A DNA stretch of 64,000 nucleotides, taken from positions 62,001 through 126,000 of the forward strand of contig NZ_JAHCDA010000005.1 of assembly GCF_018413645.1 (NCBI RefSeq), written 5' to 3'. The position numbers and the translations under genes are program-made. Shown here piece by piece: positions 1 through 64,000 of this stretch; positions within the stretch are counted from its first letter, which is position 1; every line of letters begins with the position of its first letter. The DNA is from Roseococcus pinisoli (lineage in GTDB: Bacteria; Pseudomonadota; Alphaproteobacteria; Acetobacterales; Acetobacteraceae). The notes under the pieces were generated by a model, which was given only the letters and a program-made list of their open reading frames with translations, did no database searches and was not told the origin of the DNA.

Positions 1-1119
1 GAAGCCCGCCTCCTGGAACCAGGAGTTCACCGCCGCGGCATAGGCGAAGCGCCGGCCCATGGTCGCGTGCGCCTGGTCGAGGTTGAAGTCGCGATAGGCC
101 TCCGTGCAGGCGACGAGGCCGGGATCCATCTTCGTCGTGTCCTCGGCGCCGCGCGCCAGGAAGGGGCGCATGCCGATGCCCCACATGTCCCGCTCCAGCG
201 CCGAGCCGATCGGGCCCCAGGCTGGCGTCACCTCCTCCACGACCGCGCCGGCCGAGCGCAACGCGTCGAGGCTCGCCTCGACCGTGGCCGCGACGTCCGG
301 ATCGACGCGCGCATGGCCGAGATCGGGGCTATAGGCGATGCGCAGGCCCCGCAGGCCGCCCGGGGCGATGGCCGCCGGGAAGAAATCAGGCAGCGTCGTG
401 TGATCGAGGTCGTGCGGCCCGGCCACGACGGAGAACATCAGCGCTGCATCCTCGGCCGAGCGCGTGATCGGCCCGGCATGCGAGAGCGCGCCGTTGTTCG
501 GCACCGGCACGTAGGGCACGCGCCCATAGGTCGGCTTGAAGCCCACCACGCCGCAGAAATGCGCCGGCAGGCGGATCGAGCCCGCGCCATCCGTGCCCAG
601 GTGCAGCGGCCCGCAGCCCGCCCCGCAGAGCGAGGCCGCGCCGGAGGAGGAACCGCCGGCCGTGCGCCCATGCATCCAGGGATTATGCGTGCTGCCCGTC
701 AGCGGGCTGTCGCTCACCGCGGTCCAGCCCTGCTCGGTGCTGGTGGTCTTGCCGAGGATGATCGCCCCGGCCCGGCGAAGCCGCTCGACCAGCGGCGCGT
801 CATGGGCCGCCGGCGCGGGGTCGGTGAGGCGGGAGCCCCGCCGCGTCGGCAGCCCCTTCACCGCCTGCACGTCCTTGATGGTGACGGGCACGCCGTGCAG
901 CGGGCCCAGTTCCTCGCCGCGCATCACGGCGTCCTCGGCCATGCGGGCCTGGGCCAGCGCGCCCTCGGCATCGAGCGCCACGAAGGCGTTCAGGGAAGGA
1001 TTCTTCCTGCCGATCCGATCCAGAACCGCCTCGGTGATCTCCAAGGGAGAGGCGCGCTTGCCACGCACCATCGCCGCCAATTCGACCGCCGAGGCGGTAG
1101 CCAGATCAGGTCTCGCCAT
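1..1119 (-). CDS. Amidase (amidase signature family), C-terminus cut off by window edge
   Basis: Hydrolyses an amide bond; the substrate cannot be told from sequence. The 373 visible residues, read on the minus strand, carry the amidase-signature Ser-cisSer-Lys set: Lys82 in GVPVTIKDV, the serine cluster in GGSSSGAAS (about 157-159) and Ser181 in GTDGAGSIR. Family members are usually 450-500 residues, so roughly the last quarter lies outside the window. The ATG at 1119 overlaps the end of the upstream flavin-binding gene by 14 bases, so the two are probably translated from one message. No signal peptide, so cytoplasmic. It resembles GatA-type amidases but has no gatB or gatC beside it; a catabolic amidase is more likely. 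Confidence 0.85.
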   Translation of the reverse strand, partial: MARPDLATASAVELAAMVRGKRASPLEITEAVLDRIGRKNPSLNAFVALDAEGALAQARMAEDAVMRGEELGPLHGVPVTIKDVQAVKGLPTRRGSRLTDPAPAAHDAPLVERLRRAGAIILGKTTSTEQGWTAVSDSPLTGSTHNPWMHGRTAGGSSSGAASLCGAGCGPLHLGTDGAGSIRLPAHFCGVVGFKPTYGRVPYVPVPNNGALSHAGPITRSAEDAALMFSVVAGPHDLDHTTLPDFFPAAIAPGGLRGLRIAYSPDLGHARVDPDVAATVEASLDALRSAGAVVEEVTPAWGPIGSALERDMWGIGMRPFLARGAEDTTKMDPGLVACTEAYRDFNLDQAHATMGRRFAYAAAVNSWFQEAGF

Positions 1120-1825
1120 AAGTTTTCTTGTAACTTTCCCTCATGATCTCATCGAGCCTACGACCCGGGGTGAAACCTGCAAGACCTTTCGGGAAGGGCA
1201 CGCCTTCCACCAGCCTCGGGCAATCCTCGGGCGTGCCGATCACCTGCGTCACCGGAATGCGCGCGGCATAGATCGGGAGGGCATAATCTTCCTCCTCGTC
1301 GCCGACGCCCTTGTTGCGGACCTTGCCGGAGGCTTCGTCGATGTTCATGCCGATGACCATCGTCGCCTTCAGCTCCTGCGTCGTGCTCGGCCGCAGCTCG
1401 GCGTTCCGGCCGGGATAGAAGCGGTCGATCATCAACTCCAGCAGCTTCGCCTTCTCATCGAGGTCGTCGATGATATGCGCGTTGCCGAAGCACATGGCCG
1501 AACGGTAGTCGACCGAGTGGTTGAAGCCGCAGCGCGCGAGGACCAGGCTGTCCAGATGCGTGACGGTGACGCAGACCGGCGTGCCGGGCTTCTGCGTGCG
1601 CAGCATCCGGCTCGCCGAGGAACCGTGCCAGTAGAGGTGGTTGCCCTCGCGCCAGAAGGCGGTCGGCGTGCAATAGGGCTGGCCGTCGATGACATAGGAG
1701 ACGTGGCAGATCATCGCGGCGTCCAGGATTTCGTAAACCGAGGCATAGTCGTGCCGCCCGCGCTCGTGCAGGCGGCGGACCTTGTTGCGCTCGGTGACGG
1801 GATAGCGGTCGGTGACCTCGGACAT
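1106..1825 (-). CDS. Pyridoxamine 5'-phosphate oxidase-like flavin-binding protein
   Basis: A split-barrel FMN-binding protein of about 239 residues in the PPOX / nitroimidazole-reductase-like group. The family pattern is visible: a start resembling YPVTERNKVRRLHERGRHD, then the strands around MICHVSYVIDGQPYCTPTAFW and LYWHGSSASRMLR that line the flavin site. I start it at the internal ATG at 1825 (MSEVTDRYPV) because the upstream 16 residues of the open frame look non-coding and lie in the divergent promoter gap. It overlaps the amidase downstream and is divergent from a MocR-type regulator, a common arrangement for this family. Specific substrate unknown. Confidence 0.8.
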   Translation of the reverse strand: MSEVTDRYPVTERNKVRRLHERGRHDYASVYEILDAAMICHVSYVIDGQPYCTPTAFWREGNHLYWHGSSASRMLRTQKPGTPVCVTVTHLDSLVLARCGFNHSVDYRSAMCFGNAHIIDDLDEKAKLLELMIDRFYPGRNAELRPSTTQELKATMVIGMNIDEASGKVRNKGVGDEEEDYALPIYAARIPVTQVIGTPEDCPRLVEGVPFPKGLAGFTPGRRLDEIMRESYKKTYGET

Positions 1826-1870
1826 GGCGGAAATCCTGGCGGATAGGTGAAGGCCGCATGCTGGCAGGCT

Positions 1871-1920
1871 CAATGGCTCCTCACGAGAGCCAATTTAACC
1901 AACATTCACTGGTCCAATAC
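1871..1920. promoter_or_regulatory. Divergent promoter gap with inverted repeat between PPOX-like gene and MocR regulator
   Basis: The 119-base gap between the two divergent genes contains an inverted repeat (TGGCTC at 1874-1879, GAGCCA at 1887-1892, 7-base spacer) and an ACTGGTCC element at 1908-1915. MocR-family regulators such as TauR are reported to bind CTGGAC-type repeats, so this is a plausible operator. That the regulator binds here is inference. Confidence 0.35.
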
Positions 1921-1944
1921 CTAACGCCTCGCTAGGCTGCCTCC

Positions 1945-3453
1945 ATGGCCGCCGACCTTTCCCATCTCCTGATGCTCGCCATCGAGCGCTCCAACGGGAC
2001 GCCCCTGCTGCGCCAGGTCTACCTGGAGCTGCGCCGGGCGATCCTCGGCGGCACCCTGCCCCCCGGAGCGCGGCTGCCCGCCACGCGGGTGCTGGCGCAG
2101 CGCCTGGGCATCGCCCGCAACACCGTCGTCGCGGCCTATGAACAGCTCCTGGCCGAAGGCTTCATCGAGGGGCGGGTGGGCGCGGGCAGCTACGTCTCGC
2201 GCGACCTGCCGGAAGGGCTGGAGCGCCCTGCCGCCGCGCGGACGCCGGGCAAGCTCCCCCCGCCGGGGCCGAGCGCCGTCAACATCCCCCACATGGTCCA
2301 GCCGGGCGCGCAGCCCTTCAACACCGGCCGCACCTCCTGGGACGACGCCACCGCGCGCATCTGGCGCCAGCTCACGCTGCGGCGGCTGCAATCGCCCGAT
2401 CCGGACATGCTGGGCTATGGGGACCCGCGCGGCTCGCTGGCGCTGCGCGAGGCCATCGCCAACTACCTCGGCGCCGCGCGGGCCGTGCGCTGCACGCCGG
2501 ACCAGGTGATCGTCACCTCCGGTGCGCAGCAGGCCATCGACCTGGTGCGCAAGGTGGTGGTGGCGCCGGGCGATCCCGTCTGGGTCGAGGATCCCTGCTA
2601 CCCCGCGCTACGCGCCGCCATGGCCGCGGCCGGCGCCCGGATCGTGCCGGTGCCGGTGGATGCGCAGGGCCTGATCGTGAGCGAGGGCATCGCCGCCTCG
2701 CCCACGGCGCGGCTGGCCTATGTCACGCCCTCCTCCCAGTACCCGATGGGCGTCGTGCTCTCCATGGCGCGGCGGATGGAGCTGCTGGCCTGGGCGCGGC
2801 GCACCGGCGCCTGGATCGTGGAGGACGACTACGACAGCGAGTTCCGCTATGCCGGCCGCCCGCTGGCCTCGCTGCAGGGCGTGGATGAGGCCGGGCGGGT
2901 GATCTACATCGGCACCTTCAGCAAGGTGCTCTTTCCCGGCCTCCGGCTCGGCTACGCCGTCCTGCCGGCGGAGCTGCTGGCCCCGGTCCAGTCCGCCCGC
3001 CTCCTCTCCGACTGGCACCCACCCGTCTTCCAGGAGGGCGTGGTCACGGACTTCCTGGCCGAGGGGCATTTCGCCCAGCACCTGCGCCGCATGCGGCAGC
3101 GCTACCGGCTTTCGCGCGACGCGGTGGTGGAGGCGCTGCGGGAGAGTTGCGGCCACTTCCTCGACGTCGAGGCACCGGACCAGGGGCTGAAGCTCCTGGC
3201 GCGGCTGCGGCCGGGATGGCAGGACACCGAGGTCGCCGCGGCGGCCGAGCGCGCGGGCGTCATCGCGCGGGCGGTCAGTCCCATGTTCATGGAGGAGCGC
3301 CCGATCCAGGCGCTCATGCTGGGCTTCTCGGGACACGAGCCCGGCACCCTGAAGCATGCCTCGCGGCTGCTGGCGCGCAGCGTGGAGGGGATGCACCCCT
3401 TCCACGTGGATGTCAGTTCAAGATTAGCCGAGCCGGCCGCATCGCAGCGGTGA
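1945..3453 (+). CDS. MocR-family (GntR / aminotransferase fusion) transcriptional regulator
   Basis: A 502-residue fusion of an N-terminal winged helix-turn-helix (about residues 12-80, including LGIARNTVVAAYEQLLAEGF) with a fold-type I aminotransferase domain (about 120-480). The PLP lysine is Lys327 in GTFSKVLFPGLRLGY and the Asp contacting the pyridine nitrogen is in IVEDDYDSEFRY. Such proteins sense PLP or an amine adduct and often control vitamin B6 or amine metabolism genes. It is divergent from the PPOX-like flavin protein and the amidase, which are its likely targets. PdxR-like is possible, but nothing here proves a B6 role. Confidence 0.9.
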   Translation: MAADLSHLLMLAIERSNGTPLLRQVYLELRRAILGGTLPPGARLPATRVLAQRLGIARNTVVAAYEQLLAEGFIEGRVGAGSYVSRDLPEGLERPAAARTPGKLPPPGPSAVNIPHMVQPGAQPFNTGRTSWDDATARIWRQLTLRRLQSPDPDMLGYGDPRGSLALREAIANYLGAARAVRCTPDQVIVTSGAQQAIDLVRKVVVAPGDPVWVEDPCYPALRAAMAAAGARIVPVPVDAQGLIVSEGIAASPTARLAYVTPSSQYPMGVVLSMARRMELLAWARRTGAWIVEDDYDSEFRYAGRPLASLQGVDEAGRVIYIGTFSKVLFPGLRLGYAVLPAELLAPVQSARLLSDWHPPVFQEGVVTDFLAEGHFAQHLRRMRQRYRLSRDAVVEALRESCGHFLDVEAPDQGLKLLARLRPGWQDTEVAAAAERAGVIARAVSPMFMEERPIQALMLGFSGHEPGTLKHASRLLARSVEGMHPFHVDVSSRLAEPAASQR

Positions 3454-3471
3454 CCGGCCCGGCCGGATGAC

Positions 3472-4872
3472 CTAGCGCCCGGAGATGATCCGATCGACCA
3501 ACTGCTTCACCGTCGGCACGAAGCCGTTGGAGTAGAAGGGGTCGGAGCTGAAGCGATAGGCATTGTGGCCGGCGAACATGAGGTTGTTCTCCAGGCTGCC
3601 GTCATGCGCGATGTCCTGAAGGGTCTTCTGGATGCAGAAGCTGCGGGGATCGGCCTTCTTGCCCGTGCTGAACTCCGGCCCGTGCTGCGTCCAGTTGCTG
3701 AAGCGGCACTGGCTGAGACAGCCCATGCAATCCACCTGATCCTTCACGATCTCCCGCGCATTCTCGGGCGTCACGAAGACCAGCGTGGAATCCGGCGTGC
3801 GCAGCGCGTCGCTGAAGCCCTGGTCGGTCCAGGTCACCGCATGCTCGCGGTCGGTCGGCGTCAGCCACACCGGGCGCTTGCGCGGGCCCACGCCGAATTC
3901 GGCCGTATGCTCGCCGATCGGCTCGCTCGTATAGGCCACCTGCCGCTCGCTGCGCGCCTCCAGGTCATGGAGGAAGTCGTTGCGCACGGCCGAGGAATAG
4001 AAGCCGGTGGGCGAGAAGGGCTGCAGCAGGACGTCGCCGGGCTTCAGCGTGGTCAGGCGCTGCTTCCAGGCGTCGCTGATCGGGCTTTCCTTCGTCAGCA
4101 GCGGCCGCGTACCGAACTGGAAGGCGATGGGGCCGAGCTCCGGATTGTCGAGCCAGTCGTCCCATTCCTCGAGCCACCAGACGCCGCCCGCCATGATGAT
4201 GGGCGTCTCGTCCAGGCCGAAGGCGCGCATCTGCTCGCGCAGCTTGCGCACGCGCTCGTAGGGCCGCTCGGGCTTCTTGGGGTCCTCGCCGTTCGAGAGG
4301 CCGTTATGGCCGCCGGCGAGCCAGGGGTCCTCATAGACGACGCCGCCCAGCCAGTCGCTGACCTTGGAATAGCTGCGCTTCCACAGCGCGCTGAAGGCCC
4401 GGGCGGAGCTGACGATCGGGTAGTAGTGCACGCCGAACTCGCGCGCGATCTCGGAGAGGCGATAGGGCATGCCCGCGCCGCAGGTGATGCCGTTGATGAG
4501 GCCCTTGGCCCCTTCCAGCACGCCGCGGATCACGCGCTCGGCGCCGCCCATCTCCCAGAGGATATTGGCATGGATGCGAGCATTCTTGCCGCCGACGTCG
4601 CGCGCCTCGCGCGCCTGGGCGATACCGCCCGCGATGCCGTAGGCGACCAGCTCCTCATGCCGGTCCACGCGGGTGCGGCCGGTATAGATCTGCCGGATCG
4701 TCCGCCCCTCCGCGTCGTAGCTGTCGGCATTGACGGCCGAGAAGGTGCCCACGCCGCCGGCCGCGGCCCAGGCACCGGCCGTGAGGCCGTTGCTGACGGC
4801 CACGCCCTTGCCACCCTCCACGATAGGGAGCACGTCCACGCCGCCCATGCGGATGCTGTTGATCGCCTTCAC
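3472..4872 (-). CDS. Nitronate monooxygenase-family protein with C-terminal cysteine motif
   Basis: A 2-nitropropane dioxygenase/nitronate monooxygenase TIM-barrel protein. The N-terminal GGVDVLPIVEGGKGVAVSNG, the ITCGAGMPYRL strand and the phosphate-binding PIIMAGGVWWLEEWDDWL segment match the FMN-binding family. The C-terminal part holds four cysteines, CxxCxxxC then one more 24 residues later (Cys392, 395, 399 and 423 counted from an ATG at 4902), not usual for this family. I prefer the GTG start at 4872: AGGAA lies upstream at 8-9 nt spacing, and the ten codons before it include rare AGA, AAT and ATT. It follows pnp on the same strand after a hairpin. Substrate unknown; PfaD-like enzymes are also related. 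Confidence 0.75.
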   Translation of the reverse strand: MKAINSIRMGGVDVLPIVEGGKGVAVSNGLTAGAWAAAGGVGTFSAVNADSYDAEGRTIRQIYTGRTRVDRHEELVAYGIAGGIAQAREARDVGGKNARIHANILWEMGGAERVIRGVLEGAKGLINGITCGAGMPYRLSEIAREFGVHYYPIVSSARAFSALWKRSYSKVSDWLGGVVYEDPWLAGGHNGLSNGEDPKKPERPYERVRKLREQMRAFGLDETPIIMAGGVWWLEEWDDWLDNPELGPIAFQFGTRPLLTKESPISDAWKQRLTTLKPGDVLLQPFSPTGFYSSAVRNDFLHDLEARSERQVAYTSEPIGEHTAEFGVGPRKRPVWLTPTDREHAVTWTDQGFSDALRTPDSTLVFVTPENAREIVKDQVDCMGCLSQCRFSNWTQHGPEFSTGKKADPRSFCIQKTLQDIAHDGSLENNLMFAGHNAYRFSSDPFYSNGFVPTVKQLVDRIISGR

Positions 4873-4921
4873 CGTCCGCCGTTCCTGCCGAATATTTCTC
4901 AATATGACACTAACATGAATT

Positions 4922-4949
4922 CGCCCGGCGCAAGCAGAGGCGCCGGGCG
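4922..4949 (-). terminator. GC-rich hairpin downstream of pnp
   Basis: A perfect 10-bp stem (4922-4931 with 4940-4949) with an 8-base loop sits between pnp and the nitronate monooxygenase-like gene. The T run (five T at 4970-4974 region, on the plus side) is not on the strand that needs termination, so it may act as an RNA stabiliser or a weak, Rho-assisted stop for pnp. Confidence 0.4.
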
Positions 4950-5000
4950 TGATATGGGGTTTTTCGGCCGGAATGCAAAGCTTCCGGCCGATCCCGCAGC

Positions 5001-7211
5001 TTAGTCGCGCCGCGGGCGGCGGTCGCGGCCGCCTCGGTCGTCACGGTCGCGGCGGGGGCGATCCTCGCCCTCGCCCGCCTCGCGCGGGCGGCGCTCGCCG
5101 ACCTGCTCGGTGATGTCCGCACCCGTCGCCTGGTCGACCACGCGCATGGAGAGCTTCACCTTGCCTCGGTCGTCGAAGCCGATGACCTTGACCTTCACGG
5201 CATCGCCATCCTTGACGACGTCGGTGGTCTTGTTCACCCGCTCGTTCGACAGCTCGCTGATGTGGACGAGGCCGTCCTTGGCGCCGAGGAAGTTCACGAA
5301 GGCGCCGAACTCGGCGGTCTTCACCACCTTGCCGTTGTAGATCGTGCCGATCTCGGCCTCGGCCGTGATGCCCTTGATCCGGTCGATCGCGGCCTGGGTC
5401 GCCTCGGGGCTGGTCGACGCGATCTTGATCGTGCCGTCATCCTCGATGTCGATCTTCGTGCCGGTCTGCTCGACGATCTCGCGGATCACCTTGCCGCCCG
5501 TGCCGATCACTTCGCGGATCTTGTCCTTCGGCACGTTGATCACGGTGATGCGCGGCGCGGTGGCCGCCATCTCGCCGCGGGCGCCGCTGATGGCCTTGGC
5601 CATCTCGCCGAGGATGTGGAAGCGGCCATCCTTGGCCTGGCCCAGGGCCGTCTTCATGATGTCGAAGGTGATGGACGTGATCTTGATGTCCATCTGGAGC
5701 GCGGTGATGCCCGCTTCCGTCCCGGCCACCTTGAAGTCCATGTCGCCGAGGTGATCCTCGTCGCCGAGGATGTCGGAGAGCACCGCGAAGCCGCGGTCTT
5801 CCTTGATCAGGCCCATGGCGATGCCGGCCACCGGGCGCAGCAGCGGGCAGCCGCTGTCCATCAGCGAGAGCGAGGTGCCGCAGACCGTCGCCATCGACGA
5901 CGAGCCGTTGGACTCCGTGATCTCGGACACGATGCGCATCGTGTACGGGAACTTCTCCTTCTCCGGCAGGACCGGGTGGATCGCACGCCAGGCGAGCTTG
6001 CCATGGCCGATCTCACGACGGCCGGGCGAGCCCATGCGGCCCGTCTCGTTCACCGAGTAGGGAGGGAAGTTGTAGTGCAGCATGAAGTTCTCGCGGTACT
6101 CGCCCGCGAGAGCGTCGATGACCTGCTCGTCCTGGCCCGTACCCAGGGTCGCGACGCAGAGGGACTGCGTCTCGCCACGGGTGAACAGCGCGGAGCCGTG
6201 GGCGCGCGGCAGCACACCGACCTCGGCGAGGATCGGGCGGACCGTCTTGGTGTCGCGGCCGTCGATGCGCAGGCCGGTGTCCAGGATCGCGTTGCGGACC
6301 ACATCCGCCTCGAGCTCCTTCAGCAGGCCCTTCGCGGCGCCGACATCGGCACCCTCGGCCTCCAGCGCGGCGACGATGGCCTTCTTGGCCTCGCCGACGG
6401 CCTTCTGGCGCGCCAGCTTCTCGGTGATCTTGTAGGCCTCGCCCACGGAGGCGGTGCCGAGCTCGGCGATGCGGGCCTTCAGCGCCGCCACAGCCGGATC
6501 GGCCTCACCAACGGCCCAGGGCTCCTTCGCGGCAACCTCGGCGAGGGAGATGATGCCCTCGATGACGGCCTGGAACTGCTTGTGGCCGAACTCGACGGCG
6601 CCGAGCATCACGTCCTCGGAGAGCTCCTTCGCCTCGGACTCGACCATCAGCACGCCCTCGGCGGTGCCGGCGACGACGAGGTCGAGGTCGCTCAGCTTGC
6701 GCTGCGCGGCGGTCGGGTTGAGGACGTACTGGCCGTCGATGTAGCCGACGCGCGCGCCGCCCACCGGGCCGAAGAAGGGAATGCCGGACAGCGTCAGCGC
6801 CGCCGAGCAGCCGACCAGGGCCACGATGTCGGGATCGTTCTCGAGGTCATGGCTGAGGACGGTCGCGATGACCTGCACCTCGTTGCGGAAGCCCTCGGGG
6901 AAGAGCGGGCGCAGCGGGCGATCGATCAGGCGCGAGATCAGGGTCTCGCTCTCGGAGGGACGGCCCTCGCGCTTGAAGAAGCCGCCGGGGATCTTGCCCG
7001 CGGCAAAGGCCTTCTCCTGGTAGTTCACGGTCAGCGGGAAGAAGTCCTGGCCGGGCTTCACGTTGCGGGCGCCGACCACGGTGCAGAGCACGATGGTGTC
7101 GCCAAGGCGCGCCATGACGGCGCCATCGGCCTGACGGGCGACCTTGCCGGTCTCCAGCGTCAGGATCTGACCGCCCCAGGCGATGTCCTTGCGGAAATAG
7201 TTGTCGAACAT
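5001..7211 (-). CDS. pnp: Polyribonucleotide nucleotidyltransferase (PNPase)
   Basis: Phosphorolytic 3'-5' exoribonuclease, trimeric, partner of RNase E in the degradosome. The 736 residues show two RNase PH domains (about 10-230 and 310-540), the second with the [20 protein letters not shown] segment carrying the catalytic acidic residues, then a KH domain with the GTGG loop ([12 protein letters not shown], about 560-610) and an S1 domain ([15 protein letters not shown] onward). The tail is rich in Arg, Asp and Gly. Start chosen at 7211 (MFDNYFRK) because AGAAGGA lies just upstream; an in-frame extension of seven residues is unlikely. Last gene of the rimP-to-pnp cluster. Confidence 0.97.
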
Positions 7212-7784
7212 GCGTCGTCCTTCTCGCCCCACAGCGCGCGGGGACTTCTGGACGCGATGAGGCGGGGTGACAGCCCGTCCGCGAAAACCACCTTCGAGGG
7301 AGGGAGGCTTTCGACGCTTCGGGGCACATGGAGGCCGGGGACTCTCACCCGCGGCAAAGCCATGTGGCCGGAAACGCCGCCAGACCCGTCTTCCTTCAGG
7401 GGTGCGGAGGCTCTGACAACCCGCCGCCAGCGCGCGTGGTTGAGCCGAGCCCGCGTGGCGCGGGACCGGCTGGGCGGCCTTATGGACCGGATGGGCGCGC
7501 GGCGCCAGTAAGAATCAAAGCCGGCAGCCGGCTTCGAGACGATCCGCGGTCGTATCGACGATGAAAGGAAGAAATCGGCCGGGGCGCGGGAGCTTCAGCG
7601 CCCTGAAGGTCGCATCGCGGGCGACATGGCGCCGCTTGCTCGTAATGGCGATGCTAGGGCGGCGGCAGGGAAATGCCGTCCGCAAAGAAGCCGCCCAACC
7701 CCGGAAGGCGCGGCGGATCCACCGGAGCCGCCACGAAGGACGGTCCGGCGGATCACCACGATGCCCGAAGGCTCGTTCAGCCGC
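7212..7784. other. Long non-coding gap between rpsO and pnp
   Basis: About 570 bases without a gene. Open frames cross it on both strands, but none has a recognisable product or codon use like the neighbours. It contains a hairpin at 7518-7534 (see separate entry), a weaker CTTCAG/CTGAAG hairpin around 7592-7609, and presumably the pnp leader. In enteric bacteria the pnp leader is the site of PNPase/RNase III autoregulation; whether that holds here cannot be read from sequence. Confidence 0.6.
7518..7534 (-). terminator. Hairpin in rpsO-pnp gap, possible attenuator
   Basis: A 7-bp stem (AAGCCGG / CCGGCTT) with a 3-base loop. On the minus strand it is followed by TTGATTCTT, a weak T-rich stretch, so it could cause partial termination between rpsO and pnp as known for the enterobacterial operon. 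Confidence 0.4.
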
Positions 7785-8054
7785 TTAGCGGCGCAGGCCG
7801 AGCCGCGCGATCAGCGCCTCGTAGCGAGCGCGATCCTTGCGCTTCACGTAGTCGAGCAGGCCACGGCGCTGGCCGACCAGAACCAGCAGGCCACGGCGGC
7901 TGTGGAAGTCCTTGGCGTGGGTCTTCAGGTGCTCGGTGAGGTTGGAGATACGCTCCGAGAGCAGGGCGACCTGCACTTCGGGGCTGCCGGTGTCGCCGGG
8001 GGTCTTGGCGTGCTCGGCAATAAGCGCCTGGCGGCGCTCCGCAGTGATCGACAT
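7785..8054 (-). CDS. rpsO: 30S ribosomal protein S15
   Basis: An 89-residue protein matching S15 along its whole length ([12 protein letters not shown], then [31 protein letters not shown] and the basic C-terminus). It binds the central domain of 16S rRNA. Two ATG codons are adjacent at 8057 and 8054; the second gives better spacing (7 bases) to the AAGGA ribosome site and the usual 89-residue length. Lies between truB and pnp, the standard order. Confidence 0.97.
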
Positions 8055-8111
8055 CATCTAATCCTTCGGGTTGGCTGCTGTCGCAGCTGAGAAACGAAAC
8101 GATCCGTTGGT

Positions 8112-9056
8112 TCAGGCCGAGGCCATCAACCGTTCCGGCCGCAGCATCCCCTCCTCGAGGCGACACAGGCCGACGAACCGCCCCCCTGCCATCACGCGGA
8201 CCAGCCCCCCATCGGGATCGGCCTCGGACGGAACCCGACCCATGAGATCGACGAGGCTGAGGGCCTGGCCGAAACTGAGGCGGGCGGCCTCCCCTTCGAT
8301 GACGGCCAGTGCCGGGATGTCGGCCAGCGCGGTCGTCACAGGGAGAAGGAGGTCCAGCGAAGGGGGAGGCGTATCGCCCGTCACGACGATCTTGTCCAGG
8401 GGCACGCCGTCCGCTTCCTTGAAGGGACCGACCCGCAGGCGGCGCAGAGCCACCACATGGCCGACCGCGCCGGTGGCCCGGGCGATGTCGCGCGCCAGGG
8501 AGCGCATGTAGACGCCCTTGCCGGACTGGACCTCGAATTCGGCCGTGTCGGCATCGGGGCGGGCGACCAGCTCGAAGCGGTCGACGCGGGCGGGGCGGGC
8601 CTCCAGGGCCACGGCCTGCCCGTCTCGCGCCAGGTCATAGGCGCGCTCGCCATTCACCTTGATGGCGGAGAAGATCGGCGGCACCTGCATGATGTCGCCG
8701 GTGAAGGCGGGCAGCGCGGCGCGGATCGCCTCGTCGGTCGGGCGGAAATCGGTGGTCTCGATGACGGCGCCGTCGGCATCGTCGCTGTCCCGCGCCTCGC
8801 CGAAGCGCAGCGTGAAGCGATAGACCTTCGTGCCGTCCATGACATAGGGCACGGTCTTGGTGGCATGGCCGAAGGCGATGGGCAGCAGCCCGGTGGCCAG
8901 AGGGTCGAGCGTGCCGCCATGGCCCGCCTTCTGCGCATCGAAGGCGCGCTTCACCTTGTTCACGACGTCGGTGCTGCCGATGCCGCTGGGCTTGTCGATG
9001 ATGAGCCAGCCGTCGATCTCGCGGCCGCGCGGCTTTTTCCGGAAGTTACGTGCCAT
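8112..9056 (-). CDS. truB: tRNA pseudouridine(55) synthase
   Basis: Makes pseudouridine 55 in the T-loop of tRNA. The 314 residues show the TruB core with the catalytic aspartate Asp51 in GHGGTLDPLATGLL, the KPSGIGSTDVV N-terminal motif, and a C-terminal PUA-like part (about 240-305). Cytoplasmic. It sits between rbfA and rpsO, with a 54-base spacer to rpsO, so co-transcription is likely. Confidence 0.95.
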   Translation of the reverse strand: MARNFRKKPRGREIDGWLIIDKPSGIGSTDVVNKVKRAFDAQKAGHGGTLDPLATGLLPIAFGHATKTVPYVMDGTKVYRFTLRFGEARDSDDADGAVIETTDFRPTDEAIRAALPAFTGDIMQVPPIFSAIKVNGERAYDLARDGQAVALEARPARVDRFELVARPDADTAEFEVQSGKGVYMRSLARDIARATGAVGHVVALRRLRVGPFKEADGVPLDKIVVTGDTPPPSLDLLLPVTTALADIPALAVIEGEAARLSFGQALSLVDLMGRVPSEADPDGGLVRVMAGGRFVGLCRLEEGMLRPERLMASA

Positions 9057-9212
9057 GTCTGGTGAAGTCGATCCGAGTTGAAACGGGGGTTCTACGCGGT
9101 TCGGCGCCGTTGGGTAGAGCGTCTTGAGCCGGGCGGCGTTCTGGCTGGCATCCGCCCTCGTTATGGCAGCGGAGGCTCGGGCCGCCCCCAGACTATCGAC
9201 AATGGCAGGGAA

Positions 9213-9241
9213 AGCGCCCCGGGCTCACTGGACCGGGCGCT
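9213..9241 (-). terminator. Hairpin directly after rbfA stop codon
   Basis: AGCGCCC (9213-9219) pairs with GGGCGCT (9235-9241), ending one base before the rbfA stop codon. On the minus strand only TTT follows the stem, so this is at best a weak terminator or an mRNA end stabiliser between rbfA and truB. The rest of the 185-base rbfA-truB gap shows nothing else. Confidence 0.4.
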
Positions 9242-9667
9242 TCAGCCTGCCTCGTCCTTGTCGCTCTTCTCGACCGGAAGGTCGCGCATGACCTCGGGCC
9301 GCTTCATCAGCTCGTCCATCCGCATGGCGTAGTCGAGCGCGTTGTCGGGCTGGAAATGCAGGTCCGGCGCGAATTTCAGCCGCACGGACTTCGCCACCTG
9401 GCCGCGCAGGAAGGCGTTAGCCCGCCTCAGCGCCACGAACTGCTCCTTCGGCACGTCGCGTCCGAGGCCGCTGATGAAGGCCGTCATGTGCTTGAGGTCG
9501 GGGCTGGCCCGGACCTCCGTCACCGTGATGCGGGCATTGGCGAGCTCGGGGTCGCGGAAATCCCCGCGCTCGAAGATGGCGGCCAGTGCGTGGCGGACCT
9601 CTTCCGCGACGCGGAGCTGGCGCTGCGTGGGCGCACCGGGGGGCGTGTCGTGCTGGCGCTTGGCCAT
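9242..9667 (-). CDS. rbfA: Ribosome-binding factor A
   Basis: A 141-residue KH-type 30S maturation factor. It has the family's RQLRVAEEVRHALAAIFERG start and the VTEVRASPDLKHMTAFIS strand, with a short acidic tail. It acts in 16S rRNA 5'-end processing and cold adaptation. Preceded by a strong hairpin after infB and followed by another before truB. Confidence 0.96.
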   Translation of the reverse strand: MAKRQHDTPPGAPTQRQLRVAEEVRHALAAIFERGDFRDPELANARITVTEVRASPDLKHMTAFISGLGRDVPKEQFVALRRANAFLRGQVAKSVRLKFAPDLHFQPDNALDYAMRMDELMKRPEVMRDLPVEKSDKDEAG

Positions 9668-9680
9668 GTCTCGTCTCTCT

Positions 9681-9719
9681 GAAAAAGCAAAGGGCGCGGC
9701 GGGCTGACCCGCCGCGCCC
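9681..9719 (-). terminator. Intrinsic terminator between infB and rbfA
   Basis: A perfect 12-bp stem (9692-9703 with 9708-9719) and a CTGA loop. On the minus strand it is followed by TTTGCTTTTT. This is the form of a Rho-independent terminator, so infB and rbfA may not be fully co-transcribed; rbfA would need read-through or its own promoter. Confidence 0.75.
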
Positions 9720-9740
9720 CAATCATTCGCCGGACCGAAA

Positions 9741-12530
9741 TCAGGCGGCCGCGACGGTCTCCGTCTCGAAGCACTCGATCTGATCGCCGACGCGGATGTC
9801 GTCGTAGTTCTTGAAGCCCATGCCGCATTCGTAGCCGTTGGTGACCTCGCGGACGTCGTCCTTGAAGCGGCGGAGCGTACCCAGCTCGCCCTCGTGGATG
9901 ACGATGCCCTCGCGCAGCAGGCGCACGCCGCAGCCGCGCTTCACCACGCCCTCGGTCACGCGGCAACCCGCCACGTTGCCGAGGCGCTTGACCTCGAAGA
10001 CCTGCAGGATGGTCGCGTAGCCAATGAAGTTCTCGCGCTGCACCGGCGCCAGGCGCGACTTGAAGATCGCCTCGATGTCGTCCGACACCTGGTAGATGAT
10101 CGAGTAGTAGCGGATGTCCACGCCGTCCCGCTGGGCCATCTCGCGGGCCTGCGTCGTGGCGCGGACGTTGAAGGCCACCACCACGGCGTTGGACGCCTTG
10201 GCGAGCTGGATGTCGCTCTCGGTGATCTGGCCGACCGCCGAGTGAAGCACGCGCACGCGCACCTCGTCGTTGCCGAGCTTGCCGAGGGTGACGTTGATCG
10301 CCTCTGCCGAGCCCTGCACGTCCGCCTTGACGACGACCGCCACTTCCTTCTGCTCGCCGGCCTGAATGCGGGCCAGCATCTCGTTGAGCGAGCCGCGGTT
10401 CGCACCGAGCAGCGCCGCCGCCTTGTCACGCGCCCGCCGCTGGCGGAACTCGCTGACCTCGCGGGCCTTGGACTCGCTTTCGACCGCGACAAAGTTCTCG
10501 CCGGCCGAGGGCACGCCCGAAAGACCCAGGATCTCGACCGGGAAGGACGGGCCGGCCGTCTTGATCTGCGCGCCGCGATTGTCGACCAGCGCGCGCACGC
10601 GGCCCCATTCGGAGCCGGCGACCACGATGTCGCCCTGGTTCAGCGTGCCGTTCTGCACGAGCACCGTCGCCACCGGGCCGCGGCCGCGATCGAGCTTGCT
10701 CTCGATCACGGTGCCCTCGCCCGCGCGGTCCGGATTGGCGCGCAGATCGAGGATTTCGGCCTGGAGGATGATGGCTTCCAGCAGCTTGTCGAGGTTCGTG
10801 CCCTTGGTGGCCGAAACCTGGATTTCCTGCGTGTCGCCGCCCAGGCTCTCGACCACGATCTCGTGCTGCAGCAGTTCCTGCCGCACGCGATCCAGGTTGA
10901 TGCCCGGCTTGTCGATCTTGTTGACCGCCACGATCAGGGGAACATCGGCGGCACGGGCGTGCTTGATGGCCTCGATCGTCTGCGGCATCACGCCGTCATC
11001 GGCCGCCACCACCAGCACCACCATGTCGGTGACGCCGGCGCCGCGGGCACGCATCGCCGTGAAGGCCTCGTGGCCCGGCGTGTCGATGAAGGTGACCTTC
11101 CCCTGCGGGGTCTCGACCTGATAGGCGCCGATGTGCTGGGTGATGCCACCTGCCTCGCGCGCCGCCACGTCGGTCTTGCGGAGAGCGTCGAGCAGGCTCG
11201 TCTTGCCGTGGTCGACATGGCCCATGATGGTCACGACGGGCGGGCGCGGCTGCAGGGCCTCGTCCTCGTCCACCATGCCCTCGAGGCCCAGCTCCACGTC
11301 GTCCTCCGCCACGCGCTTCACGCGGTGGCCGAATTCCTGCGCGACCAGCTCGGCCGTGTCGGCGTCGATGCTCTGCGTCAGCGTCGCCATCACGCCCATG
11401 CGGAACAGCGCCTTCACCACCTCGCCGCCACGGGCGGCCATGCGGTTGGCGAGCTCCTGGACCGTGATGGTCTCGGGAATGATCACGTCGCGGACGACGC
11501 GCTCCTGGCCGGCGCGGAGGCGGGCCAGCTCCTGCTGCCGCCGCTCACGCTCACGGGCGCGGCGGACCGAAGCCATCGAGCGGCTGCGCTCGTCCTCGCC
11601 ATCCATCGCGGCGGCGACGTCGATGCGGCCACCGGCATCGCGGCGACGATCGCCGGCGAGCGGCGTCTTCTTCACGGGCGCCGGCATGGGGCGCTTGATG
11701 CCACCAGGCGCGGGCCCACCGGGACGGCGCGCCGGACCACGGCGGTCGTCCTCTTCCTCGCCGCGGGCACGCGGGCTCAGGGAGAGGCGCGCACCGGGCG
11801 CGGAGGACGGCGGCGGGTTGCTCGGCCGGAGCGCCGGACCCTGCGTCGCACGGGCGGCAAGCGGCGTCACGCGCGGCGCGGCCGGGCGCGGCGCTTCCGT
11901 CACGGCCGGACGGGGAGCGGGCGCAGCCGGAGCCGGCGCGGGCGTCGCGGCAGGGGCCGGAGCGGCGGCGACCGGGGCCGCCGGAGCGGCAGCAGCCGCA
12001 CGGGCAGCCTGGCGCGCCTGGCGCTCGGCTTCTTCCTGGGCGGCGCGGGCCTGGGCCTCTGCCTCCTCGCGCTGGCGGCTTTCGTCTTCGGCGCGGCGCG
12101 CGGCTTCCTCGGCAGCGCTGCGCACCATGAGGGCCTGCTGCTCACGCTGCTCGCGCTCACGCTGGGCCTCAACCCGGCGCTGCTCCTCCAACACGCGCTG
12201 GCGCGTGGCGAGCTCGGCGGCCGTCAGCGGACGCCCGGCGCTCGGCGCGGGCCCACGGGACGGGGCGCCGGATTTCGGGGCTCCACCGGGCGTGGAGGGC
12301 CGCGGCGCACCGGGGCGGCCGGGGGGCGTCGGCGCACGCAGCGTCGCCGGCGGGGTGCCAGGGACGGGGGCGCGCTTCTTCACGACCTCGACCTGGACCA
12401 CCTTCGAGCGCCCATGGCTGAAGCTCTGCCGGACGCTCCCGGCATCCACAGTCTTCCCCAACTCCAAGCGGCCCGCGGGGCGGAGGCTCAACCGGCTCTT
12501 CGCCGCATCCTGATCGTTCTGGTCGCTCAT
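9741..12530 (-). CDS. infB: Translation initiation factor IF-2
   Basis: GTPase that places initiator tRNA on the 30S subunit. 929 residues from the ATG at 12530 (MSDQNDQD), preferred over an upstream start six codons earlier. A long Pro/Ala/Glu/Arg-rich N-terminal region (about 50-330) precedes the IF2_N domain ([17 protein letters not shown]), the G1 motif [14 protein letters not shown], the DTPGHEAF G3 motif and the NKID G4 motif, followed by domains II-IV. The low-complexity linker is usual for alphaproteobacteria. Between ylxR and rbfA in the standard order. Confidence 0.97.
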
Positions 12531-12551
12531 TCGTCGTTCCGAAACCAATCC

Positions 12552-13176
12552 CTATACCCCGCCTGCCGGCAGAAAGCCGGCTAAACGAGCCGCCTCCGCC
12601 TGCAGCGAGGACACCATCCGACCCGGGGAGATCGCGACGTGAACCGCGCGATCCCTTCCGAAAACACCACCCAACTCCGCAGCCGTCAGCGGAGTCAGAA
12701 CCGGCAGCTCTCTGCCGCCAACCAATCGGCTTCGTTCGGCGGGGCTGCCGTCTGAAGCCTGAACCAGCAGCGCCACGCGATCGTGGCGAAGCCAGTCAAG
12801 AACCGCCTCGCGCCCCGCGACAGCCTCGCCGCTGCGCCTTGCGAAGCCGACAAGATCACGGATGCGCTGCCGCAGCCCGGAAACGACAAGCGCGCCAAGA
12901 TCGCCCGGCACTCCTACGGAGCCCCGTGCTGCCCTGGCGAAGGCGCCCTGCTTCAGGGCCTTGTGCAATACATCTTCCCGCGCCAGCAACCATAGGCCTC
13001 TGCCCGGTAGGCGTCCACCCAGATCAGGGACCAGCTCGCGCGTAGGGCCTATGACAAAACGGACCAGCCGCTCCTTCGGCAAGACTTCCCGCGTAACGAT
13101 GCAACGCCGCAGGGGCCCACGCTCACGCGCGATCGCATCGTCCGGTATGTCGTCTTCCGCAGGCGAATGCGCAAGG

Positions 13177-13184
<8 letters not shown>
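12552..13184 (-). CDS. ylxR: YlxR-type RNA-binding protein fused to an L7Ae-like domain
   Basis: N-terminal YlxR (DUF448) domain with the hallmark RRCIVTREVLPKERLVRFV, then a C-terminal half (about residues 110-205) resembling the YlxQ/L7Ae ribosomal fold. YlxR proteins in other bacteria modulate RNase P. In this frame there is no ATG or GTG between the nusA stop and the motif. A TTG at 13082 would cut the motif away. The CTG at 13182-13184, a few bases after a GGGGGAGAGG purine run, keeps about 28 residues before the motif, as in relatives, so I use it. The gene then overlaps nusA by 8 bases. Confidence 0.75.
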
Positions 13185-14733
<1,549 letters not shown>

Positions 14734-14736
14734 GTC

Positions 14737-15255
14737 TCAGTTCCCTTTGTTCGCCGTCGTGGCGGCGATGAGTTCATCGGTGAGGACGAGTTTGGCGCGA
14801 CGCATCTGGTCGCGCGGCAGGGAGATTTCAGGACCTTCGTCGAGGCGAAGCCGGGCATTGTCCAGATCGGCGCCGAGCACGATCCCGCGGAAGCGCTTGC
14901 GCCCCTCGACCGGGATCAGCATCTCCACCGTGGCCACGTGGCCGGCGTAATGCTCCCAGTCCTTGGTGCGGGTGAGCGGGCGGTCGATGCCGGGGGAAGA
15001 GACTTCCAGCATCCACTCGGCCTTGATCGGATCGGCGACGTCGAGCACCGCGCCCACGGCGTGGCTGATCGATTCGCAGTCCTCGACGGTGAAGGGCGCA
15101 CCATCCGCACGATCGGCCATGATCTGGACCGTGGGGCGCTCCTTGCCGCTGATCTGCACGCGGACGAGCTCATAACCCAGATGCTCGATGGTGGGAGCCA
15201 CCAGATCGGCAATGCGGGCGTCAAGCCCTTCGTGTCGCGGACGTTCGATCGTCAA
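14737..15255 (-). CDS. rimP: Ribosome maturation factor RimP
   Basis: 30S subunit assembly factor. The core matches Rim[21 protein letters not shown], the SSPGIDRPL motif and a C-terminal SH3-like part. The start is uncertain. In frame, only TTG at 15255 or TTG/GTG codons farther up (15294, 15285) are possible. The upstream ones lie inside an intrinsic terminator, so I take TTG at 15255, which gives [14 protein letters not shown] as N-terminus but has no ribosome site, only the terminator's T run, just before it. First gene of the rimP-to-pnp cluster. Confidence 0.88.
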
Positions 15256-15286
15256 AAAACAAAAAAGGCGGCCCCGGAAGGCCACC
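15254..15286 (-). terminator. Strong intrinsic terminator abutting rimP start
   Basis: GGTGGCC pairs with GGCCGCC (one G-U pair) around a 6-base loop, followed on the minus strand by six T, a G and six T. This closes the upstream glycosyltransferase operon. Its T run ends in the proposed TTG start of rimP, so termination and rimP expression may be linked. Confidence 0.8.
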
Positions 15287-15371
15287 CCCCTCAAGAATGG
15301 ATGGTGTTGAAGGCACGGAATATGACGGTTCCGGCCAGCGGATGCAAGGGCAACGAAGAGAGACGTCGGGA

Positions 15372-16682
15372 TCAGGACCGATCCGACGGCTCGCGGCGAA
15401 GCATCTGCCCCAGCCGCCGAAGCGGCGCGGTGACGCGCCAGGACGTGCTCGCGCGAAGAATCCCGATCGCCTGCCGATGCCCTTCCAGCTCGGCGAGGGC
15501 CTCAGCCTCTCGGGCCCTGGAGGCATCGAGCTCCGCCCGGACAGCGTCCCCCCGCAGGCTCGCCGCCTCGGCGTTCATTCGGGCCTGCCGCTCACACTCC
15601 ATCGCCTGTCGGTGCCCGTCCAACTGGGCCAGAGCCGCCGCCTCTCGCGCCCTGCAGGCATCAAGCTCCGCCCGGACCGCATCCCCCCGCATGCTCGCCG
15701 CCTCGGCGTTCATTCGGGCCTGCCGCTCACACTCCATCGCCTGTCGGTGCTCGTCCAACTGGGCTAAAGCCGCCGCTTCCCGCGCCTGGGCGCCGGCTAC
15801 CTCCACCCGTGCCGCGTCAAGACCGGGTAAAGTCTCCCGGATGGCCGTCCAGGCAATCCGGTCGAGGACCTGGCTCACCGCGGAGCGCAGCCCGGCGACC
15901 CAGGGCTCGCCCCCTGCCCGCATGACGCGCCACAGTGTCGCCTGCTCAACCTCCATGATGGGGGGATGCCGCAGGATGCCAGGCCACCAGTCGGCTGCGT
16001 CGGCGATTCCCACCAGGCGCTCCACCTCCGCACTTGCCGAGAAGCGGGATTTTTTCCAATCCGCACTGAAATGCAGGTTGGTCGGCTGGCGGAGGTAGGC
16101 GGGCGGGAGCGCCCCTATTCCCAGCATGCGGCGCCACAGCACCCAATCGGCGGCGGCGGGCACATCCTCCGGCCAGAATCCCGCCTGATGCAGCGCCTCC
16201 TTCGTATGTACGACGCAGGCAGCGGGGATCGTGTTGCCTCGATGGAAATCCTGGAGGCCGCCCGGAAGGCCCAGATCGGTGGCGAAAGGGACGATGACGC
16301 CGTCGGTGGAGACCCAGAGAGGGCGGCTGTAGCCCCAGGAGGCCCCCTCGCTGTCCAGCAGATCCCCCATCAGGGCCAGATGATCGGGCAACAGCAAATC
16401 ATCATGCGCGGCGAAAGCGATGAGCCGCCCCCGGGCCTCGCGCAGCGCCAGGTTGCGGTTCGCGTAACCAAAATGCGGCGCCTTCGGCAAATCGAAAAAG
16501 CGGATCCGCGGGTCCTCGAAGGCTGCCATGACATCGCGCGTGCCGTCGGTGCATCCATCAGCGACGACGAGAAGCTCGAAATCCGGCTCCGTCTGGGCGA
16601 GCACGGACTGGATGGCGAAGCCCAGGACGTCGGCCCGGTTATGAGTGGGCAGCAGAACCGAGAAACGCGGCGTGCCCGTCAT
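15372..16682 (-). CDS. Family 2 glycosyltransferase with tandem coiled-coil repeats
   Basis: N-terminal GT-A domain (about 1-210): [21 protein letters not shown] nucleotide-binding start, the DGCTDGT loop and an AHDD metal site in [13 protein letters not shown]. The C-terminal half is a long helical region with two almost identical 45-residue repeats (300-344 and 345-389, [11 protein letters not shown]...) and a third partial copy. It ends in the [16 protein letters not shown] motif common at the end of surface-polysaccharide transferases. Start ATG at 16682 overlaps the stop of the upstream cupin gene (ATGA). Probably modifies envelope polysaccharide; sugar donor unknown. Confidence 0.85.
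15516..15785 (-). repeat. Two tandem 135-bp repeats inside a glycosyltransferase gene
   Basis: The 135-base unit (15651-15785 and 15516-15650) recurs almost unchanged, for example CCTCGGCGTTCATTCGGGCC at 15566 and 15701. A degenerate third partial copy follows. In frame, so copy-number change would lengthen the coiled coil by 45 residues per unit. Confidence 0.9.
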
Positions 16683-17284
16683 CCTCCCGTGGTTCCCTCA
16701 GGAAAACGGTAGGGAATCAATGGTGTGTCGAGAGGCAGGCGCCACTTGTCCGGCGCCGCATGGTCGTACTGGATGGTGGGAAAGTTCACGATCACGACGT
16801 CACTCGAGCCGATGTTGTGATCCGCATGCCAGACGTTGATCGGCACGTTCACCAGGCAGCGCTCGTGCTCGGAAAGAACGATGCGGCACACCTCTCCGCA
16901 TGTCGGGCTGTCAGGCCGGGGATCGAAGAGGACCAACGCCATCCGCCCCTGCAAAATGGCGTAGCGATCCTCGTGCCGGCGATGAAGATTCCACCCCTTC
17001 ACCACGCCGGGACGGATCGTAAAGGTATAAGAGAAGACAAGCGGTTCGGGGTGAAAGCCCCAGCGCGGGTCGTAAAGCTCGGTGACGGTTCCGCGCTCGT
17101 CCGTATGCGTTTTCAGGAACCGCACGGAAACACCATGGGTCAGCCGCCCCAGAGACCGCCCCTCGGCGGAGACGGTGGCTTTATCCTGAACCGCCTCGCG
17201 CAGTGTCTGATCGAGAAGCGTTTCGTGGAGGGGGGCCTTCAAGACATCGTCCTCATAGGGATTGCCATAAGAGGAAGGATACAT
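16679..17284 (-). CDS. RmlC-like cupin, dTDP-4-dehydrorhamnose 3,5-epimerase family
   Basis: About 201 residues with a beta-sandwich of the RmlC/FdtA type: VRFLKTHTDERGTVTELYD, then VVKGWNLHRRHEDRYAILQGRMALVLFD with the His pair expected in the active site, and LVNVPINVWHADHNIG. Start taken at MYPSSYGNPYED (17284); the upstream open frame is an antisense shadow of the kinase gene. It overlaps the glycosyltransferase start by four bases, so the pair likely makes or transfers a sugar for the envelope. The exact epimerase or isomerase activity is not certain. Confidence 0.75.
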   Translation of the reverse strand: MYPSSYGNPYEDDVLKAPLHETLLDQTLREAVQDKATVSAEGRSLGRLTHGVSVRFLKTHTDERGTVTELYDPRWGFHPEPLVFSYTFTIRPGVVKGWNLHRRHEDRYAILQGRMALVLFDPRPDSPTCGEVCRIVLSEHERCLVNVPINVWHADHNIGSSDVVIVNFPTIQYDHAAPDKWRLPLDTPLIPYRFPEGTTGG

Positions 17285-17327
17285 TCCGTTCGCTGGGGAT
17301 GCGATACTCCGGAAGCGGTTACGCGAC

Positions 17328-18995
17328 CTATCCCCGCGGCAGCCGCACCACGAAGCGCGCGCCCAGGACCTTCCCCTCCGCATCGCGCCGGTTCTCGGCG
17401 CTGATCCGCCCGCGCAGCCCTTCGATGATCTGGCGCGAGATGGAGAGGCCGAGCCCGGAATGCTGGCCGAACCGCTCCCCGCTCGGACGCTCCGAATAGA
17501 AGCGGTCGAAGATCCCCTCCAGCCGGGCATCGGGGATGCCGGGCCCCTCGTCCTCGACGGTCAGCTCCACCTCGGTCGCGGTCTCCCGCGCGCGGAGCCA
17601 GACATGGCCCTCCTCCGGGCTGAAGGAGATCGCATTGCCGAGCAGGTTGCGGATGACCTGCACGACCCGGTCCTCCACGCCCATCGCCACCAGCTTGTCC
17701 GGCGCCTCGAGGATCATCTCCGGGTCGCGCGGCTTACGGGTCGTGTTGTGCAGTTCCACCAGCACGGCGAGGATGGGGCCGATATCCACGGGCTCGGCGA
17801 TGCTGCGCGACAGCTCGGCATCGACGCGCGAGCTGTCGGAGATATCGCCGATCAGCCGGTCCATGCGCACCGCGTCATTGGCGATAATGGAGAGCAGCCG
17901 GTGCTGCTGCGCCTTGTCCTCGACCCGGCGGAGCGTCTCGATGGCGCTGCGCACGCTGGTCAGAGGGTTCTTCAGCTCATGCGCCACATCGGCGGCGAAA
18001 CGCTCATTGGCGTCGATCCGGGCCCAGAGCGCGCGGGCGGCCGCCTGGAGGTCGCGCGCCAGCACGCCGATCTCGTCGCGGCGCTCCAGCAGCGCGCTGG
18101 GGACGCTGCCGGTTCGGCCCTTGCCCTGCCGCATCTCGGCCGCGGCACCGGCCAGCTGAAGGATAGGCGTGGCGATCGTGCGCGCCAGGTAGAGCGAGAC
18201 GGCGACGGTGAGGACGAGTGCCAGGCAGAAGAGGCCGAGCACGCTGGCGCGGATCTCGAAGAGGCGCTCATCCACCTCGCGCGCCTCGCGCGTCAGCAAC
18301 ACGATGCCCACGGCCTGCGCCCCGCGCCGTGCGGGCTCGGCGACGGAGACCAACAGGCGGCCGTCCGGCGTGCGGCGGATATAGGGGGTGACGCCCCCCT
18401 CCAGCGCCAGGCGCAGCTCGGCCTGGCGCTCGGGCCCGAGGTCCGGCTGCCAGTCGAAGCTCTGGGCATCGGGCGTCGTGTCGAGCACGACGGGATTGGC
18501 CGACCGGTTGGGCACCAGGTTCAGCATCCACTCATAGGCGCCGGACAGCGAGGAGGAGAGCGCGCCGCGGGAGGCCGGCGCGGGCAGCGGCTCGGTGACG
18601 ACGGCGCCGCCGACCCCTTCCCGCACCCGGCTGTCGGCCACGACGAGGCCCGCCGTGTCGAAAAGCCGCGCCTGGGTGTTCGGCGAGGGCTCGACGAGGC
18701 GGCGCAGCAGCGGCCGCGCCTGTTCGGGCACCAGCACGGCACGGTCGTCCTGGACGCGGACGGCGGCCTCGGCGATGGCGCCGGCATAGATGCGCGCTTG
18801 GTTGCGCATGGCCTCGACCTCGGCGGCCATGAGCCCGTTCTGATACTGGTCAAGATACAGCAGTGCCGCGGCCAGCAGGGCGGGCGGCAACGCGTTCACC
18901 AGAAGGATCCGCCGGAGCAGGGGCGAGACCCAGCGGCGGCGGTGCTCCTGCACCGGGCTGCCGTCCTCGGGCTTGAGCAGGGGGGCCTCCGGCAT
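17328..18995 (-). CDS. chvG: Sensor histidine kinase, ChvG/BvrS-like
   Basis: 555 residues: first membrane helix (about 28-47), a large periplasmic sensing domain (about 48-245), a second helix (about 250-272), HAMP linker, HisKA box with His339 in DVAHELKNPLTSVRSA, then the ATPase N box (NLLGNAISFSPEEG), G1 (DEGPGIP) and G2 (GLGLSIS). The order and the periplasmic domain match alphaproteobacterial ChvG, which with ChvI responds to acid and envelope stress. The partner regulator ChvI is not in this window. Only 2 bases separate it from a CcdB-like gene upstream. It is followed by envelope-sugar genes. Confidence 0.85.
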   Translation of the reverse strand: MPEAPLLKPEDGSPVQEHRRRWVSPLLRRILLVNALPPALLAAALLYLDQYQNGLMAAEVEAMRNQARIYAGAIAEAAVRVQDDRAVLVPEQARPLLRRLVEPSPNTQARLFDTAGLVVADSRVREGVGGAVVTEPLPAPASRGALSSSLSGAYEWMLNLVPNRSANPVVLDTTPDAQSFDWQPDLGPERQAELRLALEGGVTPYIRRTPDGRLLVSVAEPARRGAQAVGIVLLTREAREVDERLFEIRASVLGLFCLALVLTVAVSLYLARTIATPILQLAGAAAEMRQGKGRTGSVPSALLERRDEIGVLARDLQAAARALWARIDANERFAADVAHELKNPLTSVRSAIETLRRVEDKAQQHRLLSIIANDAVRMDRLIGDISDSSRVDAELSRSIAEPVDIGPILAVLVELHNTTRKPRDPEMILEAPDKLVAMGVEDRVVQVIRNLLGNAISFSPEEGHVWLRARETATEVELTVEDEGPGIPDARLEGIFDRFYSERPSGERFGQHSGLGLSISRQIIEGLRGRISAENRRDAEGKVLGARFVVRLPRG

Positions 18996-18997
18996 GT

Positions 18998-19267
18998 TCA
19001 GAAGCCTGTCAGAAGGGGTTCGAGGGGGCGGGTGAGCCCATCATTTCCGGGCCCATATCGACGAATGGCCGCGAGATGGGGCGCCATCATGGCGACCGCC
19101 GCCGCAGTCCCGTCAGGAAGCGGCCGGGGGCGGCCCAGGGCGGGCGGGGCGGGCGTCGGCGGAAGCAAGGGGGCAATGATCCTCGATGACGATGCTTCGA
19201 GCCAGGCGGGCTGGGCATCGAGCAGATACCCTGCGCCGCGCTTCGCCCGATAGAGGTCGAAACGCAT
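18998..19267 (-). CDS. ccdB: CcdB-like toxin homologue without a CcdA partner
   Basis: About 89 residues: MRFDLYRAKRGAGYLLDAQ start, SSSRIIAPLLPP middle and LEPLLTGF end match the CcdB family, in which plasmid members poison DNA gyrase. Chromosomal members end in a similar TGF rather than the F-plasmid WGI. It is about ten residues shorter than F-plasmid CcdB. Only about 67 bases lie between it and tctA, too little for CcdA, and no antitoxin is seen nearby. Start may also be the adjacent ATG at 19270. It sits 2 bases before the chvG start. Whether it is toxic cannot be read from sequence. Confidence 0.75.
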   Translation of the reverse strand: MRFDLYRAKRGAGYLLDAQPAWLEASSSRIIAPLLPPTPAPPALGRPRPLPDGTAAAVAMMAPHLAAIRRYGPGNDGLTRPLEPLLTGF

Positions 19268-19334
19268 CATCGTCAGAAGAGGCGGCATCGGGTGGGTGGG
19301 CAGCGGAGCGACCTCCCCTGCCCGCCCGGCCCTC

Positions 19335-20858
19335 CTAGCTGTCGACGCTCGCGGTAGCGGCCGTCCGGCGGCGCCGCGTCGCCAGGGCGTAGAGGCGGGG
19401 CCCGAACAGGGCCAGAGCCGCCAGGATCAGGATGATGAGGCTGCCGGGGCGGGTCACGAAGGTGGTCCAGTCGCCCTCGCTGATGGTCATGGCCTGCCGC
19501 AGCGCCTGTTCCGCCATGGGTCCCAAGATCATGCCGATGATCACTGGCGCCACCGGGAAGTCGAAGCGCCGCATGAACATGCCGATGATGCCGATGCCGT
19601 AGAGCAGCAGCAGGTCCGTGACCGAGTTGGAGATGCCGTAGGTGCCGATCGTCGCGAAGACCAGGATGCCGGCATAGAGCTGCGGCGTTGGGATCTTCAG
19701 GATCTTCACCCAGAGGCCGACCAGCGGCAGGTTCAGCACCACCAGCATGACATTGGCGATGAACAGGCTGGCGATCAGCGTCCAGACCAGATCGGCCTGG
19801 GTCTGGAAAAGCAGCGGCCCCGGCTGGATGCCGTAGCTCTGGAAAGCGGACAGCATGATCGCGGCCGTCGCGCTGGTGGGCAGGCCCAGCGTCAGCATCG
19901 GCACCAGGATGCCGGCGGCGGCCGCATTGTTCGCGGCCTCCGGCCCGGCCACGCCCTCGATGGCGCCCGTCGTGCCGAATTCATGGGCGTATTCGGGCGC
20001 GACCAGCTTCTTCTCCGCGTAGTAGCTCAGCATGGTCGGCATCTCGGTGCCGCCGGCGGGCATCACGCCGAAGGGGAAGCCCAGCCCCGCGCCGCGGATC
20101 CAGGGCCAGAAGCTGCGCTTGAGGTCCGTGCGCGAGAGCCAGAGCCGGCCCACCGGCAGCACCTGCACCTTCCCGTCCACGTGGTTCCAGGCCATGTGCA
20201 GCGCCTCCGCCACCGCGAAGAGCGCGACCGCGACGAGCACGACGTTCACGCCATCGAAGAGCTCGGGCAGTCCGAAGGTCATGCGGGGTTGGCCGGTCTG
20301 CAGGTCGATGCCGACGAGGCCCAGCGAGAGCCCGAAGAACAGGCTGGTCAGCCCCCGCAGCGGCGAGCCGCCCAGCACCGCCGAGACGGTGACGAAGCAG
20401 AGCAGCATCAGCGAGAAATACTCGGCCGGCCCGAGCACGAGCGCGAAGTCCACGACGACGGGGCCGAGGAAGGCGATGCCCAGCGTGCCCACCACGCCGG
20501 CCACGAAGCTGCCCACCGCCGAGGTCGCCAGCGCCGGCCCCGCGCGGCCGTTGCGCGCCATCTTCGCCCCCTCGAGGGCCGTGATGATGGAGCCGGACTC
20601 CCCCGGCGTGTTCAGCAGGATGGAGGTGGTGCTGCCGCCATACATCGCGCCGTAGAAGACGCCGCAGAAGAGGATGAAGGCACCGGTCGCGCTCACCTGG
20701 TAGGTGATGGGCAGCAGCAGCGCGATGGTCAGCGCCGGCCCGATGCCCGGCAGCACGCCGACCGCGGTGCCGAGGAAGCAGCCCAGCAGCGCCCAGCCCA
20801 GGTTGCCGAGGCTGAAGGCATGCGAGAAGCCCAGGGAAAGTCCGTCGATCGCGTTCAT
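19335..20858 (-). CDS. tctA: Tripartite tricarboxylate transporter, large membrane subunit TctA
   Basis: 507 residues with about 12 hydrophobic helices and the TctA signature [22 protein letters not shown] near the N-terminus and the matching [18 protein letters not shown] repeat in the middle. Inner membrane, secondary uptake driven by ion gradient with a periplasmic binding protein. Stop of tctB and start of tctA overlap by one base (TGATG). Substrate unknown; TctABC systems carry citrate and other carboxylates. Confidence 0.93.
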
Positions 20859-21367
20859 CAGACCGGCTCCTGGCCCATCAGGCGGAGAATGAAGCTCTCG
20901 AGCAGCCCGGCGCCGATATTCACGCCGAGGCCCTGCACGAAGAGGAACCAGACCAGCAGCGTCAGCGGCAGGGCGATCAGCAGGTCCCGCAACATGGAGC
21001 GGCTGCCGAAGGCGGCCGCCACCAGCACGAACTGCGCCGAGGCCGCGATGGAGAAGCCCGCGGGGACGATCAGGACCAGGTTCACCAGCAGCCCGGCGAG
21101 AAGCAGGCCCATCGCGCGGCGGTTCAGCGGCCCGGCCTCCGCCATCTCGGGATTCTCATGCGACCAGCCGCCGCGCAGCGCCGAGATGGTGAGGCCGATG
21201 CCCAGCGCCGTCAGCCCGGCGGCGACGACATAGGGAATGGCCTTGGGGCCGACCTGCGCATAGAGCGGCGAGACCGGGATGACGCTGGCCTGCCAGAAGC
21301 CGATGAGGCCGAAGCCCAGGACAACCAGGCCGGCCACCAGGTCCGGCCATGAGAGACGTGATGTCAT
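20858..21367 (-). CDS. tctB: Tripartite tricarboxylate transporter, small membrane subunit TctB
   Basis: 169 residues with four hydrophobic helices and the TctB layout ([19 protein letters not shown] at the N-terminus, [20 protein letters not shown] near the C-terminus). Works with TctA in the inner membrane. Read with tctA and, after a gap of about 100 bases, downstream of tctC. Confidence 0.9.
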
Positions 21368-21470
21368 GGAGCCTCGCGAATCCTCGGTTTCTTGTTTTCC
21401 GACAGGTCAGGAAAGGGCCAGGCCTCCCCGCCGGACGGTCGTCGCATCCTCCGGCGGAGAGGCCGATCGG

Positions 21471-22439
<969 letters not shown>

Positions 22440-22738
22440 CGGGCGTAGCCCCTCCATGCGTCCCGTCGCGTTCGGCCGGGCTCGAGTTTCGCCCCAGGAT
22501 TGTTCCGGGAGAGTTCGGGGCGCAACAGCGAGAATGGCGCAGCAGCCGTGCCGTCTCCACGAAATCGATCAGATGACGGTGGTTTCACCGCTTCCGGGCC
22601 GTGAGGCTTCCATGTCACAGCGTTCAAGTCGCTGATTAAAAAAGCGATACCATCCCGCATTGCCGTAATGAAACGTCTTGCGGAAAGGCAATGTCTCGGA
22701 CAAAGCTCAGGATAGAGGAATCACAAGGCCGCCTCCCG
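22440..22738. promoter_or_regulatory. Divergent gap between tctC and the first repeat-protein gene
   Basis: About 300 bases that must hold the promoters of tctC (minus) and the repeat-protein genes (plus). It includes a relatively AT-rich patch around 22626-22650. I see no clear palindrome or complete -35/-10 pair. Confidence 0.35.
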
Positions 22739-23233
22739 ATGTCCGACGCCGACAAGAAAGATCCCCGCCTGACGCGGCGCCTCCTGGTCGCCCGGCTCGC
22801 GGGCGGGGCGAGCCTTGCCGCGGCCGCCACCGTCGCCTCGGCACCGGCCGAGGCGCAGTCCGGCCGTTCCGACAACGACCCCAATGATCGCGCCGGCTAC
22901 GGCCGCTCGGGCCGCTCCGACAATGACCCCTATGACCGCGGTGGGCGCGGCCGCGGCGGCGGGGGCGGCTATCGGACCGGCATCACCGACAACGATCCCA
23001 ATGACGGCGCCGGCAACGGGCGTGGCGGCGGCGGGCGCCGCGGCACGGGCCTCACCGACAATGATCCCAATGACGGCGTCGGCAACGGCCGCGGCGGCGG
23101 GTATCGCCGCGGCACCGGCATCACCGACAACGATCCCAATGATGGCGCCGGCAATGGCCGCGGCGGCTATCGCGGGGGCACCGGCCGCACGGACCGCGAC
23201 CCCTATGACGCCGCCGGCCGGGGCCGCTACTAG
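22739..23233 (+). CDS. Exported Asp/Gly/Arg-rich tandem-repeat protein (Tat-like signal)
   Basis: No known function. From the ATG at 22739 (MSDADKKDPRLTRRLLVARL) it is 164 residues: a twin-arginine-like signal with AxA cleavage (SAPAEAQS), then six imperfect repeats of about 22 residues built on TDNDPNDGxGNGRGGG, ending in TDRDPYDAAGRGRY. The closely spaced Asp/Asn residues (DNDPND) resemble short calcium-binding loops of the thrombospondin type 3 kind; calcium binding is inference. Expected to be disordered. An ATG at 22691 with a GGAAAGG site is an alternative start that would add 16 residues. Paralogue of the next gene. Confidence 0.7.
   Translation: MSDADKKDPRLTRRLLVARLAGGASLAAAATVASAPAEAQSGRSDNDPNDRAGYGRSGRSDNDPYDRGGRGRGGGGGYRTGITDNDPNDGAGNGRGGGGRRGTGLTDNDPNDGVGNGRGGGYRRGTGITDNDPNDGAGNGRGGYRGGTGRTDRDPYDAAGRGRY
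22857..23230 (+). repeat. Tandem 66-69-bp coding repeats, first copy set
   Basis: Six imperfect units coding for (S/T)DNDPNDxxGNGRGGGxRxGTG. The inner units are near identical at DNA level (ACCGACAACGATCCCAATGA recurs at 22986 and 23123). Confidence 0.85.
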
Positions 23234-23250
23234 CCCCGGGCGCTGAGCCC

Positions 23251-23275
23251 CGAACCGGCTTCCCAGGCCGGTTCG
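23251..23275 (+). terminator. Hairpin between the two repeat-protein genes
   Basis: Nine-base perfect stem (23251-23259 with 23267-23275) and 7-base loop, just downstream of the first repeat gene. No T run follows, so termination would be weak. Confidence 0.4.
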
Positions 23276-23357
23276 GCCCGCAAGCGCCGCATGCCCGCCG
23301 TCCCTTTGCCACGATCAGCTGCTTTCATGTCCACGCCAGTTTCAGGAGAAGAATGTC

Positions 23358-23891
23358 ATGGGGAATCGTCTGTCCCGCCGCCTGCTGATTTTGCGCGCGG
23401 TCGCGCTCGGCGGAAGCGGAACGGCGCTGGCGGCCTGCGTGCCCGCGCAGCCGGGCTATTATCCCCAGCCCATGCCGGTCTCCACGGGCCTGACCGACGG
23501 TGATCCCAACGACCCCGTGGGCAATGGGCGCGGCGGCGGTGGCGGCTATCGCCGCGGCACCGGCATCACCGACAACGATCCCAACGACGGCGTCGGCAAC
23601 GGGCGCGGCGGCGGGTATCGCCGTGGCACCGGCCTCACCGACGGCGACCCCAATGACCCCGCCGGCAACGGGCGCGGCGGCGGGTATCGCCGTGGCACGG
23701 GCCTGACCGACGGTGATCCCAACGACCCCGCGGGCAATGGGCGTGGCGGCGGCTACCGCCGCGGCACGGGCCTGACCGACAACGACCCCAATGACGGCGT
23801 CGGCAACGGGCGCGGCGGCTATCGCGGCGGCGGCTACACCGGGCGCTCGGATCGCGACCCCTATGATGCCGCGGGCCGCGGCCGCTACTAG
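23358..23891 (+). CDS. Tandem-repeat lipoprotein, paralogue of upstream gene
   Basis: No known function. 177 residues: twin arginine (NRLSRRLLILRAVALGGSG) and a lipobox LAAC (Cys26-27 region), so probably exported and lipid-anchored. The mature part is six repeats of about 23 residues on TGLTDGDPNDPAGNGRGGGYRRG, closing with SDRDPYDAAGRGRY exactly as in the upstream paralogue. Alternating DGDPNDP and DNDPNDG versions suggest recent internal duplication. Upstream and downstream hairpins (23251-23275, 23904-23931) bracket it. Likely envelope-associated; a cation-binding or matrix role is speculation. Confidence 0.75.
   Translation: MGNRLSRRLLILRAVALGGSGTALAACVPAQPGYYPQPMPVSTGLTDGDPNDPVGNGRGGGGGYRRGTGITDNDPNDGVGNGRGGGYRRGTGLTDGDPNDPAGNGRGGGYRRGTGLTDGDPNDPAGNGRGGGYRRGTGLTDNDPNDGVGNGRGGYRGGGYTGRSDRDPYDAAGRGRY
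23490..23885 (+). repeat. Tandem 69-bp coding repeats, second copy set
   Basis: Six units in frame. The units around 23625-23760 are almost identical in DNA (GGCGGCGGGTATCGCCGTGG occurs at about 23609 and 23678), pointing to recent expansion. Confidence 0.85.
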
Positions 23892-23903
23892 CCTTCCGCC
23901 ACG

Positions 23904-23931
23904 GACCACGCGCCAACCCGCGCGCGTGGTC
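23904..23931 (+). terminator. Hairpin after repeat lipoprotein gene
   Basis: Perfect 10-bp stem GACCACGCGC / GCGCGTGGTC with an 8-base loop, 13 bases after the stop codon. No T run; could stabilise the message or stop transcription with help. Confidence 0.45.
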
Positions 23932-23971
23932 GCTCCACAAAACCCGCCTTATGCCTGATGGACCACGGCCC

Positions 23972-25111
23972 ATGGATCAAGGACTGACGGAAGCCGCCTT
24001 CGAGCTCGCCTTCCCGGGCATGGAGGTCGATGAGGTGCTCGCGCTGCGCGAGGGGCGGAACTGGCGCTACTTCCCGGCCCAGGACGCCAGCCGCTTCGAC
24101 CATCTCGTCAGCGTGGCGGCGATCGACGCGCATCTGCGCACCGATGGCGCGCGGGCACCGCGCGTCTCCATGGCGGACGAATCGCGCAACGGCAGCGCCG
24201 GCGTTCCCGAGCACGAATTCGCCCTGCCGGATGGCCGCGTGGACCTGCCCAACCTGCTGCTGCGCTTCGATGCGGGCGCCTCGCTGGTCCTTTCGCAATT
24301 CCATGAGAGCCACCCGCCGCTGGCCGATTTCTGTCGCGGGCTGGAGCGGCTGTTCCTGCATGGCGTGCAGGCCAATATCTACCTCACCCCGCCCGCCGCG
24401 CAGGGCTTCCGCACCCATTACGACACGCATGACGTCTTCGTGATGCAGGTCGAGGGCCGCAAGCGCTGGCGCGTCTGGGACGGCGAGCCCCTGGAACGCC
24501 CGACCCGTCGCACGCCCTGGCAGGGCGACATGCCCCCTGCCGGCAAGCTGCACGAGCTGACCCTCTCGCCGGGCGATGTCCTCTACATCCCGCGCGGCGT
24601 GATGCACGACGCGGCGACGCTGCCGGGGGAGCGCTCGCTCCACATCACCCTCGGCCTGCTCGAGGCGAGCTGGGCCCAGGCCATCCGCAACCTGCTGGAC
24701 GAGATGGAGCTGCGCGACCCGGCGCTGCGCGAGAGCGTACCGACCTGGCGCATCGGCGAGACCGACCTCTTCGCGGCGATGTCCGAGCGCCTCAACGGCC
24801 TGGCCAAGCCGGAGAATGCCGGCCGCCTCACCAATCTGCTGCTGGAGCAGCTGGCACGCGACCGCCAGCCCCTGCCGGCGCGCGGCCTCTTCGCGCCGCT
24901 GCCCGAAGGCCCGCTGCGCCTCACCCAGGGGATGCACACCCATCTTGTGCAGGCGGAGGACGGTGCCGGGACGCTGTTCTGGACGGGCGGGCTGCTCGAG
25001 CTCTCCCCCACCCAGACGGAGACCCTCACGGCGCTGAGCGAGGGCGCTGCGCCCGAGGACAAGGAATTCGCCGGCAAGCTCTGGCGCCTCGGGCTGCTCG
25101 AGCCCGCCTGA
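23972..25111 (+). CDS. JmjC-type cupin oxygenase (2-oxoglutarate/Fe(II), Cupin_4 family)
   Basis: A 379-residue protein like the ribosomal oxygenase RoxA/YcfD group, which hydroxylate protein side chains. The iron triad is visible: His149-x-Asp151 in FRTHYDTHDVF and a distal His224 in RSLHITLGLL, with KRWRVWDG after the first motif and SPGDVLYIPRGVMHDA before the last. The C-terminal third is a dimer/winged-helix-like region. Start at 23972 is preferred over 23951 because the seven codons between use unusual third bases. It has no signal peptide. It follows two Asp/Asn-rich repeat genes, whose products could be substrates; that link is inference. Confidence 0.8.
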   Translation: MDQGLTEAAFELAFPGMEVDEVLALREGRNWRYFPAQDASRFDHLVSVAAIDAHLRTDGARAPRVSMADESRNGSAGVPEHEFALPDGRVDLPNLLLRFDAGASLVLSQFHESHPPLADFCRGLERLFLHGVQANIYLTPPAAQGFRTHYDTHDVFVMQVEGRKRWRVWDGEPLERPTRRTPWQGDMPPAGKLHELTLSPGDVLYIPRGVMHDAATLPGERSLHITLGLLEASWAQAIRNLLDEMELRDPALRESVPTWRIGETDLFAAMSERLNGLAKPENAGRLTNLLLEQLARDRQPLPARGLFAPLPEGPLRLTQGMHTHLVQAEDGAGTLFWTGGLLELSPTQTETLTALSEGAAPEDKEFAGKLWRLGLLEPA

Positions 25112-25181
25112 GCCTCCGACCGCGGCAGGGCGAGCCCATTTCGCCCTGTTCGCAACCTTGAGGCCGTGGAAAGCTGGACCC

Positions 25182-26738
25182 ATGCCTCATCTTGCCCAGC
25201 GCCTCGATTCCGTCCTCTCCCGGCTCCCACGTGCCTATCCCGGCCCCGGCGGGGCCGTCGCCGTCCTGCGCGGCGGGGAGGTCCTGGCCCGCCATGCCTG
25301 GGGCTGGGCCAATGCCGAGCGGCGGATCCCCTTCACGCCGCGCACGCTCTTCCGCCTCTGCTCCATCACCAAGCAGTTCACCTGCGCCACGCTGCTGGAC
25401 CTCTTCCCCGATCCGGCCGCACTGGACGGCGCCCTGCGGGAAAAGCTGCCGCTGCTGGAAGGGCCGGCGCCGACCGTGGCCCATCTCGCCCACAACCAGT
25501 CCGGCCTCCGGGACTATTGGGCGGTGGCGATGCTGCAGGGCTCGCCCGTCGAGGCGCCTTTCGGCGACACGGAGGCGGAGCGGCTGATCGCCGGCACGCG
25601 CGCGCTGCATTTCGCGCCCGGCACCCGCTACTCCTACGTGAACCAGAACTTCCGCCTGCTCTCGGACATGCTGCAGGACCGCTCCGGGCGAGCCTTCGCC
25701 GACCTGCTGCGCCGCCACGTCTTCGAGCGCGCGGGGATGGAGACCGCCTTCCTCGCGGCCGATACCCGCGCCATGCCCGACGGCACGGAAGGCTACGAAG
25801 GCTCCCAGGCCGGGGGGTTCCGGGCGGCCGAGAACCGCATCCTCTGGACCGGCGATGCCGGCCTCGGCGCCTCGCTGGACGACATGATCGCCTGGGAGCG
25901 GCATCTCGACGCGACGCGCGACGAGCCGGCCTCGCTCTACGGCCGCATCTCGGCGCCCGTCGCCTTCTCGGACGGGGCGCCGGCCGCCTATGGCTTCGGG
26001 CTCTCCCGCGGCACGGATTTCGGACGGGAGCATACCGGCCATGGCGGCGCGCTGCGCGGCTGGCGCAGCCACCGGCTCTATGTGCCGTCGGAGCGTGTCT
26101 CCGTCGTCGTGATGTTCAACCATTTCGGCGACGCGCATGGCGCCGCGCTCGACCTGCTGGCCGCCACGCTCGACGAGACCAGGCCCGCGGCCGATCCCAC
26201 GCTGCCGCCGCCCGCCTGGCTCGGCGCCTATGTCGAGCCGGAGACCGGGCTCTCGGCACGGATCGAGGCGGTGGCGCCGGGCCAGCTCCTGCTGCGCTTC
26301 GGCCATTCGCCCGAGCGGCTCGACATCGCCACCGACGGCAGTGCCGGCAATGGCCGCACGCGGCTGCGCCAGGACGGCGAGGCACTGTGGATGGACCGCC
26401 CGCAGGAGAATTTCAGCACCCGCCTCCTGCCCGTGCACGGCGAGCCGGCGACCGATCTGGGCGGCCGCTACCGCTGCGCCGAGCTGGGCGCCGAGCTGAC
26501 CGTGGTGGAGACGGGCGGCACGCTTTATGGCGGCTTCTCGGGCTTCCTCGGCCAGGGACGGATGGAGCTGCTGAACCCGATCGCGCCGGACCTCTGGGCC
26601 CTGCCCTGCCCCCGCGCGCTGGACCACACGCCGCCCGGCGACTGGACCCTGGCCTTCCGGCGCGATGCCGCCGGCCGCGCGGTGGGTGTCGAGGTGGGCT
26701 GCTGGCTGGCGCGCGGGCTGCGCTACGACCGGATCTGA
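25182..26738 (+). CDS. dap: D-aminopeptidase (serine peptidase family S12)
   Basis: Releases N-terminal D-residues from peptides in the characterised Ochrobactrum enzyme. 518 residues, the same length, with catalytic Ser61-x-x-Lys64 in LCSITKQF, Tyr152-x-Asn154 in YSYVNQNFR, and His287-Gly-Gly in GHGGALRGW, all at nearly the same positions as in that enzyme. Two C-terminal lipocalin-like barrels follow (about 335-420 and 420-515). No signal peptide, so cytoplasmic. Start at 25182 (MPHLAQRL). 70 bases after the JmjC gene on the same strand; may be co-transcribed. Confidence 0.85.
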   Translation: MPHLAQRLDSVLSRLPRAYPGPGGAVAVLRGGEVLARHAWGWANAERRIPFTPRTLFRLCSITKQFTCATLLDLFPDPAALDGALREKLPLLEGPAPTVAHLAHNQSGLRDYWAVAMLQGSPVEAPFGDTEAERLIAGTRALHFAPGTRYSYVNQNFRLLSDMLQDRSGRAFADLLRRHVFERAGMETAFLAADTRAMPDGTEGYEGSQAGGFRAAENRILWTGDAGLGASLDDMIAWERHLDATRDEPASLYGRISAPVAFSDGAPAAYGFGLSRGTDFGREHTGHGGALRGWRSHRLYVPSERVSVVVMFNHFGDAHGAALDLLAATLDETRPAADPTLPPPAWLGAYVEPETGLSARIEAVAPGQLLLRFGHSPERLDIATDGSAGNGRTRLRQDGEALWMDRPQENFSTRLLPVHGEPATDLGGRYRCAELGAELTVVETGGTLYGGFSGFLGQGRMELLNPIAPDLWALPCPRALDHTPPGDWTLAFRRDAAGRAVGVEVGCWLARGLRYDRI

Positions 26739-26771
26739 GCTCCCGCGGGTACGGGCCTGTGGCGAAGGGGC

Positions 26772-27545
26772 CTAGCGCGCCTCGCCCGGCGTGATGCCGA
26801 AGGCGGCCCGGAAGGCCGCGCCGAAGGCCGGCGCGCTGGCATAGCCGACGCTCGCCGCCGCCTGGGCGGGCGTGGCGCCCCCGGCCAGCAGGGCGGCCGC
26901 TTCCGTCAGGCGCAGCGTCTGCCGCCACCGCGCGAAGCCCATCCCGGTCTCCCGATGGAAGAGCCGCGCCAGCGTCCGAGCGCTGGCGCCGCAGCGCTGC
27001 GCCCATTCGTCCAGCGTGAGGTCGCTCGCCGGCTGCTTCGAAAGCGCCTGTGCCAGGCGCCTCAGGCGCGCATCGTGCAGCGCCGGCACGCCGAAGGGCA
27101 GCCGCGGCGCCCGCGCGATCTCCTCCGCAATCAGCGCCGCCAGGTGTCCGCCGCGCCCGGCCTCGTCCCATTCCAGCGGCTCGGCGCAGGCCGCCAGGAT
27201 GAGCTCCCGCAGCAGGGAGGAAACGCCGAGCACCGCGGTCATTCGTTCGCCCACCTTCGCGGCATCCGCGCGGAAGAAGAGCGAGCGCATCGCCAGACGG
27301 CCCTGGCTGCGCACCTCGTGCTCCAGCCCGGAAGGGACCCAGAGCGCGCGGCCGGGCGGGACGACGAAATGCGCCGCCAGCGTGTCCACCCGCATGACGC
27401 CCTCGATCGCGTAGAGCACCTGCGCGCGCCCGTGATGGTGCCAGCCCGTGGCCTCGCCCTCGCCGTAGTCCCGCACGAAGGCGGCCATGGGCCGGTCGAC
27501 CTGCTCCTGGGCGATGGTGCGGGGGTTATGGCCGAATCGCGACAT
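26772..27545 (-). CDS. AraC-family transcriptional regulator
   Basis: 257 residues with an N-terminal cupin sensor (WHHHGRAQVLYAIEGVMRV, about 35-110) and a C-terminal pair of helix-turn-helix motifs (about 155-255: LDEWAQRCGASARTLARLFHRETGMGFARWRQ and the ATPAQAAASVGYASAPAFGAAFR half). Divergent from the MFS transporter, its likely target, with a 64-base gap holding a small palindrome. Confidence 0.9.
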   Translation of the reverse strand: MSRFGHNPRTIAQEQVDRPMAAFVRDYGEGEATGWHHHGRAQVLYAIEGVMRVDTLAAHFVVPPGRALWVPSGLEHEVRSQGRLAMRSLFFRADAAKVGERMTAVLGVSSLLRELILAACAEPLEWDEAGRGGHLAALIAEEIARAPRLPFGVPALHDARLRRLAQALSKQPASDLTLDEWAQRCGASARTLARLFHRETGMGFARWRQTLRLTEAAALLAGGATPAQAAASVGYASAPAFGAAFRAAFGITPGEAR

Positions 27546-27583
27546 AGCTCGTCCGGACGTTGCTCAGCGGACAGGCTAGTCTT

Positions 27584-27596
27584 TTCCGTAACGGAA
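27584..27596. promoter_or_regulatory. Palindrome TTCCGTAACGGAA in AraC/MFS gap
   Basis: A perfect 13-base inverted repeat located between the divergent regulator and transporter genes, close to the MFS ribosome-binding region. Possible operator; AraC proteins more often bind direct repeats, so the assignment is weak. Confidence 0.3.
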
Positions 27597-27609
27597 GGAA
27601 ATCGCACTC

Positions 27610-28842
27610 ATGACGCCCGCCACCCGGCAGATCTGTCTCATCAATGCCGCGCACCTCTTTACCCATTACGGCCTGCTGATCCTCGCCACGGCGGTGCTCG
27701 CCATGGTGCAGCAGGATGGCGAGATCTTCGGCACCGCCTATGGCCCCGTCCTCGCCCTCGGCACGGCCATGTTCGTGATCTACGGCCTCGGCGCGCTGCC
27801 GATGGGCTGGTTCGCGGCCAAGATCGGCCGCAAGGCGATGATGACGCTGTTCTTCTTCGGCGCCGGCGTCGGCATGGCCTCGGCGGGCTTCGCCACAGGC
27901 CCGCTGGGCCTTGCCATCGGCCTCGTCGTGATGGGCGGCTTCCTGGCCATCTACCACCCGATCGGGACGGCCATCATCGCCGAGGCGGGCGGCGACCGCG
28001 TGGGCCGCGCCATGGGCATCAACGGCGTCTTCGGCAATCTCGGCGTGGCGCTGGCGCCGGTGGTGACGGCCTTCCTCGCGGTGCAGTTCGGCTGGCGCTA
28101 CGCCTTCATCGTGCCCGGCCTGTTCTGCATCGCCGTCGGCCTGATCTACCTGCGCGAACCGGCCTTCGACGCGAAGAAGGCCGGCGTGCAGACGCGCCCC
28201 TTCCCGAAGATTCCGCCGCATGTCGTCCGCCAGGCCGTGGTCTCGCTGCTCTCCATCGGCGCGGTCTCCGGCCTCGTCTTCAACGCCTTCACGCTGCTGC
28301 TGCCCAAGCTCATGGAGGAGCGGCTGGCCGGCAATCCGGACCTGCTTCCGGTGGTCGGCATGCTCGCCTTCCTGGCGACGATCTGCGGCGGCGTGACGCA
28401 GTTCACCGTCGGCCAGATGATCGACCGCAAGACGCTGAAGTCGGTCTTCATGCCTCTGACGCTGGTGCTGGTGCCCGGCCTGCTGGCGCTGTCCTTCCTG
28501 GACGGCTGGATCGTGCTGCCGGTCTCCGCCCTCGTGGCCTCGGCCATCTTCGGCCAGGTGACCGTGAACGAGACCATGACGGCGCGCTACATCGCGCCGG
28601 AGATGCGGGCCAAGATCTATTCGATCCGCTTCACGGTGGGCTTCATGGGCGCGGCGCTGGCCTCGCCCATCGTGGGGCTGCTGCATGAGGCCACCGGCAA
28701 CCTGGCCCTGGTCATGGTCGTGCTGGCGGCCTTCGCGATGGTGATGCTGGTCTGCGCCATCTGGTTCCCGAACCGGCCGGAGGAGCTGAAGCCGGAACTC
28801 TGGAGCGCGCCCGCCGCCGCGGCACCGGCCGCCGCCGAATAG
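27610..28842 (+). CDS. Major facilitator superfamily transporter
   Basis: 410 residues with about 12 hydrophobic helices. The conserved loop 2-3 motif is visible as GWFAAKIGRKAMM. The central loop ends in KIPPHVVRQ. Inner membrane. Its layout resembles the fosmidomycin-resistance/YfcJ-like efflux group, but the substrate cannot be given. Divergent from an AraC regulator and ends at a bidirectional hairpin shared with katG. Confidence 0.85.
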   Translation: MTPATRQICLINAAHLFTHYGLLILATAVLAMVQQDGEIFGTAYGPVLALGTAMFVIYGLGALPMGWFAAKIGRKAMMTLFFFGAGVGMASAGFATGPLGLAIGLVVMGGFLAIYHPIGTAIIAEAGGDRVGRAMGINGVFGNLGVALAPVVTAFLAVQFGWRYAFIVPGLFCIAVGLIYLREPAFDAKKAGVQTRPFPKIPPHVVRQAVVSLLSIGAVSGLVFNAFTLLLPKLMEERLAGNPDLLPVVGMLAFLATICGGVTQFTVGQMIDRKTLKSVFMPLTLVLVPGLLALSFLDGWIVLPVSALVASAIFGQVTVNETMTARYIAPEMRAKIYSIRFTVGFMGAALASPIVGLLHEATGNLALVMVVLAAFAMVMLVCAIWFPNRPEELKPELWSAPAAAAPAAAE

Positions 28843-28848
28843 TCAGTC

Positions 28849-28878
28849 AAAAACCCCCAGGCCGTCATGGCCTGGGGG
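28849..28878 (-). terminator. Terminator of katG, also the hairpin after the MFS gene
   Basis: Perfect 10-bp stem CCCCCAGGCC / GGCCTGGGGG with a 5-base loop. On the minus strand it is followed by TTTTT, so it is an intrinsic terminator for katG; on the plus strand it may end the convergent MFS message. Confidence 0.8.
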
Positions 28879-28894
28879 CATTGCGCTTCGCCGG

Positions 28895-32909
<4,015 letters not shown>

Positions 32910-32910
32910 G

Positions 32911-34137
32911 ATGTTCACGCTCACCGAGGCGCAGGCGCGCCTTCGCGACACGGCGCGCGAGCTCGCGCAGGAAGCGGCCGCGCAGGCGGCGGAGACCGAT
33001 CGCAGCCTCCAGTATCCCTGGCCCATGGTCCGCCGCATGACCGAGGCGAAGTTCATGGGCCTCACCATCCCGCGCGAATGGGGCGGCCAGGGTGGCTCCT
33101 ACCTCGATGCCGTGCTGGTGGTGGAGGAGATGGCCAAGGCCTGCGCCGTCTGCGGCCGCATCGCCGTCGAGGCCAACATGGGCGCCGTCGGCGCCGTCAT
33201 GGCCTATGGCACCATCGAGCAGAAGCGCATCGCGGCCGAGCTGGTGCTGGCCGGCGACAAGCCCGCCATCTGCATCACCGAGCCCGAGGCCGGCTCCGCC
33301 GCCGGCGAGATGACGACCACCGCCGTCCGCAAGGGCGACAAGTGGATCATCAACGGCGTGAAGCACTGGATCACGGGCGGCGGCGTCTCGCGCCTGCACC
33401 TGATCTTCGCCCGCGCGATCGAGGACGGCGTCGACCAGGGCATCGGCGGCTTCCTCGTCGTGCGCAACGGCGAGAACGATCCGGCCCAGCTGGTCGTGAA
33501 GCGCCGCATCCCCTCCATGGGCCTCTGCGGCATGCCCGAGGCCGAGCTGCATTTCGTCGAGCTCGAGGTGCCGGACCGCATGGTCCTGCGCGCGCCCGGC
33601 GGCTTCAAGCGCGGCTTCGGCAAGCTGATGGACGCCTATAACGGCCAGCGCGTCGGCGCCGCCACGGCCGCGCTCGGCATCGCGGCCGGCGCCTATGACC
33701 GGGCGCTGGCCTTCGTGCAGCAGCGCCGCCAGTTCGGCCGCCCGATCGCGGAGTTCCAGGGCCTCGGCTGGATGCTGGCCGACATGTCGATCAAGCTGGA
33801 GGCGAGCCGCGCGCTCATCTGGCAGGCCGCGGCCTCGGCCGGGCCGAACGGCTTCCCGGACCGGCTGATGGCCGCCCGTGCCAAGGTGCTGGCGGCGGAC
33901 AGCGCCGTCGAGGTCACCAATGCGGCGCTGCAGCTCTGGGGCGCGGCGGGCTATTCGCGGGAGAATCCGATGGAGCGCGCGGTGCGCGATGCGCGGATGT
34001 TCCCCATCGCCGGCGGCACGGCGCAGATCCTGCGCAACCAGGTCGCCGAGCAGCTGCTGGGCCGCAAGCTGCCGCAGACGCGCGACGGCATGCTGAAGCT
34101 GGCCATGGACGAGGCGACCAAGCAGGCCGCCGAGTAA
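32911..34137 (+). CDS. Acyl-CoA dehydrogenase-fold protein lacking the catalytic glutamate
   Basis: 408 residues of the acyl-CoA dehydrogenase superfamily: TEPEAGSAAGEMTT and KHWITGGGVS bind FAD, and RQFGRPIAEFQGLGWMLADM and NPMERAVRDARMF follow. The catalytic Glu, normally in IYEGT, is Gly here (IAGGT), and the alternative helix-G position is Gln246 in YNGQRVG. Those changes, with an Arg at residue 83, are those described for 3-sulfinopropionyl-CoA desulfinase, an enzyme that removes sulfite from 3-sulfinopropionyl-CoA. I infer that activity or a similar non-dehydrogenase reaction. One base after the TerB-like gene. Confidence 0.75.
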   Translation: MFTLTEAQARLRDTARELAQEAAAQAAETDRSLQYPWPMVRRMTEAKFMGLTIPREWGGQGGSYLDAVLVVEEMAKACAVCGRIAVEANMGAVGAVMAYGTIEQKRIAAELVLAGDKPAICITEPEAGSAAGEMTTTAVRKGDKWIINGVKHWITGGGVSRLHLIFARAIEDGVDQGIGGFLVVRNGENDPAQLVVKRRIPSMGLCGMPEAELHFVELEVPDRMVLRAPGGFKRGFGKLMDAYNGQRVGAATAALGIAAGAYDRALAFVQQRRQFGRPIAEFQGLGWMLADMSIKLEASRALIWQAAASAGPNGFPDRLMAARAKVLAADSAVEVTNAALQLWGAAGYSRENPMERAVRDARMFPIAGGTAQILRNQVAEQLLGRKLPQTRDGMLKLAMDEATKQAAE

Positions 34138-34176
34138 AAAGCCTATCCCCCGCCGCGGCCTGCGCCGTGGCGGGGG
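34136..34176 (-). terminator. Intrinsic terminator after mscL
   Basis: Long stem (34147-34159 with 34164-34176, one G-U pair) and small loop; on the minus strand followed by ATAGGCTTTTT. Ends mscL; the same hairpin may serve the convergent acyl-CoA dehydrogenase-like gene. Confidence 0.7.
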
Positions 34177-34185
34177 AAGCGGCCC

Positions 34186-34659
34186 TTAGGCTGCCGGCGG
34201 AGGCGTCGCGCCTTCGCGCCCGTTCTGCACCTTCAGCTCGTCGCGAATCTCGGTGAGCAGCTGCTCGGTGGGCGACGGGCCGGACTTCTTGCCGGATTCC
34301 AGGCCGATCTTCATCAGCACGCGAACCAGCCAGAAGACGGCGAAGCCCACGATCGTGAACTTGATGACCGCGTTGATGAAACGGCCGACGCCGATGACGG
34401 CCGCGCCGCCCTGGCGTGTCGCCTCCAGCGTCGCCTGACGCTCACCGCTCAGCACCACGAAGAGGTTCGAGAAGTCGATCCCGCCGACCAGCAGGCCGAT
34501 GAGCGGATTGATCAGATCCTCCACCACCGAGCTGACCACCGCCGTGAAGGCCGCGCCGATGACCACGCCGACGGCGAGGTCGATCACGTTGCCGCGCATG
34601 AGGAAGGATTTGAAATCCCGGAGCCATTGCGGCTGAGGGATCGAGATCGGCGGTGGCAT
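34186..34659 (-). CDS. mscL: Large-conductance mechanosensitive channel MscL
   Basis: 157 residues from MPPPISIP (34659, ACGGAG eight bases upstream). It shows the N-terminal helix and first pore helix (FLMRGNVIDLAVGVVIGAAFTAVVSSVVEDLINP), second helix (FINAVIKFTIVGFAVFWLVRVL) and a cytoplasmic C-terminal helix (TEQLLTEIRDELK). Inner-membrane pentamer that opens under osmotic downshock. Single-gene unit between two hairpin/regulator regions. Confidence 0.95.
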   Translation of the reverse strand: MPPPISIPQPQWLRDFKSFLMRGNVIDLAVGVVIGAAFTAVVSSVVEDLINPLIGLLVGGIDFSNLFVVLSGERQATLEATRQGGAAVIGVGRFINAVIKFTIVGFAVFWLVRVLMKIGLESGKKSGPSPTEQLLTEIRDELKVQNGREGATPPPAA

Positions 34660-34810
34660 CAAGCAACTCCGTGAGAGGTTCCGCACGCATTCCACAGGAT
34701 ACGCCGTGGCCGGCGCAAGTGCTTGGTACGCGGTTACACCCGCCCGCTAACCCGCGGCCTGCCTAAGCTTACAAGGAGTGGAAAGGCCCCGGGGCGGAAA
34801 CTTCGGCGCC

Positions 34811-35281
34811 CTAACCGTCCGACAGGCGCTGCAGCAGCTCGAGCAGATGGTCGCGCTCGGCCGGGGTGAGCATGGCCATCAGCGTGTCGTTGGCCCGTTG
34901 GCCCGCGGCCTGGCCTTCCTGCAGCAGCCGCTCTCCTTCCGGCGTGATGGTGAGCACGCGCATCCGGCGGTCCATCGGGTTGGAGCCCGTCTGGATGAAG
35001 CCGCGGTCGATGAGGCGCCGCACGACCCCCTGCACGGTCGAGGAATCCATCGCGGCCAGGCGCCCCAGATGGTTCTGCGTGGCGCTGCCGAGCTCTGCCA
35101 GCCGCACGAGCGTCGCGAATTGGGGGCCGGTCAGGCCGAGGCCGGCCGCATATTCCTGGAACAGCGACTGGTAGCGCTGGTGCGCGCGTCGGAGCAGGTG
35201 CCCGGCCGAGATGTCGAGCAGATAGGGGCTCGGCTCGGGGTGCTGCTCAAGGGGCAAGGTGTCGTCGCAGATATCGCTCAT
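34811..35281 (-). CDS. MarR-family transcriptional regulator
   Basis: About 156 residues from MSDICDD (35281). The winged-helix core is clear: GLTGPQFATLVRLAELGSATQNHLGRLAAMDSSTVQGVVRRLIDRGFI, then the DRRMRVLTITPEGERLL wing. An ATG at 35356 would add 25 residues with atypical codons. Divergent from the TRAP transporter operon, which it may control in response to the transported acid. Confidence 0.88.
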   Translation of the reverse strand: MSDICDDTLPLEQHPEPSPYLLDISAGHLLRRAHQRYQSLFQEYAAGLGLTGPQFATLVRLAELGSATQNHLGRLAAMDSSTVQGVVRRLIDRGFIQTGSNPMDRRMRVLTITPEGERLLQEGQAAGQRANDTLMAMLTPAERDHLLELLQRLSDG

Positions 35282-35436
35282 CTCATCCCGAATTCCCTGC
35301 CCATCGCAGCCCTGCGGCCATTCCAGGTCAAGATGCGGCGGGTGGCAATCTGTCATTGCTTCTAGATGAGCGTTTCTTTATGCGGGAAGTATCCGCCGTT
35401 CGAGCGGGGTGAAAAAAAATAAATGGGGAGTGCCTC

Positions 35437-36573
35437 ATGTCCGTTTCCAAGATCGGCAGCCGCCGTGGGCTGCTGAAGGCGTCTGCTGTTGCAGCAACCG
35501 GTGCCGCCGTACTTGCCACGCCGAGCGTCAGCCGCGCGCAGACCGTGGTCCTTCGCTTCCAGTCCACCTGGCCGCAGCGCGACATCTTCCATGAATTCGC
35601 ACAGGACTACGCGACGCGCGTGAACAACAATGCGGGCGGCCGCCTGCGCGTGGAGCTTCTCGCCGCCGGCGCGGTGGTCGGGGCCTTCCAGCTGATGGAT
35701 GCGGTGCATACCGGCACGCTCGATGGCGGCCACGGCGTCTCCGCCTATTGGTTCGGCCGGAACAAGGCCTTCAGCCTGTTCGGGACCACGCCGCCCTGGT
35801 TCGGCGACGCCAACCAGATGCTCGGCTGGTTCTACTACGGCGGCGGCGAGGCGCTCTACAAGGAGCTGCTGCACGACGTGCTGCGCCTCAACGTCGTGGG
35901 CTTCATGTCGGGCCCGATGCCCACGCAGCCGCTCGGCTGGTTCCGCAACCCGATCGAGCGCGCGGATCAGGTGCGCGGCCTGCGCTACCGCACCGTCGGC
36001 CTCGCGACCGACCTCTTCCAGGAGATGGGCGCGGCCGTGGTCGCGCTGCCGGGCGGCGAGATCGTGCCCGCGCTGGAGCGCGGCGTCATCGACGCGGCGG
36101 AGTTCAACAACCCCTCCTCCGACCGCGTGCTCGGCTTCCCGGACGTCGCCAAGAATTTCTACATCCAGAGCTACCACCAGGCGGTGGAGTGCTTCGAGAT
36201 CCTCTGGAACAAGCCTAAGCTCGAGGGCCTTCCCGCCGAGCAGCAGGCCCTGCTGCGCCTGGCCGCCGAGGCGGCCTCGGCCGACATGTCCTGGAAGCTG
36301 CAGGACCGCTATTCGCGCGACCTGCTCGGCATGGCGCAGCAGCAGGGCGTGAACGTGCGGGCGACGCCGCGTCCCATCCTCGATGCGCAGCTGCAGGCCT
36401 GGGATCGCGTGATCGCCAAGATGGAGGGCGACAACAGCTCGCCGGCCAATGGCCCGCTGTTCAAGAAAATTTGCGACAGCCAGCGCGAATGGTGCCGCCG
36501 CGTGGGCAATTTCTCCCTGCGCTACCAGGTCAGCCCGGTGGTTTCCTACAACCACTTTTTCGCCCGCGGCTGA
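35437..36573 (+). CDS. dctP: TRAP transporter substrate-binding protein, DctP/TakP-like
   Basis: 378 residues with a Tat-type signal (GSRRGLLKASAVAATGAAVL, cleavage near SRA-Q). The mature protein has the DctP-family PMPTQPLGWFRNP and VALPGGEIVPALERGVIDAAEFN segments, the latter holding the Arg/Asn region used for carboxylate contact. Resembles binding proteins for 2-oxo acids or aromatic/aliphatic carboxylates; ligand unknown. First gene of dctP-dctQ-dctM-hydratase, with an attenuator-like hairpin after it, typical for making more binding protein than permease. Confidence 0.92.
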   Translation: MSVSKIGSRRGLLKASAVAATGAAVLATPSVSRAQTVVLRFQSTWPQRDIFHEFAQDYATRVNNNAGGRLRVELLAAGAVVGAFQLMDAVHTGTLDGGHGVSAYWFGRNKAFSLFGTTPPWFGDANQMLGWFYYGGGEALYKELLHDVLRLNVVGFMSGPMPTQPLGWFRNPIERADQVRGLRYRTVGLATDLFQEMGAAVVALPGGEIVPALERGVIDAAEFNNPSSDRVLGFPDVAKNFYIQSYHQAVECFEILWNKPKLEGLPAEQQALLRLAAEAASADMSWKLQDRYSRDLLGMAQQQGVNVRATPRPILDAQLQAWDRVIAKMEGDNSSPANGPLFKKICDSQREWCRRVGNFSLRYQVSPVVSYNHFFARG

Positions 36574-36596
36574 CTTCCGCACGAAGGACGTCGTCA

Positions 36597-36624
36597 GGGC
36601 CCGGAACGCTTCCGGGCCCCTTTT
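36597..36624 (+). terminator. Partial terminator between dctP and dctQ
   Basis: Nine-base perfect stem GGGCCCGGA / TCCGGGCCC with a 5-base loop, followed by CTTTTC. A weak intrinsic terminator here would lower dctQ and dctM expression relative to dctP. Confidence 0.7.
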
Positions 36625-36651
36625 CTGCCGTGCAGAGGGAGGCGGGAAAAC

Positions 36652-37371
36652 TTGACCGACAGCATATTCATCGGCGGCCTGGCCTGTCTGGTCGTCGCCG
36701 CGCTGATCGTGGGCATCGCATTTTCGGGCAGCGCGACGGTAAGCCGGGCCCTGCTCGCGGTAGACAGGCTCTCGACCTTCGTCGGGCAGACCTTCTCCTG
36801 GTGCATCCTGCTCCTGACGCTCGTCATCACCTACGAGGTCATCGCCCGGAAGTTCTTCGCGGCGCCGAGCAACTGGGGATATGACACCCAATACATGCTC
36901 TACGGCCTGCTGTTCATGTTCGCGGGCGCCTACGCGCTCAGTCGGAACGGGCATGTCCGCGGCGATTTCCTCTACCGCATGATGGCCGCCCGCCGGCAGG
37001 CGATGCTCGACCTCCTGCTCTACATCCTGTTCTTCTTCCCCGCGATCTTCGCCTTCATGATCGCGGGCTATCATTTCTTCGAGCTGAGCTGGCTGCAGAA
37101 CGAGCGCAGCATGTTCTCGCCCTCCGGCCCGATCCTCTGGCCCTTCAAGGGCATCATCCCGATCGTGGGCTTCCTCCTGCTGCTCCAGGGCCTCGCCGAA
37201 GTGGTGCGCTGCGTGCGCTGCATCCGCAGCGGCGAATGGCCGCAGCGCCTCTCCGACGTGGAGGAACTCGACCAGATCATCCTCGCCAAGGCCGCCGAGC
37301 AATCGCCGGAGGAACTCGCCCGCGCGCTCGCCGAAGAGGGTGACGCCGCGCTGACCGCCAAGGGACCGTGA
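36652..37371 (+). CDS. dctQ: TRAP transporter small permease DctQ
   Basis: 239 residues with four hydrophobic helices; the EVIARKFFAAPSNWGYDTQYMLYGLLFMFAGAYAL part is typical of DctQ. The start is TTG (36652), preceded by a strong GGGAGG site. Its stop overlaps the dctM start region by four bases. Inner membrane. Confidence 0.9.
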   Translation: MTDSIFIGGLACLVVAALIVGIAFSGSATVSRALLAVDRLSTFVGQTFSWCILLLTLVITYEVIARKFFAAPSNWGYDTQYMLYGLLFMFAGAYALSRNGHVRGDFLYRMMAARRQAMLDLLLYILFFFPAIFAFMIAGYHFFELSWLQNERSMFSPSGPILWPFKGIIPIVGFLLLLQGLAEVVRCVRCIRSGEWPQRLSDVEELDQIILAKAAEQSPEELARALAEEGDAALTAKGP

Positions 37372-38789
37372 CGCTCATGATTTCCGACGCCGGCCTCGGC
37401 CTGACGCAGCTCTTCCTCTTCCTCTTTTTCATTCTGCTGGGCTTCCCCATCGCCTTTACCCTGATGGCGATGGGGCTGTTCTTCGGCTACCTCGGCATGG
37501 GCGACCGCGTGTTCGACCTGCTGATCCAGCGCACCTACGCGGTCATGAGCAGCGACGTGCTGATCTCCGTGCCGCTCTTCGTGCTGATGGGCTACATCAT
37601 CGAACGCGCGAACATCCTCGACCGGCTGTTCCGTGCGCTGCAGATGGCCTCGGGCAATATCCCCGGCAGCCTCGCCGTCGCCACGCTCGCCACCTGCGCG
37701 CTCTTCGCCACGGCCACCGGCATCGTGGGCGCGGTGGTGACGCTGATGGGCCTGCTCGCCTTCCCGGCCATGCTGCGCGCGGGCTACGACCCGAAGCTCG
37801 CGGCCGGCGTGGTCTGCGCGGGCGGGTGCCTCGGCATCCTCATCCCGCCCTCCATCATGCTGATCCTCTATGGCGCGACGGCGGGCGTCTCGGTCGTGCA
37901 GCTCTATGCCGCGGCCTTCCTGCCGGGCCTCATGCTGGCCGGCCTCTACATCGTCTATGTGATCGGGCTCGCGATCATCCGGCCGGAGGTGGCGCCGCGC
38001 CTGCCGCCCGAGGCGGTGAAGGTGCCCTTCGGCAAGCTTTTCTGGGCGCTGCTGACCAGCTTCTTCCCGCTCGCCCTGCTGATCTCGATGGTGCTCGGCG
38101 CCATCCTGATGGGCCTCGCCACGCCGTCCGAGGCAGCGGCGATGGGCAGCCTCGGCTCGCTGGTTCTGGCCGTGGCCTATCGCTCCTTCTCCTTCGAGAA
38201 GCTGAAGGAGAGCGTGTTCCTTACGGCGCGCACCAGCGCCATGGTCTGCTGGCTCTTCGTCGGCTCCTACATCTTCAGCTCGGTCTTCGGCTATCTGGGC
38301 GGCCAGGGCGTGGTGGAGGAATTCGTCAAATCGCTGCCGCTCAACACCGTCACCTTCCTGCTGCTGGCACAGGCGATCGTCTTCATTCTCGGCTGGCCGC
38401 TGGAATGGACGGAGATCATCGTGATCTTCGTGCCGATCTTCCTGCCGCTGCTGGACGATTTCGGCGTGGACCCGATGTTCTTCGGCGTCCTCATCGCGCT
38501 GAACCTGCAGACGAGCTTCCTCTCGCCCCCGGTCGCCATGGCGGCCTTCTACCTGAAGGGCGTGGCGCCGAAGCACGTGAAGCTGGAGGACATCTTCCGC
38601 GGCTGCATGCCCTTCATCGGCATCGTCCTGCTCACCATGATCGCGGTCTATGTCTTCCCCGGCATCGTGACCTGGCTGCCGGACCAGCTATATGGAGGGG
38701 AGTCAGGTCCGCCCGCGATCCAGATGGATTCCGCGCCGGCGGGCGGCTTCCAGGAAGAAGAGATTCCCGAATTGCCCCCCCTTCGATGA
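37368..38789 (+). CDS. dctM: TRAP transporter large permease DctM
   Basis: 473 residues with about 12 hydrophobic helices and the DctM features GFPIAFTLMAMGLFFGYLG, CLGILIPPSIMLILYG and LNLQTSFLSPPVAMAAFYL. Sodium-driven uptake channel partner of DctP and DctQ. GTG at 37368 overlaps the dctQ stop; an ATG at 37377 is an equally possible start. Ends in an ATGA overlap with the hydratase-like gene. Confidence 0.93.
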   Translation: MTLMISDAGLGLTQLFLFLFFILLGFPIAFTLMAMGLFFGYLGMGDRVFDLLIQRTYAVMSSDVLISVPLFVLMGYIIERANILDRLFRALQMASGNIPGSLAVATLATCALFATATGIVGAVVTLMGLLAFPAMLRAGYDPKLAAGVVCAGGCLGILIPPSIMLILYGATAGVSVVQLYAAAFLPGLMLAGLYIVYVIGLAIIRPEVAPRLPPEAVKVPFGKLFWALLTSFFPLALLISMVLGAILMGLATPSEAAAMGSLGSLVLAVAYRSFSFEKLKESVFLTARTSAMVCWLFVGSYIFSSVFGYLGGQGVVEEFVKSLPLNTVTFLLLAQAIVFILGWPLEWTEIIVIFVPIFLPLLDDFGVDPMFFGVLIALNLQTSFLSPPVAMAAFYLKGVAPKHVKLEDIFRGCMPFIGIVLLTMIAVYVFPGIVTWLPDQLYGGESGPPAIQMDSAPAGGFQEEEIPELPPLR

Positions 38790-39493
38790 GTGAGACTTCC
38801 GCCGCCCAGGCGGCCCGTTACCTGGCGGAGGCCTGGACCTCCGGCGATCCGCTCGCGCCCTTGCCCGAGGGGCTTGCCCCTCAGGACATGGCCGCGGGCG
38901 AGGCCATCGCGGCCGAGCTGGTATCGTCGCTCGGCCTTCCCGTCTGCGGCCTGCGCCTCGCACCTGGGCCGGACGGGCTGTCGCGGATCGCGGCGCCCCT
39001 TCTGGAGCCGCGCATGCTGCGCGCGGGCACGCCCATCGCGCTGTCCACGCTGCGCCACCCGCGCATCTCCGCCGGCGTGCTGGGCGTCCTGGCCGAGCCG
39101 CTGGAGGCCGCGGGCGAACCCGTCTTCTCCGCCCTGCATCCGGTGATCGACATCGCCGCCAGCCGCTATTCCGCGCCCGCGACCGACGGCGCGCATCAGC
39201 TTGCCGACCTCAACGGCCTCGGCCTCGTGCTGGTGGGCAAGCGCTGGATCGGCGCGGTGCCGGAGGATGCCGAGGCGCGCATCAGCCTCACGGGCATGCG
39301 CCCGCGGCCGCTGCGCGCGCCGCTCGCGGCCCTGATGCGGGAGGCCGCCGAGGCCGCCCTCCGCTGGGGCGGCCTGCCGGCCGGCGCGGTGCTGGTGGTG
39401 TCGGGCCTGGCCACGGGCTCCCCGCCCCTGCCGGGCCAGAAATGGTCCGCCGCCATCCCGCCCGTGGGCCGGATCACGGCCGTCCTGGGATAG
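38786..39493 (+). CDS. 2-keto-4-pentenoate hydratase-like protein
   Basis: 235 residues. N-terminal AARYLAEAWTSGDPLAPLPEGL and the later QLADLNGLGLVLVGKRW match the MhpD/hydratase branch of the fumarylacetoacetate hydrolase fold. The metal-site region is hard to identify and the protein is somewhat shorter than typical 260-residue hydratases, so activity is unproven. The ATG at 38786 overlaps the dctM stop, which suggests that the transported acid enters a ring-cleavage or keto-acid pathway using this step. Confidence 0.7.
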   Translation: MSETSAAQAARYLAEAWTSGDPLAPLPEGLAPQDMAAGEAIAAELVSSLGLPVCGLRLAPGPDGLSRIAAPLLEPRMLRAGTPIALSTLRHPRISAGVLGVLAEPLEAAGEPVFSALHPVIDIAASRYSAPATDGAHQLADLNGLGLVLVGKRWIGAVPEDAEARISLTGMRPRPLRAPLAALMREAAEAALRWGGLPAGAVLVVSGLATGSPPLPGQKWSAAIPPVGRITAVLG

Positions 39494-39536
39494 CCGAAGG
39501 GGTGGAGCGCCGCCTTCGCCGCGGCGCCCGACCGCT

Positions 39537-40010
39537 CTACCGGATGGCGTAGACGTCGTAGCGCGGGCCGGTGGGCGGGCGCTGCCCCACGCCGACCGCG
39601 ATCACCCGGTTCATCCAGGCGAGGTCGGCCGCGCCCGTCGTGAAGCGCATCGCCACGCGGAAATAATAGTCGGCCGCCGGCACCGCCTCGCCGGCATTGA
39701 GCCGCGCCAGCACCTCCGGCGCGCCGGTCCGCACCCCCGAATACTGGGCATAGACGAGGCTTCCCGAGGCGGCCCGGATCGTCAGGCGGACGTCCATATG
39801 CGCGGTGCCGTCGGCCTCCACGCGCAGCCAGTCGGCCGCCGTGCCGCCCAGGACCTCGCCCTGCAGCCGAGGCCCGGCGACCTTGCCGCCAGTGACGTTG
39901 ATGATGCGCAGGTCGAAGCCGTCCGGCCCCTTGCCCACCATCTGCGGGGTGCCCACGGCGAGTTCCATGGTGAAGAGATGCTCGCTGGCGAGCGGCAGAA
40001 TTTCGGGCAT
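39537..40010 (-). CDS. DUF3237 family protein
   Basis: 157 residues matching the UPF0311/DUF3237 beta-barrel group: SEHLFTMELAVGTPQMVG, RIINVTGGKVAGPRLQGEVL and YYFRVAMRFTTGAADLAWMNRVIAVGVG. No catalytic residues are known for this family. Downstream of the RMD1-family gene by 39 bases. Confidence 0.85.
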   Translation of the reverse strand: MPEILPLASEHLFTMELAVGTPQMVGKGPDGFDLRIINVTGGKVAGPRLQGEVLGGTAADWLRVEADGTAHMDVRLTIRAASGSLVYAQYSGVRTGAPEVLARLNAGEAVPAADYYFRVAMRFTTGAADLAWMNRVIAVGVGQRPPTGPRYDVYAIR

Positions 40011-40049
40011 TCGTTGTCCTCCCTGAAGCGCGAGGATGCCCGCCCGCGG

Positions 40050-40826
40050 CTAGCGCAGCAATCCATAGAGCGTCGCCACCACCTCGATGCCGATGAAGAG
40101 CGCGACGGCGATCTCCAGCACCTGCGAGCGCTGCCCCTGGATCAGCGACAGCAGCGTCTGCATCGTCTCGCCGATCACCACCAGCTTGGCATCGAGCGCG
40201 GCGGAGCGGTCGGCGAGTTCATATTCCTCGGCGAGGCGCTGGTGCAGGCGCTCGAGCTCGGCATGCTCCCACAGCGTCTCGGGGCGGTCGCCGGCCTGCA
40301 CGCGCGCGGTGGCGTGGCTGCGCGCGGCCAGCGCGTCGCCCACGGCGCGCAGCAGCCGGCGGGAGAAGATGGCGAGGCGCCCGGTCCGGCGCAGGCTGGC
40401 GACCACGGGATCCATCCCGTCCAGCGTGCGGGCGAGCTCGCCCTCCTGATGGGTAAGCGCCGCGCTCTTGGCCATGGCCTCGGCGACCAGCGCCAGGCGC
40501 GGCGGCGCGAAGTCGATCAGCTGGATCTCGCCGCCTTCGGCCACATCATCGCGGGCGGCGCCATCGGCGATCCAGGCGCGCTCCTCCACCGGAAGGTCGA
40601 GCGGCGAGGAGATGCGGTCCCGCAGCAGGCGCAGCATCGCGTCGCGCTCGGCCTCGGTGGCGCCGAAGAGCACCAGCCCGCCCCAGCGGAAGACGAAGGC
40701 CCCGAGGCCAGGGCCGTCGCGCAGCATGACGGGATCGGCGCCGCTGCCGGCGGCGCGGGCCAGGCCGCGGAGCTCCAGGCGCTCCCCCAGCAGGAAGGCC
40801 TGCGCCTGGATCCGCGTGCCGCTCAA
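40050..40826 (-). CDS. RMD1-family (DUF155) protein with C-terminal membrane anchor
   Basis: About 258 residues. DUF155 segments: GLGAFVFRWGGLVLFGATEAE, RLAIFSRRLLRAVGDAL and YELADRSAALDAKLVVIGETMQTL, then a C-terminal hydrophobic helix (LEIAVALFIGIEVVATLYGLL). Yeast and human relatives (Rmd1, RMND1) are mitochondrial; bacterial function is unknown. I start it at TTG 40826, just past the rhodanese stop, because the larger open frame runs through the rhodanese gene out of phase. Confidence 0.75.
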   Translation of the reverse strand: MSGTRIQAQAFLLGERLELRGLARAAGSGADPVMLRDGPGLGAFVFRWGGLVLFGATEAERDAMLRLLRDRISSPLDLPVEERAWIADGAARDDVAEGGEIQLIDFAPPRLALVAEAMAKSAALTHQEGELARTLDGMDPVVASLRRTGRLAIFSRRLLRAVGDALAARSHATARVQAGDRPETLWEHAELERLHQRLAEEYELADRSAALDAKLVVIGETMQTLLSLIQGQRSQVLEIAVALFIGIEVVATLYGLLR

Positions 40827-40836
40827 CCCCGTGCTG

Positions 40837-41253
40837 TCAGCGCTGGCGCCAGGGCAGGTTGTTGGCCTTCCAGCCCGCCACGCGGCCGCGATGGCCCTCG
40901 TGGTCGACCGGGCCCTCGAAGCCGTCGGCAACGTTGAAGGCCTGCGGGAAACCGGCCGCCTGTGCCGCCTGGCCCGCCGCGAGGCTGCGCGCGCCGGAGC
41001 GGCAGAGGTAGTAGACGTGGCTGTCGGCCGTCACGCCGGCCTTACGCAGATGCTCAGCGAAATGGCCGTTCACCTGCATGGTGGGAAAGACCTGCCAGGG
41101 GATGAGCACGACCTGCTTGCCCAGGGAGGAGAGATCGGGGACGCCCACGAAATTCCATTCGGCATCGGTCCGCACGTCCACCAGGACGGCGTTGGGATCG
41201 GCTTCGAGCGCAGCCCAGCTATCGGCGGGCGAAACGTCGGGCACACCGGACAT
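40837..41253 (-). CDS. Rhodanese-like sulfurtransferase
   Basis: 138 residues: a single rhodanese domain with NAVLVDVRTDAEWNFVGVPD and the active-site cysteine in YLCRSGARSLAAG. ATG at 41253 has AAAGGAG seven bases upstream. Single-domain proteins like this transfer sulfane sulfur; partner unknown. Followed after 10 bases by the RMD1-family gene. Confidence 0.9.
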   Translation of the reverse strand: MSGVPDVSPADSWAALEADPNAVLVDVRTDAEWNFVGVPDLSSLGKQVVLIPWQVFPTMQVNGHFAEHLRKAGVTADSHVYYLCRSGARSLAAGQAAQAAGFPQAFNVADGFEGPVDHEGHRGRVAGWKANNLPWRQR

Positions 41254-41348
41254 GGCTTGCTCCTTTGGTATGGGGGCCCCGACAATGGTGTCAGGATGGT
41301 GCGGGGGCAATGCAGCCCCATGGATTCGCGACGAATTTCGGAGGCCGC

Positions 41349-42083
41349 ATGCGCCTGGGCTTTCTCACCCCCTCCTCCAACACGGTGCTGGAACCGGCCA
41401 TCGCGGCCCTGCTGCGCGACCATCCGGAGATCACCGCGCATTTCGCGCGCTTCCGGGTGACGGCGATCAACCTCGGCGAGGCCTCCAGGGGCCAGTTCGA
41501 CACGGGGCCGATCCTGGCCGCGGCGGAGCTGCTGGCGGATGCCAAGGTGGCGGCGATCTGCTGGGCCGGGACCTCCGGCAGCTGGCTCGGCGTCACGCAG
41601 GACGAGGCGCTCTGCGCCGCCATCACCGCGCGGACCGGCATCCCCGCGACGACGGCGACCCTGGCGCTGCATGAGGCGCTGCGGGCGGCCGGGGCGCGGC
41701 GCGTGGCGTTGGTGACGCCCTATCTGGCCGAGGTCCAGGCGGCGATCGTCGCCAATCTGGAGGGCGCGGGCCTCACCGTCACGGCGGAGCGGCATCTCGA
41801 GGATCCCGGCAATTACAGCTTCGCGCTCCATGCCGCGGAGACGGTGGACACGCTGGTGGAGGCGGCCGTGGCCGAGGCGCCGACGGAGGCCGTGATCATC
41901 CATTGCACGAATTTCCGCGGCCTGCCGGGCGCGGTGGCGCTGGAGGAACGGCTGGGGCCTCTCATCCTGGATTCCGTCGCGGTCTCGGTCTGGGGCGCGC
42001 TAGGCGCGGCAGGTGCCCGGGCCGGATTGCCCGGCGGGCGGCTGTTCCGGCTTGCCGGGCAGCTAGATGACGGGGCGCGCTGA
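41349..42083 (+). CDS. Asp/Glu racemase-family (maleate isomerase / arylmalonate decarboxylase-like) enzyme
   Basis: 244 residues from ATG 41349 (MRLGFLTPSSN, GGAGG upstream). Two cysteines in ICWAGTSGSWLG and VIIHCTNFRGLP are in the positions of the catalytic pair of this superfamily, and TPSSNTVLEP is a maleate isomerase-like start. It probably isomerises or decarboxylates a small dicarboxylate; which one is open. Divergent from the rhodanese gene. A Zur-like half site overlaps its stop. Confidence 0.8.
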   Translation: MRLGFLTPSSNTVLEPAIAALLRDHPEITAHFARFRVTAINLGEASRGQFDTGPILAAAELLADAKVAAICWAGTSGSWLGVTQDEALCAAITARTGIPATTATLALHEALRAAGARRVALVTPYLAEVQAAIVANLEGAGLTVTAERHLEDPGNYSFALHAAETVDTLVEAAVAEAPTEAVIIHCTNFRGLPGAVALEERLGPLILDSVAVSVWGALGAAGARAGLPGGRLFRLAGQLDDGAR

Positions 42084-42130
42084 AATGTTATACTGTCCAT
42101 CTTGCCGATAGTGATGTTATAGTATTACGT
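42083..42130 (+). promoter_or_regulatory. Two Zur-box-like sites upstream of the zinc receptor gene
   Basis: GAAATGTTATA at 42082-42092 matches one half of the Zur consensus, and GTTATAGTATTAC at 42116-42128 matches GTTATAnTATAAC with one mismatch. Both lie in the short gap before a ZnuD-like receptor gene, where zinc-dependent repression is expected. Strong local AT-richness against a 70% GC background supports a regulatory role. Confidence 0.65.
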
Positions 42131-42157
42131 AATCCTTGAACGCCTCAAGGGTTACTC

Positions 42158-44260
42158 ATGCGCCTGTCTCCCCTCTGGATCGTCGCCGGCCTGGCGCCGT
42201 CCGCCGCCCTCGCCCAGGCTCCCCAGCCCATCGACCTGCCCGCCATGTCGGTGACGGCGAGCCCCATCGCCGGCGACCAGCCCGGCACCTTCGTGCCCGT
42301 CACCGATCTCGACCGCGAACGCATCGCGCAGGACCCGGCCCGCTCCCTCGGCGACGTGATGCGCGACGAGCCAGGCCTTTCGGCCACCACCTTCGCCCCC
42401 GGCGCCAGCCGCCCCATCATCCGCGGCCTCGATAATTTCCGGGTCCGACTGCAAGAGAACGGCTTCGGCGCCGGCGACGTCTCCGCCTATGGCGAGGACC
42501 ATGCCGTGCCGCTGGACCCGCTGACCGCGGAGCGCATCGAGGTGATCCGCGGCCCGGCCTCCCTGCGCTGGGGCTCGCAGGCGATCGGCGGCGTGGTGAA
42601 CGTCATCAACAACCGCATCCCGACCAGCCTGCCCGGGCAGGCCGTCTCCGGCCGGGTCTCCGGCGGCTGGAACAGCGGCAGCCGCGGCTGGGACGGCGCG
42701 GCCAGCACCGACGTCCGCGCCGGCAACGTCGTCGTCCATGGCGACCTCTTCGGCCGCCACGATAGCGACTATTCCATCCCGGGCGGGCGGCGGCAGGCCA
42801 ATACCGGCGTGCGGACCGATGGCGGCTCCATGGGGCTCAGCTACTTCTTCGACCAGGGCTTCATCGGCACCTCGGTCTCGCGCTTCACGAGCCTCTACGG
42901 CATTCCCGGCGAGGCGGATGCGCTGGCCGGCACCTCGATCCGCATGGAGCAGACGCGCTGGGCCAGCCGGGGCGAGTACCGGCCGGGCTCGGGGCCCATC
43001 CGCAGCGTGAACTTCTGGCTCGGCTACACCACCTACCGCCACGAGGAGATCGGCGCGGGGCACGACGACCACGATCACAGCGATCACGACCACCCGGCGA
43101 CCGGCGAGCGCCTGGTCCATGGCGGCTTCCGCAACAATTCCTGGGACGGGCGGCTGGAGTTCCAGCACATGCCCGTCCAGACCGGCCTCGGCGAGCTGAA
43201 CGGCACCTTCGGCCTTTCCTACGAGCAGGAGAACCTCCGGACGACGGGTGAGTTCTTCGAGTTCCTGCCCTCCGCCCGGACCAACCGCGCGGCCGGCTAC
43301 CTCTTCGAGGAACTGCGCCTCTCGCCCGTCTGGCGTCTGCAGGCGGCCGCCCGCCTGGAATTCGTGCGCATCGCGGGCTCCACCGCGGCCTTCCCGGACG
43401 GGCTGCTGCCGGTCGACGCGGATCAGGAGCTGGAGAACGCCTCGCGCCGCCGGGACTTCATGCCCGCGAGCTTCAGCCTCGGCCTGCTCCGCGACCTGCC
43501 CTGGGCCATGCAGGGGCGCGCGACGGCGCAATACGTGCAGCGGGCGCCGAGCGCGGCCGAGCTCTTCTCGCGCGGCGCGCACGACGCCTCCGGTACCTTC
43601 GACGTCGGCGCCCCGAACCTGCGGAAGGAGGCGGCCACCACCGTCGAGCTCGGGCTCGGCCGCCGGACGGGCGCCTTCCGCTTCGACACCAGCGCCTACT
43701 ACTCGCGCTACAACGGCTTCATCTATCGCGCCCTGACCGGCAGCACCTGCGGCGAGGAATTCTCCTCCTGCGCCCCGAGCGGCGGCGGCGAGTTCCGGCA
43801 GGTCGCCTATGGCCAGCGCGACGCCACCTTCTACGGCTTCGAGGGCCGGGCGGAGCAGGATGTCCTGCGCCTCGGCAGCGGCACGGCCGGCGTCTCGGGC
43901 CGCTACGACTTCGTCCGCGCCGAATTCGCCAATGGCGCCGGCAACGTCCCGCGCATCCCGCCGCACCGGCTTGGTGCCGGCCTCTGGTGGCGCAGCGCGA
44001 GCTGGCAGGCCAGCGTCGACTACCTGCACGCCTTCGACCAGACGCGCACCGGCACGAACGAGACGCGCACCAACGGCTACGACCTTCTGGGCGTGCGGAT
44101 CGGCTACACCGCGCAGCTCGGCGGCACGCGGGCGGTCAACTTCTCCGTCATCGGCAACAACCTTCTCGATTCCGAGGTGCGCAACGCCGCCTCCTTCAAG
44201 AAGGACGAGGTGCTGCTGCCCGGCCGCAGCGTGCGCTTCCTGATGACCATGACCTTCTGA
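42158..44260 (+). CDS. znuD: TonB-dependent outer-membrane receptor, zinc (ZnuD) type
   Basis: 700 residues with a signal peptide (cleavage near ALAQ), a plug domain (about 30-150: ASRPIIRGLDNFRVRLQENG, ERIEVIRGPASLRWG) and a 22-strand barrel ending in an aromatic residue (MTMTF). A His/Asp-rich loop GHDDHDHSDHDHP at about residue 305 is the mark of zinc-uptake receptors such as ZnuD. Zur-like boxes upstream agree. Imports zinc across the outer membrane using TonB energy. Confidence 0.88.
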   Translation: MRLSPLWIVAGLAPSAALAQAPQPIDLPAMSVTASPIAGDQPGTFVPVTDLDRERIAQDPARSLGDVMRDEPGLSATTFAPGASRPIIRGLDNFRVRLQENGFGAGDVSAYGEDHAVPLDPLTAERIEVIRGPASLRWGSQAIGGVVNVINNRIPTSLPGQAVSGRVSGGWNSGSRGWDGAASTDVRAGNVVVHGDLFGRHDSDYSIPGGRRQANTGVRTDGGSMGLSYFFDQGFIGTSVSRFTSLYGIPGEADALAGTSIRMEQTRWASRGEYRPGSGPIRSVNFWLGYTTYRHEEIGAGHDDHDHSDHDHPATGERLVHGGFRNNSWDGRLEFQHMPVQTGLGELNGTFGLSYEQENLRTTGEFFEFLPSARTNRAAGYLFEELRLSPVWRLQAAARLEFVRIAGSTAAFPDGLLPVDADQELENASRRRDFMPASFSLGLLRDLPWAMQGRATAQYVQRAPSAAELFSRGAHDASGTFDVGAPNLRKEAATTVELGLGRRTGAFRFDTSAYYSRYNGFIYRALTGSTCGEEFSSCAPSGGGEFRQVAYGQRDATFYGFEGRAEQDVLRLGSGTAGVSGRYDFVRAEFANGAGNVPRIPPHRLGAGLWWRSASWQASVDYLHAFDQTRTGTNETRTNGYDLLGVRIGYTAQLGGTRAVNFSVIGNNLLDSEVRNAASFKKDEVLLPGRSVRFLMTMTF

Positions 44261-44268
44261 CGGCCCCC

Positions 44269-44649
44269 ATGCCTCCGCTCCCCTCCCCCGGCCCGGATGC
44301 CAACGACGTCACGGAGCGGCCGCGCCTCTGGCGCCGCTTCGGCGGCGACGACTGGGCGGCCTTCGACGCCCTGCCACCGGCCGTGCGCCAGCATCTCCAC
44401 GAGCACGCCTATGACGCCTGGACGGTCAATGCGCTGATCCTCTGGAGGATCTTCCGGCGGCAGACGGCCAGCAGCGCGCGCGGCGTGGCGCGGCTGCTGA
44501 ACCATCTGCGCATCTGCGAGCGCCTCGAGCTCGAGGCCTTCGCGGAGGCCTATGCCCGGCAATGCGGCGGCACCCTGCCGCATGTCGCCGCCGGGGCCTC
44601 GACCCTGCGATACGGGGCGGCGGCGCGCCGCCCCAGGCGCCGAAGGTAG
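44269..44649 (+). CDS. Small uncharacterised protein, basic C-terminus
   Basis: 126 residues, no recognised function. The middle reads WAAFDALPPAVRQHLHEHAYDAWTVNALILWRIF, reminiscent of small alphaproteobacterial DUF6525-type proteins, and the end is RRPRRRR. It starts 8 bases after the receptor stop, so it may be co-transcribed. No membrane helix or signal. Codon use is like its neighbours. Confidence 0.6.
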   Translation: MPPLPSPGPDANDVTERPRLWRRFGGDDWAAFDALPPAVRQHLHEHAYDAWTVNALILWRIFRRQTASSARGVARLLNHLRICERLELEAFAEAYARQCGGTLPHVAAGASTLRYGAAARRPRRRR

Positions 44650-44694
44650 CCTACCCGGCTTGCCGAGCCGGCCGCATCGCGCGAGCCTCCCGTC

Positions 44695-46350
44695 ATGACG
44701 ACATGGCGCGCCCGCGCGGGCACCACCTTCACCCCTCAGAAGCAACCCGCCTTCGGCGCCCGCGGCATGGTGGTCACGAACCACCCGGCCGCCAGCGCCG
44801 CCGGCGCCCAGATGCTGGCCGAGGGCGGCAATGCGGTGGACGCCGCGGTCGCCGCCATCCTCGCCCTGACGGTCTGCGAGCCGATGATGGTGGGCATCTT
44901 CGGCGGCGGGCTCATGCACATCGCCTCGCCGGACGGCCGCCACGAGGTGCTGGACGGCATGGCCACCTGCCCCCTCAGCTCCCGCCCCGAAATGTATGAG
45001 GGCCAGGATCCGCGCCGGCAGAGCGTGGGGGCCCTCTCCGTCGCCGTGCCCGCCAATCTCCTGGCCTGGGAGGCCGGGCTGAAGCGCCATGGCCGCTTCT
45101 CCATGGCCGAGGTGATCGAGCCCGCCATCCGCCTCGCCTCCAAAGGCTTCGAGACGGGCGGCTATCTGCATGAATGCATCGCGGAATCCGCCGCCGACCT
45201 GGCGCTCGACGCCACCATCGCCAAGCTCTTCCTGCCGGGCGGCACGCCGCTGGCTGCCGGCTCGCGCCTGGTGAACGAGCCGCTGGCCGAAAGCCTGCGC
45301 GCCGTGGCGCGCGAGGGCGCGGCCGCGCTCCACCAGGGCGACCTCGGCACCTCCGCCTCCTACGATCTGGCGCGCAAGGGCGGCATCATCACCACCGACG
45401 ACCTCGCCGCCACGCGCATGATCCAGCGCGAGGCCGTCCGCGGCACCTATCGCGGCATCGAGGTCTATGGCCCGCCGCCGCCCTCGGCCGGTGGCGTGCA
45501 TGTGCTGCAGATGCTGAACCTGCTGGAGGCCTACGACATCGCGGCCAGCGGCTTCGGCACGCCGGAGACGCTGCATCTCATCGCCGAGGCGCTGAAGATG
45601 GCCTTCGCCGACCGCGCCGTCGCGACGGCCGACCCGGCCTTCCTGGAAGTGCCAGTGGCCAGGCTCATCAGCAAGGAATACGCGGCCGAGCGGCGCGCTT
45701 TCCTGGACAAGGCGCGGGCCAAGACCTGGTCGCCCGGCATCACGGCCATGGAGAGCGCCAACACCACCCACATCACGGTGGCCGACCATGAGGGGCGGAT
45801 CGCCTGCTGCACGCATACGATCAACAGCCTCTTCGGCTCGAAGATCATGCTGCCGGAAAGCGGGCTGATCCCGAACAACTACATGGCGCTCTTCGACCCG
45901 CGCCCGGGCCTCGCGCAGTCGGTGGAGCCGGGCAAGCGCATCACCACCTCCATGTCGCCGCTGATCCTGCGCAAGGACGGCAAGCCCTATGCGGCGCTGG
46001 GGCTGCCCGGCGGCCTGCGCATCTTCGCCTCGACCTTCCAGGCGGTGATGAACCTGATCGACCACGGCATGTCGCTGCAGGAGGCCGTGGAGGCGCCGCG
46101 CCTCTGGACCATGGGCGGCCCGGTCGAGATGGAGGGCGCCTTCTCGGCCGAGGTCCGCGCCGCCATGGCAGCGATGGGCCACGACGCCGTCGCCATGCCG
46201 CATGTGGCCGGCGGCATGGGCGCCATCCGCTGGCACGAGGACGGCCTGATGGAGGGCGCCTCCTGCTGGCGGGCCGACGGCGCGCCGGTCGCGATCGGCG
46301 GCGGCCCGGCCCAGGCGGGCGTGCGCTTCTGGCCGGACGCGCGACGGTAA
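44695..46350 (+). CDS. Gamma-glutamyltransferase-family (Ntn hydrolase) enzyme, cytoplasmic type
   Basis: 551 residues. N-terminal half: GMVVTNHPAASAAGAQML and GGNAVDAAVAAIL. The self-processing nucleophile is Thr357 in NTTHITVADHEG, followed by the small-subunit motifs TSMSPLILRKDGKP and LGLPGG. No signal peptide (MTTWRARAGTTFTP start), unlike the exported GGT, so it belongs to the cytosolic acylase-like branch. It may cleave gamma-glutamyl or other N-acyl amides. Confidence 0.85.
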   Translation: MTTWRARAGTTFTPQKQPAFGARGMVVTNHPAASAAGAQMLAEGGNAVDAAVAAILALTVCEPMMVGIFGGGLMHIASPDGRHEVLDGMATCPLSSRPEMYEGQDPRRQSVGALSVAVPANLLAWEAGLKRHGRFSMAEVIEPAIRLASKGFETGGYLHECIAESAADLALDATIAKLFLPGGTPLAAGSRLVNEPLAESLRAVAREGAAALHQGDLGTSASYDLARKGGIITTDDLAATRMIQREAVRGTYRGIEVYGPPPPSAGGVHVLQMLNLLEAYDIAASGFGTPETLHLIAEALKMAFADRAVATADPAFLEVPVARLISKEYAAERRAFLDKARAKTWSPGITAMESANTTHITVADHEGRIACCTHTINSLFGSKIMLPESGLIPNNYMALFDPRPGLAQSVEPGKRITTSMSPLILRKDGKPYAALGLPGGLRIFASTFQAVMNLIDHGMSLQEAVEAPRLWTMGGPVEMEGAFSAEVRAAMAAMGHDAVAMPHVAGGMGAIRWHEDGLMEGASCWRADGAPVAIGGGPAQAGVRFWPDARR

Positions 46351-46361
46351 GTTCCACTCCC

Positions 46362-46384
46362 GGGCGCCGGGCCTGCCGGCGCCC
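46362..46384 (+). terminator. Hairpin downstream of the gamma-glutamyltransferase-like gene
   Basis: Nine-base perfect stem GGGCGCCGG / CCGGCGCCC with 5-base loop, 12 bases after the stop. Only a weak T content follows (ACCCTT). Confidence 0.45.
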
Positions 46385-46488
46385 ACCCTTCCGGAGGGCC
46401 ACGAGCCCTGTTCTTTTCGGGTGGCGGCCAAGCCTCCCGGGAAGGGGCTCCGTTGGTTTTCCGGTCCGGGACCGCTATGAAGCCCGCG

Positions 46489-47367
46489 ATGACCGAAAAG
46501 CCCCTCTCCTTCCAGCAGATGATCCTTCGCCTGCACGACTACTGGTCGTCGCAGGGTTGCCTCATCCTCCAGCCCTACGACATGGAGATGGGCGCCGGCA
46601 CCTTCCATCCGGCGACCACGCTGCGCGCCCTCGGCCCGCAGCCCTGGAGCGCGGCCTATGTGCAGCCCTCGCGCCGGCCGTCGGACGGCCGCTACGGCGA
46701 GAACCCGAACCGGCTGCAGCACTACTACCAGTACCAGGTCATCATGAAGCCGAGCCCGCGCGACCCGCAGGCCATGCTCATGGAGAGCTACAAGGCCCTC
46801 GGCCTCGACCCCGCGCTGCACGACATCCGCTTCGTCGAGGACGACTGGGAGAGCCCGACGCTGGGCGCCTGGGGCCTCGGCTGGGAAGTCTGGTGCGACG
46901 GCATGGAAGTGACGCAGTTCACCTATTTCCAGCAGGTCGGCGGCATCCCCTGCGAGGTCCCCTCCTGCGAGCTGACCTACGGGCTCGAGCGGCTGGCCAT
47001 GTATATCCAGGGCGTCGAGAACGTGTACGACCTCGACTTCAACGGCCGCGGCGTCACCTATGGCGACGTCTTCCTCCGCGCCGAGAAGGAATACAGCGCG
47101 CATAATTTCGAGCATGCCGACGTGGCGCTGCTGAAGCGCCATTTCGAGGAGGCGGAGCAGGAATGCGCCGCCCTGGTCGCCAAGGGCCTGGCCATGCCGG
47201 CCTATGACCAGTGCATCAAGGCCAGCCACCGCTTCAACCTGCTGGACGCCCGCGGCGCCATCAGCGTGACCGAGCGTGCGGCCTATATCGGACGTGTGCG
47301 GGCCCTCGCGAAGGCCTGCTGCGAGAGTTGGCTGGCGGGCGCGGCCCAGCATGAGCGGGTGGCCTGA
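46489..47367 (+). CDS. glyQ: Glycine--tRNA ligase alpha subunit
   Basis: Catalytic subunit of the alpha2beta2 glycyl-tRNA synthetase, class II. About 292 residues: [37 protein letters not shown] and [23 protein letters not shown] start at [10 protein letters not shown] (46489), as in relatives; ATG 46477 is also possible. Four bases before glyS, one operon. Confidence 0.96.
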
Positions 47368-47370
47368 TCC

Positions 47371-49509
47371 ATGTCTGAACTGCTGATCGAATTCCTTACC
47401 GAGGAAATCCCCGCGCGCATGCAGGCCCGCGCGGCCGAGGATCTGTGCCGGCTGGCCAAGGCCGCCCTCGCGCCCCTGATCCAGGGCGAGCCGAAGGGCT
47501 TCCACGGCCCGCGGCGCCTGGGCTTCGTGGCCGATATGGCGCTCTCGGCCGAGACGCCCGCCCGCGAGGAGCGCGGCCCGCGCCTCGGCGCGCCCGACCA
47601 GGCCCTGGCCGGCTTCCTCAAGAAGCACAATGCGACCCGCGAGATGCTCGTCGAGCAGAACGGCTTCCTGGTGCTGGTGAAGCCCGGCGAGACCATCACT
47701 GCCGAGGCCGTGCTGCACCGCGCCCTGCCCGATCTCGTCTGGTCCTTCCCCTGGCCCAAGAGCATGCGCTGGGGCAGCTCCGCCCTGCTCTGGGTGCGCC
47801 CGCTGCAGCGCGTGCTGTGCCTGCTGGACGGCAAGCCCGTGCCGGTCGCGCTCGCGCGCGGCAATGACGCGGCCCATGGCCTCGTGGCGGCCGACCTTAC
47901 CGAGGGCCATCGCGTCCATGCGCCCGGCGCCTTCGCCGTGACCGGGGCGGCCGACCATGCCCGGAAGCTGCGCGAGCATTTCGTCGTCTCCGACGCCGAG
48001 GCCCGGATGGCGATCATCCGCGACGGAGTGGCCGCGCTCGCCGCCGCCGAGGGGCTGGAGGTCGTGCCCGACGAGGGTCTGCTGGCCGAGGTCGCCGGCC
48101 TCGTCGAATGGCCCGTACCGCTGCTCGGCCGCATCGAAGACGGCTTCATGGACCTGCCGGCCGAGGTGATGCGCACCTCCATGCGCGTGAACCAGCGCTA
48201 CTTCGCGCTGCGCCGGCCGGACGGCACGGCCGCGCCGTTCTTCGCGCTGGTGGCGAATATAGCGGCCATCGACGGCGGCAAGGCGCTGGTGGCAGGCAAT
48301 GAGCGCGTGCTGCGCGCCCGCCTCTCCGATGCGCGCTTCTTCTGGGACCAGGACCGCAAGCAGAAGCTGGAGGAGTTCCTCCCGAAGCTCGACGGCGCGG
48401 TCTTCCACGCCAAGCTCGGCACGCAGGGCGAGCGCGTCCGTCGCATCGCGAGGCTCGCAACCTTCCTCGCGCCGCTGGTCGGCGCCGATGCGGCGCTCGC
48501 GGAACGCGCGGCGCTGCTCGCCAAGGCCGATCTCGTCTCCGGCATGGTCGGCGAGTTCCCGGAGCTCCAGGGCGTGATGGGCGGCTACTATGCGCGCCTG
48601 CAGGGCGAGGATGCGCGCGTGGCGGATGCCGTCGCGCAGCATTACCGTCCGCTGGGCCCGACCGACGCCGTGCCGACCGAGCCCGTCGCGATCGCGGTCG
48701 CGCTGGCGGACAAGCTGGACCAGCTCGCGGGCTTCTTCGCCGCCGATGAGCGGCCGACCGGCAGCGGCGATCCCTTCGCGCTGCGCCGCGCCGCGCTCGG
48801 CGTCATCCGCATCCTGCGCGAGAACGGCCTGCGGCTGCGCCTGGTGGATATCCTCGGCGAGGCCTTCTTCGGCTTCCCGCAGGCCACGGGCACGACCGCC
48901 ACGCCGGAATTCGGCATGGCCGTGGCGCAGGAGCGCATGAAGGCCGGCGCGCCGGCCGAGGGCCGCCACCCGCCGATGGTCGCTGCCTTCGCGGCCGGCG
49001 TGGTCGACTTCCTCACCGACCGCCTGCGCGTGCAGCTTCGCGCCGAAGGCGCGCGGCACGACCTCGTCGCCGCCAGCATCGGCCAGGATGACGACATCCT
49101 GCGCATCCTTTCCCGCGCCGAAGCGTTGAAGGGCCTCGTCGAATCCGAGGACGGAAAGAACCTGCTGGCCGCCTACAAGCGCGCGCAGAACATCCTGCGC
49201 ATCGAGGAAAAGAAGGACGGCCCGCATTCCGGCGCGGTGGACGAGGCTCTGCTCGCCTTGCCGGAGGAAAAGGCGCTCAATGCCGCCCTCGACGCCATCG
49301 ACGGCTCCGTCCGCGAGCTGCTGGCTGCCGAGAAGTTCGGCCCGGCGACCTCGGCCCTCGCCGCGCTCCGCGCGCCGGTGGATGCCTTCTTCGAACGGAT
49401 CATGGTCAACGATCCCGAGCCTTCATTACGCCGCAACCGCCTGCGACTACTCTCCCGCCTCCGGGCCGCGATGGACACGGTGGGCGACCTCTCCAAGATC
49501 GAAGCCTGA
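47371..49509 (+). CDS. glyS: Glycine--tRNA ligase beta subunit
   Basis: 712 residues, normal for the tRNA-binding beta subunit: SELLIEFLTEEIPARMQ start, WPKSMRWGSSALLWVRPLQ, MRTSMRVNQRYFAL, and an HD-like then anticodon-binding C-terminus (LRRNRLRLLSRLRAAM). Translated right after glyQ; 12 bases before ppdK. Confidence 0.97.
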   Translation: MSELLIEFLTEEIPARMQARAAEDLCRLAKAALAPLIQGEPKGFHGPRRLGFVADMALSAETPAREERGPRLGAPDQALAGFLKKHNATREMLVEQNGFLVLVKPGETITAEAVLHRALPDLVWSFPWPKSMRWGSSALLWVRPLQRVLCLLDGKPVPVALARGNDAAHGLVAADLTEGHRVHAPGAFAVTGAADHARKLREHFVVSDAEARMAIIRDGVAALAAAEGLEVVPDEGLLAEVAGLVEWPVPLLGRIEDGFMDLPAEVMRTSMRVNQRYFALRRPDGTAAPFFALVANIAAIDGGKALVAGNERVLRARLSDARFFWDQDRKQKLEEFLPKLDGAVFHAKLGTQGERVRRIARLATFLAPLVGADAALAERAALLAKADLVSGMVGEFPELQGVMGGYYARLQGEDARVADAVAQHYRPLGPTDAVPTEPVAIAVALADKLDQLAGFFAADERPTGSGDPFALRRAALGVIRILRENGLRLRLVDILGEAFFGFPQATGTTATPEFGMAVAQERMKAGAPAEGRHPPMVAAFAAGVVDFLTDRLRVQLRAEGARHDLVAASIGQDDDILRILSRAEALKGLVESEDGKNLLAAYKRAQNILRIEEKKDGPHSGAVDEALLALPEEKALNAALDAIDGSVRELLAAEKFGPATSALAALRAPVDAFFERIMVNDPEPSLRRNRLRLLSRLRAAMDTVGDLSKIEA

Positions 49510-49521
49510 AGGAAACCGCGC

Positions 49522-52197
<2,676 letters not shown>

Positions 52198-52226
52198 GGC
52201 GGCGCGATCGCCACACGGAAGACCTG

Positions 52227-52244
52227 GCCGGCCCTCAGGCCGGC
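52227..52244. terminator. Hairpin between convergent ppdK and PACE genes
   Basis: Seven-base stem GCCGGCC / GGCCGGC with a 4-base loop. It spans the stop codon of the minus-strand PACE gene (52235-52237). No T run. Confidence 0.3.
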
Positions 52245-52666
52245 TGGGGCTCGATCGGCGGGATCGGGAAGACCCGGTCGTAGGCCAGGTTGAAGAGGAA
52301 GGCGTAGGCCACGTAGAAGGCCGCGATCGCGAGATCCATGATGAAGGCCTCGGCGAGGCTGATGTTCAGGTACCAGGCGATGGGCGGCAGCAGGATGATC
52401 AGCAGCCCCGCCTCGAACAGCACCGCATGGCCCACCCGTACCCACAGCCCCTTCCGCGTCTGGCCGGTGAGGCGGCGCATCGCGTGGTCGAAGCCCAGGT
52501 TGTAGATGTAGTTCCACACCGTCGCGACCGTGGCGCTGCCGACGGCGATGACGCCGATATCCGCGGTCGACAGGCCGAAGAGCGGTCCTCCGAAAACGAT
52601 GACGATCGCCAGGCCGATGGCCTCGAACAGCAGGGCATGGCGGATACGATCACGAACGCTACGCAT
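52235..52666 (-). CDS. PACE-family (AceI-like) multidrug efflux transporter
   Basis: 143 residues with two tandem bacterial transmembrane pair domains and four helices: RIRHALLFEAIGLAIVIVFGG, VATVWNYIYNLGFDHAMRRL, VGHAVLFEAGLLIILLPPIAWYL and FYVAYAFLFNLAYDRVFP. The RxxHAxxFE repeat (once per half) and the acidic residue in the first helix are the family marks. Pumps cationic biocides such as chlorhexidine in characterised cases. Start at 52666 (MRSVRDRIRH). Divergent from a LysR regulator, the normal arrangement. Confidence 0.9.
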   Translation of the reverse strand: MRSVRDRIRHALLFEAIGLAIVIVFGGPLFGLSTADIGVIAVGSATVATVWNYIYNLGFDHAMRRLTGQTRKGLWVRVGHAVLFEAGLLIILLPPIAWYLNISLAEAFIMDLAIAAFYVAYAFLFNLAYDRVFPIPPIEPQPA

Positions 52667-52756
52667 GATGAGGCCTCTTGGGAGAATCCACGGGAGGAAA
52701 GTCGCCGCGGCGGGCGCCTTTTCCATCCGAATTGCGATGACACCAAGTTAGTATCC

Positions 52757-52771
52757 ATCTGATAATCAGAT
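52757..52771. promoter_or_regulatory. Perfect palindrome ATCTGATAATCAGAT abutting LysR start
   Basis: A 15-base palindrome with the T-N11-A spacing of LysR boxes (T at 52758, A at 52770). It ends at the base before the regulator's ATG and is therefore likely the autoregulatory and PACE-controlling operator. It takes the place of a ribosome-binding site, so the regulator message may be leaderless. Confidence 0.6.
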
Positions 52772-53674
52772 ATGACCGTGTCGCTGGATCAGCTCGAAGC
52801 CTTCGTCACCGCGGCCGAGGCCGGTTCCTTCTCGGCGGCGGCGCGGCGGCTGCGCAAGGCGCAATCCGCGGTCAGCACCCAGGTCGCCAATCTCGAGACT
52901 GATCTCGGCCTCGCACTTTTCAGCCGGGAGGGGCGCCAGCCCGTCCTGACACCGGCGGGCGAGCGGCTGCTGGCCGAGGCCAGGGTGGTGCTGGAGCGGC
53001 GCGAGCATTTCCTCGGCGTCGCCTCCAGCCTCGACCGGCGGACGGAGCTGCGCCTCGTGGTCGCGATCGACCAGCTCTATCCGGAGCGCGCGCTCGGCGG
53101 GCTCTTCGCCGAATTCGCGGAGCGATTCCCCTTCGTGGAGCTGGAGGTCCTGTTCCCGCTGATGGACGACGTCAGCCAGCTCGTCCGCGAGGGCAAGGCC
53201 GATCTCGGCGTCATGTGGCAGCAGGAGGCGCTGCCCACCGAGCTCGGCTTCCAGACCATCGGCTGGGTGCCGCTCAAGCTCGTCTGCGGCCGCCATCACC
53301 CGCTCGCCAAGGCGCGCGTGGAATGGGAGGAGCTGAAGCGCCATCGCCAGATCCTGATCTCCGGCCGCGGCGGCGGGCGGGAGAAGCAGCGCCTGCGCGT
53401 GGCCGCCGAGGTCTGGTGGGTGGAGAGCCAGTGGGTCATCCTGGAGATGGTGAAGCACGGCATCGGCTGGGCCTTCGTGGCGGACCACGTCATCGCCAAC
53501 TCGGCCGCCGCGCCCGAGCTGATCACCCCCGACCTGCAGTTCGACGACGGCGACTGGCCGGTGGCGCTGGAGCTCGTCTGGCATAAGCAGCGCCCCACCG
53601 GCCCGGCGGCGGAATGGCTCCGCCAGCGCTTCGCGGCGGAGCGTTCCCTGGGCCGGGTGAAGCCGACGGGCTGA
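52772..53674 (+). CDS. LysR-family transcriptional regulator of the PACE pump
   Basis: 300 residues: N-terminal helix-turn-helix (LEAFVTAAEAGSFSAAARRLRKAQSAVSTQV) and an effector-binding domain (about 90-290). It is divergent from the AceI-like pump and has a perfect T-N11-A palindrome at its start. Likely activates the pump when a biocide or polyamine binds; effector not predictable. Confidence 0.9.
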   Translation: MTVSLDQLEAFVTAAEAGSFSAAARRLRKAQSAVSTQVANLETDLGLALFSREGRQPVLTPAGERLLAEARVVLERREHFLGVASSLDRRTELRLVVAIDQLYPERALGGLFAEFAERFPFVELEVLFPLMDDVSQLVREGKADLGVMWQQEALPTELGFQTIGWVPLKLVCGRHHPLAKARVEWEELKRHRQILISGRGGGREKQRLRVAAEVWWVESQWVILEMVKHGIGWAFVADHVIANSAAAPELITPDLQFDDGDWPVALELVWHKQRPTGPAAEWLRQRFAAERSLGRVKPTG

Positions 53675-53679
53675 GGGCC

Positions 53680-54492
53680 TCAGCCCGCGGCGGATTCGGG
53701 CAGCTTCATCCAGGCGGGCGGACGCGCGCGCAGAACGGCCTCGCCGCAGCGCAGCTCGCCGCCATCCAGCGCGGCCAGGCGAAGCAGCGCGATGCCGCGC
53801 TTGCCCCAGCCGGAGCGCATCTCGCCGACTTCCGTGCCCTCGCGGGTGACGGGCGTGCCACGCGGCGGCATGTCGCCGTCGATCTCCACGGGAACGAGGC
53901 GGCGCTTGATGAGGCCGCGATACTTGGTCCGCGCCGTCAGCTCCTGGCCCATGTAGCAGCCCTTGGTCCAGGAAACGCCCTGGAGCTCGTCGAAGCCGGC
54001 CTCCAGCAGCACGGACTGCTCGGCTTGCAGGTCCCGGCTGCCGTCGGGCAGGCCGAGGCCCAGGCGATGGGCGTCGTAATCCTCGGCCGAGGCCGTCGCC
54101 GGCAAGGGCGCCGAGGTGACGAGCCGCCAGCCGGCCTCCGCCAGCCGGGGATCGGGCGTGGCGCCGGGCGGCATGGCCTCGCCCCAGCCGGCCTGCACGG
54201 AGAACCCCTCCAGCCGCGCCATCGCGACCTTGGAGCGCAGCTTAAAGCGCAGCAGCCTGGCCATCGCGGTCTCGGCGAGCCCCGCCTCGACATCCATCAG
54301 CAGCCGCTCGCCCTGCGGGACGAGGAAGAAATCCGCCAGCCACTTGCCCTGCGGTGTCAGCAGCGCGGCCCAGCGCGCCTCGCCCGCCGGGATATCCAGC
54401 ACGTCGTTGGAGACGAGACCCTGGAGGAAGGTCAGCCGATCCTCGCCGGTGACTTCGAGGACGGCACGTTCGGGGAGGGTTGCGATGGACAT
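53680..54492 (-). CDS. ygfZ: YgfZ/GcvT-family folate-binding protein
   Basis: 270 residues of the aminomethyltransferase fold. The YgfZ signature is present as KGCYMGQELTARTKYRG. In Escherichia coli YgfZ helps make or repair Fe-S enzymes using tetrahydrofolate. Cytoplasmic. Convergent with the LysR gene (5 bases apart) and divergent from the sugar transferase cluster. Confidence 0.88.
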   Translation of the reverse strand: MSIATLPERAVLEVTGEDRLTFLQGLVSNDVLDIPAGEARWAALLTPQGKWLADFFLVPQGERLLMDVEAGLAETAMARLLRFKLRSKVAMARLEGFSVQAGWGEAMPPGATPDPRLAEAGWRLVTSAPLPATASAEDYDAHRLGLGLPDGSRDLQAEQSVLLEAGFDELQGVSWTKGCYMGQELTARTKYRGLIKRRLVPVEIDGDMPPRGTPVTREGTEVGEMRSGWGKRGIALLRLAALDGGELRCGEAVLRARPPAWMKLPESAAG

Positions 54493-54554
54493 GCCCCGAA
54501 TGTGGCAGCTTCGGCAGGGGGTTCAACCGGGGGGGATTCTGCTAGAGGAAACCC

Positions 54555-55481
54555 GTGCGTATTCTGTTCATCACCTCGACGCGGATCGGCGACGCCGTGC
54601 TTTCCACGGGCCTGCTCGACCATCTGCTGCGCGCCCATCCGGGAGCGCAAGTCACCGTCGCCTGCGGCCATGTGGCCGAGGGCGTCTTCACCCGCATGCC
54701 CGGGCTCGAGCGGATCATCCCCGTCACCAAGCGGCCCTGGTCGCTGCATTGGCTGGACCTCTGGCGGAAAGTCGCCTTCCGTCGCTGGGATCTGGTCGTG
54801 GACCTCCGCGGCTCGGCCATCGCCTGGCTGCTCTGGACGCGCCGGCGGGCCGTGATGCGCGGCGGGCGGCGGGCCGGGCATCGCCTGCAGCACATCGCCG
54901 ACGCGCTGGGCGTGAAGCCGCCGCCGCACCCGGTCGCCTGGTTCGACGCAGCGGACGAGGCCCGTGCGGCCGAGCTGCTGCCCGGCGGCCCCTGGCTGGT
55001 GCTGGGCCCCACCTCCAACTGGCACCTCAAGACCTGGCCGGCCGACCGCTTCGTCACCCTCGCCGATCGCCTCACGGCGGCCGACGGCCCCCTTCCCCAG
55101 GCCAGGATCGCCATCCTCGGCGGGCCGGGCGAGCAGGAGCGGCGCTCGGCCGCCTCCGTGCTCAACGCCCTTCCGGGCGCGGTCGACCTGGTGGGCCGCC
55201 TCTCCCTGCCCGAGGTGGCGGCCGCACTGGCCCGCGCCGGCCTCTATGTCGGCAATGATTCCGGCCTGATGCACATCGCGGCCGCCACCGGCGTACCGAC
55301 GCTCGGCCTCTTCGGGCCCACCCCGGCCAGCGAATACGGCCCCGTCGGCCCGCGCGCCGAGGCGGTGCTGGCCGATGGTCCGCCCGCCACCACGCCCATG
55401 GACCGCCTGTCCGTGGACAGCGTGGTTGAGGCCGCGACGCATCTGCTGGCCCCCGTGAGCGCGCCTGGGGTGGCGGCATGA
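54555..55481 (+). CDS. Family 9 glycosyltransferase (heptosyltransferase-like)
   Basis: 308 residues, GT-B fold: MRILFITSTRIGDAVLSTGLLDHLLRAHP at the N-terminus, WLVLGPTSNWHLKTWPADRF in the second domain and the YVGNDSGLMHIAAATGVPTLGLFGPT donor-binding motif. These enzymes add heptose to lipopolysaccharide core; the acceptor here is not known. Its stop overlaps the next gene (ATGA). First gene of the envelope-sugar cluster 54555-59985. Confidence 0.9.
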   Translation: MRILFITSTRIGDAVLSTGLLDHLLRAHPGAQVTVACGHVAEGVFTRMPGLERIIPVTKRPWSLHWLDLWRKVAFRRWDLVVDLRGSAIAWLLWTRRRAVMRGGRRAGHRLQHIADALGVKPPPHPVAWFDAADEARAAELLPGGPWLVLGPTSNWHLKTWPADRFVTLADRLTAADGPLPQARIAILGGPGEQERRSAASVLNALPGAVDLVGRLSLPEVAAALARAGLYVGNDSGLMHIAAATGVPTLGLFGPTPASEYGPVGPRAEAVLADGPPATTPMDRLSVDSVVEAATHLLAPVSAPGVAA

Positions 55482-56242
55482 GGCTCTCAGCCCTCGTCGT
55501 CGCACGCAACGAAGAGGCGCGCCTGCCGGCCTGCCTCGCCACCCTCGGCTTCGTCGACGAGATCGTGGTGGTCCTCGATCGCAGCACCGATGCCAGCGCG
55601 GAGATTTCCCGCGCGGCCGGCGCCGTGGTGCTGGAGGGCGCCTGGGCGCTGGAGGGCGAGCGCCGCAACGCCGGCATCGCCGCCTGCTCGGGTGACTGGA
55701 TCATCGAGATCGACGCGGATGAGCGCGTTCCGCCCGAGCTCGGCGCCGAGATCCGCCAGCTCATCGAGACCAGCGCGGAGGCCTTCCACCGTGTCCGCAT
55801 CGACAACTACGTGGGCGACCGGCTGATCCTGCACGGCTGGGGCGGCAGCTTCGGCACGACGCTGAAGCCCATCCTCTTCCGCAAGGGCGCCAAGCACTGG
55901 CGCGCCCAGCGCGTGCACCCCGGCCTCGACTGGACGGGCAGCGAGGGCGCGCGGCTCACCACCCACGGTATCCGCCATGAGGTAGACCGCGACATCTCCG
56001 ACATGCTCCGCCGGCTGGATCGCTACAGCAGTGCCAAGGCGGCGGACCTGCTGGATTCCGGCGATATCGGTAGCCTCGGCAACAACCTGCGGCGCTTCGT
56101 CTCGCGCACCTTCAAGTGCCTGATCGGGCGGAAGGGCTACAAGGAAGGCGGCTGGGGCGTGCTGATCGCGCTCTGCGCCGGGCTCTTCCCGCTGCTGTCA
56201 CATCTCAAGGCGCGGCTGGAGCCGGAGCGTCACCGGCATTGA
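55478..56242 (+). CDS. Family 2 glycosyltransferase, WaaE/LpsE-like
   Basis: 254 residues: LSALVVARNEEARLPACLATL, the IVVVLDRSTDASAEI motif, DADERVPPEL as metal site, and RFVSRTFKCLIGRKGYKEGGWGVLIAL with a C-terminal hydrophobic helix, all as in core-glucosyltransferases of the WaaE/KdtX type. Peripheral inner membrane. Overlaps the previous gene by four bases and the following gene's TTG start. Confidence 0.88.
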   Translation: MRLSALVVARNEEARLPACLATLGFVDEIVVVLDRSTDASAEISRAAGAVVLEGAWALEGERRNAGIAACSGDWIIEIDADERVPPELGAEIRQLIETSAEAFHRVRIDNYVGDRLILHGWGGSFGTTLKPILFRKGAKHWRAQRVHPGLDWTGSEGARLTTHGIRHEVDRDISDMLRRLDRYSSAKAADLLDSGDIGSLGNNLRRFVSRTFKCLIGRKGYKEGGWGVLIALCAGLFPLLSHLKARLEPERHRH

Positions 56243-57195
56243 GAATCGTCCTCGCCAATGAGGGGCCGCGCATCGAGGCCGAGGCCATCGGCACGCGGCC
56301 GCTGGGCGGGGTGGAGACGGCGGTGGCCCTGCTGGCGCGGGCCCTTGCCGCCCGTGGCCACGAGCTTCACCTGCATTTCGAGGGCGAGGCGACCGCCCTG
56401 CCCGACCGCGCGGACCTCGTAATCGCGGTGCGCGTGCCGCGGCTCTTCCGGCAGCTGACCCGGGGTCGGCGCGTACTCTGGCTGCACAATCCCGCGCGCT
56501 ATCTCCGCAAGCCGCGCCATGCCTGGCCGCTGCTGCTCGCGCGCCCCACCCTGGTGACGCTCGGCGACTACCACGCCTCGACGGTGCCGGGCTGGCTGCC
56601 GGGCCCGCGCGCGCAAATTCCCCTCGCTGTGGCGCCGCCCTTCGATGCGGCGGCGCCCGAGCGCGCCCCGCCGCCGCCGGTCGCCATCTTCACCTCCAAT
56701 CCCCTGCGCGGCCTCGACCGGCTGGCCGAGCTCTGGCCGCGCCTCGGCGCTGGCGAGCTCCACGCCTATTCGGGGGCCGCGACCTATGAGGGCGACGCCC
56801 GCCTCGCCGATCGCGCCGCGCCGATCCTGGAACGCGCGACGGCGGCGGGGGTGCGGGTCTTCCCGCCCGTCGCCCGCGGCCTGCTCCGGGACAAGCTGCT
56901 GGAGGCCCGCTGCATGCTCTACCTCGGCGACGAGGGCGAGACCTTCTGCCTCGCCCTCGCGGAAGCCCAGGCCGTGGGCCTACCCTGCGTGGTGATGAAC
57001 CGCGGCTCTGTGGCCGAACGCCTGGTGGACGGCGTCACCGGCATCGTCGCGCGCGACGAGGACCAGTTCGTCGAGGCCGCCCGCCGCCTTCTCACCGACG
57101 ATGCCGCCTGGCTCGCCATGCACCGCGCCGCCTTGGCCCGGGGAACGGGCCCCGGCTGGGACGACATCGCCGCCCGTTTCGAGGCCCTTGCATGA
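56239..57195 (+). CDS. Family 4-like glycosyltransferase
   Basis: About 318 residues of GT-B type: LRIVLANEGPRIEAEAIGTRPLGGVETAVALLARALAARG and a C-terminal YLGDEGETFCLALAEAQAVGLPCVVMNRG donor site. I use the TTG at 56239, which overlaps the upstream TGA; the upstream in-frame extension runs antisense in style through the WaaE-like gene. Acts on envelope polysaccharide; sugar unknown. Confidence 0.82.
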   Translation: MRIVLANEGPRIEAEAIGTRPLGGVETAVALLARALAARGHELHLHFEGEATALPDRADLVIAVRVPRLFRQLTRGRRVLWLHNPARYLRKPRHAWPLLLARPTLVTLGDYHASTVPGWLPGPRAQIPLAVAPPFDAAAPERAPPPPVAIFTSNPLRGLDRLAELWPRLGAGELHAYSGAATYEGDARLADRAAPILERATAAGVRVFPPVARGLLRDKLLEARCMLYLGDEGETFCLALAEAQAVGLPCVVMNRGSVAERLVDGVTGIVARDEDQFVEAARRLLTDDAAWLAMHRAALARGTGPGWDDIAARFEALA

Positions 57196-57205
57196 TCCGC
57201 CCCCT

Positions 57206-58219
57206 ATGATTCGTCTGGCCAATATCATGGCCGGCGCCCGCCACGGCGGCGCGGAGGCCTTCTTCGAGCGGCTCACGCTGGCGCTGCACGGCGCGGGCGA
57301 TGAGGTCCTGCCCGTCATCCGCCGCGATCCGGAACGCGCGGCCCGCCTCGCCGAGGGCGGCCTGCCGCCGTTCGAGCTGCGTTTCGGCGGCCCGCTGGAC
57401 GTCATGACCCGCCCGAGGCTCGGCCTGCTGCTGAAGTCCTATCGCCCGCTCGTCTCCATGGTCTGGATGAACCGCGCCGCCGCCAAGACGCCCGGCGGGC
57501 CCTGGCCGACGATCGGGCGGCTCGGCGGCTATTACGACCTCAAATACTACACCAGCTGCGACCATCTCGTGGGCAATACCCGCGACCTGCGCGACTGGAT
57601 CGTCGCCCAGGGCTGCCCGGCGGAGAACGCGCACTACCTGCCGAACTTCGTGAGCGACCTGGCCGACGCCGCCCCCGCCGATCTGCCCGGCGCGGCGCCG
57701 CGCGTGCTGGCCATGGGCCGGCTGCATCGCAACAAGGGCTTCGACGTCGCGATCCGCGCCCTCGCCCTGGTCCCCGAAGCCACGCTCTGCATCGCCGGCG
57801 AAGGGCCGGAGCGCGAGGCGCTGACCGCCCTCGCCCGGGAATGCGGCGTCGCCGACCGCGTCCACCTCCTCGGCTGGCGGACGGATATCGGCGCGCTGCT
57901 GGCGGGAAGCGACGTCTTCCTCTGCTCCTCCCGGCATGAGCCGTTGGGAAATATCGTGCTCGAGGCCTGGTCCGCCTCGCGCCCCGTGGTCGCCGCGGCG
58001 GCCCAGGGGCCGCGCGAGCTCATCGTGCCTAACGAGACCGGGCTGCTCGTCCCCGTCGAGGCGCCCGAGGCGATGGCCGATGCGCTGCGGGCCGTGCTGG
58101 CCGACCGCGCCGCCGCGGCCGGAATGGCGGAAAGAGCGCGGAAGGCCTTCGAGACGGATTTCGCCGAAGCGCCGGTCCTCGCCCAATGGCGCGATTTCCT
58201 CCACAAGGTACAGCGATGA
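57206..58219 (+). CDS. Family 4 glycosyltransferase
   Basis: About 337 residues, start ATG 57206 (MIRLANIMAGARHGGAEAFFERL). Donor domain: VLAMGRLHRNKGFDVAIRAL, CIAGEGPEREALTAL and SSRHEPLGNIVLEAWSASRPVVA, the E-x7-E motif region. 10 bases after the previous transferase and 11 before the asparagine synthase. Likely lipopolysaccharide or capsule assembly. Confidence 0.9.
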   Translation: MIRLANIMAGARHGGAEAFFERLTLALHGAGDEVLPVIRRDPERAARLAEGGLPPFELRFGGPLDVMTRPRLGLLLKSYRPLVSMVWMNRAAAKTPGGPWPTIGRLGGYYDLKYYTSCDHLVGNTRDLRDWIVAQGCPAENAHYLPNFVSDLADAAPADLPGAAPRVLAMGRLHRNKGFDVAIRALALVPEATLCIAGEGPEREALTALARECGVADRVHLLGWRTDIGALLAGSDVFLCSSRHEPLGNIVLEAWSASRPVVAAAAQGPRELIVPNETGLLVPVEAPEAMADALRAVLADRAAAAGMAERARKAFETDFAEAPVLAQWRDFLHKVQR

Positions 58220-58230
58220 GGAACGGATAG

Positions 58231-59985
58231 ATGTGCGGCCTCGCGGGCCTCGCCCTCCACCCCGGCAGCGCGCCGCAGATGGCGGCGCTGGAGGCCATGA
58301 CCTCGGCGCTGGCCCATCGCGGGCCGGACGGCGCCGGGCATCACCTGGCCGGGGGCGTGGCCCTCGCCCATACGCGCCTGTCGATCATTGACCTCGTGAC
58401 GGGCGACCAGCCGCTCTTCGCCGGCGGCGCCGCCCTCGTGGCCAATGGCGAGATCTACAACTACCGGGAGCTGCGCGACCAGAACCAGCTCGTCTGCGCC
58501 ACGCAGTCCGATTGCGAGCCGCCGCTGCACCTCTATCGCCGCGACGGCCTGCGCTTCGTGGACAGCCTGCGCGGCATGTACGCGATCGCGCTGCATGACC
58601 GCGCCACGCGCCGCCTCGTGCTGGCGCGCGACCCCTTCGGCATCAAGCCGCTCTACATCGCCGAGCTGCCCGAGGGCGTGGCCTTCGCCTCCGAGCCGCA
58701 GGCGCTGATCGCCGCCGGCCTCGTCAAGCCGCGCGTCCGCGAGGAGGAGCGCGAGGAACTGCTGCAGCTGCAGTTCACCACCGGCGCCGAGACCATCTTC
58801 GAAGGCATCCGCCGCGTTCTGCCGGGCGAGAGCCTGTGCATCGCCGACGGCCGGATCGTCGAGCGCCATCGCCGCTCCGCCCTGCCGGAGGGGCCGCCGG
58901 AGAACATCTCCGAGGAGGATGCGCTCACCCGCCTCGACCGCGCGCTGGAGGAGAGCGTCGCCCTGCATCAGCGCAGCGACGTCCCCTACGGCCTCTTCCT
59001 CTCGGGCGGCACGGATTCGGCCGCCATCCTGGCCATGATGGCGCGGCTGAACACCAATCCCGTGATGGCCTTCACCGCGGGCTTCGACGTGAAGGGCGCG
59101 GCCGACGAGCGCGCCGCCGCCCGCCACGCCGCCCAGGCCGCCGGCGCCCATCACGTCGAGGTGCAGGTCACCGAGGAGATGGTCTGGCGGCACCTGCCCG
59201 AGATCGTCGGCGGCATGGACGACCCAGCGGCCGACTACGCCATCATCCCCACCTGGTTCCTGGCCCGCCGCGCGCGGGAGGACGTGAAGGTGGTGCTGGC
59301 CGGCGAGGGCGGGGACGAGATCTTCGGTGGCTACGGCCGCTACCGCGCGGCGATGCGGCCCTGGTGGCTCTGGGGCCGGGCCATGCGGTCCCGCGGCGCC
59401 TTCGACCGGCTGGACGTGCTGCGCTCCCCGCCGCGCTCCTGGCGCGACGGCATCGCCGCCTCGGAGACCGAGGTCGCGACCGAGGGCCGCACGCGGCTGC
59501 AGACCGCGCAGGCCGTGGACGTCGCCGACTGGCTGCCCAACGACCTGCTCTCCAAGCTCGACCGCTGCCTGATGGCCCATGGCGTGGAGGGCCGCACGCC
59601 CTTCCTCGATTCCGGCGTGGCCGAGGCCGTCTTCCGCCTGCCGGATTCGCTGAAGGTGCGGAAGAACGCCGGCAAATGGCTGCTGCGCGAATGGCTGGCC
59701 CGGCATTTCCCCGCCTCCGAGCCCTATCGCCCGAAGCAGGGCTTCACCGTGCCGATCGGCGCCTGGATCGCCCGCCGGGCGGACCGGCTGGGACCGCTGG
59801 TGGCACGGCAGCCGGCGATCGTCGACCTCTGCCTGCCGGGCAAGGTCGAATCGCTGTTCCGCCATGCGGGAGAGAAGCGCGCCGGCAGCGCCGCCTGGCA
59901 CCTCCTCTTCTACGCGATCTGGTATCGCCGCCACATCGAGGGCCGGCGGACCGAGGACAGCAACGTCTTCGACTTCCTGGCCTGA
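58231..59985 (+). CDS. asnB: Asparagine synthase (glutamine-hydrolysing)
   Basis: 584 residues. Cys2 (MCGLAGLAL) is the glutaminase nucleophile; ALAHRGPDGAGHHL and LVANGEIYNYREL complete that domain. The synthase domain has the PP-loop FLSGGTDSAAILA. Its place at the end of four glycosyltransferases suggests that it transfers an amide to a sugar acid or other cell-surface precursor, as some AsnB homologues in O-antigen clusters do, rather than free asparagine synthesis; this is inference. Confidence 0.88.
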   Translation: MCGLAGLALHPGSAPQMAALEAMTSALAHRGPDGAGHHLAGGVALAHTRLSIIDLVTGDQPLFAGGAALVANGEIYNYRELRDQNQLVCATQSDCEPPLHLYRRDGLRFVDSLRGMYAIALHDRATRRLVLARDPFGIKPLYIAELPEGVAFASEPQALIAAGLVKPRVREEEREELLQLQFTTGAETIFEGIRRVLPGESLCIADGRIVERHRRSALPEGPPENISEEDALTRLDRALEESVALHQRSDVPYGLFLSGGTDSAAILAMMARLNTNPVMAFTAGFDVKGAADERAAARHAAQAAGAHHVEVQVTEEMVWRHLPEIVGGMDDPAADYAIIPTWFLARRAREDVKVVLAGEGGDEIFGGYGRYRAAMRPWWLWGRAMRSRGAFDRLDVLRSPPRSWRDGIAASETEVATEGRTRLQTAQAVDVADWLPNDLLSKLDRCLMAHGVEGRTPFLDSGVAEAVFRLPDSLKVRKNAGKWLLREWLARHFPASEPYRPKQGFTVPIGAWIARRADRLGPLVARQPAIVDLCLPGKVESLFRHAGEKRAGSAAWHLLFYAIWYRRHIEGRRTEDSNVFDFLA

Positions 59986-59992
59986 GGCGCTT

Positions 59993-60024
59993 CATGGCCG
60001 GGAAGGCATCCCTCCCCGGCCATG
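59993..60024. terminator. Hairpin between convergent asnB and ABC permease genes
   Basis: Perfect 10-bp stem CATGGCCGGG / CCCGGCCATG with a 12-base loop, in the 42-base convergent gap. No T run on either side. Confidence 0.5.
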
Positions 60025-60027
60025 GCC

Positions 60028-60876
60028 CTATTCGCCGATGTTCAGCAGCGCGCCCTTCACCCGGGCCGCCTGGAACTGGTTCATGAAGACCCAGCCCATC
60101 GCCGCGATCCACACCGCATCCAGCAGATAGGCGGCGCCCAGATGGCCCCAGGCGACCTCGCCATGGGTCAGGGCCGCGCGCATCCCCTCGAAGATATGCG
60201 AGGCCGGAAGCGCCAGCGCGACGGGCTGCAGCCAGCTCGGCAGGATGCTCACGGGATAGAAGACCGCGGCGAAGGGCGTGATGCCGAAGAGCACCGACCA
60301 GGCCAGCGTCTCCGCCCCCGCGCCGTAGCGCAGGATCAGCGAGGTCACGCCCAGCGCCACCGCCCAGCCCATGATGATGAGCGCCGCGAAGAAGGCGACC
60401 ATCAGCGGGCCCAGGGCGAAGATGTTGAAGGAATAGAGGAACCAGGCCAGCAGCATGGCCGGGATCACGCCGATCAGGGTGCGCAGCAGGGCCATGGTGG
60501 CGAGGCCCGCCACCAGCTCGCCCGGCCGCAGCGGCGAGACGAAGATATGGCCCAGGTTGCGCGACCAGATTTCCTCCAGGAAGGAGACGGAGAAGCCCAT
60601 CTGGCTGCGCAGCGCGCCCTCCCAGAGCAGCACGCCGCCGAGCAGCACTCCGGCCGCGACCGAGCCAAGGTTGTTCTGCACCCCGGCGAGATAGGCCGTG
60701 ATGAAGCCCCAGACGATCATCTGCAGCACGGGCCAGTACATCAGCTCGATGAGGCGCGGCGGCGAGCGGCGGTAGAGGGCGAGGTGGCGATAGACCAGGC
60801 CCCAGACCCGGCGGGCGCTCTGCAGGAGCGGCGACGGATCGTTCCGCGGCGCCTCGCGATCGTGCATCCCGGTCAT
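60028..60876 (-). CDS. ABC-2 type exporter permease
   Basis: 282 residues with six hydrophobic helices (IELMYWPVLQMIVWGFITAYL is the first) and the ABC-2 layout (LEEIWSRNLGHIFVSPLRPGELVAGL between helices 2 and 3). Inner membrane. Its start overlaps the stop of the ATPase gene (ATGA), so they form one exporter. Substrate unknown; it could be a drug, lipid or polysaccharide. Confidence 0.88.
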   Translation of the reverse strand: MTGMHDREAPRNDPSPLLQSARRVWGLVYRHLALYRRSPPRLIELMYWPVLQMIVWGFITAYLAGVQNNLGSVAAGVLLGGVLLWEGALRSQMGFSVSFLEEIWSRNLGHIFVSPLRPGELVAGLATMALLRTLIGVIPAMLLAWFLYSFNIFALGPLMVAFFAALIIMGWAVALGVTSLILRYGAGAETLAWSVLFGITPFAAVFYPVSILPSWLQPVALALPASHIFEGMRAALTHGEVAWGHLGAAYLLDAVWIAAMGWVFMNQFQAARVKGALLNIGE

Positions 60877-61622
60877 TGCGCCGCCTCCGCCCGCGTGCCC
60901 CGCGCGATGTCGAGGAACACCTCCTCGAGGTCGCCGCGGCCGAAGCGCTCCACGAGGTCGCCGGGGCTGCCCTCGTCCACGACCCTGCCCTGCTTCAGCA
61001 TGAGCACGTGGTCGCAGAGCCGCTCCACCTCGCCCATGTTGTGGCTGGCCAGCAGGATGGCGCAGCCGGTCTGCGCCCGGTAGCGCTCCAGCCAGCTGCG
61101 GACCCAGTCGCCGGTGTCGGGGTCGAGGCTGGCCGTCGGCTCGTCAAGCAGGAGCAGCTCGGGCCGGTTGATGAGCGCCTTGGCCAGCGCCACGCGGGTC
61201 TTCTGGCCCGCCGAGAGCTCGCCGGCCGGGCGGTCCAGCAGCTCTTCCAGCTGCAGGTCGCGCGCCAGCTCGGCGATGCGCGCCTCGGCCTGCCGGACGT
61301 TGTAGAGATGGGCATAGACCCGCAGATTCTCCGAGACCGAGAGCCGGTGCGGCAGCGCGATATAGGGCGAGGAGAAGTTCATCCGCGCCAGGGCCGCGAA
61401 GCGGTCCTTCTCCATGTCGTGGCCGAGCGCGGTGATGCGGCCCGAGCTCGGCACCAGCAGGCCCAGCAGCATGGCGATGGTGGTGGTCTTGCCCGCGCCA
61501 TTGCCGCCGAGAAGGCCGTAGGTGGCGCCCCTGGGCATGGCGAAGCTGAGCCCATCCACCGCGGGGGGCCGTCCGGCGACATAGGTCTTGACGAGGTTAT
61601 CGACGATCAGCGCATGGGACAT
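60873..61622 (-). CDS. ABC transporter ATP-binding protein
   Basis: About 249 residues from MSHALIVDNLVK (61622). Walker A GGNGAGKTTTIAM, signature ELSAGQKTRVALAKAL and Walker B LLLLDEPTASLDPDT are intact. It resembles DrrA/NatA-type exporters. Partner of the overlapping permease. It begins 31 bases after the DUF1289 gene. Confidence 0.92.
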   Translation of the reverse strand: MSHALIVDNLVKTYVAGRPPAVDGLSFAMPRGATYGLLGGNGAGKTTTIAMLLGLLVPSSGRITALGHDMEKDRFAALARMNFSSPYIALPHRLSVSENLRVYAHLYNVRQAEARIAELARDLQLEELLDRPAGELSAGQKTRVALAKALINRPELLLLDEPTASLDPDTGDWVRSWLERYRAQTGCAILLASHNMGEVERLCDHVLMLKQGRVVDEGSPGDLVERFGRGDLEEVFLDIARGTRAEAAQ

Positions 61623-61653
61623 GAGAGGGATATGCGGCCGAAGCGGCCCCCCG

Positions 61654-61905
61654 TCACCCCTTCTTTCGTTGCGCCACCGCCGCGCCGGGGCGGGCCGGCA
61701 AGCCCGCGGCCTCGTCGCCGAAAGCGGCCCGCCTTTCGCCCGCCGCACGCAGGATCGCGTGCCGCGCCGCGACGCTGGCGATAGACCAGGCCGCGATCTC
61801 GTCGAGGCGGCGGCCGCAGCCGAGGCAGACCTCCCCCTCCAGCCGGCAGACGTGCCGGCAGGGCGAGGGCGGGTCGGAGTCGGTCGGCTGCGGGATGTCC
61901 GGCAC
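61654..61905 (-). CDS. DUF1289 family cysteine-cluster protein
   Basis: About 83 residues. The DUF1289 core SPCRHVCRLEGEVCLGCGRRLDEIAAW holds four cysteines that may bind a metal. I start at GTG 61905; the frame stays open to an ATG at 62067, but those 54 codons have markedly lower third-position GC and no ribosome site. Function unknown. It lies upstream of the ABC exporter genes on the same strand. Confidence 0.7.
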   Translation of the reverse strand: MPDIPQPTDSDPPSPCRHVCRLEGEVCLGCGRRLDEIAAWSIASVAARHAILRAAGERRAAFGDEAAGLPARPGAAVAQRKKG

Positions 61906-62064
61906 GCCGTTCAGGCCCGCCGGGACGGGCGTCGATCGTCGCCCCGGAGGTGCCGGGGCAGGCCGGAGTACATCCTTGATTGCTCCTGGGCTGGGGCTCA
62001 CGCCCTCAGGTTTCGGCGGGGCCGATGTCGGCCCGGAACCCCTTCCCGGGAAGGCATTCGCCAC

Positions 62065-62100
62065 CATATCATCGATATATCTTTATGTTTCAAGATTCCG
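62065..62100 (+). promoter_or_regulatory. AT-rich patch upstream of dihydroorotase
   Basis: Bases 62065-62095 are strikingly AT-rich (ATATCATCGATATATC) inside the 259-base gap between the divergent DUF1289 gene and the dihydroorotase operon, so promoter elements are likely here. I cannot assign exact boxes. Confidence 0.35.
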
Positions 62101-62164
62101 GACACGTCTTGCACGTCCTGCCGGACCCGTCAGATTGCGACCCTCCATCTTCCGGAGTTCCGCG

Positions 62165-63481
62165 ATGCCCCATTTCGATCTCATCCTGCGCGGCGGCCAG
62201 GCCGTCCTGCCCTGGGGCATCGAGCCGCTCGACATCGGCGTGCGCGATGGCCGGATCGCGGCCATGGGCGCGCTGGGCAAGGCCGAGGCGGCGCAGGTGA
62301 TCGATTGCACGCATCTGCACGTCCTGCCCGGGCTGATCGACGCGCATGTCCATCTGCGCGAGCCGGGCGATCCGGCCGTGGAGACCATCGAGACCGGCAC
62401 CAGGGCCGCCGTGCTCGGCGGGCTCACGGCCGTCTTCGACATGCCGAACACCTCGCCCTCCATCACCGATTCGGCGCAGCTCGCCTGGAAGCGCGAGCAT
62501 GTGTCCCAGCACGCCTGGTGCGACATGGGCCTCTATGTCGGCGCCTCGAAGAAGAACATCGCCGAGCTCGCCGAGCTCGAGCTCGAGGACAATGTCTGCG
62601 CGGTGAAGGTCTTCGCCGGCTCCTCGACGGGTGACCTGCTGATCGAGGACGATGCGACGCTGGAGGCCGTGATGCGCTCCGGCCGCCGCCGCATCTGCTA
62701 CCATTCCGAGGACGAGTACCGCCTGCAGGAGCGCAAACCGCTCTTCACCGAGGGCATGCCGCACCGCAACCACATGGTCTGGCGCGACGTGGAATGCGCG
62801 ATGCTCGGCACGAAGCGCCTGCTGGCCCTAGCCCGCAAGACCGGCCGCCCCGCGCATATCCTCCACGTCTCGACCGCCGAGGAGCTGGAATATCTGGCGG
62901 AGTTCAAGGACATCTGCTCGGCCGAGGTGCTGGTGAACCACCTCACCCAGACCGACGAGGCCTATGACCGCCTCGGCGGCTATGCCGTGATGAACCCGCC
63001 CATCCGCGACAAGCGCCACCTGGAGGCCGCCTGGGCCGCCGTGCGCAACGGCACGGTGGACGTGATCGGCAGCGACCACGCCCCGCATTCCCGCGCGGCG
63101 AAGGAGCGCCCCTGGCCCAATACCGCGGCCGGCCTGACCGGCGTGCAGACCATCGTGCCCGTGATGCTGGACCATGTGAGCAGCGGCCGCCTCAGCCTCA
63201 TGCGCCTCGTGGACCTGATGTGCGCCGGCCCCGCGCGGGTATACGGTGCGGTGAACAAGGGTCGCCTCTCGGTCGGCTTCGACGCCGACTTCACGCTGGT
63301 GGACATGGCCAAGTCGCGCGAGATCACCAACGACTGGATCGCCAGCCCCTGCGGCTGGACGCCCTTCGACGGCTATCGCTGCCAGGGCTGGCCGGTCGGC
63401 ACCATCATCCGCGGCCAGGTGGCGATGCGCGACGACGAGGTGCTGGGCGCCCCGGTCGGCAAGCCGGTCAACTTCCGGTGA
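62165..63481 (+). CDS. pyrC: Dihydroorotase
   Basis: 438 residues of the amidohydrolase superfamily. The metal-binding HxH is in LIDAHVHLREPGD, the carbamylated lysine region in CAVKVFAGSST, further His residues in YHSEDEY and HILHVSTAEE, and the catalytic Asp in VIGSDHAPHSR. GGAG lies seven bases before the ATG. It closes carbamoyl-aspartate to dihydroorotate in pyrimidine synthesis; allantoinase or hydantoinase is an alternative because the fold is shared. Overlaps the haemoglobin gene by four bases. Confidence 0.85.
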   Translation: MPHFDLILRGGQAVLPWGIEPLDIGVRDGRIAAMGALGKAEAAQVIDCTHLHVLPGLIDAHVHLREPGDPAVETIETGTRAAVLGGLTAVFDMPNTSPSITDSAQLAWKREHVSQHAWCDMGLYVGASKKNIAELAELELEDNVCAVKVFAGSSTGDLLIEDDATLEAVMRSGRRRICYHSEDEYRLQERKPLFTEGMPHRNHMVWRDVECAMLGTKRLLALARKTGRPAHILHVSTAEELEYLAEFKDICSAEVLVNHLTQTDEAYDRLGGYAVMNPPIRDKRHLEAAWAAVRNGTVDVIGSDHAPHSRAAKERPWPNTAAGLTGVQTIVPVMLDHVSSGRLSLMRLVDLMCAGPARVYGAVNKGRLSVGFDADFTLVDMAKSREITNDWIASPCGWTPFDGYRCQGWPVGTIIRGQVAMRDDEVLGAPVGKPVNFR

Positions 63482-63939
63482 ACGCGGCGCGCGACGCCGC
63501 CGAGCGCCGCGCGCGGGCCACCGCCGAGATCGTCGCGCGCACCGGCATCGATGCCGCGATGATCGAGCGGCTGGTGCGCCACTTCTATGAACGGGTCCGC
63601 GAGGACCCGCTGATCGGGCCGGTCTTCGCGGCCCGGATCGGCGAATGGGAACCGCATCTCCAGCGGATGTTCGCCTTCTGGTCATCGGTCGCGCTGATGT
63701 CCGGCGAGTATCACGGCAGCCCGATGGAGAAGCATCTGCCGCTTCCCGTGGATGCCGGGCACTTCGACCGCTGGCTGGCGCTCTTCGAGGCCGCGGCGCG
63801 GGAGATCTGCCCGCCCATCGCGGCCGACCATTTCCTTGAGCGCGCGCGGCGCATCGCCCAGAGCCTGGAAATGGGCATCGCGGCGGGCCAGGGCGTGCTG
63901 CTCGGCCGCGACGAGCGGTTCCGGCGCACGGGGTCATGA
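63478..63939 (+). CDS. Group III truncated haemoglobin
   Basis: 153 residues, GTG start overlapping the dihydroorotase stop (GTGA). The globin core is ERLVRHFYERVREDPLIGPVF, WEPHLQRMFAFWSSVALMSGEYHGSPMEKH, and the proximal His in AGHFDRWLALFE. The long B-C region and the PMEKHLPL segment mark group III. It may bind oxygen, NO or reduce peroxide; role unknown. Its stop overlaps the next ATG. Confidence 0.92.
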   Translation: MNAARDAAERRARATAEIVARTGIDAAMIERLVRHFYERVREDPLIGPVFAARIGEWEPHLQRMFAFWSSVALMSGEYHGSPMEKHLPLPVDAGHFDRWLALFEAAAREICPPIAADHFLERARRIAQSLEMGIAAGQGVLLGRDERFRRTGS

Positions 63940-64000
63940 CCAAGCCTCCGAAGCCGCCGGAGTTCCACGACTACGCCTCCCCGGCCTGCTTCCTGCACGA
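63936..64000 (+). CDS. N-terminal fragment of an uncharacterised gene cut by the window edge
   Basis: Only 21 codons are visible (MTKPPKPPEFHDYASPACFL start). The ATG overlaps the haemoglobin stop (ATGA), so it is the third gene of that operon. Too little to name; similar starts occur in small haemoglobin-linked alphaproteobacterial proteins, which I recall only loosely. Confidence 0.6.
   Translation, partial: MTKPPKPPEFHDYASPACFLH

Follow-up and report, generated by a model that had tools for sequence, protein, structure and literature searches.

The locus and its repeat proteins

The window analysed here is a 64,000-nucleotide stretch of the Roseococcus pinisoli genome, and the locus of interest within it holds two genes for repeat proteins followed by a gene for an oxygenase (Table 1). 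The positions that the first-pass annotation had given for both repeat frames, for the oxygenase and for the D-aminopeptidase and MFS pump genes all hold; an AraC-type regulator was not mentioned there. The oxygenase frame has an alternative start at 23951, and its orthologues at loci L068 and L070 have no start ahead of the residue encoded at 23972. A scan of 22450-25250 for sigma-70 promoters and terminators found none and was uninformative.

Table 1. Features of the repeat protein and oxygenase locus, in window positions.
Feature	Position	Strand	Remark
Repeat protein 1 (P0001), 164 aa, six units	22739..23233	+	predicted Tat-exported soluble substrate
Putative Tat signal peptide, P0001	22739..22855	+	RR at residues 13-14, A-E-A before Q40; read from sequence
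Six [TS]D-x-DP-x-D-x-x-G-x-GR units, P0001	22868..23230	+	motif count
Repeat protein 2 (P0002), 177 aa, six units	23358..23891	+	predicted Tat-exported lipoprotein
Putative lipoprotein signal, P0002	23358..23438	+	RR at residues 7-8, L-A-A-C lipobox, Cys27; read from sequence
Six [TS]D-x-DP-x-D-x-x-G-x-GR units, P0002	23493..23888	+	motif count
JmjC_2 (PF08007) Fe(II)/2-oxoglutarate oxygenase, 379 aa	23972..25111	+	proposed dedicated modifying enzyme
Oxygenase iron ligands H149-x-D151	24416..24424	+	alignment
Oxygenase 2OG-binding K164	24461-24463	+	alignment
Oxygenase third iron ligand H212	24605-24607	+	alignment
DAP_B + beta-lactamase gene (D-aminopeptidase)	25182-26738		profile match
AraC-type regulator	26772-27545	opposite	between the DAP_B and MFS_1 genes
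MFS_1 gene	27610-28842		profile match

The twelve [TS]D.DP.D..G.GR units of the two proteins agree with the earlier count, and the spacing of 22-23 residues given with it was slightly too narrow: successive units lie 16, 23, 23, 23 and 22 residues apart in P0001 and 25, 23, 23, 23 and 24 apart in P0002, a range of 16-25. The repeats are not a product of chance, because a looser motif used across loci is absent from all ORFs listed with at least two copies once their sequence is reversed. Conservation of D2, D4, D7 and G10 was forced by the search pattern in one unit count and unforced in a separate one. In counts that the pattern did not force, the arginine of G-x-G-R was kept in about 95% of units and the proline in 90% of those with a gap of two residues; in gap-5 units the proline position is mostly Ser or Thr. 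Histidine is absent from both window repeat proteins, and some histidine follows the first unit in 28 of 137 distinct repeat proteins. At E up to 1, Pfam gave no match to P0001; the repeats exceed no family cut-off in Pfam or NCBIfam, and we found no description of them in the literature searched.

Both window proteins begin with predicted export signals. The twin arginines read in the first-pass annotation are present (R13-R14 in P0001, R7-R8 in P0002), as are the AxA site of the former, which is A-E-A and lies ahead of the repeats, and the LAAC lipobox of the latter. Of 137 distinct repeat proteins, 134 have twin arginines and then a hydrophobic stretch ahead of the repeats, compared with 332 of 4745 control ORFs; in two of the three exceptions a contig start truncates the ORF, and in the third degenerate units come first. 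The host genome encodes TatC (E 1.7e-73). Neither P0001 nor P0002 matched the NCBIfam Tat model TIGR01409, and among nine distant relatives six matched it, all below the cut-off (11.2-16.0 bits against 16.7). The oxygenase has no visible signal peptide.

A predicted ribosomal-oxygenase fold

The enzyme had been called a JmjC/Cupin_4 protein with an intact iron site, and this is borne out by a PF08007 (JmjC_2) profile match (E 1.8e-27, 95.8 bits against a cut-off of 22) and by H149-x-D151...H212. H149, D151 and K164 are found at 102 of 102 loci of the enzyme's clade and H212 at 100. A predicted model (pLDDT 88.8) compared with solved structures gave matches headed by NO66, MINA53 and YcfD, among them the ribosomal-oxygenase (ROX) structure 4ccj_A (E 2.1e-23, TMq 0.70, rmsd 5.7). 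The predicted fold is thus that of a ROX, nearest to human NO66, and with its iron and 2OG ligands intact the oxygenase looks catalytically competent. YxbC was a lower-ranked structural match, and a literature search listed no paper on its substrate. ROX structures were reportedly described in a 2014 study.

NO66/RIOX1 and MINA53/RIOX2, ribosomal histidyl C-3 hydroxylases, are the closest known systems in solved fold and in sequence; the window enzyme matches NO66 with E 8.1e-22 and E. coli YcfD with E 1.7e-8. NO66, MINA53 and YcfD are all described, in the sections available, as C-3 protein hydroxylases (PMC9994133), and the same holds for Tyr328 and Ser421 as the residues with which NO66 binds its substrate histidine (PMC9994133, PMC6006756). 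The clade shares with these enzymes the iron triad and the lysine, and the Tyr328 equivalent, Y137, is conserved at all 102 loci. Unlike theirs, its equivalent of Ser421 is not a serine, being G228 in the window, glycine at 100 of 102 loci and a gap at two; the window repeats lack histidine, and the proposed substrate is exported whereas theirs is ribosomal. The loss of the serine is not specific to the clade, because the same position is glycine in 18 of 21 control enzymes. RoxA/YcfD, the uL16 Arg81 hydroxylase, is likewise bacterial, belongs to PF08007 and resembles the window enzyme in overall fold, but the E. coli protein is about 20% identical to it, and the clade lies on one side of a branch with E. 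coli RoxA, itself on a very long branch, on the other. The host genome has a separate RoxA-like gene (G000:C1:994558).

The oxygenase and the repeats form a conserved pair

A repeat gene lies beside the enzyme at 94 of 102 distinct clade loci and at none of 21 other RoxA-like loci, counts that ignore kinship and include many loci from related genomes. At 93 of the 102 the repeat ORF is on the same strand within 1.5 kb, upstream in 91 of these, and at the 94th (L130) it is cut by a contig end. Among 89 gaps measured at distinct loci, 81 are of at most 100 bases and ten are exactly -4. Six further loci (L079, L132, L135, L139, L155 and L166) have no adjacent repeat gene but have one elsewhere in the genome; at L177 and L241 the queries used found none, either adjacent or in the genome. 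Over whole genomes, repeats and clade enzyme occur together in 26 of 100 relatives, and neither occurs alone in the rest. Repeats occur in 11 of 385 genomes of the class, all among the 12 with the enzyme, and in 7 of 398 genomes of the phylum, all among the 8 with it, the eighth having two small repeat proteins beside the enzyme (the three samples overlap). The pair is found in several families and two deep subclades. Adjacency and co-occurrence together uphold the link between oxygenase and repeats that had been proposed from the window. Widespread repeat genes lacking a neighbouring oxygenase had been named as one observation that would count against it, and here the outcome is mixed: many do lie away from an oxygenase (L007:3824-4384 and 20 further regions), but none was found in the searched genomes without the clade oxygenase.

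A search of 72,556 plasmid records at E 1e-5 returned nothing for the type-B repeat protein; the window enzyme had 45 plasmid-record matches, all below 60% identity, of which 11 were inspected. In Dolichospermum (L312) the only ORFs below 260 aa with D.D...D are two short ones several kb from the enzyme.

The pair persists as the genes around it change. The suggestion that the D-aminopeptidase and the MFS pump extend the set did not stand, since their relatives occur at 0 and 8 of 97 loci; we rejected these two, the AraC regulator (7 of 97) and the TctABC genes (14-21 of 97) as parts of the module because each is found at few loci, even tctC, which outside the pair is the most frequent of the window's own genes, at just 21. 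Blind clustering of neighbours was noisy, with clusters of 90 and 36 loci made up almost wholly of shadow ORFs overlapping the enzyme or repeat genes; one further cluster was present in 30 loci.

A proposed mechanism and its alternatives

Conserved pairing, the iron and 2OG ligands, the predicted ROX fold, the twin-arginine signals and the conservation of the repeat core lead us to propose, with a probability of roughly 60%, a two-gene module in which cytoplasmic hydroxylation of the repeats by the oxygenase precedes their export through Tat. The repeat proteins would be made in the cytoplasm, where the enzyme, using 2-oxoglutarate, Fe(II) and O2, would hydroxylate one conserved side chain per unit. 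As our best guess, the target is one of the aspartates in the D-x-D-(x2 or x5)-D core, with C-3 the probable position. Once modified, the proteins, one soluble and one a lipoprotein, would leave through Tat and may work outside the cytoplasm, perhaps by metal binding. We infer the hydroxylation itself, its target residue, its place before export and an extracytoplasmic role of the product.

Two other residues were considered and rejected: histidine for the window, whose repeat proteins have none, and proline as a universal target, given the Ser or Thr of the gap-5 units. A less likely alternative is that the target in every unit is the arginine of G-x-G-R, by analogy with the action of E. coli RoxA/YcfD on uL16. 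Consistent with this are the near-invariance of that arginine and the related fold of YcfD, which, according to the sections available, acts at C-3 of uL16 Arg81 (PMC9994133, PMC4295552); against it, the window enzyme is closer in sequence to NO66 than to YcfD. Streptomyces relatives bear on both sides. In a separate group of related enzymes there, all nine upstream peptides looked at end in [R/K][S/G]DGND, but in three of them (L313, L315 and L317) lysine replaces the arginine. The enzyme of S. clavuligerus groups within the clade (support 97/92 and 98/94), and just upstream of it lies a 48-aa peptide with two D-x-D-P-x-D motifs, no arginine and no Tat signal. From sequence, this peptide favours aspartate over arginine as the target, and it is mainly for its lack of arginine that we prefer aspartate.

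The exported protein could instead be the multi-core precursor of a RiPP-type system whose product is the released small modified peptides, which we consider possible though improbable. A gene-encoded candidate precursor does stand beside a modifying enzyme at the 94 paired loci, the Streptomyces relatives have short precursor-like peptides, and the excerpts available to us report JmjC enzymes that hydroxylate ornithine in the RiPP biphenomycin and bacterial PF08007 homologues in RiPP-like contexts. A leader-like motif, L[TSREQ][DEP][DESTAQ][DEQTASN]I, precedes the twin arginines in seven of seven repeat proteins of one subclade (7 of 151 repeat ORFs against 14 of 7593 background ORFs, the motif having been defined after viewing those seven proteins). 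It is absent, however, from the 144 other repeat proteins and, judged by eye, from P0001 and P0002, which hold six units each in 164 and 177 aa; beyond the pair no window neighbour is commoner than tctC. The biphenomycin enzymes BipG/PbsQ resemble our system in that a JmjC or cupin-like enzyme modifies a gene-encoded neighbour peptide, but in the accounts available their target is ornithine in a short core within a multi-enzyme cluster, whereas the window, compared by description, combines two gene types, numerous repeat units and signals of the Tat type. A 2OG dioxygenase that macrocyclizes RiPPs is reportedly the subject of Xia et al. (JACS, 2025).

That the oxygenase is a RoxA paralogue acting on the ribosome, aiding translation of the Gly/Pro/Asp-rich repeats without modifying them, would suit its ribosomal-oxygenase relatives in fold but is very unlikely given the separate RoxA-like gene and the exact match of enzyme and repeat presence in the 100 relatives. 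Equally hard to sustain is an incidental pairing by inherited synteny, for which the related genomes, the orphan repeat genes and the likewise nearby tctABC genes could be cited, against a pair that stays while other neighbours turn over, spans several families and two deep subclades and occurs at none of the 21 controls.

Significance

Returning to the proposed hydroxylation of aspartate before export, the same chemistry on exported proteins would be shared with AspH, described in the portions available as an Asp/Asn C-3 hydroxylase of EGF-like domains with its oxygenase domain in the ER lumen. AspH belongs to a different enzyme family from the JmjC_2 oxygenase. The parts of the literature available name few substrates, whether peptides or proteins, for JmjC oxygenases of bacteria: ribosomal protein uL16 (PMC4295552) and the ornithine of biphenomycin precursors. 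The present clade, which occurs in several alphaproteobacterial families, is accompanied by probable substrates of its own, most of them multi-copy for one short unit; substrate, residue and function are therefore directly testable with two genes. If the hydroxylation is confirmed, bacteria would have a counterpart, dependent on O2 and 2-oxoglutarate, to the densely hydroxylated proteins that animals export, collagen among them. 3-hydroxyaspartate is a metal-chelating group of siderophores, leading us to speculate, at rather long odds, that Alphaproteobacteria make ribosomally encoded poly-3-hydroxyaspartate proteins, with the modified residue in tandem D-x-D...D units, displayed outside the cytoplasm in a lipoprotein and a soluble form and binding iron or calcium. 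Such proteins would amount to a coat that is encoded in genes, binds metal or mineral and needs oxygen for its modification.

Results

As the first-pass annotation had it, two repeat proteins are followed on the same strand by a JmjC-type oxygenase (table). The gap between repeat protein 2 (P0002) and the oxygenase is 80 bases, or 59 with an earlier enzyme start.

Features of the repeat-oxygenase locus and related genes of the host genome (G000), in which the window spans G000:C8:62001-126000
Feature	Position	Strand	Remark
Repeat protein 1 (P0001)	22739-23233	+	ORF with six units
Repeat protein 2 (P0002)	23358-23891	+	ORF with six units
JmjC_2 oxygenase	23972-25111	+	window ORF
tctA, tctB, tctC (tripartite tricarboxylate transporter)	19335-22457	-	just upstream of the pair
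Third repeat protein of host	L007:3824-4384 on G000:C1		away from the oxygenase
Second JmjC gene, RoxA-like	G000:C1:994558		host genome

Two genes near the third, orphan repeat gene, which we take to be clpB and a MOSC-domain gene, are also close to a repeat gene in loci L094 and L096, which suggests that synteny around the orphan gene is kept in some relatives.

We pooled 110 loci (20 + 80 + 10) of enzymes grouping with the window oxygenase, hereafter the clade; the 80 were the best 80 of 559 candidate relatives, picked by enzyme similarity with neighbours ignored. Removal of eight loci in which the last 250 enzyme residues were identical left 102 distinct loci. A same-strand repeat ORF of at least two units lay within 1.5 kb of the enzyme in 93 of these, upstream in 91, and L130, where the repeat ORF is truncated by the contig end, brings the count up to 94/102. 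Eight clade loci had no adjacent repeat ORF. For six of them (L079, L132, L135, L139, L155 and L166) the genome carries repeats elsewhere; the L177 genome gave no match to P0002, and that of L241 (G261), a locus on a 5,968-base contig, none to a second query, the type-B repeat. RoxA-like loci outside the clade, our controls, had a repeat ORF in 0 of 21 (21 of 39 such matches). Repeat-enzyme gaps at distinct loci were at most 100 bases in 81/89 and exactly -4 in 10/89, taking first possible start codons, so that some overlaps may be overstated.

The two genes also occur together at the scale of whole genomes, in three samples that overlap and whose counts ignore shared ancestry. Among 100 relatives, repeat (E up to 0.001) and clade enzyme (E below 1e-40, a cut chosen post hoc at a gap between 1.0e-42 and 1.4e-28) were found in an identical set of 26 genomes. 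In the class and phylum searches, scoring was limited to a few first-look candidates in each genome. In 385 genomes of the class the enzyme was found in 12 (best E 7.8e-187 to 1.9e-95; next genome 7.0e-50) and the repeat (E up to 1e-5) in 11, all inside the 12, the twelfth being G261. In 398 genomes of the phylum the enzyme (E up to 1e-60) was present in eight, all of the window's class, and the repeat was detected in seven of these; in the remaining one, G731, the enzyme is flanked by genes for two small repeat proteins, which the repeat search missed. We consider that the repeat protein and the oxygenase are a putative substrate and its enzyme, with a probability of about 85%.

The D-aminopeptidase and MFS pump suggested as an extension of the set do not belong to it by this measure, with relatives in only 0 and 8 of 97 loci (mostly 5 kb flanks). 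Those of the AraC regulator occurred in 7 and those of TctA, TctB and TctC in 14, 17 and 21. In a blind clustering of neighbours, the families present in most loci were those of the oxygenase, of the repeat proteins and of shadow ORFs that overlap either; one further cluster occurred in 30 loci. Beyond the pair, no neighbour recurs widely.

P0001 and P0002 each hold six [TS]D.DP.D..G.GR units, spaced by 16-23 residues in P0001 and 23-25 in P0002. Across the repeat proteins the unit takes two forms, D-x-D-x2-D and D-x-D-x5-D, both then x-x-G-x-G-R, with Pro common in the short form only; when each anchor is tested singly, conservation over the units is 93-100% for the three Asp, 100% for the second Gly and about 95% for the Arg. 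Four genomes of one family (f23) encode small proteins that have one or two units and are read from the opposite strand to the enzyme. With E values up to 1 allowed, neither window protein matched a family in Pfam, and the sole NCBIfam match was a weak one of P0001, which lies in the signal region and falls far short of the cut-off. Of nine repeat proteins that are more distant, none matched a family above its cut-off in either database; for the L244 protein a suprabasin repeat model gave E 5.5e-6, under that model's cut-off.

The export signals described earlier were recovered: both N-termini have twin arginines and a hydrophobic stretch, followed by an A-E-A site in P0001 and an L-A-A-C lipobox in P0002. 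Twin arginines with a 12-residue hydrophobic window within the next 24 residues, ahead of the repeats, were found in 134/137 distinct repeat proteins versus 332/4745 control ORFs. Loose patterns find a lipobox in 49 of the 137 and an A-x-A site in a further 84. TatC is encoded in the host genome, and the repeat proteins are very probably, as predicted from these signals, Tat substrates.

An AlphaFold2 model of the clade enzyme (14 clade sequences; mean pLDDT 88.8, pTM 0.84) had NO66 as its best solved structural match, then MINA53 and YcfD. By sequence, too, NO66 (E 8.1e-22) is closer to the window enzyme than E. coli YcfD (E 1.7e-8). The His-x-Asp...His iron site, already noted as intact, is conserved in the clade: the ligands and the Lys are kept over the 102 loci, except for H212, kept in 100/102 (one gap, one Leu). 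In a 70-row tree the branch that sets the linked enzymes apart has SH-aLRT 81, which is not strong support. A 44-row tree placed the clade, including the Streptomyces clavuligerus and Dolichospermum enzymes, at 97/92 and the controls together at 100/99; the placement of E. coli RoxA is unsure owing to its long branch. The clade locus L181 comes from a MAG with the label Gammaproteobacteria, but in both trees it falls among enzymes of Alphaproteobacteria, for which transfer, misbinning or mislabelling are candidate causes.

Discussion

Which residue would be modified? NO66 binds its target histidine by Tyr328 and Ser421, according to PMC9994133 and PMC6006756. The equivalent Tyr is kept in 102/102 clade loci, whereas the Ser position is Gly in 100/102; in the controls, too, Gly is the usual residue (18/21), so that it argues against a histidine target and is not a clade marker. 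Given an enzyme-substrate pair, the Arg of the unit is a possible though rather unlikely target, and Asp is a somewhat favoured putative one. The best evidence for Asp, yet from one species, comes from the plasmid of S. clavuligerus, whose enzyme nests inside the clade (inner branch 98/94). A 48-residue ORF on the same strand, 91 bases upstream of this enzyme (L310:4529-4675), would encode a peptide with two D-x-D-P-x-D motifs and neither Arg nor a Tat signal. An S9 peptidase lies downstream on the other strand.

In nine other Streptomyces plasmid records a short upstream peptide, an unannotated ORF in two, ends in [R/K][S/G]DGND (9/9), and six of these enzymes put in the 44-row tree formed a separate group (100/100). 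In seven records (L311, L314 and L316-L320) a cassette recurs, with a peptide ending in [R/K]SDGND, a cupin-annotated enzyme (JmjC_2 in L316), an aldo/keto reductase and a hypothetical protein; the one scanned, from L316, had no Pfam match. The Dolichospermum enzyme, also from a plasmid, groups with that of S. clavuligerus. A 71-residue ORF upstream of it (L312:3424-3639) contains SDEDI and, further on, GG; it looks precursor-like but lacks a DxD core.

Seven repeat proteins (L083, L084, L238, L239, L240, L245), all those counted from one subclade of the 70-row tree, carry L[TSREQ][DEP][DESTAQ][DEQTASN]I ahead of the twin arginines. The motif, defined after inspecting these seven, is found in 0 of the other 144 repeat proteins and 14/7593 background ORFs; a similar stretch is seen by eye in f23 proteins and the S. 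clavuligerus peptide. According to PMC12710340, PF08007 JmjC domains can be fused to RRE-like folds, and homologues in bacteria occur in RiPP-like contexts. Together with the subclade motif, these reports make leader recognition plausible, from sequence, in that subclade.

JmjC hydroxylases of proteins and peptides in the literature available to us include RoxA, NO66, MINA53 and the biphenomycin Orn hydroxylases; within the open-access texts at hand, we found these repeats and their JmjC pairing not described. No signal peptide is visible in the enzyme, which also requires 2-oxoglutarate, hence modification should precede export: the oxygenase would act on the repeat proteins first, and export would follow. 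A metal-binding role of the repeat proteins is purely hypothetical. In S. clavuligerus, the peptide and its JmjC enzyme could possibly represent a RiPP cluster, as yet unstudied, of a species that makes antibiotics.
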